From assembly GCF_030811715.1 (NCBI RefSeq), contig NZ_JAUSRH010000001.1:372001-436000 (forward strand): a DNA stretch of 64,000 bases. Reading direction: 5' to 3'. This stretch comes from Sinomonas atrocyanea. GTDB lineage: Bacteria > Actinomycetota > Actinomycetes > Actinomycetales > Micrococcaceae. The position numbers were made by a program, and so were the translations under genes. The first letter of the stretch is position 1, and the number at the start of each line of letters is the position of its first letter. Of the stretch, positions 1 to 64,000 are shown one piece after another. The notes beneath the pieces were generated by a model. That model was given only the letters and a program-made list of their open reading frames with translations, had not been told where the DNA came from and did not search any database.

Positions 1-205
1 CCAGCTCGCTCTCGATCCCGTCGAGGAGCGCGTCGGCCTCCTCGAAGCGGCCCTGGAGGCCGATCGCCCGGCCCAGCTGGGTCGCGAGCTCGCAGCGCTC
101 CGCCGGATCGAACGACGGATCCTCAAGGGCGCGGCGGAACGCCGCCTCCGAGGCGGCCGGGTCGGAGAAGTCCCACAGGGCATCGAGCGTGGACTGTTCG
201 AGCAC
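1..205 (-). CDS. TPR-like protein, N-terminal fragment (runs off window)
   Basis: Only the first 68 codons are present; the gene continues beyond base 1. A GTG at 203-205 opens a reading frame beginning MLEQSTLDALWDF. The visible part is rich in Ala, Glu and Leu and reads like a helical tetratricopeptide repeat pair (for example CELATQLGRAIGLQGRFEEA, the small-large residue pattern of a TPR helix hairpin). Tetratricopeptide proteins act as protein-protein scaffolds, but nothing here shows a partner. It lies 18 bases downstream of the YjbR-like gene on the same strand and could be co-transcribed. The fold is inferred from the repeat pattern only. Confidence 0.55.
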   Translation of the reverse strand, partial: MLEQSTLDALWDFSDPAASEAAFRRALEDPSFDPAERCELATQLGRAIGLQGRFEEADALLDGIESEL

Positions 206-223
206 GCTCCCACCCTAGCGCGC

Positions 224-619
224 TCAGCGGGCGAGCCGGCTCCAGCCCAGAGCCTCGCGGTGCGCCCTGGGCAGCCCGGCCACGACGAGGTCGTACGAGT
301 CCTCGACCAGGTTGCGGACGTCCTCCACGGCGAGGGCCCCGTCGAGGCGCACGTCGCTCCAGTGCCTCTTGTTCATGTGCCACGCGCCGGTGATCTCGGG
401 ATGCGCGGCCCGCAGCTGCACCGCCAGCGCGGGGTCGCACTTGAGCGCCACGGTGAGGGGGACCGCGTCGAGGTTCGCGAGCGCGAACATCTTGCCGGGC
501 CAGTCGTCGCCCCCGGCCGTGGACCGGACTTTGAACACCGAGGCCTCCGGTCCGAACGGGAAGTCCTCGTAGGCCCCGGGGAAGCCCAGACACAGTTCGC
601 GGAGCAGGGCGGCGTCCAT
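224..619 (-). CDS. MmcQ/YjbR family protein
   Basis: A 131-residue protein beginning MDAALLRELC. It carries the MmcQ/YjbR signatures: an early FPGAYEDFPFG segment, a central VALKCDPALA segment, and the WHMNKRHWSDVRLDG block, where family members conserve the His-Met-Asn-Lys and Trp residues. YjbR-type proteins have a CyaY-like alpha/beta fold and are often called DNA-binding, but their biochemical role is not established. The ATG shares one base with the TGA of the upstream CoA-binding gene (TGATG), so the pair is probably translationally coupled. Length is normal for the family (about 115-130 residues). Confidence 0.88.
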   Translation of the reverse strand: MDAALLRELCLGFPGAYEDFPFGPEASVFKVRSTAGGDDWPGKMFALANLDAVPLTVALKCDPALAVQLRAAHPEITGAWHMNKRHWSDVRLDGALAVEDVRNLVEDSYDLVVAGLPRAHREALGWSRLAR

Positions 620-1053
620 CACGCAGTCCTGCGTCCGCGCCGCCACAGCTCGCGCTCGGGGCAGGCGTCCATGACGACGTCGAGCCCGGCCGCCTCCGCC
701 CGCTCCGCCGCGGCCTCGTCCACGACGCCGAGCTGCATCCACACGGCCTTGGCGCCGACGGCGATCGCCTGGTCCACGACGTCCCCGACCCGGGCGGAGT
801 TCACGAAGCAGTCCACCACGTCGATCGGGTGCAGCTGGGCGGGGATGTCTGCGAGCCGCGCGTAGCCCTTCTCCCCGTGCACGTCCTCGCCGCGCAGGTT
901 CACCGGGATGATGCGGTTGCCCATGACGTCGCGGATGGTGAGGGAGACGGCGTGCGCGGCACGCCATTCGTTCTGGGTCAGCCCCACGATCGCCCATGTT
1001 CCGGGCGTGCTCATGAGGCGGTCGATGACAGCAGGATCATTCACGTGCCGCAT
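619..1053 (-). CDS. CoA-binding domain protein (YccU type)
   Basis: A 144-residue single-domain protein of the CoA_binding (Rossmann) family. The start MRHVNDPAVIDRLM is followed by TWAIVGLTQNEWRAA, matching the nucleotide loop in which family members have a VGxS/T turn, then a VMGNRIIPVNLRG strand and a VDCFVNSARVGDVVDQAI segment. AVWMQLGVVDEAAAERAEAAG and the terminal DACPERE are the hallmarks of the stand-alone YccU-like group. These proteins bind CoA or nucleotides; the physiological role is unknown. The gene sits directly upstream of, and overlaps by one base, the YjbR-like gene. Confidence 0.9.
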   Translation of the reverse strand: MRHVNDPAVIDRLMSTPGTWAIVGLTQNEWRAAHAVSLTIRDVMGNRIIPVNLRGEDVHGEKGYARLADIPAQLHPIDVVDCFVNSARVGDVVDQAIAVGAKAVWMQLGVVDEAAAERAEAAGLDVVMDACPERELWRRGRRTA

Positions 1054-1074
1054 GGGGCCATGCTACTGCGGTCT

Positions 1075-1845
1075 CTACCGGCTGGCGTCCTGTCCGCCTG
1101 CCTCCCGGCCGTCCCCGTCCTGGCCGCTGGCGCCCCGGTCGCCCGGCTGCTGGGGGCCCTGGGACGGGCGGGCAGAGTCTGTCGGGCCCCGTCCGCTGCC
1201 CTGTCGGCCGCGGTCCTGGGGAGCCTGCTCCTGCGCATCGCGGCCCTGGTCCCGGGCGTCCCGCGCGGCCGGCGTTGCCCCTGCGTCCCGCCCCGGGTCC
1301 GAGGAGCCGGCCTCCCGGTCTGCGCCGTGGCCCGTCGCGGTGGGGCCCGTGGCCGCGCCTGCCGCACCGGCATCCTGCGGGAGCGGCGGGACGCCGGTGG
1401 GGGTGCTGGTGTGCGCGGTTCCGCCCGGGGCCGACGGCTCGGCCGCGTGGGTCAGCGAAGGGCCGACGGCGGGGTGCAGCGGCGCGTGCCAGTCCCAGAC
1501 CTGGCCCGTCATCGCGGCCACGCCGCTCGCGCCGAGGCCCATGCCGGCTGCGACGAGAACGCCGATCATCGCCCCGCGGTGGCGCTTGATCCAGTGCGGC
1601 TTGGCCGGCGCGGCTGCGGCCTCCGACTTCCTGGCCGCCGCCCGGGTGAGCGGAAGCACGACGGCGAGCGGCGCCGTCGTGCTCTCCCCCGCGGAGCCGC
1701 CGGCGAGGAGGCGTGCGAGCTCGCCCGTGGGTGTGGGCGGCTCGGCGAGCCGGAGCGCGGCGATCCGCTCGAGGGCGGCCGTCAGCGCGGCGTCGTGCTC
1801 GAGCCCCTCCTCGGCGAGCACCGCCTGCACCTGCGTCCTCTTCAC
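1075..1845 (-). CDS. Single-pass membrane protein, probable anti-sigma partner
   Basis: A 256-residue protein starting from GTG at 1843-1845, chosen because it overlaps the TGA of the sigma-factor gene (GTGA), a coupling typical of sigma/anti-sigma pairs; another in-frame GTG lies at 1858-1860. The N-terminal 80 residues are helical and charged, followed by one hydrophobic segment (IGVLVAAGMGLGASGVAAM) and a long C-terminal region of Pro, Gly, Asp, Gln and Arg with low complexity, probably extracytoplasmic. No zinc-binding anti-sigma motif (HxxxCxxC) is visible. The anti-sigma role is inferred from position and topology only. Confidence 0.7.
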   Translation of the reverse strand: MKRTQVQAVLAEEGLEHDAALTAALERIAALRLAEPPTPTGELARLLAGGSAGESTTAPLAVVLPLTRAAARKSEAAAAPAKPHWIKRHRGAMIGVLVAAGMGLGASGVAAMTGQVWDWHAPLHPAVGPSLTHAAEPSAPGGTAHTSTPTGVPPLPQDAGAAGAATGPTATGHGADREAGSSDPGRDAGATPAARDARDQGRDAQEQAPQDRGRQGSGRGPTDSARPSQGPQQPGDRGASGQDGDGREAGGQDASR

Positions 1846-2399
1846 GCTGATCGGACCCACTCTTCCTCTACCACGTGCTCTCTCAGGGCCAGCAGTGCCC
1901 TGCGCTGGAGCTGTTTGACCGCGCCCGGCGTCTTGCCGAGCACGGAGGCGACTTCTTCGATGCTCAGTTCCGCGACGATGCGGAGCGTGAGCACTTCCTT
2001 CTGGTCCCCCTTGAGCCGGCCGATCAGGATCTCCGCGTCGGTCTGGCCGGCGGCGAGGAGGGCATCGTGCTCGGCGGAGGCGGTCTCGCGCAGGTCCAGC
2101 AGCGGGTCGTAGTCGACGATCCGCGGCCGGCGCTCGGTGCGGCGGTAGTGGTCCACTACGCGGGCGTGGGCGACCGAGAAGACGAGCGTCTTCAGCCCGG
2201 CCGCCCCGCCGGTGATCGATCCGAGGCGCGGCAGCACCGCGACGAACACGTCCTGCGCGAGCGCCTCGGGATCGTCCACCCCGCGGGCGGACATGTAGCC
2301 GATCACCGCGGGTGCCAGCGAACGGTAGACGAGGGTGAACAGCTCGTGCTCCGTCAGCGCACCCGGCGCGAGATCGTCGTCAGTGATCGATTCGAGCAC
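1842..2399 (-). CDS. ECF-type RNA polymerase sigma factor
   Basis: A 185-residue sigma-70 family protein with only regions 2 and 4. Region 2 covers roughly residues 18-85 (LFTLVYRSLAPAVIGYM, EALAQDVFVAV, then VFSVAHARVVDHYRR, the -10 recognition helix area). Region 4 is a helix-turn-helix at about 130-175 (LTLRIVAELSIEEVASVLG, KTPGAVKQLQRRAL). The GTG at 2397-2399 is chosen because an AGGGGA ribosome-binding site lies six bases upstream; a longer frame exists to 2513 but lacks a site. It directs transcription of an unknown regulon and is coupled to the membrane protein downstream. Confidence 0.88.
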   Translation of the reverse strand: MLESITDDDLAPGALTEHELFTLVYRSLAPAVIGYMSARGVDDPEALAQDVFVAVLPRLGSITGGAAGLKTLVFSVAHARVVDHYRRTERRPRIVDYDPLLDLRETASAEHDALLAAGQTDAEILIGRLKGDQKEVLTLRIVAELSIEEVASVLGKTPGAVKQLQRRALLALREHVVEEEWVRSA

Positions 2400-2744
2400 G
2401 GCTATCCCCTGGATTCCTGACCCTGGATTCTGAAGGCAGAACCCGCCCAGTCTAGCCGTGGGCCAGCTGCGCCGACGGCCCGACTGGGCAGAGAGGAAGC
2501 CGGGCTGGAACATGATGGGGGACAGATTCCAGCCCGGCTTGCATACAGGTAATCGTCGGCGGCCCCCGGAGGGTTACGCGGTTCCGAGATTTTCTTCGGG
2601 AATTTTTTTCGGGCGCGGCCGGCGGCCCGGAACCGGCGCGCTGGGGTGCGCTGCCGCCGTCGTCGGTTACTTTTCGCCGCCCACTGGGTACGCCGTAGGT
2701 AGTGTTCCTGCATCCGGCACGCCAAGGACGAAGGTGATCTCTCG
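2400..2744. promoter_or_regulatory. Divergent intergenic region with a perfect 14-bp inverted repeat
   Basis: A 345-base gap between the sigma-factor gene (leftward) and the phosphatase gene (rightward). It holds a perfect inverted repeat, AAGCCGGGCTGGAA at 2497-2510 and its complement at 2527-2540, separated by 16 bases. No T-run follows on either strand, so it is more likely an operator or RNA structure than an intrinsic terminator. CCCTGGATTC occurs twice near the sigma start (2407-2416, 2421-2430). An A/T-richer patch lies near 2588-2610. I found no convincing -35/-10 pair. Confidence 0.6.
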
Positions 2745-3548
2745 ATGAATACGTCAGCGGACGGGAATTCCGCCGAGGACGACGGCCTGACCGAGGCCGT
2801 CCAGAAGGCCGGGGCCGTGGAGCTGCTGCTGATCCGGCACGGTGAGAGCGAAGGCAACGTCGCGGCCACCGAAGCACGCGAGGCCGGAGTGGAGGTCATC
2901 GACGTCCCCGCGCGGGATGCGGACGTCGATCTGTCCGGAACCGGCCGCGACCAGGCCAAGGCGCTGGGCACCGCCCTGGGCCGGATCGCCGCGGAGCTCC
3001 GCCCGGACGCGGTGGTGTCCTCCCCCTATGCGCGGGCACGCCAGACGGCGGAGATCGCGGTGGAGGCAGCGGGCTGGCCCCTTCAGGTGCGCACCGACGA
3101 GCGGCTGCGCGACCGCGAGCTCGGCATCCTGGACCGGCTGACCCGGTTGGGCGTGGAGAACCGCTATCCCGAGGAGTCCGAGCGCCGGGACTGGCTGGGC
3201 AAGCTGTACTACCGGCCGCCGGGAGGGGAGTCCTGGGCCGACGTGGCGCTGCGGCTGCGGGCCGTCCTGGCGGAGCTGAACAGCCTGGGCATGGGACACC
3301 GGGTGATGCTGGTGTGCCACGACGCCGTGATCATGCTGTTCCGGTATGTGCTGGAAGGCCTCAGCGAAAGGGAGCTGCTGGACCTGGCGGCCAGGGAATC
3401 CATCCTCAACGCCTCGGTGACCCGGTTCGTCCGCCCCTCCGGCGCAGGGCCGTGGACGCTGGAGAGCTTCAATGTGGCCGACCACCTGACGGAGCTGGGC
3501 GTCGCGGTCACCGAGCACGGAGGAGACACCGGTGCCCGGCCTCAGTGA
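2745..3548 (+). CDS. Histidine phosphatase family protein (phosphoglycerate mutase-like)
   Basis: A 267-residue protein of the branch-1 histidine phosphatase superfamily. The catalytic LLIRHGESEGN motif lies at about residues 28-38 (phospho-acceptor His in RHG), followed by the SSPYARARQTAEI arginine motif, the ELGILD acid region, and the second catalytic His in MLVCHDAVI. A charged N-terminal extension of about 24 residues precedes the domain. It would hydrolyse or transfer phosphate on an unidentified small substrate; the sequence does not say which. The 3' end overlaps nnrD by 17 bases, so the two genes form an operon. Confidence 0.9.
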   Translation: MNTSADGNSAEDDGLTEAVQKAGAVELLLIRHGESEGNVAATEAREAGVEVIDVPARDADVDLSGTGRDQAKALGTALGRIAAELRPDAVVSSPYARARQTAEIAVEAAGWPLQVRTDERLRDRELGILDRLTRLGVENRYPEESERRDWLGKLYYRPPGGESWADVALRLRAVLAELNSLGMGHRVMLVCHDAVIMLFRYVLEGLSERELLDLAARESILNASVTRFVRPSGAGPWTLESFNVADHLTELGVAVTEHGGDTGARPQ

Positions 3549-4437
3549 CTCCTCCGGCGCCACCCTGGTGACGCCGTCGCTCCTGCGGGAGTGGCCGCTG
3601 CCCGCACCCGGCCAGGACAAGTACTCGCGCGGGTCCGTGCTGGTCATCGGCGGAGCCCGGGCCACCCCCGGCGCCGCGCTGCTGGCCGGGACAGCAGCCC
3701 TCCGGGCCGGGGCCGGGAAACTCACGCTGGCGGTGGCCGAATCGGCGGCCGTGCAGGTGGGGGTGGCGCTGCCCGAGTGCGGTGCGATCGGCCTGCCGGA
3801 GACGGCTGACGGCTCGGTCAAGCCGGAGCTGGACCGGATTTCCTCCTCCCTGGAGGGGGCGGACACGATCCTGGTGGGGCCGGGGCTGGACGATCCCGAC
3901 CTTGCCGGGCAACTGCTGGCGGCGCTGCTCGACGGCGAGGCCGGGCGCGGCGGCCGGCCCGCCGTCGTCCTCGATGCCTACGCCCTCAGCGCGCTGGTGC
4001 CGCTCGAGGACAAGCTGGAACCTTGGCGCGGCCGGCTGATCCTCACCCCGAATCTCAAGGAGGCGGCCGTCCTGCTGGGCCGGGACGTGGACAACCTCGA
4101 CGAGGACCTGGCCGAGATCTCCGACAGGTTCGACGCCGTGGTCAGCTGCCACGGAGTGGTCACCCAGCCGTCAGGCCTGGCTGCGGAGGAACCGGCGCTG
4201 TGGAAGATCACCACGGGGTACGGCGGCCTCGGCACGTCCGGCAGCGGCGACGTCCTGGCCGGCGCGATCGCGGGGCTCCGGGCCAGGGGAACCAGCAGCG
4301 TGCAGGCGGCCTGCTGGGGCACCCACCTGCACGCGTCAGCTGGCGACCGGCTGGCCAGCAGGCTGGGTCCCCTCGGATTCCTGGCCCGCGAGCTCGCCGA
4401 CGAACTGCCCGCCCTGATGCTGGAATTCAGTGTCTGA
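3532..4437 (+). CDS. nnrD: ADP-dependent (S)-NAD(P)H-hydrate dehydratase
   Basis: A 301-residue protein of the ribokinase-like carbohydrate kinase fold (YjeF C-terminal domain). It repairs damaged NAD(P)H hydrate using ADP. Diagnostic segments are YSRGSVLVIGGARATPGAA near residue 31, the ILVGPGLDD loop, ILTPNLKEAA (family N/H-x-x-E region) and GLGTSGSGDVLAGAIAGL, which carries the catalytic Asp in GSGD. It is the stand-alone dehydratase without the NnrE epimerase domain. The GTG at 3532 is preceded by GGAGGAGA and lies inside the end of the phosphatase gene. It is convergent with purA with a one-base gap. Confidence 0.93.
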   Translation: MPGLSDSSGATLVTPSLLREWPLPAPGQDKYSRGSVLVIGGARATPGAALLAGTAALRAGAGKLTLAVAESAAVQVGVALPECGAIGLPETADGSVKPELDRISSSLEGADTILVGPGLDDPDLAGQLLAALLDGEAGRGGRPAVVLDAYALSALVPLEDKLEPWRGRLILTPNLKEAAVLLGRDVDNLDEDLAEISDRFDAVVSCHGVVTQPSGLAAEEPALWKITTGYGGLGTSGSGDVLAGAIAGLRARGTSSVQAACWGTHLHASAGDRLASRLGPLGFLARELADELPALMLEFSV

Positions 4438-4438
4438 C

Positions 4439-5725
4439 CTAGTCGATCAGGTCGCGCACCACAATCGTCTGGTCGCGGTCCGGGCCGACGCCGATGGCCG
4501 AGAACCGCGTCCCGGAGAGCTTCTCGAGGGCCAGGACGTAGTCGCGGGCGTTGGCCGGGAGCTCGTCGAGGGTCGTGGCTCCCGAGATGTCCTCGGTCCA
4601 GCCGTCGAAGTACTCGAAGATCGGCTTGGCGTGGTGGAACTCGGTCTGGGTCATGGGCATCTCGTCGTGGCGCACGCCGTCGACGTCGTACGCGACGCAC
4701 ACGGGGATGCGCTCGATGCCGGTGAGCACGTCCAGCTTGGTGAGGAAGTAGTCGGTGAAGCCGTTGACGCGCGAGGCGTGGCGGGCCAGGACCGAGTCGT
4801 ACCAGCCGCAGCGGCGCGGGCGGCCCGTGTTCACGCCGAACTCGCCGCCGGTCTTCTGGAGGTACTCGCCCATCTCGTCGAACAGCTCGGTGGGGAACGG
4901 CCCGGCGCCGACGCGCGTGGTGTACGCCTTCACGATGCCGATGGCCCGGGAGATGCGGGTGGGGCCGATGCCCGAGCCCACGGAGGCGCCGCCGGCGGTG
5001 GGGTTCGAGGACGTGACGAACGGGTAGGTGCCGTGGTCCACGTCGAGGAACGTGGCCTGCCCGCCCTCCATGAGGACCACCTTGCCGTCATCGAGCGCCT
5101 TGTTCAGCTCGTAGGTCGAGTCGATGACGAGGGGGCGCAGACGGTCCGCGAAGCCGAGGAAGTAGTCCACGGTCTCGTCGATGTCCACGGCGCGGCGGTT
5201 GTAGACCTTGACGAGGAGCTCGTTCTTCTGGTGCAGCGAGCCCTCGACCTTCTGCCGCAGGATCGACTCGTCGAAGACGTCCTGGACGCGGATGCCGAGG
5301 CGGGCCACCTTGTCCATGTAGGCCGGGCCGATTCCGCGCCCGGTGGTGCCGATCGCGCGCTTGCCGAGGAACCGCTCGGTGACCTTGTCGAGGGTCTGGT
5401 GGTAGGGGGCCACGAGGTGGGCGTTGGCGGAGACGCGCAGGCGGGAGGTGTCCGCGCCGCGGGCCTCGAGGCCGTCGATCTCCTGGAAGAGGGCCTCGAG
5501 GTTCACGACGCAGCCGTTGCCGATGATCGGGATCGTGTTGGGGCTCAGGATGCCGGCGGGCAGGAGCTTGAGCTCGTACTTCTCGCCGCCGACCACCACC
5601 GTGTGGCCCGCGTTGTTGCCCCCGTTGGGCTTGACCACGTAGTCCACGCGGCCCCCCAGCAGGTCCGTTGCCTTGCCCTTGCCCTCATCGCCCCACTGGG
5701 CTCCGACGATCACGATTGCTGGCAT
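4439..5725 (-). CDS. purA: Adenylosuccinate synthase
   Basis: A 428-residue enzyme joining IMP and aspartate with GTP hydrolysis, the first committed step to AMP. The N-terminal [18 protein letters not shown] carries the P-loop and the catalytic Asp; [41 protein letters not shown] and the C-terminal [10 protein letters not shown] are all intact. The ATG at 5723-5725 is chosen because GGGGAGG lies just upstream; the frame continues further but conservation starts here. Its mRNA leader contains competing hairpins (see 5801-5856). Cytoplasmic, normal length. Confidence 0.97.
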
Positions 5726-5800
5726 GGATTCCTCCCCGGACACCGCCCACGGCCCGGCTGGCCGCTGGCCTACATGCAAAGACCCCGTCTCTCGCGCGTC

Positions 5801-5856
5801 GTGGCAAGACTTCCGGGGCTCTTGCCACCCAAGTCTACCGAAGCGGGGCAAGAGCC
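5801..5856 (-). promoter_or_regulatory. purA leader with two mutually exclusive hairpins
   Basis: Read on the purA strand, three segments occur in order: A (5856-5847, GGCTCTTGCC), B (5828-5817, GTGGCAAGAGCC) and C (5809-5801, TCTTGCCAC). A can pair with B over 10 perfect base pairs with a 20-base loop, or B can pair with C over 9 perfect base pairs with a 10-base loop; both use the same part of B. This is the arrangement of an attenuator or riboswitch expression platform. It lies 76-131 bases upstream of the purA start. That it is transcribed with purA is an inference. Confidence 0.5.
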
Positions 5857-5896
5857 ACCGAAGATGTTGGGAAGCACGCATATCAGGAGGTCATCA

Positions 5897-6754
5897 GTGG
5901 ACGATCATTCACGCGGGGGCGGCGGGGGCGGCAACTCGGCCGAGCGGGGCGCCAAGGACGCTGCGCACAACGCGGAGCGGGCCGCCGGCTCCCCCGCAGC
6001 CCACGCTGTGGCCCGGGCCGGCTTCGTGTTCGTGGGGCTGCTGCACGTGCTCATCGCCTGGCTCGCACTCCAGGTGGCCTTCGGGGGCAGCGGCAAGAAC
6101 GCCGACCAGTCGAGCGCGGTGCAGCAGATCGCCTCGGCGCCGGGCGGCCCCCTCCTCCTGTGGGCCGGCGTCATCTGCTGTGCGGCGCTGGCCATCTGGA
6201 TGGCGGTCAATGCCGTGGGCAAGTGGCGCCGGGACGGCAAGCCCAAGGAGGCGCTCGGCCCCGGCGGGACCGCGATCGCCTACTTCGGCCTCACGTGGCT
6301 GTTCGTCAGCTTCGCCCTCGGCAACCAGAAGAACTCGAGCCAGCAGTCCCAGCAGACCACGGCGAACGTGCTGTCGATCCCGTTCGGCGGCGTGGTGCTC
6401 TTCATCGCGGGGCTCGTGGTGCTGGGGGTGGGGGTGTACTTCGGCTTCCGGGGCGTGACCCGCGGCTTCCTGGGGAAGGACGCCCAGCCGACGCAGGCCT
6501 CGCCGGACTGGGTGAAGGTCATGGGCAGCGTGGGCTACGTCGCGAAGGGCGTCGCCGTGGCGGTGGTCGGGATCCTGATCCTGGTCGCGGCCGTGCACCA
6601 CGACCCGAAGCAGCAGTCCGGCCTCGACGGCGCCCTCAAGTCCCTCGCGTCGCAGCCGTTCGGCGGCTGGATCCTCGGCGCGGTGGCCCTCGGCCTCGCC
6701 TGCTATGGGGTCTACAGCGCGGCGCGGGCCAAGTACGCCAACTTCGAGCAGTAG
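5897..6754 (+). CDS. DUF1206 six-helix membrane protein
   Basis: A 285-residue integral membrane protein with three tandem DUF1206 units, each a helix pair: hydrophobic segments at about 42-62 and 84-105, 124-142 and 164-184, 211-232 and 253-273. Repeated landmarks are ARAGFVFVGLLHVLI, AIAYFGLTWLFVS and GYVAKGVAVAVVGI at the start of each unit, and YGVYSAARAKY at the end. A Gly-rich hydrophilic tail occupies the first 30 residues. Function is unknown. The GTG at 5897 is chosen because AGGAGG precedes it by six bases. Divergent from purA. Confidence 0.9.
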   Translation: MDDHSRGGGGGGNSAERGAKDAAHNAERAAGSPAAHAVARAGFVFVGLLHVLIAWLALQVAFGGSGKNADQSSAVQQIASAPGGPLLLWAGVICCAALAIWMAVNAVGKWRRDGKPKEALGPGGTAIAYFGLTWLFVSFALGNQKNSSQQSQQTTANVLSIPFGGVVLFIAGLVVLGVGVYFGFRGVTRGFLGKDAQPTQASPDWVKVMGSVGYVAKGVAVAVVGILILVAAVHHDPKQQSGLDGALKSLASQPFGGWILGAVALGLACYGVYSAARAKYANFEQ

Positions 6755-6786
6755 CCCGCGCCGCGGACAGCCTGCCGCGCGGACCG

Positions 6787-8343
6787 CTACCGCGCGAACT
6801 GCCTGCGCAGCTCGGCCTTGCGGATCTTCCCGCTCGCGGTGCGGGGCATCTCCGTCACGAACACGACCGACTTGGGGATCTTGTACCGGGCGAGGCGGCC
6901 GTCGAGGTGGGCCCGGATGTCCTCCTGGGTGAGCGAGGTGCCCTCGCGCAGCGTCACGACGGCGCGCGGGACCTCGCCCCACTTCTCGTCGGCGACCCCG
7001 ATGACGGCCACGGAGGCCACCTGAGGCAGCTCCACGATCACGGCCTCGACCTCGGCCGGATAGATGTTCTCCCCGCCGGAGATGATCATGTCCTTGAGCC
7101 GGTCGGAGACGAACAGGAAGCCCTCCTCGTCCCGGTAGCCCATGTCCCCGGACTTGAACCAGATGCCGTCCGCGTAGGAGTCCCGGGTCGCCTCGGAGCG
7201 GTTCCAGTACTGCTTGATGACGTTCGGACCGGAGATCTGGATCTCTCCCACCTCGCCCGGGGCGAGGACCTCGCCGAGCGGATCCGCGATCCGGATGTCG
7301 GTGAAGAACTGCGGGAGGCCTGACGAGCCGGCCTTCTCCCGGGACCGCCACACGGGCAGGGTCGTCGCACCCGGCGCCGTCTCTGTCATGCCGTACCCGT
7401 TCGAGAAGCCGAGGCCGCGCTCCTCGTAGGCCTCGAGGACGCGCATCGGCACGGCGGAGCCGCCGCACGTGAGCTTGTCGAGCGAGCTGAGGTCTGTGGC
7501 CGCCCAGTCGGGATGCTCGGCGAGGAGCTGGTAGGTGGTGGGCACGCCGCTGAGGGCGGTGATGCGGTGCCGGCCGATGAGCTCCAGCGCCCGGCCCGGC
7601 TCGAACTTCTGCTCGAGCACCACGGTGGCTCCCTTGAGCAGCATGGGCAGCAGGCCCATGTCGAGGGACGCGACGTGGAACAGCGGGGAGATCATGAGCG
7701 CCACGTCGTGGCGGTTCACGTCCATGTCGGTGATGACGTTGATGCAGTTCCACGTGATGTTGCCGTGGGTCAGCAGCGCCCCCTTGGGCCGCCCCGTGGT
7801 GCCCGACGTGTACAGGATCATCGCCCCGTCGTCGAGGCTCACCGTCTCGTCGATCCACTCATCGGGCGCCCCCTCGAGGGCGTCCTCGTAGCGTTCGACG
7901 ACGGCGGTGCCGCCCGCGCTGGGAGCGGCACCGCCGGCGTCGTCCGCCGATCCGACGACGAGGCGGCACTGCACCCCGGTGCCCGCCGCGGCCGAGGCAG
8001 CCAGGTCCCCGAGGGGGGCGCCGTGGACGAGGAGGCGGGCGCCGGAGTCCTGCAGCTGGAACTGCAGCTCGGGGGCGGCGAGCCGGGTATTGAGCGGGAT
8101 GAAGATCGCCCCCAGGAGGCCTGCGGCGAAGAATGTCTCGACGAACGCGGGATCGTTCTCTCCGAGGTACGCCACGCGGTCGCCCCGGGCCACCCCCCGG
8201 CGGCGCAGCGCGTTGGCGAGGCGGTCAGCACGCTCGGACAGCTCCGCGTAGGTCAGCGTGCGGTCGCCGGCGATGAGGGCGGCCTTGGGCCCCGACTTGG
8301 GGCGGCGGCGGTGGAGCCACGAGCCAACACCGTTGTTGTACAT
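6787..8343 (-). CDS. Acyl-CoA synthetase, probable hydroxycinnamate--CoA ligase (CouL-like)
   Basis: A 518-residue ANL-family ligase that makes an acyl-adenylate and then a CoA thioester. Visible motifs are YTSGTTGRPKG at residues 178-188 (ATP phosphate loop), YGMTETAPG near 312, the SGDMGYRDEEGFLFVSDRLKDMI hinge region (read in parts), SGGENIYPAEVE, and the catalytic Lys in RTASGKIRKAE near the C terminus. It is the last gene of a six-gene operon with a MaoC hydratase, SDR, acyl-CoA dehydrogenase, CouO-like amidohydrolase and MFS porter, which suggests that p-coumarate, ferulate or a related acid is the substrate. The substrate is inferred from neighbours, not from pocket residues. Confidence 0.88.
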   Translation of the reverse strand: MYNNGVGSWLHRRRPKSGPKAALIAGDRTLTYAELSERADRLANALRRRGVARGDRVAYLGENDPAFVETFFAAGLLGAIFIPLNTRLAAPELQFQLQDSGARLLVHGAPLGDLAASAAAGTGVQCRLVVGSADDAGGAAPSAGGTAVVERYEDALEGAPDEWIDETVSLDDGAMILYTSGTTGRPKGALLTHGNITWNCINVITDMDVNRHDVALMISPLFHVASLDMGLLPMLLKGATVVLEQKFEPGRALELIGRHRITALSGVPTTYQLLAEHPDWAATDLSSLDKLTCGGSAVPMRVLEAYEERGLGFSNGYGMTETAPGATTLPVWRSREKAGSSGLPQFFTDIRIADPLGEVLAPGEVGEIQISGPNVIKQYWNRSEATRDSYADGIWFKSGDMGYRDEEGFLFVSDRLKDMIISGGENIYPAEVEAVIVELPQVASVAVIGVADEKWGEVPRAVVTLREGTSLTQEDIRAHLDGRLARYKIPKSVVFVTEMPRTASGKIRKAELRRQFAR

Positions 8344-8376
8344 GGGAGACCTCCCGGTCTGAGGGTGGGCGGGGTG

Positions 8377-9714
8377 CTAGCGGACGGCGGCGAGGTCGTT
8401 GTCCTTGGACTCCCGCGTCAGCAGGATGAACACCGCGGAGACGAGGGACATCGCGGCGAGGAAGCCGACGACGGCGCCGATGCTCTGGCCCGAGTCCTTG
8501 TACAGCGAGGCCACGATGCCTGGGGTGAAGCCGGCCCCGATGAGTGTCGCGAGCTGGTAGCCGAGGGCGGCGCCCGTGTAGCGGGACGTGGTCCCGAACT
8601 GCTCCGAGACGAACGCCGCGAGCGGGCCGTAGAGCGTCGAGTGGAAGACGAGGGCCAGCGTGAAGGCCAGGAACACGAGCCACACGTTGCCCGAGCCGAG
8701 GAGGGAGAACATCGGGAACAGGTACGCGACGAACAGGATGAGCCCCGCGACCATCACCGGGCGCCGCCCGAAGCGGTCGGACAGCCGGCCGCCGAAGAGG
8801 ACGAACGCGATGGAGATGGCCGAGGCCGCGGCGAACGCATAGAGGACTCCCTGCTGGGGGGCGCCCTTCGAGACCGCGTAGGTGACCGAGAACGTGGGCA
8901 GGACCACCTGCAGGCCGAAGCCCGCGGCGCCGGCGAGCATGATGAACACCAGCGCCTTGGGGCGGCGGAGGACCTCCAGGAGCGGGACCTTCCGCGTCCC
9001 GCCCCGGGCCTCCTCGGCGGTCTTCTCCGCGGTGACAGCCTCGGCGAAGATGGGGCTCTCGGCGACGCGGACCCGGACGAACAGGCCCACCACCAGGAGG
9101 GCGAACGAGAGCAGGAACGGCACGCGCCAGCCCCACGCGAGGAACTGCGGACCAGGCAGGGCCGAGACGAGCCCCATCATGACGGTGCCGAGGACAGCTC
9201 CTGTGGGGGCGCCGGCGTTGACGAACGACGCCGCGAAGCCGCGCCGCTTCGGATCGGCGTGCTCGAGCGCCATGAGCGCCGCGCCGCCCCACTCGCCGCC
9301 CACCGCGATGCCCTGGAGCACCCGCAGGACCACGAGGGCGACGGCCCCCCACGGCCCGATGAGGTCCATGCCGGGAATGAGCCCGATCGCGGCCGAGGCG
9401 AGGCCCATGACCGTCATGGACACGATGAGCATGCCCTTGCGGCCGATCCGGTCCCCGAAGTGGCCGAAGATCACCCCGCCGAGCGGCCGTGCCAGGTAGC
9501 CGGCGGCGAACGTGGCGTACGCGGCGACGACCCCGACCCACGGGTCCGTCCCGGCGAAGAAGACCTTCGGGAACGCGACGGCCGCTGCGGTCGCGTACAG
9601 GAGGAAGTCGTAGAACTCGATGGTGCTGCCCAGGTAGCTGGACAGGATGACCGTGCGCGCCTCTCTGCGCTGGGCGGTCGTGCTCATCTGGCGGAGCGTG
9701 GGGGTTCCGGACAT
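8377..9714 (-). CDS. MFS metabolite:H+ symporter, probable aromatic acid uptake (CouT-like)
   Basis: A 445-residue, twelve-helix transporter of the MHS family (the ProP/ShiA/KgtP type). Evidence: SYLGSTIEFYDFLLYATAAA in the first helix, RPLGGVIFGHFGDRIGRKG (loop 2-3 motif), the loop 4 GIAVGGEWGGAALMALEH motif typical of MHS members, and FGGRLSDRFGRRPVM in loop 8-9. The start ATG at 9712-9714 has GAGGAAAG upstream. It sits between the ligase and the MaoC hydratase genes, so uptake of the acid activated by the ligase is the most economical role. Confidence 0.88.
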   Translation of the reverse strand: MSGTPTLRQMSTTAQRREARTVILSSYLGSTIEFYDFLLYATAAAVAFPKVFFAGTDPWVGVVAAYATFAAGYLARPLGGVIFGHFGDRIGRKGMLIVSMTVMGLASAAIGLIPGMDLIGPWGAVALVVLRVLQGIAVGGEWGGAALMALEHADPKRRGFAASFVNAGAPTGAVLGTVMMGLVSALPGPQFLAWGWRVPFLLSFALLVVGLFVRVRVAESPIFAEAVTAEKTAEEARGGTRKVPLLEVLRRPKALVFIMLAGAAGFGLQVVLPTFSVTYAVSKGAPQQGVLYAFAAASAISIAFVLFGGRLSDRFGRRPVMVAGLILFVAYLFPMFSLLGSGNVWLVFLAFTLALVFHSTLYGPLAAFVSEQFGTTSRYTGAALGYQLATLIGAGFTPGIVASLYKDSGQSIGAVVGFLAAMSLVSAVFILLTRESKDNDLAAVR

Positions 9715-9776
9715 GGGCTTTCCTCGGGAGGTGGGATGGGTGGCGTTCGGGGCGAGCGGGCGGGCGTGCAGCAGGG

Positions 9777-10265
9777 CTACTTGTAGAACCGCGCGAGGAA
9801 CTCGGCGACGACCGCCGGGCGTTCCTGGCCTTCGATCTCGATCGTGGCGTTGACCTTGATCTGGGCACCGCCCTTGACCTCGGCCACCTCGGCGATGGTG
9901 CCGACCATGCGGACCTTCGAGCCGGCCTTGACGGGAGAGGTGAAGCGGACCTTGTCGAGGCCGTAGTTGACCTTGGTGGTGACGCCCTCGACGTCGAAGA
10001 GCTCGCCCCAGAACGGGATGATCAGGGAGAGCGTGAGGAAGCCGTGGGCGATCGGGGCGCCGAACGGACCGTCCTTGGCCCGCTCCGGGTCGGTGTGGAT
10101 CCACTGGTGGTCGTCGGTCGCGTCGGCGAAGAGGTTGACGCGGTCCTGGGTGATCTCCATCCAGTCGGTCGCGCCGAGGTCGGCGCCGGCCATGGTGAGG
10201 AGCTTGTCGAAGTCGACAACGAGGCGGGGCTCGCTGGAACGCGGCTCGGTGGTGCGTGCGGTCAT
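9777..10265 (-). CDS. MaoC family dehydratase, probable aryl-enoyl-CoA hydratase (CouM-like)
   Basis: A 162-residue single hot-dog protein. The hydratase-2 dyad is visible in ADATDDHQWIHTDPERA, with Asp52 and His57 as likely catalytic residues, followed by APIAHGFLTLSLI. It resembles the stand-alone MaoC proteins similar to M. tuberculosis Rv0130. In a cou-type pathway it would add water across the side-chain double bond of a hydroxycinnamoyl-CoA. The ATG at 10263-10265 has AAGGAGAACACC upstream. It lies 35 bases downstream of the acyl-CoA dehydrogenase gene. Confidence 0.9.
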   Translation of the reverse strand: MTARTTEPRSSEPRLVVDFDKLLTMAGADLGATDWMEITQDRVNLFADATDDHQWIHTDPERAKDGPFGAPIAHGFLTLSLIIPFWGELFDVEGVTTKVNYGLDKVRFTSPVKAGSKVRMVGTIAEVAEVKGGAQIKVNATIEIEGQERPAVVAEFLARFYK

Positions 10266-10300
10266 GGTGTTCTCCTTGGAGTTCTCTGGGGGGTGCGGCG

Positions 10301-11488
10301 CTATTTGGTGAAGGCGCTCTGGCCCGTGAGGGCCCGGCCGACGATCAGGGCGTTGATCTCGTGGGTGCCCTCGTAGGAGTAGACGGCCTCGGCGTCCGCG
10401 TGGAAGCGGGCCACCTCGGTATCCAGGGTGATGCCGTTGCCGCCCACCACTTCGCGGGCGAGGGCCACCGTCTCGCGCATGAGCAGCGAGGTCTGCATCT
10501 TGGCCAGGGCGGAGTCCTGGTCGCGGTAGACGCCCTTCTCCTGCTGCTCGGTGAGCCGGACGACGAGCGCGAGGCTCGAGGTCAGGTTGCCGAGCATGCG
10601 GGCGAGCTTCTCCTGGACGAGCTGGAATCCGCCGAGCTGCCGCCCGAACTGCTCGCGCCCGGTGACGTAGCGCAGGGCGGCCTCGAAGGCGCCGGCCTGG
10701 ATGCCGGTGGCGATCCAGGCGACGTCCGAGCGCATGGCCCGGAGCATGGCGGCGACGTCCCTGAACGAGTTCACGTTGTGGAGCCGGTCCGCCTCGGTGA
10801 CCCGCACGCCGTCGAGCGTGATGTGCGCGTTCTGCATCATGCGCAGGGCCGTCTTGCGGTGGATCTTCTCGAGGGTGACGCCAGGGGCCTCGCGCGGGAC
10901 GAGGAAGGCCTTGACCTGCCCGTCCGCGACGTCGCGGGCGAACACGGCCAGGACATCCGCTGTGAACGCGCCTCCGATCCAGCGCTTCGCGCCGTCGAGG
11001 ACCCAGGTGTCCGTTCCCGGCTCGCGGCGCGCGGTGGTGGCGAGGCCGCCGGCGATGTCGGAGCCGTGCTCGGGCTCCGTGAGGGAGAAGACGCCCTTGA
11101 GCGTGAAGTCGATGACCTGGGGCATCCACTCCTGCTTCTGCTCCTCCGAGGCGCCGACGCGGATGGCCGTGCGGAACAGGCCGGCCTGGGCCGTGTAGAA
11201 CGTGGCGATCGAGGCGTCGGTGCGCGCGAGCTCGAAGATGCGGAAGCCGTGGTAGAGCCCTCGGGCCGGGCGGGTCCGGTTCGCGGTGAGCTCGGCGGGC
11301 TCCATGAGGTCCAGGTCGATCAGCGGCTGGGCGATCTCGTAGGGGAACTCGCCGCGCTCCCAGTAGTCGCCCACGAGAGGCTTGGCGGTGGTCTCGAGGA
11401 AGTCACGCAGGCGGCCGAGGACGAGGCGCTCGTCGTCGGTGAGGAGGCCCTCGGCGTCGTACCAGTCGGAGGCGGAGTACAGGTCCAT
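10301..11488 (-). CDS. Acyl-CoA dehydrogenase, glutaryl-CoA dehydrogenase-like (possible CouH role)
   Basis: A 395-residue flavin-dependent acyl-CoA dehydrogenase. Motifs include GVFSLTEPEHGSDIAGGLAT (FAD and substrate loop), WVLDGAKRWIGGAFTADV, GREQFGRQLGGFQLVQEKLA, and the catalytic base in SYEGTHEINALIVGRALTG, a C terminus much like glutaryl-CoA dehydrogenases. In this operon it could oxidise saturated arylpropionyl-CoA esters to cinnamoyl-CoA esters, feeding dihydro-hydroxycinnamates into the pathway; that is an inference. It starts one base after the amidohydrolase stop codon, so the two are translated from one message. Confidence 0.9.
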   Translation of the reverse strand: MDLYSASDWYDAEGLLTDDERLVLGRLRDFLETTAKPLVGDYWERGEFPYEIAQPLIDLDLMEPAELTANRTRPARGLYHGFRIFELARTDASIATFYTAQAGLFRTAIRVGASEEQKQEWMPQVIDFTLKGVFSLTEPEHGSDIAGGLATTARREPGTDTWVLDGAKRWIGGAFTADVLAVFARDVADGQVKAFLVPREAPGVTLEKIHRKTALRMMQNAHITLDGVRVTEADRLHNVNSFRDVAAMLRAMRSDVAWIATGIQAGAFEAALRYVTGREQFGRQLGGFQLVQEKLARMLGNLTSSLALVVRLTEQQEKGVYRDQDSALAKMQTSLLMRETVALAREVVGGNGITLDTEVARFHADAEAVYSYEGTHEINALIVGRALTGQSAFTK

Positions 11489-11489
11489 C

Positions 11490-12392
11490 TCAGCGCTTCC
11501 CTTCCGCGGCGCCCAGCCCGAGGAGCTTCACGGCGTTGTCCTTGAGGATCTTGGGCCGGACCTCGTCCTTGAGCGGGAGGTCGGCGAACGCACCGAGCCA
11601 TTTCGCCGGGGTGATGAGCGGGAAGTCGGTGCCGAACAGCACCTTCTCCGCCAGCATCGAGTTGGCGGCCCGCACGAGGGACTGCGGGAAGTACTTCGGG
11701 GACCAGCCCGAGAGGTCGATGAACACGTTCGACTTGTGGGTGGCGATCGAGATCGCCTCGTCCTGCCAGGGCACGGAGGGATGCGCCATGATCACGGTCA
11801 GGCCGGGGAAGTCGGCGGCGACGTCGTCGAGCAGCAACGGGTTGGAATACTTGAGCTTGATGCCGTGGCCGCCGGGCAGACCCGCGCCCATGCCGTTCTG
11901 GCCGGTGTGGAAGACGGCCGGGAGGCCGAGCTCCGCCAGGGTCTCCCAGAGCGGGTAGAACTCCTCGCTCGAGGGGTCGAAGCCCTGCAGGGACGGGTGG
12001 AACTTGAAGCCTCGGGCTCCGAGCTCGAGCGCCTGGTGCTTGGCGCGCGCGATCGCCTCCTCGCCGGTGCGCGGGTCCACGGAGCCGAACGGGATGAGGA
12101 CGTCGCTGTGCTCCGCGGCGCCGGCGATGAGGTCCTCGATGGAGTTCGGCTCATGCTTCAGGGCCGTGCGCGCGTCCACGGTGAAGACGACCGCGGCCAT
12201 GTTCAGCGAGCGGTAGGTGTCCGCGATCTTCTCGAGCGTGGGGTGGCGGTCCTCGGCCTTGAAGTACTTCGAGGAGGCCTCGTTGAGGTCGTCGGGGAGT
12301 GAGCAGTGGCCGTGGCCGTCGATCTCGACGTGCACGTGCATGTCGATCGCGTCGAGCTTGGCGACGTCGAGCCCGAGTTCGTAGCGCGCCAT
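11490..12392 (-). CDS. Amidohydrolase-2 family, CouO-like beta-ketoacyl-CoA cleavage enzyme
   Basis: A 300-residue metal-dependent hydrolase of the ACMSD-like amidohydrolase family: IDMHVHVEID gives the first metal His pair (His19, His21), then GFKFHPSLQGF, PAVFHTGQNGMG, VIMAHPSVPWQDEA and VLFGTDFP with Asp256. In Rhodococcus jostii RHA1, CouO has a metal ligand Asp257 and replaces thiolase and thioesterase by hydrolysing the aryl beta-keto thioester; the near-identical position supports orthology. Product would be a hydroxybenzoate plus acetyl-CoA. It sits between the SDR and acyl-CoA dehydrogenase genes. Family assignment is firm; the CouO role comes from context plus remembered literature. 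Confidence 0.87.
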   Translation of the reverse strand: MARYELGLDVAKLDAIDMHVHVEIDGHGHCSLPDDLNEASSKYFKAEDRHPTLEKIADTYRSLNMAAVVFTVDARTALKHEPNSIEDLIAGAAEHSDVLIPFGSVDPRTGEEAIARAKHQALELGARGFKFHPSLQGFDPSSEEFYPLWETLAELGLPAVFHTGQNGMGAGLPGGHGIKLKYSNPLLLDDVAADFPGLTVIMAHPSVPWQDEAISIATHKSNVFIDLSGWSPKYFPQSLVRAANSMLAEKVLFGTDFPLITPAKWLGAFADLPLKDEVRPKILKDNAVKLLGLGAAEGKR

Positions 12393-12394
12393 GG

Positions 12395-13330
12395 TCAGCG
12401 GGCCTCCGCCCCTGAGGGCTGCAGGTCTTCCGGGAGAGGGAGGAACTCCTCGCCCACGCTCTGCACGTGGTCGCCGATGAGCTCGGCTCCGCGCTCCTGG
12501 AGCGCCTCGTAGGTCCAGCCGCCCTCGCGGTAGTCCGTGGTGGCGGGCTCGGGGTGGGTCCAGACCTGGAGGCGGTCACCGCCGGCGCCGATCGCCTGGC
12601 CGCTGATGCCGGCCGCCTCGTCGGAGGCGAGGTACGCGACCAGGCCCGCGACGTCGTCGGCCGTGCCGAAGCCGAGGTCGTGGCGGAAGAAGGCCGGCAT
12701 GGCCTCGCCGCGCTCGTCCGCCTCGACGGCCTTGGCGAAGTACGGCACCGTCTTGGTCATGGCGGTCGCGGCGACGGGGATGACGGCGTTGACGGTCACT
12801 CCGGCCTTCTTCATCTCGAGCGCCCACGTGCGCACCATGCCCACGATCCCGGCCTTGGCGGCGGCGTAGTTGGTCTGGCCGAAGTTGCCGCGCTGGCCCG
12901 TCGGGGAGCCGATCGTGACGATGCGGCCGGCGATCCCGTGCTCCTTGAAGTAGGCGTACGCCTCGCGGACGCACGTGAACGTGCCCTTGAGGTGGACGTT
13001 GATGACGAGGTCGAAGTCATCGTCCGTCATCTTCAGCAGGCTCTTGTCCCGCAGGATGCCGGCGTTGGTGACGAGGATGTCGAGCCGGCCGAACGCCTCC
13101 ACGGCCCCGTCGACGAGCGCCTTCGCGGCCTCGGTGGTGCCGACGGGGACGACGACGGCGGTCGCCTTCCCGCCGTCGGCCTGGATCTGCTCCACCGCGG
13201 CGGCGGCGGTGGCCTCGTTCACGTCATTGATGACGACGGCGGCGCCCTGCCGCGCGAGCTCGCGGGCGTAGGCGAGGCCGAGGCCCTGTCCGCTGCCGGT
13301 GACGATCGCTACCTTGCCTGCCAGGCTCAT
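12395..13330 (-). CDS. SDR oxidoreductase, probable aryl-3-hydroxyacyl-CoA dehydrogenase (CouN-like)
   Basis: A 311-residue classical short-chain dehydrogenase: VTGSGQGLGLAYA near residue 11 binds NAD(P), NAGILRDKSLLKM is the NAG strand with the long loop typical of MFE-2-like hydroxyacyl-CoA dehydrogenases, and TIGSPTGQRGNFGQTNYAAA holds the catalytic Ser and Tyr. The C-terminal 50 residues (VWTHPEP onward) match the extension of multifunctional enzyme-type dehydrogenases. ATG 13328-13330 is preceded by AAGGAGC. As the first gene of the operon it would oxidise the aryl-3-hydroxypropionyl-CoA made by the MaoC hydratase. Confidence 0.9.
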   Translation of the reverse strand: MSLAGKVAIVTGSGQGLGLAYARELARQGAAVVINDVNEATAAAAVEQIQADGGKATAVVVPVGTTEAAKALVDGAVEAFGRLDILVTNAGILRDKSLLKMTDDDFDLVINVHLKGTFTCVREAYAYFKEHGIAGRIVTIGSPTGQRGNFGQTNYAAAKAGIVGMVRTWALEMKKAGVTVNAVIPVAATAMTKTVPYFAKAVEADERGEAMPAFFRHDLGFGTADDVAGLVAYLASDEAAGISGQAIGAGGDRLQVWTHPEPATTDYREGGWTYEALQERGAELIGDHVQSVGEEFLPLPEDLQPSGAEAR

Positions 13331-13402
13331 GCCCTGCTCCTTGCGGTGTGTGGCTGCGGCCTCGTCCATGAGACCCTTGTCACAGTCCATGAGATACTGG
13401 AT

Positions 13403-13418
13403 CATTGAAAAAGTCAAC
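13403..13418. promoter_or_regulatory. Candidate MarR operator in the SDR-marR divergent spacer
   Basis: An imperfect dyad, CATTGA at 13403-13408 and TCAACG at 13414-13419, around AAAAG, with the perfect core TTGA-N5-TCAA (13405-13417). On the operon strand it provides TTGACT (13417-13412), a good -35 hexamer for the catabolic operon, although no clear -10 follows at 17 bases. The position suits repression by the divergent MarR protein. Assignment is by position and symmetry only. Confidence 0.4.
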
Positions 13419-13449
13419 GATTGAATTTTGATGAGGTTTGGAGGCCCCG

Positions 13450-13914
13450 GTGAGCATTGGCCACAGCGTGGAGGCGGCCGACACCCCGCGGCTCGCGGCG
13501 TCGGCGATCGCAGACGACATCGGGCTCCTGCTCGCGAAGGTCCGCGCGGCCGGCTCGGTCCTCAACAACCGCGCACTCGCGGACTTCGGGCTGCGCGAGC
13601 GCTCCTACTCGGTGCTGCGCCTCGCGTGCAGCGGCCTCGAGCCCACCCAGCGCGAGCTCGCCGACTTCCTGAGTCTGGACCCGAGCCAGATCGTGGCCCT
13701 CATCGACGAGCTCGAGGGGCGCGGGCTCGTGGCGCGCGAGCAGGGCCGGACCGACCGGCGGCAGAAGATCGTGCTCGCGACCCGGGCCGGCGAGCGCCTG
13801 CACGCCCAGGCGGAGGCGGCGCTGAAGGCGTGCGAATCCGAGCAGTTCGCGGCCCTCAGCTCGGCCGAGGTCAACTCGCTGCGCGCCCTGCTCCAGCGGA
13901 CGCTCTGGGGCTAG
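13450..13914 (+). CDS. MarR family regulator, probable hydroxycinnamoyl-CoA-responsive repressor (CouR-like)
   Basis: A 154-residue winged-helix regulator. YSVLRLACSGLEPTQRELADFL and SLDPSQIVALIDELEGRGLV form the helix-turn-helix, and REQGRTDRRQKIVLATRAGERL is the wing with the conserved Asp-Arg-Arg. The GTG at 13450 is chosen because GGAGG lies five bases upstream; a TTG at 13438 is possible. It is divergent from the six-gene catabolic operon and should control it. In RHA1 the equivalent CouR is released by p-hydroxycinnamoyl-CoA; whether this protein uses the same ligand is inferred from synteny. Confidence 0.87.
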   Translation: MSIGHSVEAADTPRLAASAIADDIGLLLAKVRAAGSVLNNRALADFGLRERSYSVLRLACSGLEPTQRELADFLSLDPSQIVALIDELEGRGLVAREQGRTDRRQKIVLATRAGERLHAQAEAALKACESEQFAALSSAEVNSLRALLQRTLWG

Positions 13915-13941
13915 CGAACCGGCCAGGGGACCGCCGGACGC

Positions 13942-15204
13942 TCAGCCGAGGATGCGGTCCAGGTAGGCGTTGCGGAACACGCCCGCCGGGTCGCGCTCGG
14001 CCACGAGCCTGCGGAAGTCCTCGAACCGCGGGTACAGGGCCGCGATGGTGGCCGGCGGCACGGCGAACAGCTTGCCCCAGTGCGGGCGGGCACCGAAGGG
14101 GGCGAGGGCGGCCTCGAGCTCGGGCAGGACGGACTCCACCTCGCGCTGCAGCGGCCTCCACGTGAAGTGCAGCGCCACGCTGTCCTGGCGGTAGGAGGGG
14201 CTGAGCCAGAACTCGTCCGCCGCGACCGTGCGCACCTCGGAGACGTAGAGGAGCGGTGCCAGCCGGGCCGCGAGCGCCCGCACCGCGCGGAGGGCTTCCG
14301 CCGCCCGCGCCCGCGGAAGGAGGTATTCGGTCTGCAGCTCGTCGCCGGCGCTCGGGGTGAACTCATGCCGGAAGTGCGGGAGCCGTTCGAGCCAGGGGCC
14401 GGGGACGTCGAGCTGCTGCGTGCAGTTGCCCGCGTCCATCTCGGGCAGCGGATGCCGGGGCCGCTGGGCGGGCACGGCACCGAAGAAGGACGACGGCGCG
14501 GCGCCCTCGCCCGCGTCCGCGACGACGCGCACCTTGCGCCAGGCCTGCGCCACCGTGTCACCGGCGTAGTCGGTGAAGAGCGAGACGCTGTAGCCGTCGC
14601 CGGCCACCGCGTCGAAGTCCGTGAGCACGGCCTCCCACGGCAGGTCCTCGAACACCTGCTGGCGCACCTGGTAGCTCGGCTCGACGGCGAGCTCGAGCGC
14701 GGTCACGATCCCGAGGGCCCCGAGGCCCACGACGCTGCCGAGGAACTCCTCGCCGTCGGCTGCGGAGAGCCGGTCGGGCTCGCCGGAGGCCCGCACGAGC
14801 TCGATCGCCGTCACGGCGGCTGCCAGGGCCGGGCTCGCGATGCCGGATCCGTGGGTGCCTGTCTGGACGGCGCCGCCCACCGAGATGTGCGGCAGCGAGG
14901 CCATGTTGTGCAGCGCCCAGCCCTCGCGCTCGAGCGCTGCCCCGAGCGCTCCGTAGGTGAGGCCGGCCGGAACGCGGACCACCCGGCGCGCCGCGTCGAG
15001 CTCGACCGCGCTGGGCAGCCGGTCCAGGACGATGTGCACGCCGCCGGTGTCCGCGATGTCGTTGAAGCAGTGGCGCGAGCCGAGCGCCTTGACGCGCTCT
15101 CCCCGTCGCGCGGCGCCGGCGACGAGCTCCGCGAGCTCCTCCACGGATTCCGGCCGCGTGGCGGACGCCGCCGCGTACTCGAGATTCCCTGCCCAGTTCC
15201 TCAT
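13942..15204 (-). CDS. FAD-dependent alditol/xylitol oxidase (AldO-like)
   Basis: A 420-residue vanillyl-alcohol-oxidase-fold flavoprotein strongly resembling Streptomyces coelicolor AldO in length and motifs. GSRHCFNDIADT contains His45, matching AldO His46 that holds FAD covalently; HISVGGAVQTGTHGSG is the FAD loop; SEVRTVAADEFWLSP provides the Glu and Arg, HFTW the Thr and HWGK the Lys of the AldO active site. AldO oxidises xylitol and sorbitol at C1 with O2, giving aldose and hydrogen peroxide. As the last gene of a xylose operon it probably feeds xylitol into xylose. No signal peptide is seen. Confidence 0.85.
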   Translation of the reverse strand: MRNWAGNLEYAAASATRPESVEELAELVAGAARRGERVKALGSRHCFNDIADTGGVHIVLDRLPSAVELDAARRVVRVPAGLTYGALGAALEREGWALHNMASLPHISVGGAVQTGTHGSGIASPALAAAVTAIELVRASGEPDRLSAADGEEFLGSVVGLGALGIVTALELAVEPSYQVRQQVFEDLPWEAVLTDFDAVAGDGYSVSLFTDYAGDTVAQAWRKVRVVADAGEGAAPSSFFGAVPAQRPRHPLPEMDAGNCTQQLDVPGPWLERLPHFRHEFTPSAGDELQTEYLLPRARAAEALRAVRALAARLAPLLYVSEVRTVAADEFWLSPSYRQDSVALHFTWRPLQREVESVLPELEAALAPFGARPHWGKLFAVPPATIAALYPRFEDFRRLVAERDPAGVFRNAYLDRILG

Positions 15205-15229
15205 CGTCTCGCTTCCAGCTCCTGTGGCG

Positions 15230-16231
15230 TCAGTGGGCGGCCGGGGCGACGCGGAACCGTTCCGCGAGCTCGTCCATCAGCCGGTCGAAGTGGGGGTCGA
15301 CGCTCTTGCGCGCCGGGTCCTCGTCGTGCCATGCCACCATCTCCCGCGCGCCCTGCTCGTAGGGGATGCGCGGGGCGAAGTCGGGCACCAGGCTGCGCAG
15401 CTTGGAGGTGTCGAAGACCGCCGAGTGGGTCTTGTCGCCCAGGAGCGAGGCACCCCATTCGGGGTCCACGGCCGCGATAGCCTCGGAGGGCACATGGACG
15501 ATCCGGGCTTGCGCGCCGGCGGCGCGGGCCAGGACGTGGGCGATCTGGTCCCATGTCAGGACATCGTCCGAGGTGATGGTGAAGGCCTCCCCGAGCGCCC
15601 TCGAGTGCCCGAGCAGCGGGACGAAGCCGCGGGCGAAGTCCTCGTGGTGGGTCAGGGTCCACAGGGAGGAACCGTCGCCGTGCACCACGATCTCCTTGCC
15701 CTGCCGCATCCGCTCGACCACGGTCCAGCCGCCGTTGAACGGGGGCCGCGTCCTGTCATAGGTGTGCGAGGGGCGGATGACGGTGGCGGGGAAGCCGCGC
15801 TCCCTGTAGGCCGACGTGAGGACGTCCTCGCACGCGATCTTGTCGCGGCTGTACTGCCAGTACGGGTTCCGCAGCGGCGTGGACTCGCGGATGGGCAGCC
15901 GCGCCGGCGGCGTCTGGTACGCCGAGGCGGAGCTGATGAAGACGTACTGGCCCGTGCGGCCCTCGAACAGCTTCAGGTCGGTGTGCACGTGGTCGGGGGT
16001 GAAGGCGACCCAGTCCACGACGGCGTCGAACTCGCGCCCGCCCAGGACCTCCCGCACGGAGGCGGGGTCGCGGATGTCGGCCACGAGCTGTTCCGTCTCG
16101 GCCGGAACCTCGCGCCGGCCGGTGCCGCGGTTGAGGACCGTCAGCTCGATCCCGCGCTCCACGGCGAGCCGCGCGCAGGCGGAGCTGATGGTGCCGCTGC
16201 CCCCGATGAAGAGGGCCTTGAGTGCGCTCAC
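15230..16231 (-). CDS. NAD-dependent epimerase/dehydratase family protein
   Basis: A 333-residue extended short-chain dehydrogenase. [19 protein letters not shown] is the Rossmann glycine loop, [11 protein letters not shown] carries the family Ser region, and [14 protein letters not shown] holds the catalytic Tyr-x3-Lys (YSRDK). [15 protein letters not shown] and [16 protein letters not shown] are typical substrate-domain segments. The GTG at 16229-16231 overlaps the xylB stop codon (GTGA), so it is coupled to xylulokinase. Its sugar substrate is unknown; an acyclic or nucleotide-linked pentose derivative is only a guess. Confidence 0.85.
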
Positions 16232-17703
16232 AACGCGGACCTGCCTTTCGCCTGCGCCTCGGCCCGGTAGCGCTCGAGCACGTCCGGGGTGGCGTGGGCG
16301 GTGACCGTGGCGGTGCCCGCAGTCTCCCACTCCGGGAGGGCACCGAGGAGGACGCCGGCGGCCTGGCGCGCCGCGCCGTCGGCCACGTACTCCCCCGGCT
16401 CGGGGACGAGGACGGGCAGCCCGAGGATCCCGGCGGCGGCCTGCTGGACGGCGGCGGAGCGGGCGGCCCCGCCGACGAGGATGATCCGCTCGGCCGCGAC
16501 TCCCTGCGCCGTGAGGGCGGCGAGCCCGTCGGCGAGGGAGCACACGATGCCCTCGACGGCGGCGCGCGCGAGGTTCGCGGGCGTGTAGTTGCGCAGCGTG
16601 ATGCCGTGCAGCGACCCGGTCGCGTCCGGCAGGTTGGGGGTCCGCTCCCCCTCGAAGTACGGCACTAGGGTCAGCCCGTCGGCGCCGGCGGGCGCGCAGA
16701 GCGCGAGGTCGGTGAGCTCGGGCAGGGTCACGCCCAGGAGGGCGGCGGTGGCATCGAGGACACGGGAGGCGTTGAGGGTGCACGCGAGCGGGAGGAAGTG
16801 GCCGCTCGCGTCGGCGAAGCCGGCCACGAGGCCGGAGGCGTCCGACGTCGGGCGGCCGGCCACGGCGAAGACCGTGCCGGAGGTGCCGATCGAGACGACG
16901 ACGTCTCCCACGCCGGCGCCGACGCCGAGGGCCGCCCCGGCGTTGTCCCCCGCCCCCGGGCCGAGGAGCGCGCCCGCGGGGGTGCGGCCGGCCGGTTCCA
17001 GCGGGCCCAGAACGCGCGGCAGGACGGGGACGTGCCCGAGGGCCTGCTCGAGGACGCCGGGCAGGTACTCCCCCGTGCCTGGGGACCAGTAGCCGGTGCC
17101 CGAGGCATCGGAGCGGTCGGTCGCGAGTGCTTCCAGCGCGCCCATGCCGGGCCCGTGCCCGGCGAGGCGCCAAGTCAGCCAGTCGTGCGGGAGGCACACG
17201 GCCGCGGTCCGGGCGGCGTGCTCGGGCTCGTTCTCGGCGAGCCAGCGCAGCTTGGCCGCGGTGATCGAGGCGACGGGCACGGTCCCTGTGGCCTCGGCCC
17301 ACCAGCGGGCGCCGGCGTCGGCGTCAGCCGCATCCGGGGCAGCGCCCGCCTCCTTGATCAGCTGCTCGGCCGCGGCGGCGGAGCGGGTGTCGTTCCACAG
17401 CAGGGCCGGGCGGACCACCGCCCCGTCCGCGTCGAGGCAGACCATGCCGTGCTGCTGCCCGGCCACCGAGACCGCCGCGACGTCGTCGAGCCCCCCGGCG
17501 TCGCGGATGGCGGCCCGCAGCGCGTCCCACCACGCCTCGGGGTGGACTTCGGTGCCGGCGGGGTGGGGCGCCGAGCCGGAGCGCACGAGCGCCCCGGTCT
17601 CGGCGTCCCGGACGACGACCTTGCAGGACTGGGTCGAGCTGTCGACTCCCGCGACGAGCCGGCCGCCGGATTCCTTCTGGTCGCTGAATTCCTTCTGGCC
17701 CAT
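16228..17703 (-). CDS. xylB: Xylulokinase
   Basis: A 491-residue FGGY-family kinase that phosphorylates D-xylulose for entry into the pentose phosphate pathway. [21 protein letters not shown] is the first phosphate loop (read in parts), [13 protein letters not shown] is the xylulokinase signature, LLWNDTRS binds sugar, [13 protein letters not shown] carries the catalytic Asp, [11 protein letters not shown] is the phosphate-2 loop and ILVGGAARS the adenosine motif. It starts four bases after xylA and overlaps the epimerase gene at its end, so xylA-xylB-epimerase-aldO form one operon. Confidence 0.94.
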
Positions 17704-17707
17704 GGGC

Positions 17708-18895
17708 TCAGCGAGCGCCGAGGAGGTGCTCGAGGGCCAGCTGGTTGAGCCGGATGAACGCGTAGGAGCGCTCGGCGGCCGCGTCTGCGTCGAACTCCTC
17801 GAATGCGGAGGCGTCGGCGAGGAGGTCCGCCGCGCTCTCCCCGGCGGCGAGGGTCGGCTCGGCCAGCTCGTACACGGCGGAGGCGCGCAGGGCGTCCTGG
17901 ACCTCGGCGTCTGCGCGGAAGGCCGCGGCCCGTTCGGCCAGGAGCAGGTACATGCGCATGTTCGCCTTCGCGGACTCCCACACGCCGTCGTACCCGTCGG
18001 TGCGGGAGGGCTTGTAGTCGAAGTGGCGCGGGCCCTCGTAGCGCGGGCCCCCGCTCGGGAAGCCGTTCTCGAGGAGGTCCACCGTGAAGAATGCGCTCGT
18101 GAGGTCGCCGTGGCCGAAGACGAGGTCCTGGTCGTACTTGATGCCGCGCTGGCCGTTGAGGTCGATGTGGAACAGCTTGCCCGCCCACAGCGCCTGCGCG
18201 ATGCCGTGGGTGAAGTTCAGCCCGGCCATCTGCTCGTGCCCGGTCTCGGGGTTCAGGCCCACGATGTCGCCGTGCTCGAGCTGGGCGATGAACGCGAGCC
18301 CGTGCCCCACGGTGGGCAGGAGGATGTCCCCGCGCGGCTCGTTCGGCTTCGGCTCGAGCGCGATCCGCAGCCCGTAGCCCTTCTCCTTGATGTACGCGGC
18401 GGCCGTGTCCACGCCCTCGCGGTAGCGGTCCAGGGCCGCCGCGAGGTCCTTCGACCCGTCGTACTCCGAGCCCTCGCGGCCGCCCCACATGACGAAGGTC
18501 TCCGCGCCCAGCTCGGCGGCGAGGTCGATGTTGCGCAGGACCTTGGCGAGGCCGAACCGGCGCACCGAGCGGTCATTGGACGTGAAGCCGCCGTCCTTGA
18601 AGACCGGGTGGCTGAAGAGGTTCGTCGTCACCATCGGGACCTTGAGCCCCGTCTCCTCGAGGGCGGCGCGGAACCGCTTGAGGATGAGCTCCCGCTCGGC
18701 GGCTGGCGCCCCGAACGGGACCAGGTCGTTGTCGTGGAACGTGATCCCGTACGCGCCCAGCTCGGCGAGCCGGTGCACGGCCTCGACGGGGTCGAGCGCG
18801 GGCCGGGTCGGCACGCCGAACGGGTCGTTCCCCGTCCAGCCCACGGTCCACAGGCCGAAGGTGAACTTGTTCTCGGGGGTAGGCGTCGCTGCCAT
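17708..18895 (-). CDS. xylA: Xylose isomerase
   Basis: A 395-residue class I (actinobacterial type) xylose isomerase converting D-xylose to D-xylulose. [11 protein letters not shown] holds catalytic His54; [12 protein letters not shown] supplies metal-site Glu and Lys; [16 protein letters not shown] and [17 protein letters not shown] provide the remaining metal ligands; [12 protein letters not shown] is conserved near the end. Length matches Actinoplanes and Arthrobacter enzymes. ATG 18893-18895 has GAGGAGC upstream. Its promoter, overlapped by two dyads, lies at 18946-18982. Confidence 0.97.
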
Positions 18896-18945
18896 GGAGA
18901 GCTCCTCGATGGGGGGTGGGTTGGGGCGAAAGAGAATTAGTATTT

Positions 18946-18982
18946 GTTCTGAACTATATGGACCATGATGTGATGTGGTCAA
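18946..18982 (-). promoter_or_regulatory. xylA promoter with overlapping operator dyads
   Basis: On the xylA strand: -35 TTGACC (18982-18977), an 18-base spacer, -10 TATAGT (18958-18953). The dyad GACCA-N10-TGGTC (18961-18980) overlaps the -35 and spacer, and a second palindrome GTTCTGAAC (18946-18954) overlaps the -10. Both are well placed for the divergent ROK repressor, whose relatives bind AT-rich dyads with GTT/AAC half-sites and are released by xylose. Which dyad is the true operator is not decidable by eye. Confidence 0.6.
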
Positions 18983-19004
18983 CACTTTTTCCTCGGGAGG
19001 ACCC

Positions 19005-20207
19005 ATGACGTCTCAGGCCACGCCCGCGCCCGGCCGCGTGGGCGATGTCCGGCGGCGCAATCTGGCGCTCGTCCTGAACCGTCTGGGCCCGGAGGGGGTC
19101 GCGAGCCGCGCGGAGATCGCGGCCGCCACCGGCCTGACCAAGGCCTCGGTCTCGAGCCTCGTGGCGGACCTGCTGGAGACCGGGCTCGTCGAGGAACTCG
19201 GCGTCACGCGCGGCGGCGAGCGCGGCCGGCCCGGGGTGGGCCTCGCACTGAGCCCCCGGCGCGGCGCGCTCGGCGCCGAGGTCAACGTGGACTACCTCGC
19301 CGTGGGCGTCCTCGACCTGCGGGGCGCGCTGCGGGTCCATGAGACCGTCGAGGCCTCCAACCACGGCCGGGCCCCCGAGGACGTCCTCGCCGACCTCCGG
19401 TCGCTGGCCGCCCGGGTCGGCGAGGCCGCGGCAGCGGACGGCGTCGAACTCCTCGGAGGAGGGCTCGCCGTGCCGGGGATCGTCGACACGGCCTCGGGGA
19501 CCCTGGTCACCGCCCCCAACCTCGCGTGGGCCGGGGTGCCCCTCGCCGGCGCGCTCCAGGACCTCGCGCCCGGAGCGCCCTTCTCGGCGGAGCTCTCCAA
19601 CGAGGCGGACAGCGCGGCCCTCGCCGAGCTCTGGTACGGCCGCGGGCGCGCGCTCGGCTCGTACCTGTACCTCTCGGGCGAGGTGGGGGTGGGCGGCGGC
19701 CTCGTCATCGGCTCCCAGCTGTTCACGGGCGCCGGCGGCCATGCCGGCGAGGTGGGCCACGTCGTCGTCGATCCCGGCGGCCGCCGCTGCTCCTGCGGCG
19801 GCCGCGGATGTGTCGAGACCGTTGCCGGGCAGGAGGCGGTCCTCGCCGCCGCGGGCATCACCGGCGCCGGAAGCACGACGACGGGCCGCCTCGACGCGCT
19901 GACAGCCTCCCTGGCCGCCGGGGACGCCCGGGCGGTCGGCGCGGTCGAGCGCGCGGGCGAGGCGCTCGCCGTTGCCGTGGTCGCCGCCGCGCGGCTCGTG
20001 GACCTCTCGGCCGTGGTCCTCGGCGGCCACTTCGGAATCCTCCGCGGCGTCCTCGGGCCCGCGCTCGAGGCGGCCCTGGAGGACCTCGCGCCCGGCCGCA
20101 TCACCACGGTGGCCTTCTCCGACCTCGGGGCCTCCGCGGCGCTCACGGGCGCGGCCGGCGCGGCGCTGCGGCGCGCCCTCGCGGCGCCGCACGCGCTCCT
20201 CGGCTGA
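19005..20207 (+). CDS. xylR: ROK family repressor of the xylose operon (XylR-like)
   Basis: A 400-residue NagC/XylR protein: an N-terminal winged helix ([16 protein letters not shown], then [22 protein letters not shown] as helix-turn-helix, read in parts) and a C-terminal ROK sugar-kinase-like domain with [44 protein letters not shown] and the zinc-binding [10 protein letters not shown]. The ATG at 19005 is chosen because CGGGAGG precedes it. Divergence from xylA and the dyads between them indicate xylose-responsive repression of xylAB-epimerase-aldO. Confidence 0.9.
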
Positions 20208-20243
20208 TCCGCACGCTCCTCGGCTGACGCCGCGACCGGCCAG

Positions 20244-21149
20244 TCAGGCCCCGAGGGCGCGGATGCGCCACCGGGCCGTGTGCTCCCCGCCCGGCGCGAG
20301 CCACACGAGGTCCGTCCCGGTCGCGAACGCGTTGGGCGGGCACGTCATCGGCTCGACGGCCAGGCCGAGGCGGCTCGGCCCGGACGGCGCCGCGTCCGCG
20401 GTGCAGAGCTGCACCCACGGGCACCCGGCGTCCCACTCCATGGCCACGCCGGTCCCCGAGGGGTCCCGGACGGCGACCCGGGCCACGCCCTGATCGAGGG
20501 CCAGGTGCGTGAAGGCGTGGTCGATCTCCGTCCGCCCGATGCGGCGGGGCTCGCGGAAGTCGAACTCGTGCCCCGCCACCGTGCGCGTCCCGAGGGGCAG
20601 GAGCCTGTCCTCGGTGACCTCGAGGAACTCCGCTGCCGGGACCTCGAGCTCCCACGTGTCCAGCGGCGACGGTCCGGCGACGAGGTAGGGGTGCGGGCAC
20701 ACCCCGTACGGGGCGAGGTCCTCGCCGGTGTTCACGGCGCGCACCGACCAGTCGAGGCCATCCGCGCTGAGCGCGTACCGGGCCTCGAGCCGCAGCCGGA
20801 ACGGATAGCCCTCGCTCGGGCCGAGGTCGAGCGCGAAGGCCACCGAGGCGCCGTCGTGCGCCACGAGCCGCCACTCCCGCGCGAGGGCGAGGCCGTGCAG
20901 CGCGCAGCCGCGCTCCGGTTCGGTGACCGGGACGGCGAGCTCGCGGCCGCCGGCGGTGTAGCGCCCATCCGCGAGGCGGTTGGGCCACGGGGCGGCGACG
21001 ATCCCGCGGAAGGCGGGGATCGGCGCCCCGGGGTCGAACGGCACCACGAGGTCCCGGCCCCGGTTGGTCAGTGAGGCGAGGGCGCCGGCCGTGCAGGTGA
21101 CGGTCGCGGCGTAGTCGCCGGCACGGATGGCGGCGCTCACGCTGCTCAT
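20244..21149 (-). CDS. Aldose 1-epimerase family protein
   Basis: A 301-residue galactose mutarotase-fold protein. PWPNRLADGRY near residue 55 carries the substrate Asn-Arg, CALHGLALAREWRL holds the first His, YGVCPHPYLVAGPSPLD the second catalytic His and Pro-Tyr, and VEPMTCPPNAFATG near the C terminus the catalytic Glu. This pattern is the YihR-like actinobacterial branch. It would interconvert sugar anomers. It overlaps the upstream dehydrogenase gene by four bases (ATGA) and is the last gene of the nine-gene sugar operon. Confidence 0.92.
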   Translation of the reverse strand: MSSVSAAIRAGDYAATVTCTAGALASLTNRGRDLVVPFDPGAPIPAFRGIVAAPWPNRLADGRYTAGGRELAVPVTEPERGCALHGLALAREWRLVAHDGASVAFALDLGPSEGYPFRLRLEARYALSADGLDWSVRAVNTGEDLAPYGVCPHPYLVAGPSPLDTWELEVPAAEFLEVTEDRLLPLGTRTVAGHEFDFREPRRIGRTEIDHAFTHLALDQGVARVAVRDPSGTGVAMEWDAGCPWVQLCTADAAPSGPSRLGLAVEPMTCPPNAFATGTDLVWLAPGGEHTARWRIRALGA

Positions 21150-22294
21150 GCGGAGAGCGAGCCCTCGCGCTCCCGGTCCGCGAGGTCTTCGAGCACGACG
21201 GCGGGGGGCCGCTCGGCGCGGCTCGTCACCTCTACGGCGTGCCCGGTGTGGGCGGACTCGAGCAGCGATTCCATGACGTCTAGCACGTGGTACCCCAGCG
21301 TTCCCCCGGCCCTGGGCTCCTCGGAGGACCCGGCCGCCAGGGTGCGGGCGAGGTCCGCGATGCCGTAGCCGCGCCCCGAGTCCACGTAGCCCGCCGAGAC
21401 GGGAAGCGCCTCCCAGTCGTCCCCGCCGAGGCGGTGCAGGCGCGTGTCGCCGTCGAAATGGTTGGGGTCCGGGACGGCGAGGGTGCCGAGCGGACCGTGC
21501 ACCTCGATGTTCGCCGCGTGGGTCGCGACGGCGTCGAAGCTCATCACGAGCGTGGACAGCGCGCCGGAGGCATGGGTGAGCACGCCGGTGACGTGCGTGT
21601 CCGTGGTCACCGGGATGGTCTCGCCGGTGCGGGGCCCGGAGCCGATGGTCCGCTCGGACCGCGTGTGGCTCGCGGCCCCGACCACCGAGGCCACGGGCCC
21701 CAGGAGCGTCACGAGCGCGGTGACGTAGTAGGGCCCCATGTCCAGCAGCGGGCCGCCGCCGGGGACGTAGTAGAAGTCCGGGTTCGGGTGCCAGCGCTCG
21801 TGCCCGGGGGTCACCATGGTCGCGGTGGCGGCGACGGGCGCGCCGATGAGGCCGTCGTCGATCGCCTTGCGCGCGGTCTGGATGCCCGTGCCGAGCACGG
21901 TGTCCGGCGCGCAGCCCACCACGACCCCGGCGGCCCGCGCGGCGTCGAGCACTCTGCGTGCCTCATCGGTGGTCGCGGCGAGGGGCTTCTCGCCGTAGAC
22001 GTGCTTGCCGGCGGCGATCGCCGCGAGGGCGACCTCGGCGTGGGCGGCCGGGATGGTCAGGTTCAGGACGAGGTCCACGTCGCCGGCCGCGAGGAGCTCG
22101 TCCACGCCGATGGCGCGCACGCCCTCGCCGTACTCGTCGGCCACGTCCTGCGCCCGCGTCGCGTCGAGGTCCGCAACGGCCACGAGCCGCACGCCCCCGA
22201 GCCGCCGGAAGCTGTCGAGGTACTGGCCCACGATCTTGCCGCAGCCGATGATCCCGATCTTCAGCGGCCCTTGAGTTCCTACCGGCTTGCCCAC
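21146..22294 (-). CDS. Gfo/Idh/MocA family oxidoreductase
   Basis: A 382-residue NAD(P)-dependent sugar or polyol dehydrogenase. LKIGIIGCGKIVGQYLDSF is the Rossmann loop, GKHVYGEKPLAATTDEA the EKP motif with catalytic Lys, and GGGPLLDMGPYYVTALVTLLG the substrate-side Asp and Tyr. The GTG at 22292-22294 overlaps the thuA-like gene by 16 bases; later starts are possible but the P-loop begins about ten residues in. Members oxidise ring hydroxyls, often at C3. Substrate unknown; context suggests a glycoside or inositol-like sugar. Confidence 0.88.
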   Translation of the reverse strand: MGKPVGTQGPLKIGIIGCGKIVGQYLDSFRRLGGVRLVAVADLDATRAQDVADEYGEGVRAIGVDELLAAGDVDLVLNLTIPAAHAEVALAAIAAGKHVYGEKPLAATTDEARRVLDAARAAGVVVGCAPDTVLGTGIQTARKAIDDGLIGAPVAATATMVTPGHERWHPNPDFYYVPGGGPLLDMGPYYVTALVTLLGPVASVVGAASHTRSERTIGSGPRTGETIPVTTDTHVTGVLTHASGALSTLVMSFDAVATHAANIEVHGPLGTLAVPDPNHFDGDTRLHRLGGDDWEALPVSAGYVDSGRGYGIADLARTLAAGSSEEPRAGGTLGYHVLDVMESLLESAHTGHAVEVTSRAERPPAVVLEDLADREREGSLSA

Positions 22295-22974
22295 AGCAGG
22301 CCCCTTTCGATGATGGTGCGGACGTTCTGGTCCTCGAGGACCTCCACGCGGTGGCCGGGGGTGCAGACGAAGATGCGCCCGGCGCCCCACTCCCGGGTCC
22401 AGAGGACGGGGGAGGTGACCTCGCGGTGCCAGGGGTCCCAGGGGCGCACCTTCTGGGTGGTCGTGGCGAGGACGTCGATGTAGTCGTCCGCCAGGACCCA
22501 GTACTGCTCGGTCACGAGGTCGAAGTCCTTCAGGCCCTCCGTGATGGGGTGGTTCGCGGCGGCCGGGAGCATGGTCACGGTGTACGGGACGTAGTTGTCC
22601 GACTGCTCTCCGGTCCGCTCGTCGGGGTGCTTGCCGGGGTGGCACGCGAACTGGCCGCCGATGAGGTGGAGGTAGTCGGAGGTGTTCCGGTACGAGTCGG
22701 CGATGCCGCCGTGCCAGCCCGCGAGGCCGGTGCCGTTCTCGACGGCGGTGCGGAGCCCCTCGAACTCGTCCTTCTCGATCGTGGACATCGTCATGCACTG
22801 CATCACGAGGTCCACGGTGGCCATGTACTCCGGGTCGGCGTAGACCTTGGGCGATTCCTCGATCCGCACCTCGTAGCCGTGGGCCTCGAGGTGGGGGATG
22901 AACAGGTCCGTGGCCTGGATGGGCTGGTGCCCGTCCCAGCCCCCGCGCACCACGAGCGCGTTCTTGGTGGTCAT
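22279..22974 (-). CDS. ThuA domain protein
   Basis: A 231-residue single-domain ThuA protein with the glutamine amidotransferase-like fold. [20 protein letters not shown] opens the domain; [20 protein letters not shown] and [14 protein letters not shown] carry conserved His residues; [15 protein letters not shown] and [17 protein letters not shown] close it. ThuA proteins occur in bacterial disaccharide pathways that pass through 3-keto sugars (trehalose utilisation in Sinorhizobium). It is sandwiched between a Gfo/Idh dehydrogenase and a TIM-barrel epimerase with four-base overlaps, which supports such a route here. Confidence 0.9.
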
Positions 22975-23987
22975 GAGACTCCTCTGCTGCTGAAGGCGGC
23001 GTCGAACGCCGCGGCGGGGGGCGCGATCTCGGCGAGGCCGCGTACGAGGGCGAGGGCCTGCGGCGCCCCGATGAGCCGGTCCATGCCGGCGTCCTCCCAT
23101 TCGATGCTCGTGGGACCCTCGTACCCGATCGCGTTCAGGGTCCGGAAGATGGGTTCCCACTGCACGTGGCCGTGCCCGGCGGTGACGAAGTCCCAGCCGC
23201 GGCGCGGGTCCGCCCACGCGAGGTGGGAGCCGAGCCGGCCGTTGCGGCCGTTGAGCTGGCGGACGGACTCCTTGACGTGGACGTGGAAGACCTTCTCCGC
23301 GAAGTCCTGGAGGAACATGACGGGGTCGAGGTCCTGCCAGATGAAGTGCGAGGGATCGAAGTTGAGCCCGAAGGACTCCCGGTGGCCGATCGCCTCGAGC
23401 GTGCGCTTCGCCGTCCAGTAGTCGTAGGCGATCTCGGACGGGTGGACCTCGAGGGCGAACCGGACCCCGACCTCGTCGAAGACGTCCAGGATCGGGTTCC
23501 ACCGGTCGGCGAAGTCCTGGTACCCGGCCTCGATCATCCCCTCGGGCACGGGCGGGAACATCGCCACCGCCTTCCAGATCGAGGACCCGGTGAAGCCCGT
23601 GACGGTCGTGACGCCGAGCCTGGCCGCGGTCCGGGCGGTGGCCTTCATGACCTCGGCGGCCCGGGTGCGCACGCCCTCGACGTCGCCGTCGCCCCACACC
23701 TCGTCCGAGAGGATGCCCCGGTGCCGGGCATCGATCGGGTCGTCGCACACGGCCTGGCCGGTGAGGTGGTTCGCGATGGCGTAGACCTTCAGGCCGTGCT
23801 TGGCGAGGATGTCCAGGCGGGTCTGGAGGTACGCGTCGTCCTCCGCGGCCCGCACCGGGTCGAGGTGGTCGCCCCAGCAGGCGATCTCGAGGCCGTCGAA
23901 GCCCCACTCCCCCGCCAGCCGCGCGACCTCCTCGAAGGGCAGGTCGGCCCACTGGCCGGTGAAGAGGGTAATAGGTCGTCGGGGCAT
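22971..23987 (-). CDS. TIM-barrel sugar epimerase/isomerase (AP endonuclease 2 family)
   Basis: A 338-residue xylose isomerase-like TIM-barrel protein of the IolE/YcjR class. Metal-site segments: [15 protein letters not shown] (Glu, His), [13 protein letters not shown] (Asp, His), [11 protein letters not shown] (His) and [11 protein letters not shown] (Glu). [20 protein letters not shown] opens the barrel. YcjR-type enzymes epimerise 3-keto sugars and IolE acts on keto-inositol; which reaction applies cannot be read from sequence. It overlaps the ThuA gene by four bases and starts two bases after the next Gfo/Idh gene ends. Confidence 0.88.
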
Positions 23988-23988
23988 G

Positions 23989-25185
23989 TCAGGCTCCCTC
24001 CACTTTCGTCCAGCGTGATTCGTCCGCGGCGCTCGCCTCGACGGCGTCGAGGACGCGCTGCACCTGGAGTGCGTCGGCGAACGACGGCGTGGGCTGCTTC
24101 CCTGCCGCGATGGCCTCGACCAGGTCCACCACCTGGTGGGTGAACGCGTGCTCGTACCCGAGCCCGTGCCCCACAGGCCACCAGTGCGCCGTGTAGGGGT
24201 GTTCCGGTTCGGTCACCTGGATCTTCCGGAAGCCGGCGTTCGGCTCGTCCGCCGCGTCGTAGAGCCACAGCGAGTTCATGTCCTCGAAGTCGAACGCGAG
24301 CGAGGCCTTCGATCCGTTGAGCTCGAGCCGCATGGCGTTCTTCCGTCCGAGGGCGAACCGCGTCGCCTCGAAGACGCCGAGGGGGCCGGCGGACCCGGCG
24401 CTGCCCTCGAACCGGGCGCTGAAGATCGCGGCGTCGTCGACCGTCACCGGCCCCTTCGGCGCTTCCGGGCCGCCGCGCCCGCCCAGGCCCACGAAGTCCC
24501 CGCCCACGGGGCGTTCCGTCACGAACGTCTCCAGCAGCGCCGAGACGCCCGAGATGTGCTGGCCGGTGGTCCACTGGGCGGCGTCGATGATGTGCGCGCC
24601 GATGTCGCCGAGCGATCCGGAGCCCGACATCGTCTTGTCGAGCCGCCAGGTCAGCGGCGCGTTCTCATCCGCGAGCCAGTCCTGGAGGTACTGGGCGCGC
24701 ACGTGCCGCAGCTGCCCGAGCGCGCCGGAATCGACGAGCCGCTTCGCGAGGGACAGCGCCGGCGTGCGGCGGTAGGAGAACCCGCACATCGAGAACACCC
24801 CGCGGGCCGCCGCGGAGTCCGCCGCCGCCGTCATCCGTTCGGCCTCGGCCACCGAGTTCGCGAGCGGCTTCTCGCACAGCACGTGCTTGCCCGCCTCGAG
24901 GGCGGCGATCGCGATCTCCGCGTGCGTGCTGCCGGGCGTGCAGATGTCGATGAGGTCGATGTCGTCCCGCTCGATGAGCCGGCGCCAGTCGGTCTCTGCT
25001 GATTCCCACCCGAGCTTGGCGGCCGCCGCCGCGACGCGCCGGGCGTCGCGGCCGGCAACGGCGGCGAGCTGCGGGGACAGCGGGAGGTCGAAGAACCGGG
25101 GCGCCGTGCGCCAGGCCTGCGAGTGGGCGGCGCCCATGAAGGCGTATCCCACCATGCCGACCCTCAGGGGCTTGGTCTCTGCCAT
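23989..25185 (-). CDS. Gfo/Idh/MocA family oxidoreductase (second copy)
   Basis: A 398-residue dehydrogenase distinct from the copy at 21146. [19 protein letters not shown] binds the dinucleotide, [18 protein letters not shown] is the catalytic EKP motif, and [20 protein letters not shown] the substrate Asp-His region; the insert [20 protein letters not shown] is typical of a group found with CUT1 transporters. The ATG at 25183-25185 is chosen for the AGAGAGG upstream rather than the GTG two codons earlier. With the first copy it may perform paired oxidation and reduction around a 3-keto intermediate. Confidence 0.9.
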
Positions 25186-25195
25186 GTGCACCTCT

Positions 25196-26095
25196 CTACT
25201 TGCTGAAGCCGGCGGTCAGGCCGCTCACGAGCTGGCGGCGGGCCACGACGTACACGACCAGAAGGGGCAGCGTGGCCAGGACGACGGAGGCCAGCACCGC
25301 GGGGATGTTGACGCTGAACTCGCCCTGGAAGGTCCACAGCGAGAGGGGCAGGACGCGCGTCGCGGGGCTCTGCGTGAGGATGAGCGGGAAGAGGAACCCG
25401 TTCCACACGGTGAGCGCGTCGTAGATGCCGACCGTGACCACCGCGGGCCGCACGAGCGGCAGTGCCAGCTGCCACATCATGGCCCAGTCGGAGGCACCGT
25501 CCAGGCGCATCGACTCGAACAGCTCGTTCGGGACGTCCCTGAGGAAGTTGCCGAGGATGAGGACGGAGATGGGGATGGCGAAGGCGATCGAGGGCAGGAT
25601 GAGCGCCAGCAGGGTGTCGTACATGTGGGCGCGGGTGATCATCCAGTAGATCGGAATGATCGTCGCGTGCAGCGGGATCGCGAGGCCCAGCAGGAACAGC
25701 CGGTTCGTCCAGCTGAGGAACCGCCCCCTCCCCCGCACGATCGCGTACGCGGCCATGAACGAGACGAGGAGGGTCGGGATGACGCTGCCCACCGTCACGA
25801 TCAGGCTGTTGGCGAAGTACTGGGCGAAGTCGCTCTCGAGGACGAGGCTGTAGTTCTCGAAGGTCGGGCTCGCGGGCGGCAGCAGCGGGTTCGAGGAGAA
25901 GAATCCTTCCTGGCCCTTGAGGCTCGTGATCACCACGTAGTAGATCGGCAGGATGATGACGGCGAGCCAGGCCCAGCCTCCGAGGCCGCCGAGGAGGTTG
26001 GGGCGGGCGCGCCCGAGCCGGGGGCGCCGGTGCTCTTCCGTCCGGCGGCGGGCGGCTGCCGTCTGGGTTGCAGGTGCTTGGGTCGTGGAGGCCAT
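25196..26095 (-). CDS. Carbohydrate ABC transporter permease (MalG type)
   Basis: A 299-residue inner-membrane permease of the CUT1 family with six predicted helices. The conserved cytoplasmic loop ESMRLDGASDWAMMWQLALP (family EAA motif) contacts the ATPase. The C terminus VARRQLVSGLTAGFSK is the usual MalG-type ending. A basic, Ala/Arg-rich tail of about 35 residues precedes the first helix. The ATPase is not encoded in this operon, so a shared MsiK-like ATPase elsewhere is likely, as in other actinobacteria. It lies one base after the MalF-type gene. Confidence 0.93.
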   Translation of the reverse strand: MASTTQAPATQTAAARRRTEEHRRPRLGRARPNLLGGLGGWAWLAVIILPIYYVVITSLKGQEGFFSSNPLLPPASPTFENYSLVLESDFAQYFANSLIVTVGSVIPTLLVSFMAAYAIVRGRGRFLSWTNRLFLLGLAIPLHATIIPIYWMITRAHMYDTLLALILPSIAFAIPISVLILGNFLRDVPNELFESMRLDGASDWAMMWQLALPLVRPAVVTVGIYDALTVWNGFLFPLILTQSPATRVLPLSLWTFQGEFSVNIPAVLASVVLATLPLLVVYVVARRQLVSGLTAGFSK

Positions 26096-26096
26096 C

Positions 26097-26999
26097 TCAG
26101 GCGCCTTCCAGTTGGCTCGCGCCGCGGTTCTTGCCGCCGAGGCGCTGCAGGAGCAGCGCGAGGGCGAGGCCGACGACGACGAGGACGACGCCGAGCGCGC
26201 TGGCCGCGCCCATGTCGTTGGCCTTGAACCCGGTGAGGTACATGTGCAGGGGCAGGAGGCGGGTCGAGTAGCCGGGTCCGCCGCCCGTGAGGACGAAGAC
26301 GAGGTCGAAGTACGCGAGGGAGCCGACCGCCATGAGGGTCGAGGACGTGATGACCGTGTACTTCAGCTGCGGGAGCGTGATGCTGAAGAACTGCTGGACG
26401 CGGCCCGCGCCGTCGATCTGCGCGGCCTCGTAGAACGACGTCGGGATCTGCCGCACGCCGCCCTGGTAGATGAGGGTGTGGAACGGGACGAACTGCCACG
26501 CAATGACGAAGACGACGACGAACAGGACGAGGTCCGAGTTGCCGAGCCAGTCCTGCGCGAGGAACGGCAGGCCCAGGCCGGGCCCCATTCCGAAGTTGGG
26601 GTCGAGGAGGGCTTTGAAGGCGATCGCGATGGCCGCCGAGGAGAGCAGGAGCGGCAGGAAGTACAGGACGGCCAGGACGGCCCGGTAGCGCTGGCGGCCG
26701 GCCGTGAAGACGCCGAGCAGGAGGCTGATCGGTGTCTGGACCACGTAGCTGAAGATCATGACCTTCACGGTCACCCAGATCGCGTTGGCCGTCACCGGGT
26801 CCGTGAGGGCGCGGACCCAGCTGGAGAGGCCGTCGAAGCGGATGTCGCCGAGCCCGTCCCACGAGGTGAAGCTCAGGGCGACGACGCCTCCGAGCGGGAT
26901 GATCGCGAAGACGAGGAAGAACACCAGGGCCGGGACGGCGAGCCACCCCGACGGGCCCGCCTCGCGGGCCCGTCGGGACCGAGCGTCGGTGAACGCCAT
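26097..26999 (-). CDS. Carbohydrate ABC transporter permease (MalF type)
   Basis: A 300-residue permease with six predicted helices (first helix WLAVPALVFFLVFAIIPLGG). The EAA loop is EAAQIDGAGRVQQFFSITLP, followed by LVFVLTGGGPGYSTRLLPLH, the GGP motif of MalF-type partners. Codons 8-18 form a perfect 13-bp hairpin in the mRNA (26947-26977). It starts two bases after the binding-protein stop, so all three transport genes share a transcript with the dehydrogenase genes downstream. Confidence 0.93.
   Translation of the reverse strand: MAFTDARSRRAREAGPSGWLAVPALVFFLVFAIIPLGGVVALSFTSWDGLGDIRFDGLSSWVRALTDPVTANAIWVTVKVMIFSYVVQTPISLLLGVFTAGRQRYRAVLAVLYFLPLLLSSAAIAIAFKALLDPNFGMGPGLGLPFLAQDWLGNSDLVLFVVVFVIAWQFVPFHTLIYQGGVRQIPTSFYEAAQIDGAGRVQQFFSITLPQLKYTVITSSTLMAVGSLAYFDLVFVLTGGGPGYSTRLLPLHMYLTGFKANDMGAASALGVVLVVVGLALALLLQRLGGKNRGASQLEGA
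26947..26977 (-). other. Perfect 13-bp hairpin at the 5' end of the permease gene
   Basis: CCCGACGGGCCCG (26947-26959) and its exact complement (26965-26977) are separated by five bases inside codons 8-18 of the MalF-type gene. A stem this stable just after the start, directly behind the binding-protein gene, could protect the 3' end of the binding-protein message and slow permease translation, giving the excess of binding protein normal for such importers. The role is inferred. Confidence 0.6.
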
Positions 27000-27001
27000 G
27001 G

Positions 27002-28318
27002 CTACTTGCCGACCGTCGCGTTCATCGTGCTGACGAACTGCTCCGGGGTGATCTTCTTGAGGAAGATCTGGTCGAGGTTGGACAGCATCGCGTCGCCCTG
27101 AGCCGGGCTGAGCGCCTGGTCCCACGAGAGGGTGAAGCTCGGCGCGTCCTTGACCATGCCGTAGACGAAGGTCAGGAAGTCCTTGTCGGGCGAGGCCTGG
27201 AGCTTGCCCTCGATGCCCTTGACCACGGGCACCGCACCCGAGTCGATGAGTGCCTGCGTGTCCGCGTCGGTGAACATGCCGTTCTTGATGTAGTCCTCGG
27301 CCGTCTTCTTCTGCGCATCGGTCGCCTTCGACGAGACCGACCAGAAGTTGGAGGGGTTGCCGACGACGTCCGCGGGGTCGCCCTTGCCGCCGTCGACGGT
27401 CGGGAAGGTGGTCCAGCCGATCTTGCCGTTCTTGATCGAGTCCGCGGCGTTCTTCTTCATCGTCTGGTAGATCCAGCCGCCCTGGAGGATCATCGCCGCC
27501 TTCCCGGTGTACAGGAGTGCCTGGTCTGCGTTGCTGTCCGCCGCGATCGAGGAGAAGCCGTTGACGAAGCCCCCCGCGTCGACGAGCTGCTGGATCTTGG
27601 TCAGCGCCTCGGTCACGGCGGGGTTGGACCACGCGTTCGGCTTGTTCGCGGCGATGTCGGCGAAGACCTGTGGTCCGCCGATGCGCTCGGTGAGGTACTC
27701 GAGCCACATGAGGTCGGGCCACTTCGACTGGCCGCCCAGGGAGAACGGGGCGATGCCGGCCTCCTTGAACTTCGGCACGAGCGCCATCAGGTCGTCCCAG
27801 GTCTTGGGCGCCTGGGCGCCGACCTTGTCGAAGAGTTCCTTGTTGTAGTACAGCACCACCGGCTGGGCGTTGTTGTTCGGGACGGCGAACTGCTTCCCGT
27901 TCACCTGTCCGTTCTTCAGGACCGACGGCAGGTAGCGGTCCTTCACCTCGGGGTTCTTCTCCAGGAAGGAGGTGAGGTCCTCGACCTGGCCGGCATCGAC
28001 GTAGGACTTGAGCACGCCCCCGCCCCAGCCGTAGATGAAGGTGGGCCCCTGCCCGGCGCCGACGGCGGTGCGGACCTTGGTCTTGTAGGCATCGTTCGCG
28101 AAGAAGTCGAGCTTGATGGACTCGCTCGAGTGCGCGGAGTTCCAGGAGTCGATCGACTTCTGGAGCACCGGCTGGTTGCCTCCCGTGAGGCCCCACATCG
28201 TCGCGGAATCCGCGCTCACGGAGGCACCGGGGCCACCGGAACCGCAGGCAGCCAGGGTCACGGCCAGCGCGCCGGCGGCGAGCGCCGCGGAGCCCTTGCG
28301 CAGAGTGTGCATCTTCAT
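27002..28318 (-). CDS. Sugar ABC transporter substrate-binding lipoprotein
   Basis: A 438-residue family 1 extracellular solute-binding protein. The start MKMHTLRKGSAALAAG leads into a hydrophobic segment and the lipobox LAAC (Cys25), so it should be lipid-anchored outside the membrane. Typical family segments are YYNKELFDKVGAQAPKTWDD, GKAAMILQGGWIYQTM and NFWSVSSKATDAQKKTAEDY. A GGAGGA site precedes ATG 28318 at a slightly long distance; a second ATG two codons on is possible. It is the first gene of the nine-gene operon, under a promoter at 28474-28503. Ligand unknown. Confidence 0.93.
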   Translation of the reverse strand: MKMHTLRKGSAALAAGALAVTLAACGSGGPGASVSADSATMWGLTGGNQPVLQKSIDSWNSAHSSESIKLDFFANDAYKTKVRTAVGAGQGPTFIYGWGGGVLKSYVDAGQVEDLTSFLEKNPEVKDRYLPSVLKNGQVNGKQFAVPNNNAQPVVLYYNKELFDKVGAQAPKTWDDLMALVPKFKEAGIAPFSLGGQSKWPDLMWLEYLTERIGGPQVFADIAANKPNAWSNPAVTEALTKIQQLVDAGGFVNGFSSIAADSNADQALLYTGKAAMILQGGWIYQTMKKNAADSIKNGKIGWTTFPTVDGGKGDPADVVGNPSNFWSVSSKATDAQKKTAEDYIKNGMFTDADTQALIDSGAVPVVKGIEGKLQASPDKDFLTFVYGMVKDAPSFTLSWDQALSPAQGDAMLSNLDQIFLKKITPEQFVSTMNATVGK

Positions 28319-28439
28319 GGTGTTGAGTTCATCCTCCAAGGTCGTGGCTGCCTGTCCGGGTGGAGGCCTGCGCTCTCGACGGCGGGAGCATGGCCTTCGC
28401 TGCGGGGCGGGTGTTTGTTTTCCGGCAGTCGCCGAAACT

Positions 28440-28451
28440 CGAAACATTTCG
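28440..28451. promoter_or_regulatory. LacI-type operator O1 (CGAAACATTTCG)
   Basis: Inverted half-sites CGAAA and TTTCG around two bases. It lies about 16-27 bases downstream of the predicted start of transcription of the sugar operon, a roadblock position. An almost identical site occurs at 28608-28619, next to the lacI-type gene, so both are probably bound by that repressor. Confidence 0.6.
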
Positions 28452-28473
28452 GAAAGAATCAGCGTGCACGGCA

Positions 28474-28503
28474 ACCGTAGGAGGTGACGCACATCACGGT
28501 CAA
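28474..28503 (-). promoter_or_regulatory. Promoter of the sugar operon with a CRP-like box in its spacer
   Basis: On the operon strand: -35 TTGACC (28503-28498), 18-base spacer, -10 TACGGT (28479-28474). The spacer contains GTGA-N6-TCAC (28484-28497), the core of a CRP/GlxR-type site; here it sits between the two hexamers, where binding would block polymerase. Operator O1 follows downstream. This is prediction from consensus, not experiment. Confidence 0.5.
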
Positions 28504-28607
28504 GGGCTGCAGTGAAAAAGTTCAGATCCTTCACGAAATGCCTCAGATGAGGCCAGCATCGGGGGATCCTTGACGGCAGCCCGCTTCTGGCAGCAAGCTG
28601 ATCACGA

Positions 28608-28619
28608 CGAAACTTTTCG
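28608..28619. promoter_or_regulatory. LacI-type operator O2 (CGAAACTTTTCG)
   Basis: Second copy of the CGAAA-N2-TTTCG dyad, 14 bases upstream of the GTG of the lacI-type gene. Its position implies autoregulation, and together with O1 (about 168 bases apart, close to 16 helical turns) it could support looping across the divergent region. The rest of the 315-base gap holds the operon promoter and no gene. Confidence 0.6.
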
Positions 28620-28633
28620 ACACTAGGACCGCC

Positions 28634-29665
28634 GTGAGCCTCGCCTCCCCCGCCAGAAAGCCCACACTGGCTGCCATCGCCCGCCTCACCGGCGTCTCCA
28701 CCCCGACCGTGTCGAAGGTGGTCAACGGGCGCGGCGACGTGGCCGAGGGGACCCGGGCCAAGGTGCTCGCGGCGCTCGAGGAGGCCGGCTACGAGTCTCC
28801 GGGCCATCGACGGAGCAGCGATGCCCCCCAGATCGTGGAGGTCGCCTTCGACTCGGTCACGTCCAACTATTCCTCTGCCCTGCTCAACGGCATCCTGGAC
28901 GGGGCCGCAGAGGCGGGGGCCGAGATCGTCGTGGGCATCAGCGGCAGCAGCCGGGGGCCGGGCGCCGACCTGGACCGCAAGGCCCAGCGGATGGTCGATG
29001 AGGCCAGAGCCGGCCTGATCGTCGTGACGTCCGCCTTCACGCCCTCGCACCTCGCGGCCTTCCGTCGCCGGCGCGTCCCGGTGGTGGTCGTCGACCCGCT
29101 CAATCCACCGCCCGCCGGCGTCGTCAGCGTCGGTGCGACAAACTGGTCGGGCGGCCGCGCCGCCGCGGAGCACCTGCTCGACCTAGGGCACGAGCGGATC
29201 GCCTACCTCGGCGGTCCGGAGTCCGCCGAGTGCAACCAGGCCCGCCTGCACGGCTACCTCTCCGCCCTCATGTCCCGGGGCATCTCGGTCGAGCCGGGCT
29301 ATGTGATCCACGGCGGCTTCCGCACCGAGTGCGGCATCAGCGGCCTCACGGCACTGCTCGGTCTGGAGCAGGCCCCCACGGCGATCTTCGCCGGCAGCGA
29401 CGCCATCGCGGTGGGCGTGCTGCGGGAGGCCCGGCGCCGCGGCATCCGCGTGCCCGAGGACCTCAGCCTCGTGGGCTTCGATGGGACCGCTCTGGCCGAG
29501 GACTCCGTCCCCGCCCTCACGTCCGTCGCCCAACCGCTCCACGACATGGGGCGCATCGCCCTGCGCACCCTCCTGCGGCAGTCCCGCGGTGAGCAGCTCG
29601 ACTCGCACCGCGTCGAGCTGGCAACGCAGCTCGTGGTCCGGGAGTCCACGGCGCCGCTGGCCTGA
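28634..29665 (+). CDS. LacI family transcriptional repressor
   Basis: A 343-residue regulator: helix-turn-helix TLAAIARLTGVSTPTVSKVV with hinge NGRGDVAEGTRAKVLAALEE, then a periplasmic-binding-protein-like sugar domain (VGISGSSRGPG, HLLDLGHERIAYLGGP, FAGSDAIAVGVLREARRRG, SLVGFDGTALAED). The GTG at 28634 has AGGA upstream. It is divergent from the sugar operon and flanked by two identical-core operators, so it should repress both the operon and itself until the sugar binds. The inducer is unknown. Confidence 0.92.
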   Translation: MSLASPARKPTLAAIARLTGVSTPTVSKVVNGRGDVAEGTRAKVLAALEEAGYESPGHRRSSDAPQIVEVAFDSVTSNYSSALLNGILDGAAEAGAEIVVGISGSSRGPGADLDRKAQRMVDEARAGLIVVTSAFTPSHLAAFRRRRVPVVVVDPLNPPPAGVVSVGATNWSGGRAAAEHLLDLGHERIAYLGGPESAECNQARLHGYLSALMSRGISVEPGYVIHGGFRTECGISGLTALLGLEQAPTAIFAGSDAIAVGVLREARRRGIRVPEDLSLVGFDGTALAEDSVPALTSVAQPLHDMGRIALRTLLRQSRGEQLDSHRVELATQLVVRESTAPLA

Positions 29666-29789
29666 TCCGCCGTCCCAGCAGCAGCATCGCGACACAGCAG
29701 CACCACAGGTTCGCCCTACGGATCCCATAGTTTCCCCCCATAGCCTTCGGGCAGGCGCGGCGAAGGTCCGCGCATCGAAGGGACACCCC

Positions 29790-31307
29790 ATGTTTGCTCG
29801 GTACCTGCGGCGGGAGCTGTCAGGGCGGCGGAAGCAGACCGCCATCATCGCCATCGCCCTGGCCCTGGCCATCGCACTCGTCATCGTCGTCAATGCGCTC
29901 TCGGCGGGCGTCCGCGATGCCCAGAAGGCTGCCCTCGCGTCCGTGTACGGCGTGGGCACCGACATCACCGTGACCAAGGCCCCGGCTGCTCCGACGGCCG
30001 GCGCGCAGCCCGGCCAGCGGTTCGACTTCAACGGGGGCACCGGCGGAACCGCGGGCTCGTCGACCTCGGTGAACCAGTCGCGGCTCGTCTCGGGCCGCGG
30101 AGCCTCGACCTTCGCCTCGACCTCGCTTGCCACGGTCAGGGGCACCAGCGGGGTCCAGGCGGCCTCGTCCGCGCTCTCGCTCATGAACCTCACCCTCAGC
30201 GGCCAGGTCAACCAGAACGGCAGCGCCACCGCCGCCCCGACTGCTCCGGCGCAGTCCGGCACCGGCTCCCGTCAGGGCGAGTACCGCCGCGGCCCGGGCG
30301 GCTCGTTCGGCGTCAACTCCTTCAGCGTCCTCGGGATCGACTCAGATGCCTCGACCGTCGGCCCCCTCGCTGCCGCGACGGTCTCCCAGGGCCGCGCCCT
30401 CGGGTCCCAGGACGTCGGCAAGCACAACGCCGTCGTCGACTCCTCCTACGCGACGACTGCGAGCCTGAAGCTCGGAGGCACCGTGAACGTGGGCGGCACC
30501 GACTTCACGATCGTGGGCATCGTCTCCGCGACCGGGTCCGAGTCGGAGACCGCCGCGAACGTCTACATCCCGCTCGACGTCGCCCAGGCCCTCTCGACCC
30601 AGCCCAACGTGGTCAGCACGGTCTACGTCAAGGCCGCGTCCTCGGACCAGCTGTCCACCGTCAAGTCCTCGCTCCAGAAGGCGCTTCCTGACGAGGCCGT
30701 CAACACCCAGGACGACCTCGCCTCGAACGTCTCGGGGTCCCTCGCGAACGCCTCGAGCCTCATCTCCGGGCTCGGGCTGTGGCTCTCCATCGCCGTCCTC
30801 GCCGCCGCGTTCCTGCTCGCCGCACTCCTGACACTCTCGGGCGTCTCCCGCCGCACGCGGGAGTTCGGCACCCTCAAGGCGATCGGCTGGCGGAACTCGC
30901 GGATCGTCCGCCAGGTGGCGGGCGAATCGTTCGTGCAGTCGGCCATCGGCGCCGTCGGCGGCATCGCGATCGGCCTCCTCGCGGTCCTCGCCCTGAACAT
31001 CTTCTCCCCGACCTTGAGCGCCTCGGCCGGCGTGGGCCGCGGGTTCGGAGGCGCCGGCCAGGCGGCCCGGCAGGCCGCAGGGCAGGCAGCCCAGGGCGGT
31101 GCGGGGCAGGGCGGGGGCTTCGGGGGAGGCGGCTTCGGCCGCGCCGGGGCGGCCGCAACCCAGGTGGTCCTGGGTGCGCCGGTGACCCCCTCCGTCATCC
31201 TCATCGCGGTGGCCATCGCGATCGCCGGCGGGCTCATCGCGGGCATGGTGGGCGGATGGCGCGCGGCCCGTCTGCAGCCGGCCGCGGCCCTGCGGAGCGT
31301 GGCCTGA
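29790..31307 (+). CDS. FtsX/MacB-type ABC transporter permease
   Basis: A 505-residue membrane protein with the MacB topology: one N-terminal helix (IIAIALALAIALVIVVNALS), a large extracytoplasmic MacB_PCD domain (about residues 40-325, Ser/Thr/Gly-rich), then three C-terminal helices with the FtsX domain (SRRTREFGTLKAIGWRNSRI). An unusual Gly/Ala/Gln-rich insert (about 415-460) separates helices 2 and 3. The ATG at 29790 has GAAGGGA upstream. Its stop overlaps the ATPase start by one base. Substrate unknown; relatives export peptides, lipids or drugs. Confidence 0.92.
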   Translation: MFARYLRRELSGRRKQTAIIAIALALAIALVIVVNALSAGVRDAQKAALASVYGVGTDITVTKAPAAPTAGAQPGQRFDFNGGTGGTAGSSTSVNQSRLVSGRGASTFASTSLATVRGTSGVQAASSALSLMNLTLSGQVNQNGSATAAPTAPAQSGTGSRQGEYRRGPGGSFGVNSFSVLGIDSDASTVGPLAAATVSQGRALGSQDVGKHNAVVDSSYATTASLKLGGTVNVGGTDFTIVGIVSATGSESETAANVYIPLDVAQALSTQPNVVSTVYVKAASSDQLSTVKSSLQKALPDEAVNTQDDLASNVSGSLANASSLISGLGLWLSIAVLAAAFLLAALLTLSGVSRRTREFGTLKAIGWRNSRIVRQVAGESFVQSAIGAVGGIAIGLLAVLALNIFSPTLSASAGVGRGFGGAGQAARQAAGQAAQGGAGQGGGFGGGGFGRAGAAATQVVLGAPVTPSVILIAVAIAIAGGLIAGMVGGWRAARLQPAAALRSVA

Positions 31308-32089
31308 TGAGCGTCCAGGACGAGAAGCAACTCGGAACAGAGGAACCCAGCATGCAGCGCACCACCACTCCCGACGAGGAACAGCGCCCCGTCCAGGACC
31401 CCGAGAGCGGCTCCGCGCCGATGTTCGAGCTGGCCGACGTGGCCAAGGCCTACAAGCAGTCCAAGCGCGAGGTCAGGGCGCTCGACGGCGTGAGCGTGAG
31501 CATTCCCGCCGGGCAGCTCGTGGCGATCCAGGGCCCGACCGGCGGCGGCAAGTCCACGCTCCTGCAGATGCTCGGCGCGCTGGACCGGCCGACCTCCGGA
31601 ACGGTCACGCTCGCCGGCCGGGAGATCTCCCGGCTGCGGGACCGGCAGCTCGCGGACATCCGCGCCCGCGAGATCGGGTTCGTGTTCCAGTCCTTCAACC
31701 TCATCCCGACCCTCACCGCGCAGGAGAACGTCGAGATGGGCCTCGCACCGCTCGGGCTGCCGGCCAGGGAGCGGGCCGAGCGCGCCACCCAGGCCCTCGC
31801 CTCGGTGGGGCTCGGCGAGCGCGCGGGCCACCTGCCCGGCGAGCTCTCCGGGGGCCAGCAGCAGCGCGTCGCGATCGCCCGGGCGCTCGCGAAGCGCCCC
31901 AAGGTCCTCCTCGCGGACGAGCCCACTGGCAACCTCGACGAGGGCACCAGGGACGAGATCATGGACCTCTTCGAGACACTCTGGCGCCAGGGGCTCACGA
32001 TCGTGCTCGTCACGCACGACTCGTCGGTGGCCCGCAGGGCCGAGCGCCGCCTCCGGATCGCCGGGGGCAAGCTGACCGAGAAGGACTAG
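31307..32089 (+). CDS. ABC transporter ATP-binding protein (MacB/LolD type)
   Basis: A 260-residue ATPase: Walker A QGPTGGGKSTLL, Q-loop FVFQSFNLIPTLTAQENV, signature [16 protein letters not shown], Walker B VLLADEPTGNLDE and the H-loop VTHD. The first 40 residues are a hydrophilic tail. ATG 31307 overlaps the permease stop (TGATG); a second ATG at 31352 has a better-spaced AGAGGAA and may be the real start. It energises the permease upstream in a two-gene operon ended by the hairpin at 32105-32142. Confidence 0.93.
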   Translation: MSVQDEKQLGTEEPSMQRTTTPDEEQRPVQDPESGSAPMFELADVAKAYKQSKREVRALDGVSVSIPAGQLVAIQGPTGGGKSTLLQMLGALDRPTSGTVTLAGREISRLRDRQLADIRAREIGFVFQSFNLIPTLTAQENVEMGLAPLGLPARERAERATQALASVGLGERAGHLPGELSGGQQQRVAIARALAKRPKVLLADEPTGNLDEGTRDEIMDLFETLWRQGLTIVLVTHDSSVARRAERRLRIAGGKLTEKD

Positions 32090-32104
32090 GCCTGGCGCGG
32101 CCGA

Positions 32105-32142
32105 CGGCGGGCGGCGGCTTCCGTGGGGGGCGCCGCCCGCCG
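32105..32142. terminator. GC-rich hairpin after the ABC operon
   Basis: CGGCGGGCGGCG (32105-32116) and its exact complement (32131-32142), 14-base loop, begins 15 bases after the ATPase stop codon. No T-run follows, so it may work with Rho or as an RNA 3'-end stabiliser. Confidence 0.55.
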
Positions 32143-32192
32143 CCCGTCCCCGGCCCTTGCCGAGGCGCACGGGCCGGGGAGAGGATCGCCGC

Positions 32193-32939
32193 GTGGACGT
32201 CAACCACTCGGTCATGATCGTCACGGGCGCCTCCTCCGGGATTGGCGCGGCCACCGCGCGCGCGGCAGCGGCGGCAGGTGCCCGGCTCGTCCTCGCAGCG
32301 CGGAGGGCCGAGCGCCTCCGCGAGCTCGCCGCGCAGCTCCCGGACGCGATCGCGGTCCGCTGCGACGTCACCGACCATGCCCAGCTCCGTGGCCTCGCGA
32401 GCACCGCGCTCGAGGCGTACGGGCGCATCGACGTCCTCGTGAACAACGCCGGCCAGGGGCTGCACACGCCGCTCGAGGACGTGGACCCCGAGGACTTCCG
32501 CGCGATCCTCGACCTCAACGTCGTCGCCCCGCTCGTCGCGATGCAGGCCGTGCTTCCGGCGATGCGCTCGCAGGGGGCGGGGAGCATCGTCAATGTCAGC
32601 TCGGGCAGCATCCTCCGCGTCCTTCCGGGGGCGGGTGCGTACGCCGCGTCGAAGGCGGCGCTGAGCATGCTCTCGGCGATCGCGCGCGCGGAGTTCGCCG
32701 AGGCCGGCGTCGTGGTCTCCACGGTCTACCCCTTCATCACGGCCACCGAGTTCCATTCCGCCCTGCGCGCGGGCTCGGGCCCAGCGGGCGCCGCGGGCCG
32801 GCCCGGCCGGCCCGGCGGCTCCGGCCCCCGAGCGCAGCGCCCCGAGCAGGTCGCCGAGGTGATCCTCGGGCTCGTGCGCTCCGGCGCGGAGCGGGCCGAC
32901 CTCGTCCCGGTGGAGTACGGCGGCTCGTACGAGGGCTGA
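32193..32939 (+). CDS. SDR family oxidoreductase
   Basis: A 248-residue classical short-chain dehydrogenase: VTGASSGIGAATARAAAAAG (NADP-type loop, followed by AARRAERLRELA with Arg residues that favour NADPH), VLVNNAGQGLHTPLEDV, and NVSSGSILRVLPGAGAYAAS with catalytic Ser and Tyr-x3-Lys. The GTG at 32193 follows GAGAGGA. An Ala/Gly/Pro-rich insert near residues 195-210 is unusual. It is followed after 42 bases by the Rieske ferredoxin gene and might share its operon. Substrate unknown. Confidence 0.85.
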   Translation: MDVNHSVMIVTGASSGIGAATARAAAAAGARLVLAARRAERLRELAAQLPDAIAVRCDVTDHAQLRGLASTALEAYGRIDVLVNNAGQGLHTPLEDVDPEDFRAILDLNVVAPLVAMQAVLPAMRSQGAGSIVNVSSGSILRVLPGAGAYAASKAALSMLSAIARAEFAEAGVVVSTVYPFITATEFHSALRAGSGPAGAAGRPGRPGGSGPRAQRPEQVAEVILGLVRSGAERADLVPVEYGGSYEG

Positions 32940-32981
32940 GCGGCCCCGGGCGGCCGTGGTCCCCGGACTAGAGTGGAGCCC

Positions 32982-33338
32982 ATGAGCGAAGGAATCGTGG
33001 TCGGCAGCACGGGCGAGATCGAGGAGGGCACGGCGAAGGTCGTGGAGCCCGAGGAGTCCGGCTTCGACGAACCGATCGCCGTCTTCCATGCCGAGACCGG
33101 CTGCTTCTTCGCCCTCAACGACACATGCACCCACGAGGACGCCTCCCTCGCCGAGGGCTGGATCGAGGGCGAGACCGTCGAGTGCCCCCTCCACTCCTCG
33201 AGCTTCAGCCTGCGCACCGGGAAGGTCCTGTGCCTGCCCGCCACAGAGGACACCCGCACCCACCGGGTCGAGGTCCGCGACGGCCAGGTAGTCCTGTACC
33301 CGGGCACCGGCGCCGATCCCGACGCCTGCGCCCAGTAG
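32982..33338 (+). CDS. Rieske [2Fe-2S] ferredoxin, non-haem oxygenase type
   Basis: A 118-residue soluble Rieske ferredoxin. Cluster ligands are Cys49-x-His51 in NDTCTHEDASLAEGW and Cys68-x2-His71 in VECPLHSSSFSLRTGK, the C-x-H...C-x2-H pattern of BphA3-like ferredoxins. It carries single electrons from a reductase to a dioxygenase or monooxygenase. The ferredoxin reductase gene follows after four bases, but no oxygenase alpha or beta subunit lies nearby. ATG 32982 is chosen over the GTG at 32973. Confidence 0.93.
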   Translation: MSEGIVVGSTGEIEEGTAKVVEPEESGFDEPIAVFHAETGCFFALNDTCTHEDASLAEGWIEGETVECPLHSSSFSLRTGKVLCLPATEDTRTHRVEVRDGQVVLYPGTGADPDACAQ

Positions 33339-33342
33339 CTCC

Positions 33343-34584
33343 GTGGGCACGCCGAACCGCATCGCCATCGTGGGCGGCGGCGTCGCCGGCTTCAGCGCGG
33401 CGCAGGAGCTCCGCGCCCGCGGCCACGCCGGCCCGATCATCCTGGTCTCCGCCGAGGGCCTGCCCTACGACCGGCCGCCGCTGAGCAAGGGCTACCTCCT
33501 CGGCACCGAGGACGCCGCCAGGATCCTGCTCGCGCCCGAGGCCTGGTACGCCGAGCACGGCGTCGAGGTCGTCACCGCGCGCGCCACGGCGCTGGACCTC
33601 TCCGCTGATCGCCCCGTGGTGGCCCTGGCGGACGGGACCCGGCTGGGCGCCGACCGCATCCTCCTGGCCACCGGCGCCCTCCCCCGCCACCTCGGCATCC
33701 CGGGCGGCGACCGCGCCCTCACGCTGCGCTCCCGCGCCGACGCCGACGCGCTCCGCCGCGTCCTCGTGCCCGGCGCCCGCATCGCGGTGGTGGGCGCGGG
33801 CCTCATCGGCGCCGAGGTCGCGTCCGCCGCGGCGGCCCTCGGCGCCGAGGCCACGCTCATCGACCCAGTCGCACCCCCGCTCGTGCCAGCCGTCGGCGAA
33901 GACCTCGCCCTGCGGCTGCACGCGATGCACGGCGAGCGCGGAGTCGCCGCGCTCGCCGGCACCCCCGTCGCGATCGAGGACGGGGCGCACGACGCCGGCC
34001 CGCACCTCGTGCGTCTCGCCGACGGCCGCGCCGTGCCCGCCGACGCAGTGGTGGCCGGCATCGGCGTCACGCCCGACACCGCCGTTGCGGCGGCCGCGGG
34101 CCTCGAGACGGATGACGGGATCGTGGTCGGCCCGGACGGCTCGACGTCCCATCCAGCGGTCTACGCGGCCGGCGACGCCACCCGCGTGCGGCGGCAGGAC
34201 GGCGTCGTGCGCCTGCAGCGGCGCGCCGAGCACTGGGAGGCCGCCGTCCGCTCCGGCCAGGCCGCGGCGGCGGGGATCCTCGGCGAGGCCCCGCCCGAGT
34301 TCGGCGCGCCGTGGTTCTGGTCGGACCGGCACGGAGTGCACGTCGAGGCGGTGGGGACGATGGACCCTCGGCAGGCCCCCGGGGCCCGGACCGTGCTGCG
34401 GGGGGCGGACGGGGTGCCCGCCGCGGCGTTCCTACTCGCCGAGGACGGGCACCTGCTCGGCGCCGCCGCGATCGACGGGCCGCTCGTGGTGCGGGCGGCG
34501 CGGCGGATCATCGACCGCGGCCTCGTCCCCGACCCGGAGCGGCTCGCGGACCCCTCAGTGGACCCTCGCAGGCTCGCCCGCTAG
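33343..34584 (+). CDS. Ferredoxin--NAD(P)+ reductase (BphA4-like)
   Basis: A 413-residue FAD protein of the oxygenase-coupled reductase family. RIAIVGGGVAGFSAAQELRA binds FAD, LPYDRPPLSKGYLLG is the family signature after it, RIAVVGAGLIGAEVASAAA binds NAD(P)H, and HPAVYAAGDATR is the second FAD motif; the C-terminal domain contains APWFWSDRHGVHVEAVG, typical of this family. It would pass electrons from NADH to the Rieske ferredoxin directly upstream. GTG start four bases after the ferredoxin stop codon. Confidence 0.93.
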   Translation: MGTPNRIAIVGGGVAGFSAAQELRARGHAGPIILVSAEGLPYDRPPLSKGYLLGTEDAARILLAPEAWYAEHGVEVVTARATALDLSADRPVVALADGTRLGADRILLATGALPRHLGIPGGDRALTLRSRADADALRRVLVPGARIAVVGAGLIGAEVASAAAALGAEATLIDPVAPPLVPAVGEDLALRLHAMHGERGVAALAGTPVAIEDGAHDAGPHLVRLADGRAVPADAVVAGIGVTPDTAVAAAAGLETDDGIVVGPDGSTSHPAVYAAGDATRVRRQDGVVRLQRRAEHWEAAVRSGQAAAAGILGEAPPEFGAPWFWSDRHGVHVEAVGTMDPRQAPGARTVLRGADGVPAAAFLLAEDGHLLGAAAIDGPLVVRAARRIIDRGLVPDPERLADPSVDPRRLAR

Positions 34585-34592
34585 CCGCGCCG

Positions 34593-36413
<1,821 letters not shown>

Positions 36414-36481
36414 GGTGCTTCTCCCTCTGGTCGTCGCACCCCAGGGATCCGGGTGTGCGGATGGTCGGTGCCGGCCTGCCC

Positions 36482-36742
36482 TCAGCCGTAGACGATGCGG
36501 CGCAGCTGGCGTTCCGTGAGCGGCGGCGCCTTCACCGGCCTGCTGCTGAGCTCGTCGGCGATGATGGCGAAGGCCTCGGCGTTGCGGGTGCCATGGGTCT
36601 GGAGGTGGCCATGCCGGCGGCGCACGTACTCCTCCACCGACTCGCCGTACCAGGCGATGACGTCCTCGATCACGCGCGCCGCTTCTGAAGCGGTCAGACC
36701 GGTGCTTCCGGCGATGCGTCGAACGATTTCCTCATCAGGCAC
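36482..36742 (-). CDS. Small conserved protein of unknown function
   Basis: An 86-residue cytoplasmic, largely helical protein starting MPDEEIVRRIAGSTGL. The block EEYVRRRHGHLQTHGTRNAE, then FAIIADELSSRP, and the ending LTERQLRRIVYG recur, in my recollection, in a small uncharacterised family of actinobacteria and proteobacteria. There is no signal peptide or metal motif. It lies 68 bases upstream of glmS on the same strand and could share its transcript. Confidence 0.8.
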   Translation of the reverse strand: MPDEEIVRRIAGSTGLTASEAARVIEDVIAWYGESVEEYVRRRHGHLQTHGTRNAEAFAIIADELSSRPVKAPPLTERQLRRIVYG

Positions 36743-36781
36743 GCCACCGAGTGTGCCCCCGCGGAGCCACGAATGCCAAAA

Positions 36782-36803
36782 ATCTGCCCGATTTCGGGCA
36801 GAT
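36782..36803 (-). terminator. Intrinsic terminator of the Mak_N_cap gene
   Basis: Perfect 9-bp stem ATCTGCCCG / CGGGCAGAT with a four-base loop, followed on the minus strand by TTTTTGG. It starts six bases after the stop codon of the gene at 36809-37396. This is the most canonical Rho-independent terminator in the window. Confidence 0.85.
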
Positions 36804-36808
36804 CAAGC

Positions 36809-37396
36809 TCAGTCGGCGGCCACGAGGACGACGTCGGCCCCGTCCAGCGTGGTGACCAGGAGCCAGCGGCCGGTGACCGGGTCCCCGGCGCGGCCGGGGG
36901 TCCCGAGCACTCTGGCGACCCTGAGCGGCGCCCCTGCCCCGGTCGGGACACCGGCCGCGGCACCGGCCGCGGCCCGGACGCGGACGTCCGATTCGCGGAC
37001 CGTGACGCCCTCTGGCCCGTGCTCCTCGAGCACGGCCTGGTGCTGCTCGCCGCGGGCGCCGGCCAGGAGCGCAGCGCGGCCCACGGGGTCGCTGGCGGCG
37101 TCGTAGACCCAGCGGGTGCCGAGCACCGAGTGCTCCATGGTGCCGATCAGGGCCTCCTCGCCGCCTTCGAGCGGCGCACCCCGGTAGGTGAGGACGGCGT
37201 GGATGAGCGCGTTCCCGCTGCGCAGGAGGAAGCCCTCGATGCCGACCTCGCCCTGCGGGTCGTCGAAGCGGTAGGTGCCCACGCGCTCGAGGCGGCCGCC
37301 CGCCGGAACGCCGGGGTTCCACGGCTGGCGCTCGAGCCACGAGCCGATGAGGTCGAGCTTGCCGGGTTCGAGGGTCGCGTGATGGATGATCGCCAC
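36809..37396 (-). CDS. Maltokinase N-terminal cap domain-like protein
   Basis: A 195-residue protein starting MAIIHHATLEPGKLDLIGSW. The opening and the block TYRFDDPQGEVGIEGFLLRS, then HAVLTYRGAPLEGGEEALIG, HSVLGTRWVYDAASDPV match the Mak_N_cap domain that caps mycobacterial maltokinase, here as a stand-alone protein without a kinase domain. Such proteins occur in actinobacteria, but their function is not known. It has its own terminator (36782-36803) and ends 66 bases before the small conserved gene starts. Confidence 0.8.
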   Translation of the reverse strand: MAIIHHATLEPGKLDLIGSWLERQPWNPGVPAGGRLERVGTYRFDDPQGEVGIEGFLLRSGNALIHAVLTYRGAPLEGGEEALIGTMEHSVLGTRWVYDAASDPVGRAALLAGARGEQHQAVLEEHGPEGVTVRESDVRVRAAAGAAAGVPTGAGAPLRVARVLGTPGRAGDPVTGRWLLVTTLDGADVVLVAAD

Positions 37397-37424
37397 GCGG
37401 CCATCCTAGGCCCCAGACGAAAGA

Positions 37425-37464
37425 GGCGCGTGGCCGGCCTCCGTGCGGAAGCCGGCCACGCGCC
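37425..37464 (-). terminator. Terminator of the fba-DUF3151 operon
   Basis: A perfect 14-bp stem, GGCGCGTGGCCGGC (37425-37438) and its complement (37451-37464), with a 12-base loop. On the minus strand it is followed by TCTTTCGTCT. It begins 24 bases after the DUF3151 stop. The adjoining GCCGTCGTGCG (37462-37472) is one copy of a motif found in several other intergenic hairpins in this window. Confidence 0.8.
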
Positions 37465-37488
37465 GTCGTGCGTTGGGGGCGCCGAGCG

Positions 37489-37922
37489 CTACGCCTCGGC
37501 GCCGAGTGCCTCGATCGCAGCCTTGGCGGTCGGGTCGGCGCCGGCGAGGAACTCGTCGATGCGCTCGGGCTCGCCGGCCTCGCCGATGGCGGAGGCGGCG
37601 CGACCGAGGGCGTGCAGCGAGCGGAGGAAGCCCCGGTTGGGCTCGTGCTCCCACGGCACCGGCCCGGCGCCCCGCCAGCCGCTCTTGCGGAGGGCGTCGA
37701 GGCCTCGGTGGTACCCGACCCGGGCGTAGGCGTAGGACTCCATGGTGCGGCCCTTCGCCCAGGCCTCGTCAGCGAGGATCGCCCACAGGAGTGACGACGC
37801 CGGGTAGTCGGCGACGAGCTCCTCGGCGGACTCCCCGAGGGCGAGGCCACGGTAGACCTCGGTCTCGGCCGGGAGGCGCGTGGGCTCCGGGCCGAGGAGG
37901 TTGGTGCGGTGCTCCCCCGCCA

Positions 37923-37923
<1 letters not shown>
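37489..37923 (-). CDS. DUF3151 domain protein
   Basis: A 144-residue protein starting MAGEHRTNLLGPEPTRLP. It matches the DUF3151 family: ASSLLWAILADEAWAKGRT, SYAYARVGYHRGLDALRKSG, GPVPWEHEPNRGFLRSLHAL. The alpha-helical layout resembles a TPR-like bundle, but no function is known. Its ATG overlaps the TAA of fba (TAATG), and the fba-DUF3151 pair is conserved in actinobacteria, so a link to glycolysis regulation is plausible but unproven. Confidence 0.92.
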
Positions 37924-38945
<1,022 letters not shown>

Positions 38946-39099
38946 TGAGTGCTCCTCGACGGTGGGTCCACGCGAACCGCGTGTTATGGGCCACTGCCCA
39001 TCCTAGCGACGGGCCCCACGGGTGGTCCCTCTCGGTCGCGGCAGATGACGACGGCGCCCCGCAGGTGCCGGGGGTGCGGCTTCCGCCGGCACAGCGTGC

Positions 39100-39185
39100 G
39101 CCCTCCCCCTCGAACTATTGATCGAATATAATGATGAAATCTCACCCATATCTCAGATATCATGGGAACATACTTTCTATTGCAC
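39100..39185. promoter_or_regulatory. AT-rich island with a perfect 13-base palindrome
   Basis: This stretch is far richer in A/T than its surroundings and precedes the 13E12-type gene. It holds the palindrome ATATCT-C-AGATAT (39148-39160) and sequences such as GAATATAATGATG that could serve as a -10 region. It is probably the promoter and operator of the HNH gene, and its composition could mark an acquired segment. The remaining spacer back to fba (38946-39099) holds the fba leader. Confidence 0.45.
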
Positions 39186-39198
39186 TGGGGGCGGCGGT

Positions 39199-40677
39199 GT
39201 GGGTGCGGTGGTGGAGCTGGGCTTCGCGTCGCGGTTCCCCGACGTGCTGGCCGGGGGCCTCGAGCTGGCCGCGGAGGCCCTGACCGCCCCGGGCGGGACC
39301 GCCCGGGCGCTGCGGGCCCTGGCCGACTTCGACGCCTACAGCGCCGCCCTCCGCGCGGTCCTGGTCGACCGGCTCGCCGCCGAGATCGCCGAGGAGCCCC
39401 TCGAGGGCCGCCACGGCCAGCCCACCCGCCTCGGCGGCCACATCGCCCACGCCGTCGCCGTCTCCGAGCTCGCCGCCCTGCAGGGCACCTCCGAGCACGC
39501 CGCCGCCCGGGCCCTGAACTTCTCCACCGCCCTGGTCAACACCCACCCCGCCGTGCACGAGGCCCTCGCCTCCGGAGACATCACCGAGGCCCACGCCCGC
39601 GCCCTCGTCGACCAGGCCGCCACCCTCCCCGAGCACGCCGCCGAGCCCTACGCCCTCGAGGCCCTCGCCCGCGCCCGCAAGGGCCGCCTGCGCACCCCCG
39701 GCGAGTTCCGCACCCTCGCCCGCGACCTGCGCGAGCGCCTCCACCCCGACTCCATCACCCACCGCCGCGCCGCCGCCCGCGAGGACCGCCGCGTCTGGCT
39801 GCAGCCCGAGGACGACGGCATGTGCACCCTCACAGCACTCCTGCCCGCCGAGGCCGGGCACGCCGCCTACCAGCGCATCGACGCCCTCGCCCGCGCCGCC
39901 CACCGCGCCGACGGCGAGGCACGCACCCTCCCCCAGCTCCGCGCCGACGCCCTCGCCCACGCGGTCCTCAGAGCCCCGGAAGGCACCGCGGCGGCCCCCG
40001 CAGCGGCCGTCCCCACCCCCGAGGACCTGCTCGCCGGCGTCAAGGCCGAGATCGTCGTCCACATCCCCGCCGCCGTCGCCCTCGGAGCCTCCGACGCCCC
40101 CGCCCTCCTGGACGGCCACGGCCCCATCGACCCCGCCACCGCCCGCGCCCTCGCCGCCGCCGCGCCCACCTGGCAGCGCCTCTTCACCGACACCGAGGGC
40201 ACCCCCCTCGCCCTCGGCCGCACCGCCTACCGGCCCCCAGCCGGCCTCCGACGCTTCCTCAACTACCGCGACGGCACCTGCCGCGTCCCCGGATGCACCC
40301 GCCCCGCCCACACCACCGAAGCCGACCACGCCACCGAATGGCAGGACGGCGGCACCACCGACGCCGCCAACCTCGCCCTCCTCTGCCCCAGACACCACGC
40401 CCTCAAATCCCTCGCCCTCCACCACCTCACCCACACCACCGAGGACGCCGACGGCACAGAAGGCACGGACACGCCCTCCCCTGCCCTGATCTGGACCACC
40501 CTCCTCGGCCAGGCACTCCCCGCCGAACCCCTCGACCGCGACCACGTCCTCGCCCCCAGAACCACCGACCACCCACCACCCCGACCGCCGGAGCCGCCAG
40601 GGAACACCCAGCACCCACGGCACGGTCAGCAGCAGGGGCCGCGCGAACGTGAGCCCGAGGTACCTCCACCGTTCTAG
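39199..40677 (+). CDS. HNH endonuclease/DUF222 protein (13E12 repeat family)
   Basis: A 492-residue protein, start uncertain (GTG 39199 taken; GTG 39208 and 39211 are equally possible, and the frame is open from TTG 39118). A DUF222 domain fills about residues 10-330 (ALRALADFDAYSAALRAVLV; ARALNFSTALVNTHPAVHEA). The C-terminal HNH nuclease motif is CRVPGCTRPAHTTEADHATE ... LLCPRHHALKS, with Cys pairs and His-Asn-His-type residues. A Pro/Arg/Gln tail follows. In M. tuberculosis this family forms the REP13E12 repeats, which are phage or element insertion targets. Function here is unknown; third codon positions are extremely C-rich. Confidence 0.88.
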   Translation: MGAVVELGFASRFPDVLAGGLELAAEALTAPGGTARALRALADFDAYSAALRAVLVDRLAAEIAEEPLEGRHGQPTRLGGHIAHAVAVSELAALQGTSEHAAARALNFSTALVNTHPAVHEALASGDITEAHARALVDQAATLPEHAAEPYALEALARARKGRLRTPGEFRTLARDLRERLHPDSITHRRAAAREDRRVWLQPEDDGMCTLTALLPAEAGHAAYQRIDALARAAHRADGEARTLPQLRADALAHAVLRAPEGTAAAPAAAVPTPEDLLAGVKAEIVVHIPAAVALGASDAPALLDGHGPIDPATARALAAAAPTWQRLFTDTEGTPLALGRTAYRPPAGLRRFLNYRDGTCRVPGCTRPAHTTEADHATEWQDGGTTDAANLALLCPRHHALKSLALHHLTHTTEDADGTEGTDTPSPALIWTTLLGQALPAEPLDRDHVLAPRTTDHPPPRPPEPPGNTQHPRHGQQQGPREREPEVPPPF

Positions 40678-40720
40678 GAGCCTGGGCTGTGGTTCGTCCC
40701 CGGTTCCCGGTGCGCGGCGG

Positions 40721-41668
40721 CTACGCGCCCGTCTCCCGCACGAGCCTTGCCCGGACCTCGTCGGCGTCCGGGTACGAGGGCTGCGCGCCCCGGCGGGTGG
40801 TCGCGAGCGCGGCGGCAACGCAGGCGTAGCGTGCGGCGTCCTCGAGGCCGTCACCGGCGGCGAGCCGGGCCGCGAGGGCTCCTGCGAACCCGTCGCCGGC
40901 GCCCGTCGTGTCCACGGCGTCCACCCTGATCGATTCGATCTGCGCGATTCCCTCCGGTCCGAGCACCATCCCGCCGCGTGCACCGAGGGTCACGATCGCC
41001 CGTTCGAATCCGAGATCCGCCAGCCCGGCCCACGCCAGGCCCCAGTCCTGCACCTCGGCATGGAGGTCGTCCTGCCCGAGCAGCTGCCCGGCCTCGTGCG
41101 CATTCACCAGCAGCACGTCGACGCAGGCCGCGAGCTCCGCGGGGACGGTGGCGTAGGGAGAGAGATTGAGGATCACTGCGGCGCCCGCCGCGCGGCCCGC
41201 CCGTGCCGCAGCGAGCACAGCGGCCTGGGGAACCTCGAGGCAGAGGCACACGGCAGCGGCTCCCTCGAAGGCGGCGGAGGGCGGCCCCGCTGCCTCGGCG
41301 ACCTCGTCCGGGCCCAGGAGGGCGTTCGCCCCAGGCACGATCACGATGCTGTTCTCGCCACCCGCGTCGACGGTGATGCCGGCGACCCCCGTCGGCACGC
41401 CGCCAACGGTCCGGACCAAGGAGACGTCGACCCCCGCGGCCGTGGCAGAGGCGAGGAGCAGCCGCCCGTGGGCATCATCGCCGACGCTCCCCACGAGCCG
41501 CACGGCGGCGCCGAGCCGTGCCGCGGCGACGGCCTGGTTCGCGCTCTTGCCGCCGGGATGGACAGCGAAGCCGGTCCCCGCGACGGTCTCGCCGGGGGCC
41601 GGCATCCGCTCCGCGGAGAAGACGAGGTCCGCGTTGAGTGATCCGACCACGACCACGGTGGAGTCCAT
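40721..41668 (-). CDS. rbsK: Ribokinase or related PfkB sugar kinase
   Basis: A 315-residue PfkB-family kinase. [13 protein letters not shown] opens the fold, [19 protein letters not shown] is PfkB signature 1 with the ribokinase GGKGAN-like loop (Ser in place of Gly), and [20 protein letters not shown] is signature 2 with the catalytic Asp and anion hole. The most likely reaction is ATP-dependent phosphorylation of ribose. The ATG at 41666-41668 is preferred over 41677 because AGGA lies eight bases before it. It has no ribose transporter next to it, so the ribokinase label is a family-level call. Confidence 0.82.
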
Positions 41669-41697
41669 GCGACTCATCCTAGGGTCGCCGCCCCCGG

Positions 41698-41797
41698 CAG
41701 AGGCGGGCGCAGAAGAGGGCGGGCACAGAAGAAGGCGGGCACACACAGAGGCGGGGCGCACGACGCCGGTTCCCACCCGCCGTCGTGCGCCCCGCCT
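41698..41797. repeat. Degenerate G-rich tandem repeats and a 17-bp perfect hairpin
   Basis: From 41698 to about 41750 a purine-rich unit of roughly 19-20 bases (AGAAGAGGGCGGGCACA-like) is repeated three to four times. It runs into a perfect 17-bp stem: AGGCGGGGCGCACGACG (41749-41765) and its complement (41781-41797), 15-base loop. The hairpin ends 29 bases after the S53 peptidase stop and probably ends that transcript, though no T-run follows. It carries two copies of the GCGCACGACG motif. Confidence 0.7.
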
Positions 41798-41825
41798 TCC
41801 GGGCGCCGCTCCTTCGCAGAGCGGA

Positions 41826-43823
41826 TCAGTGCGCCGCTGCCACCTGCTGCGCGAAGGCCTCGGTCATGCTGCCGACCCCGGTGACGTCGTCATAGCCGGG
41901 CGCCGTCGCAAGGGACGAGTCGTGGTCCATGCCCACGAGGTAGCTGTTGCCACTCACCGTGCTCGAGAAGGCGACGGCGACCGGGCTGGCCGGCGGGGCG
42001 ACGTCGTGCTGCGCCCCACCGGCAGCCGCTGCGGCGTAGATCGCCGGGTTGGCGAAGCCGATGACCTTGTTGCCGGCGGCCTGGGCGACGGCCATCTGCG
42101 CCGCCGTCAAGGGGCTGGCGAGCGAGGTGCCGCCGTAGGTCTCGAACCCGAAGCCGCCCGTCTTGAGGACGTTGTCGTTCGTGATGGGACTCAGGCCGAT
42201 GCGGTAGCCGGTGTACGGGTCGGCGAGGGACGCGACGTCCGGCGAGACGCGGTGCCCGTTGGCGAGGGCGCCGGGCACGAGGGCCGCCTGGTACGCGGGC
42301 TGGCCGAAGACGGCGCTGGTGCCGCCGCCCGCTCCCGCCCGGAACGCTCCTGGCAGGGAGCCGGCGTAGGTGAGGTTGCCCGCGGCGTCCGGCACCACGC
42401 GCTGGCGGGCGGTGCCCCAGCCGGTCTCAAACTTGTAGGTGTCGTCTGCGCCCACTGCGAGGCTCGTGCCGCCCACGGCGGTCACGTACGGCGAGCTCGC
42501 GGGGAAGTCCGGCGACGCGTACCCGAGGGCGGCCTTCTCGTCGCCGGAGTCACCGCTGGAGAAGTACAGGCCGATGCCTTCGGCGGTCGCCTGCAGGTGG
42601 ATGTTCTGCGCCCCCTGGAGCGCGTCCGGCGGGAGCGCCTCGCCCACGTTGCCGTAGCTGTTGGAGACGATGTTCGCGAGGTGCCCGTCGAGGATCTGGG
42701 ACATGGCGATGTCGAGGCCTGCGCCGCAGTTGAACCCGCCCACATAGAGGATGTTGGCGCCGGGGGCGAGGCCGTGGACGGCCTGGACGTCCAGGGTCTG
42801 CTCACCCTGCCAGCCGCTCGGCTGCGCGCAGAGGGCCTGGTCGAGGAACATCCGCGAGTCCGGGACGATCTGGCTGTACTGGCCCTGTGCGAGCGCGGGG
42901 ACGCCGCTGGCGGCGGCCCACGTGTTGGTGTCCGACTCGATGGTCGGCGACGCGTACGCGTCGATGATCGCGACCGTCTGGCCAGCGCCGGCCGTGCTGC
43001 TCACCGTTCCCGGGGCGGACACGCCGTACGCGCCCTGGAGCTGCTTCGGGGTGTACCCGCAGATGAATGTCGGGAAGCTCGTGGTGCCGTAGGCCTCCGG
43101 CAGGGTAATGCTCTTCTCGCCCCACGAGGTGGAGCACGGCGCCGTCACCGGCGGCTGGATCGGCTTGCTGCCGTTGGGGGACGACGGCGATGCCTCGCCG
43201 GCGGTGGGCGAGGCCAGGGCCGGGCGGGTCAGCAGCCGCCCCTGGTCGACCGAGACCGACTGGATCGAGGCCGCGATGTCCGCGGGGACCGAGGGTGCCG
43301 TCGCCGGGCCGATGAGGGTCTGGCCGCCGAACGAGTAGTTCTGCTCGGTGGTGCTGAACACCTGGTTGATCTGGGCGACGGTGCCGCGGAAGACCACGTA
43401 CAGGCGGCTCTGCGGGACACCCACGATCACGAGGCCCTGCGACTTGAGCCAGTTGACGGTCGCATCCACCGTGTCCTGCGTCGGGGCGTACTTCGAGATC
43501 CAGTCCGCAGGCTTGAGGTACTGGCCGTAGGCCGCATTGCCGGGCGTGGACACTGCATCCGCCGCCGCCTTGGCGCCGGCCAGGTCCGGGAGCTTGAAGT
43601 AGATCTCGCCCTCGACGGTCGTGTTGCTGAGCGGGTTGCCGGTCTTGGCCCGTGATCCTGCCCATGGGGGGACCGAGCCTGGGAACGACTTCGAGCTCTT
43701 GGGCGGCGGGTTGGGCGGGGCGGCTGCCGCGCTCGTGGCGGCGAGCCCCACTGCGCTGGCCACGGCCGCGGTGACGGCCAGGACGCGCAGGGAAAGCCGG
43801 TGGGAACCGTGATCTGGTGCCAT
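41826..43823 (-). CDS. Secreted S53 family serine-carboxyl peptidase (sedolisin)
   Basis: A 665-residue secreted protease. A signal peptide ([20 protein letters not shown], cut near AAAA-P at about 35) precedes an activation prodomain (about 45-230) and the subtilisin-fold catalytic domain. The sedolisin residues are present: Glu341 and Asp345 in [11 protein letters not shown], oxyanion Asp425 in [10 protein letters not shown], and nucleophile Ser567 in [24 protein letters not shown] at the end gives the calcium-site Asp. Such enzymes cut proteins at acidic pH. It stands alone, ending before the hairpin at 41749-41797. Confidence 0.93.
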
Positions 43824-43959
43824 GCTTCATCTCCCGTTCGGCCGGGCACCCCAATGCGCCCGGCTTCGAGCGACACTAGTTGCACCGAATGCCTTACAGG
43901 GAGTGTCCAGAAGCTGGGAGTTCGCCATGAGTTGGCGCGCCGCCCGCCGCCCGGTAGGC

Positions 43960-44102
43960 TTGATCCTGCGCAGGGGAGTATCCCAAGCGCTGCACACGTC
44001 AGCACGTCGGGCGCCGGAGCCCGGCCGGGTGCAGCGGCCGTCCGAGGATTCGGGCGGTGGAGAGACTTGTGGCGGTTACGCCTACCTGCGAAAGGGACTT
44101 TC
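43960..44102 (+). ncRNA. Probable yybP-ykoY manganese riboswitch of terC
   Basis: The leader contains GCAGGGGAGTATCCC (43971 on), the conserved L1 element of the yybP-ykoY class, then CACGTCAGCACGTCGGG (the GUC-containing L3 side), several GC stems, and GGAGAGACTTGT near 44059, echoing the conserved AGACC-type end. CGCAGG (43969-43974) pairs with CCTGCG (44085-44090) to close P1. Immediately after, GAAAG-GGA-CTTTC (44090-44102) can fold over the ribosome-binding site of terC. This class senses Mn2+ and often precedes TerC-family genes. Recognised by eye. Confidence 0.72.
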
Positions 44103-44103
44103 G

Positions 44104-45291
44104 ATGTCCGCATCTCCCCTTGTCTGGGGCATCACCATCGTGGTGATCCTGGCCCTTCTTGCCTTCGACTACTTCTTCCACATCCGCAAGGCGCACGTTC
44201 CCACGCTCAAGGAAGCGGCCGTGTGGTCCTCGATCTACGTGGGGGCCGCGATCGTGTTCGGCCTGCTCGTGCTGGTGTTCGGCGGCCCCACGATGGGCGG
44301 CGAGTACTTCGCCGGCTTCATCACCGAGAAGGCCCTCTCCGTCGACAACCTGTTCGTGTTCCTCGTGATCATGGCCAGCTTCCGGGTGCCCCGCGAGGAC
44401 CAGCAGAAGGTGCTCCTGTTCGGCATCGTCTTCGCCCTGATCGCCCGCTCGGCGTTCATCTTCGCCGGGGTCGCCCTCATCAACGCGTTCGCGTGGGTGT
44501 TCTACGTCTTCGGCATCATCCTCCTCGTCACCGCCGGCAACCTCCTCAAGGGCGAGGACTCCGGCGAGGACGAGGCGGACAACCTTGTGATCCGCCTGGC
44601 GCGGAAGTTCCTGCGGACCTCCGAGAACTATGACGGCGACAAGCTCTTCACTGTGGAGGACGGCAAGCGCGTCCTGACCCCGATGCTCCTGGTCATGGTG
44701 GCGATCGGCGGCACCGACCTGCTGTTCGCGCTCGACTCGATCCCCGCGATCTTCGGCCTCACCCAGAACCCGTACGTCGTGTTCACGGCCACCGCGTTCT
44801 CCCTCATGGGGCTGCGCCAGCTGTTCTTCCTCCTCGACGGCCTGCTGGACCGGCTCATCTACCTCTCCTACGGGCTTGCGGCCATCCTCGCGTTCATCGG
44901 GGTGAAGCTCATCCTGCACGCTCTCCACGAGAACACGCTGCCCTTCATCAACGGCGGCGAGCACGTGGCGGTCTTCGAGATCACCACGGCACTGTCCCTC
45001 AGCGTCATCATCGGCGTCCTCGTCGTCACGGTCGTCGCCTCGCTCTACAGCAGGGCGGGCAAGGCGCACGCGGCCGTCAACAACGCACGGCGCCACGCGG
45101 AGAGCTACCTCGACCTCGGCTACACCGCGGATCTCGCCGAGCGCGAGCGCGTGTACCGCGCCCTCCTGGAGGAGGAGCAGGACATCCTCCAGATGGACAA
45201 GAGGTACCGCGACAAGGTCAAGGACATCGAGGCGATCCGGGCCAAGGTCGCCGAGGCGCACGAACGGCACGCGGAGTTCACCGCGCGCTGA
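44104..45291 (+). CDS. TerC family membrane protein, probable Mn2+ exporter (Alx-like)
   Basis: A 395-residue protein with about nine transmembrane helices. TEKALSVDNLFVFLVIM (about 74-90) and GGTDLLFALDSIPAIFGLT are the two TerC signature helices with acidic residues thought to bind metal. A C-terminal soluble tail of about 70 residues is coiled-coil-like and highly charged (EEEQDILQMDKRYRDKVKD). ATG 44104 has GAAAGGGA upstream. TerC/Alx proteins are linked to manganese export and tellurite resistance; the riboswitch-like leader supports a manganese role. Confidence 0.9.
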   Translation: MSASPLVWGITIVVILALLAFDYFFHIRKAHVPTLKEAAVWSSIYVGAAIVFGLLVLVFGGPTMGGEYFAGFITEKALSVDNLFVFLVIMASFRVPREDQQKVLLFGIVFALIARSAFIFAGVALINAFAWVFYVFGIILLVTAGNLLKGEDSGEDEADNLVIRLARKFLRTSENYDGDKLFTVEDGKRVLTPMLLVMVAIGGTDLLFALDSIPAIFGLTQNPYVVFTATAFSLMGLRQLFFLLDGLLDRLIYLSYGLAAILAFIGVKLILHALHENTLPFINGGEHVAVFEITTALSLSVIIGVLVVTVVASLYSRAGKAHAAVNNARRHAESYLDLGYTADLAERERVYRALLEEEQDILQMDKRYRDKVKDIEAIRAKVAEAHERHAEFTAR

Positions 45292-45330
45292 AACCCTGGG
45301 GGCCCCACTGGGGCAGGACGTCGCAACCCT

Positions 45331-45381
45331 GCGCACGACGGCGGGCCGGTCGCCTCAGGTGACCGGGCCGCCGTCGTGCGC
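45331..45381. terminator. Bidirectional terminator between terC and the SRPBCC gene
   Basis: Arms of 21 bases (45331-45351 and 45361-45381) with one mismatch and a nine-base loop. It lies 40 bases after terC, and its right arm is also the last seven codons of the convergent SRPBCC gene. It contains GCGCACGACGGCGG and its complement, the motif shared with other hairpins in the window. Confidence 0.75.
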
Positions 45382-45918
45382 CACGCGGCGCCTGCTGAAC
45401 GTGGGGCCCGGCGGGGAGGGGACGGCCGCGCGCGCGGCGTCGTCGACGGCACGGCGCCTGCGGAGCTCGAGCGCGAGGCTCTCCTGCCCGCGAGCCATCG
45501 CCCAGCGGTGGTTCGCTGCGAAGGCCGGCTTCAGGAGCCAGCTGAGGCGGCGGAGGAGCGGCTTCTCTGCGCTGACCTGCCAGTCGTAGCGGATCACCGT
45601 CTCGGGCCCGTCCTGGGTCAGCGTCCACCGGCCCACCCCGTTGAGGTCGCCCCGCGCGCCCACGGTGAACCCCTCCGGCCGCACGGGGGAGGTGAGCGTG
45701 AGCTCCCACCGCAGCGTGTACGGGAGCCACCCCTTGGTATGGAGCAGGGAGCGGCTGCCCACCCCGCCCGCGCCCCCGGGATGAAGCGGCTCGACCGCGA
45801 GATAGACGGCGGGCCACCAGTAGGGCAGCGCGGAGGCGTCGGCGAGGACGGCCACGACCTCCTCGCGCGTTCCCGCAACGCGCCACCACGTGACGAACTC
45901 ATAGTCGGTCCTCGTCAC
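45355..45918 (-). CDS. SRPBCC (polyketide cyclase-like) family protein
   Basis: A 187-residue START-like lipid or ligand-binding fold. YEFVTWWRVAGTREEVVAVL, ALPYWWPAVYLAVEPL, and VIRYDWQVSAEKPLLRRLSW follow the helix-grip pattern of SRPBCC proteins. No catalytic residues can be assigned. GTG start at 45916-45918. The C-terminal tail (Arg/Pro-rich) is encoded by the terminator arm, so its last residues are probably unstructured and dictated by RNA needs. Confidence 0.82.
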   Translation of the reverse strand: MTRTDYEFVTWWRVAGTREEVVAVLADASALPYWWPAVYLAVEPLHPGGAGGVGSRSLLHTKGWLPYTLRWELTLTSPVRPEGFTVGARGDLNGVGRWTLTQDGPETVIRYDWQVSAEKPLLRRLSWLLKPAFAANHRWAMARGQESLALELRRRRAVDDAARAAVPSPPGPTFSRRRVAHDGGPVT

Positions 45919-46037
45919 AGCCGCCCTTCCCGGTCCCCGCCCCGTTCCCAGCGTACGCCGGGCCGCGGGCGCCGGCTCGGGGTCCGTGCCTACACGACGG
46001 AGGTGACCCTGCCTAGACTCTGGCGTGTGAGACGCGC

Positions 46038-46325
46038 ATGGAGCTGACCTTCGACGGCACCGTGATCGAGTGGCGTGGGCCGGCGCCGTTCGTGTTCGTC
46101 CGTGTCCCTGACGAGGAGTCCGAGGAGATCCACGCCGTCGCGAACGAGCTGACCTATGGGTGGGGCTGCATTCCCGTGGGCGTGCGGGTGGGCGGCTCGG
46201 AGTGGACCACGGCGCTCATGCCGAAGGACGGCGCCTACCTCGTGCCGCTGCGCAAGGCCTTCCGCGAGGCCGAGGGGATCGAGGTCGACGACGTCGTCCC
46301 GGTCACCCTCAGCCTCGGCGGCTGA
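46038..46325 (+). CDS. DUF1905 domain protein
   Basis: A 95-residue protein: MELTFDGTVIEWRGPAPFVF, then VPVGVRVGGSEWTTALMPKD in the centre (read IPVGVRVGG) and AYLVPLRKAFREAEGIEVDD at the end. These match DUF1905, a small beta-barrel domain of unknown function in which the Trp-Arg-Gly-Pro start, the KDG-Y turn and the final K-R-x-ExxxGD region are conserved. The ribosome-binding site is weak (GAGACG). It lies 14 bases before the VOC gene and is probably co-transcribed with it. Confidence 0.85.
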   Translation: MELTFDGTVIEWRGPAPFVFVRVPDEESEEIHAVANELTYGWGCIPVGVRVGGSEWTTALMPKDGAYLVPLRKAFREAEGIEVDDVVPVTLSLGG

Positions 46326-46339
46326 CGTAGCCTAGGACC

Positions 46340-46723
46340 ATGGCAGGCGCGGTGCCCTATCTCAGCTACGCGGACGCACCCCGGGCCATCGACTGGCTCG
46401 TGCAGCTCGGGTTCTCGGTCGTGGCCCGCCAAGACGGTGAGGACGGCAGCGTGGCCCACTGCGAGCTGCGCCTCGGCGAAGTCGTCATCATGGCCGGCAG
46501 CGACGACTCGGCCTACACCGTTCCGGCCCTGAGCGGGCAGTCCACCGGAGCGGGCGTCTACCTCGTCGCGGACGACGTCGACGGGATGTTCCAGCGCGCA
46601 GTCACCTCGGGCGGCACTCCCGTCATCGAGCCGGAGGACACTCCGTGGGGATCGCGCCGGGCTCGGGTGCTCGACCCGGGCGGACGCGAGTGGAGCTTCG
46701 GCTCGTATGTCCCCGGCGGTTAG
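46340..46723 (+). CDS. VOC family (glyoxalase/bleomycin-resistance-like) protein
   Basis: A 127-residue vicinal-oxygen-chelate protein with two beta-alpha-beta-beta-beta modules: PYLSYADAPRAIDWLVQLGF in module one and GVYLVADDVDGMFQRAVTSG in module two, then EPEDTPWGSRRARVLDPGGR. The last segment, GSxxxxxxDPxGxxW, is typical of the PhnB-like or antibiotic-resistance-like subgroup. His is replaced at the usual first metal position, so metal binding is uncertain. Function unknown. Confidence 0.85.
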   Translation: MAGAVPYLSYADAPRAIDWLVQLGFSVVARQDGEDGSVAHCELRLGEVVIMAGSDDSAYTVPALSGQSTGAGVYLVADDVDGMFQRAVTSGGTPVIEPEDTPWGSRRARVLDPGGREWSFGSYVPGG

Positions 46724-46773
46724 GCGCACGCCCGCGGGCGTCCAGGAACTCGGCGCCCCGTAGACTCCCGCCC

Positions 46774-47627
46774 ATGGGGAATGTGGACGGGGTCAGCATC
46801 GAGTGGGCGGCCGCGCGGTCCGCGAACCGGGACAACTGGGACGACCGAGTCCCGCTGCACGAGGACGCCTACGACCTCGCTGCCTACGATCGCCCCGGGC
46901 ACGTGAGCGGCGTCGTCGCCCACGACCTCGCGGCCCTCGCCCCGCACCTGCCCGGTGGGACCGTCGCGGGACTGGATGTGTGCCACCTGCAGTGCCACAT
47001 CGGCACCGACACCCTTTCGCTGGCGCGTTCGGGAGCCAGGGTGACGGGCGTCGACTTCTCGGCCTCCGCGCTCGACGCCGCCCGGCGGCTCGCGGCCAGG
47101 CTCGGCCTCGAGGCGACCTGGGTCGAGTCCGACGTGCTCGAGGCCCGGTCCGCCGTCGCGGGCGACTTCGACCTCGTCTACACGAGCATCGGCACGATCT
47201 GCTGGCTGCCGGACCTCGAGCGCTGGGCCGAGCAGGTCGCCGCCCTCCTGCGCCCGGGCGCACGTTCTACTTCCGCGACGCGCACCCGGCCCTGTACGCG
47301 CTCGACGAGGAGGCGGACGGCCTGGCCATCCGGTACCGGTACTTCGGCGACGGCACAGCCCAGCAGTGGGACGACTCCTCCACCTACGCGGGCAGCGGCA
47401 CCGTGGCCCATCCCCGCACCTACGAGTGGCCGCACCCCGTCTCCGAGATCCTCAACGCCCTCCTCGGCGCAGGCCTGCGGATCGAGAGGGTGGACGAGGG
47501 CCGGACCCTGCCGTGGCTCTTCAGCCGGCGGATGGTCGAGGTCCCAGGCGGCTATGCGTGGCCGGAGCCCGAGCGGGACCTGGTGCCGTGCACGTTCACG
47601 GTGGTGGCCCGCCGCGACGACGGCTAG
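46774..47627 (+). pseudogene. Class I SAM-dependent methyltransferase, frameshifted
   Basis: From ATG 46774 the frame encodes a normal N-terminal half (MGNVDGVSIEWAAARSANRD; VAGLDVCHLQCHIGTDTLSL, the SAM loop; VTGVDFSASALDAARRLA; YTSIGTICWLPDLERWAEQV) up to LLRPG at 47256. The family continuation TFYFRDAHPALYALDEEADG is in another frame from 47262 and runs to the stop at 47627. One base is missing at about 47256-47261; restoring a G gives PGGTFYF. The result is either a recent pseudogene or a sequencing error in a GC run. The stop codon shares CTAG with the convergent TrmH gene. Confidence 0.82.
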
Positions 47628-48289
47628 GGCCTACCGGCCGCGTGCGCGGCGACCTGCCCGAAGACCCAGCGCCGCACCCACGCGTGCATCGCGATGGCGG
47701 CCGCCGAGGCGGCGTTGATGGACCGCGTCGAGCCGAACTGCTCGATGGAGAGCGTGGCCTCCGCCGCGGCGTGCACCTCGGCGGTGAGGCCGGGGCCCTC
47801 CTGCCCGAACACGAGCACGCAACGGCGGGGCAGCTCGTAGGTCTCCAGCGGCACGGAGTCGGGGAAGATGTCCACGCCGAGGATCGGCAGGTCCTCGGTG
47901 CGCGCCCACTGGACGAAGTCCTCGACGGTCGCGTGGTGGCGGACGTGCTGATAGCGGTCGGTGACCATCGCCCCGCGACGGTTCCACCGCCGTCGGCCGA
48001 TGATGTGCACCTCCTTGGCGAGGAACGCGTTCGCGGTGCGCACCACCGTGCCGATGTTGAGGTCGTGCTGCCAGTTCTCGATAGCCACGTGGAACTCATG
48101 CCGGCGGGTGTCCAGCTCGGCCACGATCGCCTCGTGCCGCCAGTACCGGTACCGGTCCAGGACGTTGCGGCGGTCGCCGTGCTCGAGGAGCTCGGGGTCC
48201 CACTGCTCGCCTTCGGGCCAGGGGCCCTCCCAGGGGCCCACCCCCACCTCGTGCTCCGCGTCGCGCCCCTCGGCCACCTGTTCTGCCAC
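47624..48289 (-). CDS. TrmH/SpoU family RNA 2'-O-methyltransferase
   Basis: A 221-residue SPOUT-class enzyme transferring methyl from SAM to ribose in tRNA or rRNA. The three motifs are HDLNIGTVVRTANAFLAKEV (motif 1, Arg in VRTAN), CVLVFGQEGPGLT (motif 2) and LSIEQFGSTRSINAASAAA (motif 3), which form the knot. The N-terminal 70 residues are an acidic extension. The start is uncertain: GTG 48289 is used, but an ATG at 48316 is in frame; neither has a clear ribosome-binding site. Target RNA unknown. Confidence 0.87.
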   Translation of the reverse strand: MAEQVAEGRDAEHEVGVGPWEGPWPEGEQWDPELLEHGDRRNVLDRYRYWRHEAIVAELDTRRHEFHVAIENWQHDLNIGTVVRTANAFLAKEVHIIGRRRWNRRGAMVTDRYQHVRHHATVEDFVQWARTEDLPILGVDIFPDSVPLETYELPRRCVLVFGQEGPGLTAEVHAAAEATLSIEQFGSTRSINAASAAAIAMHAWVRRWVFGQVAAHAAGRP

Positions 48290-48321
48290 CGGACAAGGGT
48301 AGGACGAAATACCCATGAGAT

Positions 48322-48351
48322 ATTGTCAACAATTTTGTGTGAATCTATGCT
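48322..48351 (+). promoter_or_regulatory. ligJ promoter with overlapping dyad; leaderless start
   Basis: -35 TTGTCA (48323-48328), 17-base spacer, -10 TATGCT (48346-48351). The ligJ ATG begins seven bases after the -10, at the expected first transcribed base, and no ribosome-binding site exists, so the mRNA is probably leaderless. ATTGT-CA-ACAAT (48322-48333) overlaps the -35; this TTGT-N2-ACAA symmetry is common for GntR-type (FCD) operators. No such regulator is encoded nearby. Confidence 0.65.
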
Positions 48352-48358
48352 CGTCCTC

Positions 48359-49384
48359 ATGATCATCGACATCCACGGCCACTACACGACCGCGCCGCCC
48401 GCCCTCGGGCAGTGGCGCGACCGTCAGGTCCACACCGTCGACCGCGGAGCCGCGGAGCCGGACCCGGCCGAGCTGCGCATCAGCGACGATGAGCTGCGCG
48501 AGAGCATCGAGGCGAACCAGCTCAAGGTCATGGACGAGCGCGGGATCGACGTCACAGTCTTCTCGCCGCGGGCCTCGTTCATGGCGCACCACATCGGCGG
48601 GTTCGAGACGTCGGCGGCGTGGGCGCGGATCTGCAACGACCTGTGCCACCGCGTCAGCGAGCTGTTCCCCGAACGGTTCGCCCCCGCCGTCATGCTTCCC
48701 CAGTCCCCCGGCGTGGACCCGGCCACGTGCGTGGACGAGATCAAGCGTGCGGCGACCGAGCTCGGGGCCGTCGCCGTGAACCTCAACCCGGACCCTTCCG
48801 GCGGACACTGGAGCGCCCCGCCGCTCACCGACCGATCGTGGTACCCGGTCTACGAGGCACTCGTGGAGCACGGGCTGCCCGCCATGGTGCATGTGAGCAC
48901 GAGCGTGAACCCGTGCTTCCACACCACCGGCTCGCACTACCTCAACGCGGACACGACCGCGTTCATGCAGCTGCTCCAGGGCGATCTCTTCGCGGACTTC
49001 CCCGAGCTCAGGCTCGTCATCCCGCACGGCGGCGGCGCGGTCCCGTACCACTGGGGGCGCTTCCGCGGCCTCGCCCAGGCGCTCGGCAGGCCCGAGCCGG
49101 AGGACCACCTTCTGGGCAACGTCTTCTTCGACACGTGCGTCTACCACCAGCCGGGCATCGACCTCCTGCTCGGGGTGATCCCCCACCGGAACGTCCTTTT
49201 CGCCTCCGAGATGATCGGCGCCGTGCGCGGCATCGACCCCCGCACCGGGCACCACTTCGACGACACCCGCCGCTATGTCGAGGCCGCCGGGCTCTCCTCT
49301 GAGGACCTCGTCGCTGTCGAGGAGGGCAACGCCCGCCGCGTCTACCCGCGCCTCGACGCCCGCCTCACCGCCCAGGGCCGCTAG
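48359..49384 (+). CDS. ligJ: 4-oxalomesaconate hydratase
   Basis: A 341-residue amidohydrolase-2 family enzyme. The start MIIDIHGHYTTAPPALGQW holds the metal His6 and His8; VFSPRASFMAHHIGGFETSA, NLNPDPSGGHWSAPPLTDRS, CFHTTGSHYLNADTTAFMQL, VIPHGGGAVPYHWGRFRGLA, DTCVYHQPGIDLLLGVIP and SEMIGAVRGIDPRTG are near-identical in pattern to Sphingobium LigJ. It hydrates 4-oxalomesaconate to 4-carboxy-4-hydroxy-2-oxoadipate in the protocatechuate 4,5-cleavage and gallate pathways. Translation probably begins at the leaderless ATG 48359; the in-frame ATG 48347 lies inside the -10. Confidence 0.94.
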   Translation: MIIDIHGHYTTAPPALGQWRDRQVHTVDRGAAEPDPAELRISDDELRESIEANQLKVMDERGIDVTVFSPRASFMAHHIGGFETSAAWARICNDLCHRVSELFPERFAPAVMLPQSPGVDPATCVDEIKRAATELGAVAVNLNPDPSGGHWSAPPLTDRSWYPVYEALVEHGLPAMVHVSTSVNPCFHTTGSHYLNADTTAFMQLLQGDLFADFPELRLVIPHGGGAVPYHWGRFRGLAQALGRPEPEDHLLGNVFFDTCVYHQPGIDLLLGVIPHRNVLFASEMIGAVRGIDPRTGHHFDDTRRYVEAAGLSSEDLVAVEEGNARRVYPRLDARLTAQGR

Positions 49385-49446
49385 CCCGGCCCGGCACTGC
49401 CAGCCCACCCCGCTGTCCCGCCCGCCCTTAGGAGGACTTCAGAGCC

Positions 49447-50130
49447 ATGTACGAGATCGGAGTCGTGCACCGCACGATCACCCGGGCCGAGCCCACCGCG
49501 GTGAAGTCGCTCGCGCCGTTCGGCGTCGCCACTGTCCACGAGGCGATGGGCCGCACCGGGCTGATGCGCCCCTACATCCGGCCCGTCTACGAGGGCGCAG
49601 CCCTGTGCGGGACCGCCGTCACCGTCCTGCTCCAGCCCGGGGACAACTGGATGTTCCACGTGGCCGTCGAACAGCTGAGTCCCGGGGACGTGCTCGTCGC
49701 GGCGTGCACCACGGAGTGCGAGGACGGCTTCTTCGGCGAGCTGTTGGCCACCTCCGCCCGCGCCCACGGCTGCGCTGGGCTCGTGATCGACGGTGGCTGC
49801 CGCGACGTCGACGCCCTGCGCGGCATGGACTTCCCCGTCTTCAGCCGCGCCGTCAACGCCAGGGGCACCGTCAAGGCCACCCTCGGCTCCGTCAACGTCC
49901 CCGTGGTGTGCGCGAACGCCCCCGTGAACCCGGGCGACGTGGTGGTCGCCGACGCCGACGGCGTCGTCGTGGTCCCCGCCGGCCGCGCCGCCGAGGTGGC
50001 CGAGGCCGCAGCGCGGCGCGAGGAGAACGAGGAGGGCAAGCGCGCCCGCTTCGCCGCCGGGGAGCTCGGCCTCGACATCTACGGCATGCGCGAGAAGCTC
50101 GACGCCGCCGGCCTCCGCTACCTCGACTGA
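49447..50130 (+). CDS. ligK: 4-carboxy-4-hydroxy-2-oxoadipate aldolase/oxaloacetate decarboxylase
   Basis: A 227-residue class II pyruvate aldolase of the RraA-like fold. [55 protein letters not shown] and [17 protein letters not shown] are hallmarks; Arg119-Asp120 in CRD position the metal and pyruvate enolate. It splits the LigJ product into pyruvate and oxaloacetate and can decarboxylate oxaloacetate. AGGAGG lies upstream of ATG 49447. It is the middle gene of ligJ-ligK-ligI. Confidence 0.94.
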
Positions 50131-50141
50131 CGCGAAAGACC

Positions 50142-51062
50142 ATGACTCCCGTCTTCGAGAAGACCCCCGGCTGGCTCGACTGGTACGCCTCGCCCTCCAC
50201 GCCGGCCTTCACGCTCCCGCCAGGCGCCGTGGACGCCCACTGCCACGTCTTCGGGCCCGCCAGCGAGTTCCCTTTCGCCCCGGAGCGCAAGTACACCCCG
50301 TGCGACGCCGGCAAGGACCAGCTCTTCGCCCTCCGCGACCGCCTCGGCGTGAGCCGAAACGTGATCGTCCAGGCCACGTGCCACGGCGCCGACAACAGCG
50401 CGATGGTGGACGCCGTCCGCTCCGCCGGGGGCCGGGCACGAGGCGTCGCGACCGTCCGTCCCGATGTGTCGGCGGCCGAACTCGCCCGGCTGCACGAGGC
50501 CGGCGTGCGCGGGGTCCGGTTCAACTTCCTCAAGCGCCTCGTCAGCGCGGCGCCCCAGGACGAGCTCGCCGAGATCGCGCGGAAGGTCGCCCCACTGGGC
50601 TGGCACATCGTCATCTACTTCGAGGCGGCAGACCTCCCCGAGCTCGAGGACTTCTTCGCCTCGCTCCCGGCGCCGCTCGTCGTGGACCACATGGGCCGGC
50701 CGGACGTCTCCCAGCCGGTGGACGGGCCCGAATTCAGCCGATTCCTCCGCTTCGTGGAGCGCAACGACGTCTGGGTCAAGGTCTCCTGCCCCGAGCGGCT
50801 CAGCCTCGCCGGACCGCCCGCGCTCGACGGCGAGCGGGACGCCTACCGCGACGTCGTCCCCTTCGGCCGGCGGGTCATCGAGGAGTTCGCTGACGCCGTC
50901 GTCTGGGGCACCGACTGGCCGCACCCCAACCTCACCGACCACATGCCCGACGACGGGCTCCTCGTGGACTTCATCCCGCACCTCGCTGTGACGGCCGAGC
51001 AGCAGCACCGGCTGCTCGTCGCCAACCCGATGCGCCTCTACTGGCCGGAAGAAGCCGTTTGA
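50142..51062 (+). CDS. ligI: 2-pyrone-4,6-dicarboxylate hydrolase
   Basis: A 306-residue amidohydrolase that opens 2-pyrone-4,6-dicarboxylate to 4-oxalomesaconate. AVDAHCHVFGPASEFPFAPE carries His33 and His35; PERKYTPCDAG, VIVQATCHGADNSAMVDA, VRGVRFNFLKRLV, VVDHMGRPDVSQPV and VVWGTDWPHPNLTDHMPDDG (Asp near the end) match LigI. LigI is unusual in the superfamily for not requiring a metal. It starts 11 bases after ligK. The upstream enzymes (4,5-dioxygenase, semialdehyde dehydrogenase) are not in the window. Confidence 0.93.
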   Translation: MTPVFEKTPGWLDWYASPSTPAFTLPPGAVDAHCHVFGPASEFPFAPERKYTPCDAGKDQLFALRDRLGVSRNVIVQATCHGADNSAMVDAVRSAGGRARGVATVRPDVSAAELARLHEAGVRGVRFNFLKRLVSAAPQDELAEIARKVAPLGWHIVIYFEAADLPELEDFFASLPAPLVVDHMGRPDVSQPVDGPEFSRFLRFVERNDVWVKVSCPERLSLAGPPALDGERDAYRDVVPFGRRVIEEFADAVVWGTDWPHPNLTDHMPDDGLLVDFIPHLAVTAEQQHRLLVANPMRLYWPEEAV

Positions 51063-51102
51063 GAGGCACTGACCTTCGGGGACGCAGGACGATGACGGGT
51101 GG

Positions 51103-52290
51103 TCACTGGCACTTGCCCGGGTTGGCGGTGCACCACTGCTGGTACTGGGCCACGTAGCCCTGGTGCTCGGCGTAGGTCTTGGCGAACTTCGTCTCCCCCG
51201 TGTCGAGGTTGACCGTCACCCAGTACAGGTAGTCGTTCGCGGTCGGGTGCGCCGCCGCGGCCACGGCCTTCGATCCCGGCGAGCCGATCGGCCCGGGCGG
51301 CAGCCCCGTGTGCACGTACGTGTTGTACGGGTTGGACGCGTCCTGCTTCTGCGCATCCGTCAGCTGCACCGTCTTCGTGCCCAGCCCGTACGTGACCGTC
51401 GCGTCCGACTGGATCAGCCCGTTGGTCTGGTCGTTGGGCTTGAGCCGGTTCTCGATCGCCCCGGCCACGTTCCCGTAGTCCGCCCGTCCGCCCTCGGCCT
51501 GCACGATGCTGGCCACCGTCAGGACCTGGTACTGCTGGTTCGGGTCGGTGATCCCGTCCTGCTTCAGCTCGTCCACCGTGGTCGAGACCAGCTTGGCCAG
51601 GATGTCCTTGGCCGAGGTCCCCACCGGGAACCGGTACTCCCCCGGCGCCAGGTACCCCTCCAGGCTCTTGGCCTTCGCCGGGAGCCCGAAGTCCCCGGGC
51701 CTGGCGTTGAGCGCATCGAGGTCCTTGCGGTCCACCGAGGCCGCCTTCGCGATCGCGTCGAGGGAGTCCCCCACCCGCATCCCGGCGCTCAGGGCGAAGT
51801 AGATCACCTTCGCACTGTCCGAGCCCGCCAGGATCGCCGCCGCATCGGAGGCCTTCATCTCCTTCTTGAACGTGTAGTCACCGGGGCTGATCTTTCCGCC
51901 GGTCCCGGCGAGGGCCCGCACGAAGGTCTCGGCGTCGGCAATCACTCCGTCCTGCTGGAGCTCCTGCGCCACGGCCAGGGGCCCGGCGCCGGTCTGGACG
52001 GTCACCTGGACCTGTCCGGTGCCGGGGCCGGGGTAGTCCGTGACCTTGTCCATCTTCAGGGCCGTGCGCAGTCCGAGCCCGAGCAGAACGGAGCCTGCCA
52101 CGGTGAGGGCGAGCACGACACCCATGGCGATGGCTGCGGTGCGGAGCGGGTGTCGGGCCGGACGGCGCTCTCCCGCCGGGTCGTTCAGGGGCTTCTCGGG
52201 CGCGCCCGGGCTGGCCGCGATCGCCTCGACTCCGACGGCCGGGACCGGGTCTGCGGCAGGGGGCCTGCCCGGTCGCCTCGGGATGGTCAC
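51103..52290 (-). CDS. mltG: Endolytic peptidoglycan transglycosylase MltG (YceG-like)
   Basis: A 395-residue membrane-anchored lytic transglycosylase that cuts nascent glycan strands. One helix (AAIAMGVVLALTVAGSVLLG, about 57-76) follows a Pro-rich cytoplasmic tail; then a LysM-like part and the YceG domain: SLEGYLAPGEYRFPVGTSAK, LTVASIVQAEGGRADYGNVA (catalytic Glu region), LIQSDATVTYGLG, NTYVHTGLPPGPIGSPG, YLYWVTVNLDTGETKFAKTY. The GTG at 52288-52290 follows AGGAGC; a longer frame to 52509 lacks support. It is not beside ruvX or aroE, the usual mltG neighbours, so it may be an extra copy. Confidence 0.9.
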   Translation of the reverse strand: MTIPRRPGRPPAADPVPAVGVEAIAASPGAPEKPLNDPAGERRPARHPLRTAAIAMGVVLALTVAGSVLLGLGLRTALKMDKVTDYPGPGTGQVQVTVQTGAGPLAVAQELQQDGVIADAETFVRALAGTGGKISPGDYTFKKEMKASDAAAILAGSDSAKVIYFALSAGMRVGDSLDAIAKAASVDRKDLDALNARPGDFGLPAKAKSLEGYLAPGEYRFPVGTSAKDILAKLVSTTVDELKQDGITDPNQQYQVLTVASIVQAEGGRADYGNVAGAIENRLKPNDQTNGLIQSDATVTYGLGTKTVQLTDAQKQDASNPYNTYVHTGLPPGPIGSPGSKAVAAAAHPTANDYLYWVTVNLDTGETKFAKTYAEHQGYVAQYQQWCTANPGKCQ

Positions 52291-52417
52291 CGTATCAATG
52301 CTCCTAGCGCTCCTGGGCTCAGTCGGCCCCGGGTAGGGCCCAGCCACATGGGCCATCCGGAACTTTACCCCGCGCGCGCCACGTTCAAACGCGGAAGCTG
52401 CGCGCGGCGCGTCCGCC

Positions 52418-52858
52418 TCATCGCACGGTGAGGGTGCCGTGCATGTCCGCGTGGTACTCGCAGTGGAAGGGGTAGGTGCCGGGGGTGGCCGGGGCGGTGA
52501 AGGCGACACTGCGGCCGGCCGGGGCCGTGGCCTTGAACGCGCCTCCGTCCGCGGTGACGGTGTGGGCCTGGGCGTCCATGTTCATGACCGTGACCGTGGC
52601 GCCGGGGGCGACAGGGCCGGGATCAGAGTAGGCCGAGGAGCTGATGTGGATGGTCACCGCCTCCGCGGAGGTGGCCTGCGAGGGGCCCATGGCCATGCCC
52701 GGCTCCATCGATGCAGTCGCGGCAGGCGCGGACTGGGCCGTGCCGCTGCCGGCGCTGCCCATGGCCGCCCCGGAGCAGGCAGTGGTCCCCAGCGATACCG
52801 CGCTGAAGAGGAGGGCCAGGCCAGCCAGGCGCCGGCGAGAGCGTGGGGACAGTTCCAT
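52418..52858 (-). CDS. Cupredoxin domain lipoprotein
   Basis: A 146-residue secreted copper protein. The N terminus has Arg residues, a hydrophobic core (LAGLALLFSAVSLGTTAC) and a lipobox ending at Cys28, followed by a Met/Ser/Ala-rich linker. The plastocyanin-like domain carries the type 1 copper ligands His99 (AQAHTVTADGG), Cys133, His136 and Met139 (FHCEYHADMHGT). It would move single electrons or bind copper outside the membrane. It lies 31 bases downstream of the sortase gene in the same direction. Confidence 0.9.
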   Translation of the reverse strand: MELSPRSRRRLAGLALLFSAVSLGTTACSGAAMGSAGSGTAQSAPAATASMEPGMAMGPSQATSAEAVTIHISSSAYSDPGPVAPGATVTVMNMDAQAHTVTADGGAFKATAPAGRSVAFTAPATPGTYPFHCEYHADMHGTLTVR

Positions 52859-52889
52859 GGTCAGGGTCCTTCGGGAAGGTCGGGCCGGT

Positions 52890-53627
52890 TCATGCCGGGT
52901 GGCTCGAGACGAGGTGGGCGTAGACGACGGTGTTGTCCAGGTACTGGCCCGACGCCGGATCGAAGCCGCCACAGGTGATCAGACGCAGTTCAGCCCGGTC
53001 CGCGTTGCGGTAGACCTCGACGGTGGGGAACTGGGACTTGTGGTAGACGTCGGTCCGGTCCACGACGAACACGGCTGCGGTGTGGTCGGCCCGGACCACG
53101 GTCACCTGAGCGCCGGGCGCGAGCTCGTGGAGTCGGTAGAACACTCCGACAGGTGTGCCGATGGCGTTGACGTGCCCGAGGATGACGGCGGACCCGGAGA
53201 GGCCGGGCGCGACTGACCCGGTGTACCAGCCGGCCGGTGATCCGGGTGCGCCCGGCGGAACGGCGACCTCGCCGTCGGGCTGCTTGCCCAGCTGGAGCAG
53301 GGGCGTGTCCACCCCGATGGAGGGCGCCTGGAAGCGGGTGGGGGCGGAGGCGGGCAGCACCGGGCCGGAGTGGGCGGGGAGCGGGGCCGCCTGCGCCGAC
53401 CTCGGCGCAGCCGGTGATGGCGTGCTCTCCCCGCCCGCGGGGGACTGCGCGGGCGGGGAGGCTGGGGCCGTCGCGGGAACCCCCGTGGGGGCTCCGGTCT
53501 GCCCCACGGGGTCGCTCCCGTGGGCCAGACCGAGGCCGATCCCCGCGAGGCCTCCGGCGAGCAGGAGCGTGGCACCTGCAGAGGCGAGCCTGCGCCCGCG
53601 GCCACCGTTGCCGGTACCTTCTCTCAT
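52890..53627 (-). CDS. Class F sortase
   Basis: A 245-residue sortase: an N-terminal membrane anchor (ASAGATLLLAGGLAGIGLGL), a Pro/Ala-rich stalk to about residue 95, then the sortase barrel. His152 in VILGHVNAIG and Cys219 in LRLITCGGFD are the catalytic pair. The segment after Cys reads GQYLDNTVVYAH, where many sortases have an Arg (YRDN); here it is Leu, so the active-site Arg must come from elsewhere or is absent. AGGAGGG precedes ATG 53627. The CHRD protein upstream is a possible substrate, but it lacks LPxTG. Confidence 0.88.
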   Translation of the reverse strand: MREGTGNGGRGRRLASAGATLLLAGGLAGIGLGLAHGSDPVGQTGAPTGVPATAPASPPAQSPAGGESTPSPAAPRSAQAAPLPAHSGPVLPASAPTRFQAPSIGVDTPLLQLGKQPDGEVAVPPGAPGSPAGWYTGSVAPGLSGSAVILGHVNAIGTPVGVFYRLHELAPGAQVTVVRADHTAAVFVVDRTDVYHKSQFPTVEVYRNADRAELRLITCGGFDPASGQYLDNTVVYAHLVSSHPA

Positions 53628-53658
53628 CGGGTGTGACCCTCCTGCTCGCACGGCGGAA

Positions 53659-54417
53659 TCAGGCCTTGGCGGCCCGACGGCGGCGGATGCCGTAGACCCC
53701 GCCTGCTGCGGCGATCAGGCCTGCACCGGTCGCGATGAGGCCCAGGTCCACCCCCTGCTGCTGTGTCGGGGCAGCGATGCCCGTGCCGGGGGCGCCGGCG
53801 GGCATCGCGGTGAGGGTGCCGCAGAGGGCGGGCGAGGTCGCCGCCAGCGGCAGCGAGGGCACCAGGTCGCTGGGCTCCTTCTGGGCTCCGGCCGGCAGGG
53901 TCGCCGGGTCCAGGCCGTGCACGACGACGACCGCCGTGCCGGACTGCAGCGATGCCAGCGTCTTCGCATCCAGCGTGATGGTCCGCTGATAGGTGAAGGA
54001 GGAGCCCATCCCTGCGACGGCGAGGTCGGTGCCCGCCGCGGGGCTGGTGTCCCCACTCGTGGAGAGGGTGGCGCCGATGCCCCCGTAGAACGGGGCGCCC
54101 TCGGTGGTGCTGACCACCCCGTCGCCGCTGGTGTCGGCCGACGGCCCCGGACAGGTGCCCTTGGCGCCGATGTGGATGTGCTGGACGTGCGGGTAGGGCT
54201 TGCCGCTGAAGGTCGCGGCGAGGCCCGAGACCTTCTCGGTCACGGTGGCCTGGTTTCCGTTCAGCGTGATCATGGCCGTGCCCGAGGCGTTGGAGCCGTT
54301 GATGGCCCCCAGGTTCGCCTGGTAGGTGGTGTTGTCCGCCGCCAGTGCCGGGCTCGTGGAGAGGGCCATGGCCCCGAGGGCGAGGGCCGGGGCGATCAGG
54401 AAGGCAGATTTCTTCAT
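53659..54417 (-). CDS. CHRD domain-containing secreted, membrane-anchored protein
   Basis: A 252-residue exported protein. A signal peptide (MKKSAFLIAPALALGAMALS, cut near ALA-AD at about 27) is followed by a CHRD-like beta domain (TYQANLGAINGSNASGTAMI; GKPYPHVQHIHIGAKGTCPG, the His-x-His core; AVVVVHGLDPATLP). The C terminus ends in a hydrophobic helix (LGLIATGAGLIAAAGGVYGI) and RRRRAAKA, the layout of a sortase sorting tail but without an LPxTG-like motif. Function unknown; it is adjacent to the class F sortase gene and probably co-expressed. Confidence 0.83.
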   Translation of the reverse strand: MKKSAFLIAPALALGAMALSTSPALAADNTTYQANLGAINGSNASGTAMITLNGNQATVTEKVSGLAATFSGKPYPHVQHIHIGAKGTCPGPSADTSGDGVVSTTEGAPFYGGIGATLSTSGDTSPAAGTDLAVAGMGSSFTYQRTITLDAKTLASLQSGTAVVVVHGLDPATLPAGAQKEPSDLVPSLPLAATSPALCGTLTAMPAGAPGTGIAAPTQQQGVDLGLIATGAGLIAAAGGVYGIRRRRAAKA

Positions 54418-54544
54418 GATGGTGATTCCTCCATGCTCTTTGTCGCGTCGCCGGCTCCGGGTGGCGCCGGTCGCCGGGCTCAGGAACTGTCCGACAGATA
54501 CCGTTCGGAGTGGTCGGCATCACGGATTGGATGGGTGCGCCGGC

Positions 54545-55132
54545 TCATTCGCTCCAGCACGCCAGCACGTCGGTGGCGATCTGGTAGGCGAGGGAGCTCC
54601 GGGAGACGCCGTGGGGGCCCACCGGCTCCTTCAGGCCTGTGGCGTCCACGGTGAGGGCGAAGCTGTCCTTGGCGAACGCCACGGTGCCGGCGGGACTCTG
54701 GTAGCCGGGCAGGCCGAGGTTCGCCAGCCCTTCGATGGGGGCAGCGCCGGGCAGCGCCGCGACCGCACCGTGGGCGGAAGCGCGGGCCGCCGCCGGATCC
54801 GAGGATTCCTGGACGGCGAGCACGAGCGCGCCGGAGGGGAGCCGGTAGGTGCAGGTGTAGCGGCCGCCCGCCCATGTCGAGGACGGCGACGGGGCAGCGG
54901 GCAGCGCCAGGATCTGGGCGACCTTCTCCCTGATCTCCTGCCCGCACACCATCGCCGCCGCCGACGATGGTCCCGTCGCCGGGGCCGAAGACGCTGCGGA
55001 AGGGGAGGGTGCCGCAGCGGACTGCTGCGCTGCCTCCGGCGGCGCCGGCGCGCTCTGGACGGCCGCGCAGCCGCTCATCATCAGGGCCGCGCAACTGAGC
55101 GCGACGAGGCGGCGAACGAGGCGTGCGCCCAT
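54545..55132 (-). CDS. DUF3558-like secreted lipoprotein
   Basis: A 195-residue lipoprotein: ARLVRRLVALSCAALMMSGC with the lipobox Cys near 22, an Ala/Pro/Ser linker, then a compact domain with two Cys (MVCGQEIREKV; YTCTYRLPSG) and a final Cys (DVLACWSE). The layout suggests the DUF3558 family of actinobacterial surface lipoproteins, but the match is only general. ATG 55132 follows GGAAAGGA. No enzymatic motif is seen. Divergent from the next lipoprotein gene. Confidence 0.72.
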   Translation of the reverse strand: MGARLVRRLVALSCAALMMSGCAAVQSAPAPPEAAQQSAAAPSPSAASSAPATGPSSAAAMVCGQEIREKVAQILALPAAPSPSSTWAGGRYTCTYRLPSGALVLAVQESSDPAAARASAHGAVAALPGAAPIEGLANLGLPGYQSPAGTVAFAKDSFALTVDATGLKEPVGPHGVSRSSLAYQIATDVLACWSE

Positions 55133-55302
55133 CGTCGTGTCCTTTCCCTCCGCCGGCGTCGCCTGGCGACCTCGGCACCACGGTAGCTTCTGGTCCATCC
55201 TTCGGAGCCGGCCCACCACGCGGACTGGCGATGAACCGGATCGTCGTGCACGGCGTCTCATGGGCAGCGGCAGACAGCCGCCGGATCAGGGAAGGCGACA
55301 CC

Positions 55303-55872
55303 ATGAACAAGCGAGCAGCACTCTTCTTGGCCGCTGCATCGGCGGCCTCCGCCCTCGCCCTCGCCGGCTGCGGCGGTGGGGGCGGGAGCAGTCCGGCCTC
55401 TTCGAGCGCCCCTGCAGCGGCGCCCGCCTCGCCGTCGTCCGCGGCACCGTCGTCCGCCGCACCGTCCTCCACCGCCTCGGCCGAGGTCGAAACGCTCAAG
55501 ACCGCGAGCGTCGCGGGCCACACCATCGTCGTCGACGGGGACGGCAAAGCCGTCTACGTGTACACCCGCGACAACCCCGGCGCCACGACGAGCGCCTGCA
55601 CCGGCGGATGCGCCTCCCTGTGGCCTGCCGTGACCAGCGCCGGCGCACCCACCCTCCAGGGCGTGACCGGGAAGATCGGCAGCATCACCGGCGTCGACGG
55701 CAAGCAGCAGATCACGGTCAACGGGATGCCCATCTACTACTACGCGAAGGACACCGCTCCCGGTCAGGTCAACGGGCAGGGCGTCGCGAACGTGTGGTAC
55801 GTCATCGGCGCGGACGGGAGCATGATCCAGACGCCGCTGGCCTCCGGGAGCTCGGGAACCGGCGGCTACTAG
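55303..55872 (+). CDS. COG4315-type lipoprotein (YxFxxD repeats)
   Basis: A 189-residue lipoprotein: MNKRAALFLAAASAASALAL then AGCGGGGG (lipobox Cys), a Ser/Ala/Pro linker, and two repeats of the COG4315 fold (KAVYVYTRDNPGATTSACTG and MPIYYYAKDTAPGQVNGQGV). The YVYTRD and YYYAKD segments match the conserved Y-x-[FWY]-x-x-D motif, and CTGGCASLWPAV is also conserved. Family members are often found with cupredoxins or haem proteins, and a redox role is suspected. It overlaps modC by four bases at convergent stop codons (shared CTAG). Confidence 0.88.
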   Translation: MNKRAALFLAAASAASALALAGCGGGGGSSPASSSAPAAAPASPSSAAPSSAAPSSTASAEVETLKTASVAGHTIVVDGDGKAVYVYTRDNPGATTSACTGGCASLWPAVTSAGAPTLQGVTGKIGSITGVDGKQQITVNGMPIYYYAKDTAPGQVNGQGVANVWYVIGADGSMIQTPLASGSSGTGGY

Positions 55873-56993
55873 GCGCCGTAGACCGTCACCGCCGCGGCCT
55901 TCGCGACGAGCACGACGGCGGCCCCCTGGGCCAGGTCGAGCTCGGCGGCCGACGCCGGGGTCAGGTCCGCGACGAGGGCGTGGCCCGCGGCGTCGCAGTG
56001 CACCCGCACCTGGGCGCCGCGCGGCTCGAGCTCGCGGACGACGCCGTCCCACGCGTTCCGCGGTGACCCGCGCGGCACGCCGGACTCGCCGCCGAGAGCC
56101 GTGGGGGCCGGATAGAGGGCCACGTCCGCGGGGCGGAACACGGCGATGGCGGCCTCGCCCGCCTGCGGCGGCTCCACCCCGTCCGGGACCGTGCCCGAGA
56201 CCTCGCCGAGGCCGTCGACGCGCAGGCGCCCGGGCCCCGCCCCTCGTTCGGACATGGCCCGCCCCTCGATGAAGTTGAGCCCTGCCAGGCCGGCGGCGAA
56301 GCGGCTTCGAGGGCGGTCCAGGAGGTCGGCGGTGGGTCCGGACTCGGCGACGCGGCCGGACTCGAGGACCACGACGCGGTCGGCGAGCAGGTGGGCGTCG
56401 AGCGGCTCGTGCGTGATGACGAGCGCCGTGCGGCCCTCGAGGACGCGCCGCAGGAGCCGGCGCAGGGCGGGGGCGGCGGCGACGTCGAGTGCCGCGAACG
56501 GCTCGTCGAGCAGGAGGACCCGGGGCTCGGCCGCGAGCGCCCGGGCGATCGCGACGCGCTGCGCCTGGCCGCCCGAGAGCTCGGCGGGGCGCCGCCCGGC
56601 CAGCTCCTCGGCGTCGACCTCGCGCAGCCATCGGCCGGCAGCGGCACGGGCCTCGTCCCGCGGGGCGCCGGCGGCCCGCGGGGCGAACGCGACGTTCTCG
56701 AGCACGCTCAGGTGCGGGAAGAGGAGCGGCTCCTGGGCCAGCAGTGCGACCCCGCGCCGGTGCGGGGGGACCCACGTGCCGCGGGCGTCGGCGAGGACCC
56801 GGCCGGCGAGCGCGACGCTGCCGGCGTCCGGCCGGATCAGCCCGGCGCAGAGCCCGAACAGGGTCGACTTCCCGGCGCCGTTCGGTCCCATCACCGCCAC
56901 CGTCTCGCCGTCCCCGACGGTGAGGGCGAGCCGGACGCCGCGGGCGGCGAGGCCGGCGTCGACCGTCAGGAGGCCCGCCGGCGCGGCGGTCAC
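55869..56993 (-). CDS. modC: Molybdate ABC transporter ATP-binding protein
   Basis: A 374-residue importer ATPase: Walker [20 protein letters not shown]-loop [18 protein letters not shown], signature [16 protein letters not shown], Walker [14 protein letters not shown]-loop VITHE. After residue 240 a TOBE/Mop-like domain ([40 protein letters not shown]) binds oxyanion. Together with ModA and ModB it imports molybdate. Its start overlaps modB by four bases. Confidence 0.93.
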
Positions 56994-57892
56994 CGCGCTC
57001 CCCCCGCCCGGCGCCCGTAGGCGACGCCCACCACGGCGGCGGCGACGGCGACGAGCAGGAGCGCGAGGGCCACGGCGGCGTCGGGATCGGTCTCGCGCTG
57101 CAGGTACACCTCGAGCGGCAGGGTGCGGGTGACCCCCTGGAGGCTTCCGGCGAACGTGAGGGTTGCGCCGAACTCTCCGAGTGAGCGGGCGAAGGCGAGC
57201 ACGAGGCCGGAGGCGAGGCCGGGCAGCACGAGCGGGAGTGTGACGCGGCGGAACGCATGGGTCGGGGAGGCGCCGAGGGTCGCGGCGACGGCCTCGTAGC
57301 GGCCGCCTGCGGTGCGCAGCGCACCCTCGAGGGAAACCACGAGGAAGGGCAGCGACACGAAGGCCTGCGCCATGACCACGGCGGCAGTGGTGAACGCGAC
57401 CTGCACGCCGAGCACGTCGAGCCAGCGCCCCACGAGTCCCAGCCGGCCGAACGTGTAGAGGAGCGCGAGGCCGCCCACCACGGGGGGCAGCACGAGCGGC
57501 AGGAGCACGAGGGCGCGGAGCCAGCGCAGGCCGGGCACGCTGCCCCGGGCCAGGGCCATCGCCATCGGCACCCCGAGCAGGAACACGAGCGCGGTGCTCG
57601 CCGCCGCCGTCGTCAGGCTCAGCCGGAGCGCGGCGAGGGACGCGTCCGAGGTGACGAGCGGGACGAAGTGCGGCCAGTCCACGCGGGCGAGGATCCCCAC
57701 GAGGGGAACGACGACGAACAGGGCCCCGACCGCCGCGGGCGCCCAGAGCCAGGCCGGGAGCCCCGTGAACCCCCGGGAGGTGACTCTCAGGAGGTGGTCC
57801 CCAGGCCGTTGCCGCGCTGAGGGGTCATGTCCCTGCATTGAGGGGTCATATCCCTGCGCTGAGGGGTCATGTCCCTGCGCTGAGGGGGTCAT
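56990..57892 (-). CDS. modB: Molybdate ABC transporter permease with repeated N-terminal tail
   Basis: A 300-residue permease with five or six helices. The binding-protein-dependent transport loop [20 protein letters not shown] (EAA-like motif) contacts Mod[21 protein letters not shown] is the ModB signature and [19 protein letters not shown] precedes it. The first 28 residues, [13 protein letters not shown] followed by [15 protein letters not shown], are heptapeptide repeats coded by a 21-bp tandem repeat (57815-57892), which normal ModB proteins lack. ATG overlaps the modA stop (ATGA). The true start could be after the repeat. Confidence 0.9.
57815..57892 (-). repeat. 21-bp tandem repeat at the 5' end of modB
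   Basis: Unit CGCTGAGGGGTCATGTCCCTG (plus strand, shown in parts: CGCTGAGGGGTCATG, TCCCTG) occurs three and a half times with few changes. Each unit encodes GHDPSAQ in the modB frame and also reproduces the ATGACCCC start context. It may be a replication-slippage expansion or a phased binding array. Confidence 0.8.
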
Positions 57893-58686
57893 GGCGCGCC
57901 GAAGCCGGCATCCGCGAGCACCTTCCGTCCCTCTGGGCCCGCGACGTAGTCCGCGAACTCGTGGGCGAAGGCCTTGTCCTTCGCGTCGCGCAGCACGGCG
58001 ACCGGGTAGCGGTTCACCGCGGAGGCGGCCTCGGGGAACGGCACCGCGGCGACCTTCCCGCCCGCACCGCGCGCGTCCGTGGCGTACACGAGCCCGGCGT
58101 CCGCCTCCCCGGAGACGACCTTCCCGAGAACGTCGGTCACGTTCGACTCCTGCGACACCGGGGCCAGGGCCACGTGGGCCGCCCCCGCCGCCGCCTGCGC
58201 GGCGGCCCCGCACGGCACCTGCGGCGCGCAGTCGACGAGCCTGAGCCCGGGGCGGGCAAGGTCCGCCAGGCCCTTGATCCCCGCGGGATTGCCGGGCCGC
58301 ACGGCAATCGTGAGCACATTGGTCGCGAAGTCCGCGGGCTCGCCGTCCGCGAGCCCGGCCCCGGTGACCTTGCCCATGGTCCTGGCGTCCGCGGACGCGA
58401 AGACGTCCGCCGGGGCGCCGTTGGCGATCTGAGCCGCGAGGTCGGAGGAGCCGGCGAAGCTGAACGCGACCGTGGTGCCGGGGTGCGCGGCCTGGAACTG
58501 CCGCCCGATCGCGGTGAAGCTCTTCTGGAGGGAGGCCGCGGCGAACACCGTGACGGTGCGGCCTCCGCCGCCGGACGACGCCGCGGGGCCGCCCGCCGCC
58601 GTCGCCCCGCCGCACGCCGTGAGCAGCGCGGCGAACGCGAGGGACCCGAGCCCGAGCCCGGCCAGCGCCCCCACTGGGCGCCTCAC
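57889..58686 (-). CDS. modA: Molybdate-binding lipoprotein
   Basis: A 265-residue solute-binding protein: signal and lipobox LLTACGG (Cys25), then [40 protein letters not shown] and [12 protein letters not shown], where Ser residues bind the oxyanion; [16 protein letters not shown] is the second ligand loop and [20 protein letters not shown] the ending. GTG 58684-58686 follows GGGAGGG and overlaps the TOBE regulator stop (GTGA). Confidence 0.94.
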
Positions 58687-59090
58687 AAGGCCCTCCCGCC
58701 CGGGGTCTCGACGATCACGGTCGTGGCCTTGACCACCGCCGTGGCCACGGACCCCGGCTCGAGGCCCAGCTCGCGCACCGCCTCGGAGCTCATGAGCGAG
58801 ACGACGCGGTGCGGGCCGCACTGGAGCTCCACCTGCGCCATGACCTTGTCCATCGTCACCGCGGTCACGAGGCCCACGAACTGGTTCCGGGCCGAGCGCC
58901 CCACCCCCGACGAGTCCGTGGGGGCCGCCGCGGTCGCGCGCGCGTGCGCGGCGAGCTCGGCGCCGTCCACCGCCGCACGGCCGGACTCGTCCATGTGGGC
59001 GGTCAGCGTGCCGGCATCCACCCAGCGGCGCACGGTGTCGTCGGAGACGCCGGTGAGCCGGGCGGCGTCGGCAATGCGGAGCAGTCCCAT
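58683..59090 (-). CDS. HTH-TOBE molybdenum-binding regulator or pterin-binding protein
   Basis: A 135-residue fusion: an N-terminal MerR/excisionase-like helix-turn-helix ([20 protein letters not shown], then WVDAGTLTA), and a Mop/TOBE domain ([60 protein letters not shown]) that binds molybdate. It resembles the DNA-binding TOBE proteins of actinobacteria, which probably sense molybdate and regulate modABC. It is first in the operon; candidate operators at 59113-59168 lie upstream. Confidence 0.87.
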
Positions 59091-59112
59091 GCCGACAGTC
59101 TAGGGGCAATCT

Positions 59113-59168
59113 CCGCACCTGCGGCGAAAATAGGTCCGAACGGTCGCAGTTGCGGAAATCGGCCGCAA
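59113..59168. promoter_or_regulatory. TGCGG dyads upstream of the molybdate operon
   Basis: CCGCA-N2-TGCGG (59113-59124) and TTGCGG-N7-CCGCAA (59150-59168) lie 23-78 bases upstream of the TOBE regulator start and in the divergent spacer with the HAD gene. Both use the same TGCGG half-site. They are candidate binding sites of the HTH-TOBE protein; I cannot tell which promoter they control. Confidence 0.4.
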
Positions 59169-59244
59169 ACGATCGGTGGGATGGAAGACTGAGGGTGCGT
59201 CCGCCGTCGTGCGCGCACCCTCCCCCCGACCCGAGGAGCGTTTC

Positions 59245-60075
59245 ATGAGCGAGTCCCCCGACGTCGAGCCGACGCAGCCCGCCGGCCCCGTGGTCTACCG
59301 CAGCGGCCAGGAGATCGAATGCTGGCTCACGGACATGGACGGCGTGCTCGTCCACGAGAACCACCCGATCCCCGGCGCCGCCGAGCTCATCCAGCGGTGG
59401 GTGGACACCTCCCGCCGCTTCCTGGTCCTGACGAACAACTCGATCTACACCCCGCGGGACCTCGCCGCCCGCCTCGCCTCCTCGGGCCTGAGCATCCCCG
59501 AGGAGAACATCTGGACCTCGGCGCTGGCCACGGCGGTGTTCCTCAAGGACCAGATGCCGGGCGCCCGGATCTACGTGATCGGCGAGGCCGGCCTCACCAC
59601 GGCCCTGCACGAGGCTGGCATGATCCTCACCGACCAGGACCCCGACTATGTGGTGCTCGGCGAGACCCGCACGTACTCCTTCAACGCGATCACCACGGCC
59701 ATCCGCCTGATCCTCGACGGCGCCCGGTTCATCGCCACCAATCCGGACGCGACGGGGCCCTCGCGGGACGGCGTGCTGCCCGCGACCGGCGCGATCGCCG
59801 CGCTCATCAGCAAGGCGACGGGCCGGGTGCCGTACACCATCGGCAAGCCGAACCCCATGATGTTCCGCTCCGCGATGAACCAGATCGACGCACATTCCGA
59901 GACCACGGCGATGATCGGAGACCGGATGGACACGGACATCATCGCGGGCATGGAGGCCGGGCTGCACACGGTGCTCGTCCTCTCTGGCATCACGCAGCGC
60001 GAGGACATCGCCGCCTACCCCTTCCGGCCCAACCAGATCCTCGCTTCCGTGAAGGACCTCCTGCAGCAGCTCTAG
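59245..60075 (+). CDS. HAD-IIA family hydrolase (NagD-like)
   Basis: A 276-residue phosphatase-like protein. Motif I is CWLTDMDGVLVHENHPIPGA with nucleophile and acid Asp, motif II FLVLTNNSIYTPRDLAARL, motif III GKPNPMMFRSAM with Lys, motif IV MIGDRMDTDIIAGMEAGL with metal Asp. The cap type (C2A, NagD) is clear from order and spacing. Substrates of relatives include nucleotides and sugar phosphates. ATG 59245 has GAGGAGCG upstream. Followed by a hairpin at 60095-60116. Confidence 0.92.
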   Translation: MSESPDVEPTQPAGPVVYRSGQEIECWLTDMDGVLVHENHPIPGAAELIQRWVDTSRRFLVLTNNSIYTPRDLAARLASSGLSIPEENIWTSALATAVFLKDQMPGARIYVIGEAGLTTALHEAGMILTDQDPDYVVLGETRTYSFNAITTAIRLILDGARFIATNPDATGPSRDGVLPATGAIAALISKATGRVPYTIGKPNPMMFRSAMNQIDAHSETTAMIGDRMDTDIIAGMEAGLHTVLVLSGITQREDIAAYPFRPNQILASVKDLLQQL

Positions 60076-60094
60076 TGTGTGGCCGGTCACCCCT

Positions 60095-60116
60095 GGGTGT
60101 CCGCAACGAGACACCC
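60095..60116 (+). terminator. Hairpin after the HAD gene
   Basis: Perfect 7-bp stem GGGTGTC / GACACCC with an eight-base loop, 20 bases after the HAD stop codon. Followed by TCAG, not a T-run, so termination is likely but not certain. Confidence 0.5.
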
Positions 60117-60191
60117 TCAGACGGAATGCGCCTGCACCGCGGTGCGCTGCACTGAACAGTTGATAGTCCAGCGAAGACAAAGGAGATCGAC

Positions 60192-60950
60192 ATGGCACAG
60201 TTCACCGGCAGGGTAGCCCTCGTCACGGGCGGCGGCTCGGGCCTCGGCGAGGCGATCGGCAAGGAGCTCGCGGCCAAGGGGGCGAGCGTCGTCCTGACCG
60301 ACATCAACCTCGACGCAGCCCAGCGCGTGGCGAAGGAGATCACGGACGCCGGCGGGACGGCGTCGGCCTTCCAGCAGGACACCGCGAAGAAGGAGGACTC
60401 CGAGAAGGCGGTCCGGTTCGCCGTGGAGACGTACGGCAAGCTCAACTACGCGGTGAACAACGCCGGGATCGGCGGCAGGAACGCCCCGACGGGGGAGATC
60501 GACCTCGACGACTGGGACAAGGTCATCGACATCAACCTCAACGGCGTGCTGTACGGCATGCGGTACCAGATCCCCGAGATGCTCAAGGCCGGCGCCGCAG
60601 AGAGCGCGATCGTCAACATGGCCTCGATCCACGGGATGGTCGCGGCGCTGGGCAACAGTGCGTACACCGCAGCCAAGCACGGCGTGGTCGGCGTGACCAA
60701 GAACGCCGCCGCCGAGTACGGCCCCCAGGGGCTGCGCATCAACGCCGTGGGCCCCGGCTACATCCAGACGCCGCTGCTGGAGAACAACCTCACCCCCGAG
60801 GTGATGGAGCTCCTCAAGGGCAAGCACCCGCTCGGGCGGCTCGGGCGCCCCGAGGAGGTCGCACACGTCGTGACGTTCCTCCTCTCCGAGGACGCCTCGT
60901 TCGTCACCGGCGGCTACTACCTCATCGACGGCGGCTACACCGCCGTCTGA
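60192..60950 (+). CDS. SDR family oxidoreductase
   Basis: A 252-residue classical short-chain dehydrogenase: ALVTGGGSGLGEAIGKELAA (NAD(P) loop), LTDINLDAAQRVAKEI with Asp favouring NAD, NYAVNNAGIGGRNAPTGEID, NMASIHGMVAALGNSAYTAA (catalytic Ser, then Tyr-x3-Lys), GPGYIQTPLLENNLTPEVM and SFVTGGYYLIDGGYTAV. It resembles glucose or 3-alpha-(hydroxy)-dehydrogenases; the substrate is unknown. AAAGGAG precedes ATG 60192. Own terminator at 60968-60999. Confidence 0.9.
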   Translation: MAQFTGRVALVTGGGSGLGEAIGKELAAKGASVVLTDINLDAAQRVAKEITDAGGTASAFQQDTAKKEDSEKAVRFAVETYGKLNYAVNNAGIGGRNAPTGEIDLDDWDKVIDINLNGVLYGMRYQIPEMLKAGAAESAIVNMASIHGMVAALGNSAYTAAKHGVVGVTKNAAAEYGPQGLRINAVGPGYIQTPLLENNLTPEVMELLKGKHPLGRLGRPEEVAHVVTFLLSEDASFVTGGYYLIDGGYTAV

Positions 60951-60967
60951 GCCACGCGCGCACGACG

Positions 60968-60999
60968 GCGGCCGGTCACCCACGCGGGTGGCCGGCCGC
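60968..60999 (+). terminator. Intrinsic terminator of the SDR gene
   Basis: A 14-bp stem with one G-T pair, GCGGCCGGTCACCC (60968-60981) and GGGTGGCCGGCCGC (60986-60999), four-base loop, followed by TTTGTCT. It begins 18 bases after the stop codon. The left arm continues from GCGCACGACGGCGG (60958-60971), the recurring motif. Confidence 0.85.
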
Positions 61000-61013
61000 T
61001 TTGTCTCGGCCCC

Positions 61014-62030
61014 CTACCCGGCCCCGCCGCCGGCCGCTCCCACCGTCAGGGGCAGCGGGAGCAGCTGGGGCAGGAGCCGGTTGAGGACCTGGTTGTAGAC
61101 GATGCCGCTCCACTGCGGGCTCGCGTGCGCCGGGAACGCCCCGATGGTCTGCGCATCCGAGCTGACCAGGTTCTTCGCGAACAGCCGCTCCCACCGCGAC
61201 CGGGCGGAGGCGTAGTCCACGGTCTGGTCGCCCGGGTTGCCGATGAACGCCATCTGCACGGTGCCGAGCGAGTCGGTGAACCGGGTGGCGTCCCACTGGT
61301 AGATGTACTCCGACTCGCTCTGGATGAGCACGCTGGAGGGCGCGAGCGGCGAGAGCTGCTCGAGGGTCTGGTTCACGACCTGGCCCCATGTCCGCTCGTT
61401 CTTGTGCACCACCCGCTCGCCGAACTCGTACCCGCCGCGCACCACGGAGGGGATCCGGACCCCGAGGTCGTACAGGTACACGACCGAGTCGAACCAGGTC
61501 TGGTCGAGGACGTCGAACTTCGAGGCGGGTGTCGAGTCGAGGAGGATCACCTCGACCTGGAGGCCGTCCTCGGAGAGCAGCCTCGCAGCGGCCTCGACGG
61601 CCACCATCCCACCGAACGAGTGCCCGTAGAAGTACAGGGTGCGCAGGCGCCGCTGGCGGATGTAGACCCGCAGGGTGTCCAGGATCTCGTCCAGGTCGAG
61701 GCCCAGATTGGAGTAGCCCACGGCGGCGAGCTGCCCCCGCTGCGACAACGAGGACCGCAGGGAGGCGAGGATGATCCTCGCCTCCTCCCAGCTCGTCTTG
61801 TAGCCGGGGAACAGGATCCAGGAGGTGCCGGGGAAGCGCTGCCGCGCGGCGTCGTCCGCGAGGTCGAGCAGGACCGTCTGGCGCCGGCGGCTCTGCACCT
61901 CGCGGGTGACGAACATGTCCGCGGCGAGCAGCGCCGAGGCCGTCGCCCCGCCGAGGAAGGCACGGCGCGAGAACGCCTTGACCCGCAGGGCCGCCCGGAG
62001 CAGAGCCGGGTCTACGGATGGTCCCCCCAC
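61014..62030 (-). CDS. Tat-exported alpha/beta hydrolase
   Basis: A 338-residue protein with a twin-arginine signal: KAFSRRAFLGGATASALLAA near residue 20. The alpha/beta-hydrolase fold is visible in TSWILFPGYKTSWEEARIIL, LYFYGHSFGGMVAVEAAARL (nucleophile Ser in GHSFGG), VILLDSTPASKF and FIGNPGDQTVDYASARSRWE (Asp loop). No lipase or protease subtype can be assigned. GTG 62030 has a weak ribosome-binding site and lies 22 bases after pyrE, so it may be translated from the pyrE message. Confidence 0.8.
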   Translation of the reverse strand: MGGPSVDPALLRAALRVKAFSRRAFLGGATASALLAADMFVTREVQSRRRQTVLLDLADDAARQRFPGTSWILFPGYKTSWEEARIILASLRSSLSQRGQLAAVGYSNLGLDLDEILDTLRVYIRQRRLRTLYFYGHSFGGMVAVEAAARLLSEDGLQVEVILLDSTPASKFDVLDQTWFDSVVYLYDLGVRIPSVVRGGYEFGERVVHKNERTWGQVVNQTLEQLSPLAPSSVLIQSESEYIYQWDATRFTDSLGTVQMAFIGNPGDQTVDYASARSRWERLFAKNLVSSDAQTIGAFPAHASPQWSGIVYNQVLNRLLPQLLPLPLTVGAAGGGAG

Positions 62031-62052
62031 GTCACTGCCCGGGCCAGGTCCC

Positions 62053-62631
62053 TCAGTCGAGACCGAGCTCGTCCTTCCCGAAGGCGTAGAGGTACGGCAC
62101 CCCGGCCTCGGCCTCGATGCGCTCCTTCGCGCCCGTGGCGCGGTCCACGATGACGGCCACCGCGGTCACCTCCCCGCCCGCGTTGCGCACGCCCTCGACG
62201 GCCGCGAGCGCCGAGCCGCCCGTGGTCGAGGTGTCCTCGAGCACCACGACCTTGCGGCCCTCCACGCCCGGGCCTTCGACCTGCCGGCCCATGCCGTAGG
62301 ACTTCTGCGCCTTGCGCACCACGAACGCGTCGACGGCGCGGCCGGCCTCGCGGGCGGCGTGCATGACGGCGGTGCCCACCGGGTCGGCGCCCATCGTGAG
62401 GCCGCCCGCGGTGTCCATCTGGACCCCGGCGCTGTCGATGAGGTCCAGCATGACCTGGCCCACGAGCTGGCTCGCCTCGTGGTGCAGCGTGATGCGGCGG
62501 AGGTCCACGTAGTAGTCCGCTTCCTTGCCACTCGAGAGGATCACCGTGCCCCGCACCACGGCGAGCTCCTTGATGAGCTCCAGCAGGCGGGCGCGGGCGG
62601 CGGCGATGTCAACGGGTGCGGCGTCAGTCAT
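62053..62631 (-). CDS. pyrE: Orotate phosphoribosyltransferase
   Basis: A 192-residue enzyme that joins orotate to PRPP in UMP synthesis. RGTVILSSGKEADYYVDLRR is the orotate and dimer loop, GGLTMGADPVGTAVMHA the PPi loop, RKAQKSYGMGRQVEG the flexible catalytic loop with Lys, and VVVLEDTSTTGGSALAAV the PRPP-binding motif. The ATG at 62629-62631 is used; a longer frame to 62727 runs through repeats and is not supported. The 460-base region upstream is an unusual repeat array. Confidence 0.95.
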   Translation of the reverse strand: MTDAAPVDIAAARARLLELIKELAVVRGTVILSSGKEADYYVDLRRITLHHEASQLVGQVMLDLIDSAGVQMDTAGGLTMGADPVGTAVMHAAREAGRAVDAFVVRKAQKSYGMGRQVEGPGVEGRKVVVLEDTSTTGGSALAAVEGVRNAGGEVTAVAVIVDRATGAKERIEAEAGVPYLYAFGKDELGLD

Positions 62632-63090
62632 GGCACCGATTCTAGTGGCGACGCACGACGGCGCGTGGTCGCCCCGGCCTCTCCCTCCCCCGCCCCGCGA
62701 AGTCACCCCCTGGAACCGCGAAGTCACCCCGTAGCGCGCGAGTCATCACCCCGCGGCCTTCCTCCCCAGCTTTCCTGCACTCGTCCCCAGCTTTCAGGCT
62801 CCGCACTCAGCTGAGGCGGGGGATCAGACAGATGACGCTGGCCTCACGCGCGCCAAAGTCGGGGAGCACAGCAGCGAATGTTGGGGAGGACTGCAGGGAA
62901 AGTCGGGGACGACAGCCACGGGTGACCTGAGAGCATTCGGAGGCCACCGGCGTCGGGCGTCACCACGCCAGACCCGACCTCGCGCACCCACGGGGTGACC
63001 TCGGGCCCACACCGGGTGACCTCGGGGTTCTACGGGGTGACCTCGGGCCCACACCGGGTGACCTCGGGGTTCTACGGGGTGACTTCGCGG
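62632..63090. repeat. Intergenic mirror-symmetric array of 21-22 bp phased repeats
   Basis: Left outer: GCGAAGTCACCCC at 62697 and 62718, plus a decayed copy near 62738 (21-base phase). Left inner: TCCCCAGCTTTC at 62763 and 62784 (21). Right inner: AAAGTCGGGGA at 62855, AATGTTGGGGA at 62877, AAAGTCGGGGA at 62899 (22). Right outer: GGGGTGACCTCG-type units at 62992, about 63013, 63034, about 63055 and 63076 (21; the longer period is 42). The outer and inner families on the right are near reverse complements of those on the left. No gene is seen in the array. The gap starts at 62632 with the recurring ACGCACGACGGC motif. Confidence 0.85.
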
Positions 63091-64000
63091 TCAGGCGGGG
63101 AGGGAGAGGTTCTCGACGATGTGCTCGGCGATGGCCATCGACGAGGTCGCCCCGGGCGAGGGCGCATTGCGGATGTGGGTGATGCGGCCGCGGCGCTGGA
63201 TCGCGAAGTCGTCCACGAGGCTGCCGTCCCGGTTCATGGCCTGGGCCCGGATGCCGCGCGAGGCGCCCACGGCCCGTGCCCCCTCGAGCGCGGGGACGTA
63301 CCGGCCGGCCTCGGCGATGAAGCGCGCGGGCGAGGCGAGCGTGCGGATCTCCCGCGCCGCCGTGGCGAGGTTGTGGCCCGAGAACCGCCAGAAGCCGCCG
63401 AAGGACAGCGTGGACGCGACGTCCCGCACGTCGAGGCCGAGCCCCGCGTATCCCTCGCGGGAGAGGGACAGGAAGGCGTTGGGCCCCACGGTCATCTCGC
63501 CGTCGACCCGTTTGGTCAGGTGCACGCCGAGGAACGGGTAGCGCGGGTCCGGGACGGGGTAGACGAGGCCCCGGACCACGTCTCGGTAGTCGGGCTCGAG
63601 GACGAAGTACTGGCCGAGGAACGGCACGATGGCCGGCCCCGCCTCCTCGCCGGACCGGGCGGCCAAACGGTCCGACTGCAGCCCCGCGCAGGCGATGACC
63701 GCGTCGAAGCTCTCCTGCCCCTCGGCCGTCTCCACCGTCGCCGACGCACCGGCCTCTGTCACGGCCCGCACCTCGGCGCCGAACCGGACGGTACCGCCCG
63801 CGGCGCACGCGTCGTCGAGGAGGGCCTCGGTGACGCGGGCGTAGTCCACGATGGCGGTCTCGGGCGAGTGGAGCGCGCGCCGGCCCACGGCATGGGGCTC
63901 GATCTCGCGCAGCTCGCCGGGGCCCACCATGTGCACGCCGGGCACCCTGTTGGCGACCGCCCGCTCGAAGATCCGCTCGAGCCTGGCCTCCTCGTCGGAG
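63091..64000 (-). CDS. lhgO: L-2-hydroxyglutarate oxidase (LhgO), C-terminal part
   Basis: The last 303 codons are present; the N-terminal FAD loop lies beyond base 64000. MVGPGELREIEPHAVGRRAL, HSPETAIVDYARVTEALLDD, VIACAGLQSDRLAARSG, FLGQYFVLEPDYRDVVRGLV, YPVPDPRYPFLGVHLTKRVD, TVGPNAFLSLSREGY and the C-terminal NMRDGSLVDDF-like stretch (read AMNRDGSLVDDF) and ITHIRNAPSPGATSS match the DAO-family LhgO group. It would oxidise L-2-hydroxyglutarate to 2-oxoglutarate with transfer of electrons to quinone or O2. Its stop codon abuts the last repeat of the array at 62632-63090. Confidence 0.92.
   Translation of the reverse strand, partial: SDEEARLERIFERAVANRVPGVHMVGPGELREIEPHAVGRRALHSPETAIVDYARVTEALLDDACAAGGTVRFGAEVRAVTEAGASATVETAEGQESFDAVIACAGLQSDRLAARSGEEAGPAIVPFLGQYFVLEPDYRDVVRGLVYPVPDPRYPFLGVHLTKRVDGEMTVGPNAFLSLSREGYAGLGLDVRDVASTLSFGGFWRFSGHNLATAAREIRTLASPARFIAEAGRYVPALEGARAVGASRGIRAQAMNRDGSLVDDFAIQRRGRITHIRNAPSPGATSSMAIAEHIVENLSLPA

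Follow-up and report, generated by a model that had tools for sequence, protein, structure and literature searches.

Convergent pairs of 21-base repeat arrays recur in Sinomonas genomes and look like docking sites for DNA-binding proteins

Results

The window, by which we mean the whole 64,000-nucleotide stretch of Sinomonas atrocyanea DNA analysed here, contains towards its right-hand end two minus-strand genes separated by a dense block of short repeats. The first gene (62053..62631) is called as a phosphoribosyltransferase (Pfam Pribosyltran, 2.5e-07) and we take it to be pyrE, a name adopted in part from an earlier interpretation of the DNA letters (the sequence-only reading). The second (63091..64000) encodes an FAD-dependent oxidoreductase (Pfam DAO, 9.4e-31; presumably LhgO-like), runs off the window and is referred to below as the oxidase gene. 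Upstream of pyrE, the sequence-only reading had described two nested repeat families, each present on both sides in opposite orientation, and their coordinates confirm two outer arms and a set of inner repeats arranged in this way. The left outer arm (62698..62752, plus strand) comprises three units of CGAAGTCACCCC in 21-base phase, two of them at 62698-62709 and 62719-62730 and a degenerate third at 62740-62752. The right outer arm (62992..63087, plus strand) comprises five units of GGGGTGACYTCG spaced exactly 21 bases apart (starts at 62992, 63013, 63034, 63055 and 63076), of which three open with GGGGTGAC and two with CGGGTGAC (CGGG), and it contains a 42-base higher-order repeat. The stop codon of the oxidase gene (63091-63093) abuts this arm, and a perfect 20-base inverted repeat pairs 62715-62734 with 63072-63091. 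At the inner end of the right outer arm lies a further in-phase unit, CCCGACCTCG (62973..62982, plus strand), whose core is that of the CGGG dialect of other species and which we read as a probable older relic. Between the outer arms are the inner repeats, all on the plus strand: two copies of TCCCCAGCTTTC set 21 bases apart on the left (62763..62795; copies at 62763-62774 and 62784-62795), and three AAAGTCGGGGA-like units set 22 bases apart on the right (62855..62909; starts at 62855, 62877 and 62899), the middle one being AATGTTGGGGA. A short motif around CGCACGACGGCG (62655-62680) was also seen to recur, as short BLAST matches, near or inside array pairs, including in pair cores.

As a loose single motif with two mismatches allowed, the outer unit is not rare in these 64 kb: 37 matches were observed against 28 expected, a number reached in 8 of 100 shuffles. 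It is the phased array and not the single unit that exceeds chance, as judged by a TRF score of 189 for 62990-63087 and by an exact two-unit pattern that matches 79 times in the window genome (G000) and gives 0 matches when read backwards.

Control of pyrE, one of the functions suggested in the sequence-only reading, is unsupported. In S. atrocyanea DS1015 (G005), the closest congener by pyrE (96.5% identical), the gap between pyrE and the oxidase gene is 37 bp and holds no array, and in a second congener (G013) the counterpart has a single unit on the left, two on the right and two inner repeats. In stretches with up to 1.5 kb of flank from the other 12 congeners, BLAST found no oxidase gene adjoining pyrE. 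Because the site is array-free in DS1015 and reduced in G013, control of pyrE is not the conserved role. The DS1015 junction has TGACC in common with the array and retains TGACCTCGCGCC; the array-free site looks like a deletion by short homology. The nested use of two families, which had been taken for a distinctive design, was observed at this locus and at its G013 counterpart. Across the genus the inner family is uncommon: with one mismatch allowed, its two-unit pattern matched 14 times, in 7 of 15 genomes. It is the paired outer arrays that prove to be the general rule.

Searches of the window genome and its relatives for the repeat units showed that the arrays recur, in intergenic DNA and with the 21-base phase conserved (335 of 350 intergenic steps). 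BLAST of the locus against the window genome returned 93 places, only part of which hold arrays. Thirty stretches fetched around the BLAST clusters make up, with the window, a set of 31, and 26 of these carry an arm of three or more units. Among 58 genomes searched with the exact two-unit pattern, three congeners gave 134, 67 and 62 matches, the other 11 congeners gave 0-5 each, and one further genome gave a single match. A scan of 84,980 species genomes, a collection that may omit the window's own genome, returned 60 stretches with the exact pattern, namely 58 from Sinomonas, one from a Micromonospora and one from a beta-proteobacterium; outside Sinomonas we found isolated matches only. A three-unit pattern matched the window genome alone among 394 genomes of the class, in a draw that held no other congeners, and the constant part of the unit repeated three times at 21 bases was found in 9 of 15 genus genomes and in two others among 295 genomes of the family. 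Neither array pattern matched in four congeners (G001, G006, G007 and G009), and a 400 kb sample of G009 yielded 21-22-base arrays solely of other kinds, located in three stretches; the outer array family is therefore dispensable.

Read from the outside of an arm inwards, each unit consists of a 12-base core, CGAnGTCACCCC, followed by a looser 9-base spacer, and repeats every 21 bases. Intragenic steps keep to this length as closely as intergenic ones (147 of 153), as counted with a chain finder that accepted only steps of 20-22 and 41-43. In arrays found by TRF independently of any motif (three or more copies, core position 4 omitted; 40, 40, 25, 33 and 15 arrays in the window genome, Sinomonas sp. 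R1AF57 [G004], ASV486 [G014], G003 and G011, respectively), the core agrees with the majority of its own array at 0.95, 0.96, 0.92, 0.91 and 0.92, and the spacer at 0.87, 0.88, 0.79, 0.84 and 0.84. The contrast is larger when units are pooled across loci (core 0.90-0.97, spacer 0.66-0.73), these units having been picked by the core pattern with up to one mismatch, and 13 of 705 steps skipping a unit that failed it. The spacer carries a species flavour: position 16 of the unit is G in 87% of window-genome units and T in most of those from R1AF57 (80%) and ASV486 (66%). For the two members of a pair, spacer identity is 0.476 (44 pairs), as against 0.50-0.52 for unrelated loci of the same genome. 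The only symmetric stretch in the unit is GGTnACC, which is missing from the GGGG dialect.

Neighbouring arms are almost always arranged with one polarity. Where arms of at least three units lie no more than 1.5 kb apart, the cores of both point inward (FR) in 53 of 56 neighbouring pairs, the remainder being one RF, one RR and one FF. By genome, the FR counts are 16 of 17 in the window genome, 16 of 17 in R1AF57, 10 of 11 in ASV486, 6 of 6 in G011, 2 of 2 in G003 and 1 of 1 in each of G010, G008 and G002, where the R1AF57 and ASV486 loci derive from the exact-match scan and are biased to well-kept arrays (53 of its 58 Sinomonas stretches were used, the remaining five coming from other species). 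Beyond 1.5 kb the neighbours are three RF, one FF and one FR. Twenty further stretches of G003, which partly overlap the four G003 loci of the main set, gave 12 FR among 14 pairs, with one RF and one FF. Admitting two-unit chains, which we judged noisy (one mismatch in ten bases) and set aside in favour of arms of at least three units, dilutes the rule to a weaker form (78 FR, 24 RF, 25 FF and 17 RR within 1.5 kb). The polarity is not set by G/C skew, since all six pairs of the GGGG dialect in G011 obey it with the G run on the opposite strand. Arm-to-arm distances range from about 0 to 1.2 kb, with maxima of 1.15, 1.18 (G003) and 1.22 kb in three sets that were searched up to 1.3-1.5 kb only; 41 arms had no partner found, in some cases perhaps because the fetched stretch ended too soon or because the partner is short. 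Helical phasing of the arm-to-arm gap is not claimed: a first set of 44 gaps of up to 300 bp was positive (period 10.5, p = 0.003) and the G003 set was negative (p = 0.95 for 11 gaps and p = 0.45 for all 16). A replication-strand bias of the arrays, first read among the matches listed for the two-unit pattern, was dropped because these do not cover every match.

Arms are located just downstream of genes, in gaps between convergent genes, or inside genes as in-frame parts of protein linkers. Among 93 intergenic arms, 42 are in convergent, 44 in tandem and 7 in divergent gaps, the same stretches offering 20, 49 and 27 kb of such DNA, respectively; 39 more arms are intragenic. These placements refer to stretches of over 5 kb chosen for their arrays and annotated with a simple purpose-made gene caller. 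All the intragenic arms that were placed against Pfam domains fall in linkers. In a dihydrolipoyl acyltransferase they flank the E3-binding domain on both sides (a pair present in the window genome, ASV486 and S. notoginsengisoli), and in a tellurite-type protein an arm lies between PRTase_2 and TRSP. Pairs at the DUF4194, PRTase_2-TRSP, chorismate-binding and LUD genes each occur in two or more species. The DUF4194 gene (locus L033, 4971-5951; also L165 and L177) has in-frame arms at both its ends, and we take DUF4194 to be part of MksBEF/Wadjet-type SMC operons. At the Ter locus, both arms stand at the same two places in seven of nine genomes, built of CACCCC units in six of them and of CGGG-type units in the seventh, G002. 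In G011 the linker arm alone is present, made of GGGG units, and neither arm was found in S. notoginsengisoli KCTC 29237 (G012). About 0.9 kb of resident coding DNA separates the Ter arms, and that gene domain is also present in S. notoginsengisoli, where both Ter arms are missing.

In other Sinomonas species the core takes a different dialect (GGGG or CGGG), in many cases at loci shared with the window genome. Cores are mostly CGGG-type in G008, G010 and G002, and G011 has 56 exact three-unit matches in 4.0 Mb. When 28 window-genome loci were mapped into four relatives, a chain of at least three units in any dialect was found within 0.3 kb of the window-genome place at 6 of 25 loci in DS1015, 6 of 26 in G013, 11 of 24 in G011 and 6 of 24 in S. 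notoginsengisoli; two-unit chains, which include chance pairs, were near that place at 15, 18, 17 and 11 loci, respectively. By TRF, an array with a GRTGGGG core is present in 12 of the 24 G011 regions (hand count), in one case about 0.8 kb off the window-genome place. Of 49 window-genome arms, 16 have a CGGG core in the unit immediately inside the arm, none has one immediately outside, and one does at a control offset on the inner side; the corresponding inside and outside counts are 7 and 3 of 32 for ASV486 and others, and 1 and 0 of 54 for R1AF57. We read this pattern as older units inside and newer ones outside, at least for the window genome. Between G003 and ASV486, whose flanks are 95-100% identical, the number or identity of units differs at all eight comparable loci (a ninth has no full counterpart), with the caveat that ASV486 is a draft assembly and may inflate differences in unit number. 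Among 96 strain-specific units, 36 are one substitution away from a unit of the other strain. Only six occur at another fetched locus of their own strain (chance level about 3%), on which ground exchange between loci was rejected as the driver of turnover; array turnover looks mostly local.

The paired architecture is not tied to one sequence, because it is shared by a second family and by a pair in G009. The second family is represented in the window by an unrelated 21-base array of GAGGGGTCATGTCCCT (57814..57893, plus strand), which overlaps the stop end of a solute-binding-protein gene that we presume to be modA-like. Its two-unit matches (up to two mismatches) occur in 9 of 15 genomes, with 45 in the window genome, 47 in DS1015, 24 in S. 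notoginsengisoli and 13 in R1AF57. Within 1.5 kb, 15 inverted pairs of this family share one polarity and 2 have the opposite one (hand count), with gaps of 2-1045 bp; some of these pairs are probably orthologous. The G009 pair, in a genome from which the outer pattern is absent, is a 22-base inverted pair of a third unit type. Several other repeats were noticed in passing. Inverted repeats resembling AAGTGCCGTTTTCGTCGG lie inside or beside outer-family arrays (in the pair cores of L050, L048 and L032) and look similar, by eye, to the 22-base G009 arrays at L327. Tandem 22-base arrays with CGTGAC-containing units occur at L060 (3185-3340) and L033 (1360-1475), and L059, L172 and L162 have 22-base arrays of related, GTTGYGGGGTCTCTGGCGG-like units.

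Discussion

The array at the pyrE locus is one case of a larger system of paired arrays in the genus. To us these arrays look like docking sites for DNA-binding proteins that have so far gone unrecognised as a set. The 21-base phase, the contrast between core and spacer, the single polarity, the species dialects and the unit differences between close strains are all direct observations, and the best explanation for them, which we favour tentatively and at less than even confidence, is that the phased cores are bound by a protein and the arms bridged. The 12-base core of each unit would then be the recognition site of a putative sequence-specific DNA-binding protein, and units two helical turns apart would place the bound copies on one face of the DNA. 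Two convergent arms, about 0-1.2 kb apart, would be bridged when bound, making a small DNA loop or clamp, in most cases positioned where a gene ends or enclosing a short gene or protein domain. It is somewhat more likely than not that the core is read by a protein, since a core steadier than its spacer, a two-turn phase and a change of dialect together indicate sequence-specific proteins. The sequence-only reading had proposed a multi-site protein-binding array; the recurrence, phase and steadier core bear this out, and the binding itself we infer. Bridging of the two arms of a pair is less likely than not: one polarity and short pair distances indicate that the arms act together, but the arm-to-arm phasing expected of a stiff short loop appeared in the first set of gaps and was absent from the G003 set. 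As for what a loop might do, compaction or the limiting of read-through between neighbouring genes is a guess. A doubtful extension of the same idea is a kilobase-scale, bacterial rule of convergent sites: proteins of fast-changing specificity would bind the phased arrays and form short loops between convergent arms alone, enclosing gene ends or single genes; each species would have a recognition word of its own, and one genome would house at least two separate systems of word and protein.

That unrelated families have the same architecture counts against binding, for it fits a process blind to sequence equally well. Almost as likely as protein-bridged arrays is repeat growth that is driven by the sequence itself and serves no host function: slippage would multiply units, fold-back (template-switch) synthesis within the roughly 1 kb of single-stranded DNA at a fork would make the inverted partners, and selection would merely remove copies that break genes. 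Such growth could account for units that differ at all eight loci compared in near-identical strains, for the paired form common to unrelated families, and for the largest pair gaps (1.22 and 1.18 kb, and 1.05 kb for the GAGGGGTCATGTCCCT family, in searches to 1.3-1.5 kb). At the pyrE locus the inverted repeat moreover continues beyond the arrays and enters the oxidase gene at its end, with 13-base perfect arms, which suggested snap-back copying as the rule. However, homology past the arrays is not general (mean score 7.9 over 46 pairs, 7.6 for cross-pair controls), the pyrE locus alone reaching p of about 0.01, as one pair in 46 might by chance, and snap-back copying as a rule was rejected. 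Nor are the spacers of paired arms more alike than those of different loci, and the core varies less than the spacer. We know of no fold-back model that accounts for one polarity, which also counts against growth of this kind.

The remaining explanations appear less probable than either of these. Transcribed arms might pair into a long stem, serving to terminate transcription or to protect 3′ ends, a role that would suit arms placed after genes and in convergent gaps and short-gap pairs resembling near-perfect hairpins. The long RNA or cruciform structure envisaged in the sequence-only reading is possible at the pyrE locus, where the predicted RNA fold is strong (z -6.85), but does not extend to the pairs in general, whose spacers are no more alike or complementary between their two arms than between unrelated ones. 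An RNA-level element is unlikely on further grounds: arms also lie in coding linkers; no intrinsic terminator (GC stem and T run) was found at 62500-63300 (shuffle mean 0.3) and no Rfam family matched 61000-64000 up to E = 1; and, by eye, ordinary-looking hairpins stand ahead of the array at L031 and L032. Quite improbable, too, is a role as DNA-uptake or recombination signals, species words that bias exchange. Neisseriaceae DNA uptake sequences (PMC3630211) come in dialects of species-specific words with a shared part and number thousands of copies per genome. Sinomonas units likewise have species-typical words around a shared part (which some, but not all, of the search patterns themselves require, one being free of it) and occur in coding DNA and at gene ends. 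They differ in standing in arrays, each of the four array-rich genomes having between 62 and 134 exact two-unit matches rather than thousands of single copies, and the scarcity of strain-specific units at other fetched loci of the same strain (6 of 96, with about 3% expected by chance) argues against exchange. The ends of a mobile element, be it a fold-back or Tn7-like transposon or a REP/RAYT system, could explain inverted arms of tandem repeats and the array-free site in DS1015, and are the least probable of all. That site seems rather to resemble a deletion, the DNA between the arms at the one locus examined in this respect (Ter) is a resident gene domain shared with a genome that has neither arm there, and the Y1 (RAYT-type) transposase PF01797 had no match in any of the 15 genomes of the genus, against 5 positives among 14 controls.

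The docking-site arrays proposed here have partial parallels among known systems. REP/BIME units are short palindromes, and the elements come with RAYT transposases. Sinomonas arrays resemble them in being dispersed, in their placement at gene ends and in their inverted pairs, but have a non-palindromic unit in strict 21-base tandem phase and no Y1 transposase match in the genus, and REP/BIME with RAYT was rejected for these reasons. Iterons of plasmid origins are also direct repeats about two helical turns apart, with bridging of arrays (handcuffing) as a model, whereas the Sinomonas arrays are dispersed over the chromosome. Fold-back transposons share the inverted arms of short tandem repeats; they differ in that the inter-arm DNA here is resident host sequence, as seen at the Ter locus, and that no Y1 transposase matched in the genus. 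Convergent CTCF sites provide a precedent for a polarity rule of paired sites, the present arrays being bacterial, on the kilobase scale and served by a putative protein. Among the titles listed in a literature search covering mostly papers outside subscription, none describes an element of this kind. Dispersed bacterial repeats are well known, but we know of none that combines near-uniform polarity, 21-base phase, dialects at shared positions and unit change at the level of strains. If proteins read the arrays, these would constitute an unrecognised layer of actinobacterial chromosome organisation; if no protein does so, they would offer a clean system for the birth and orientation of inverted tandem arrays. 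In either case, the polarity rule is directly testable.
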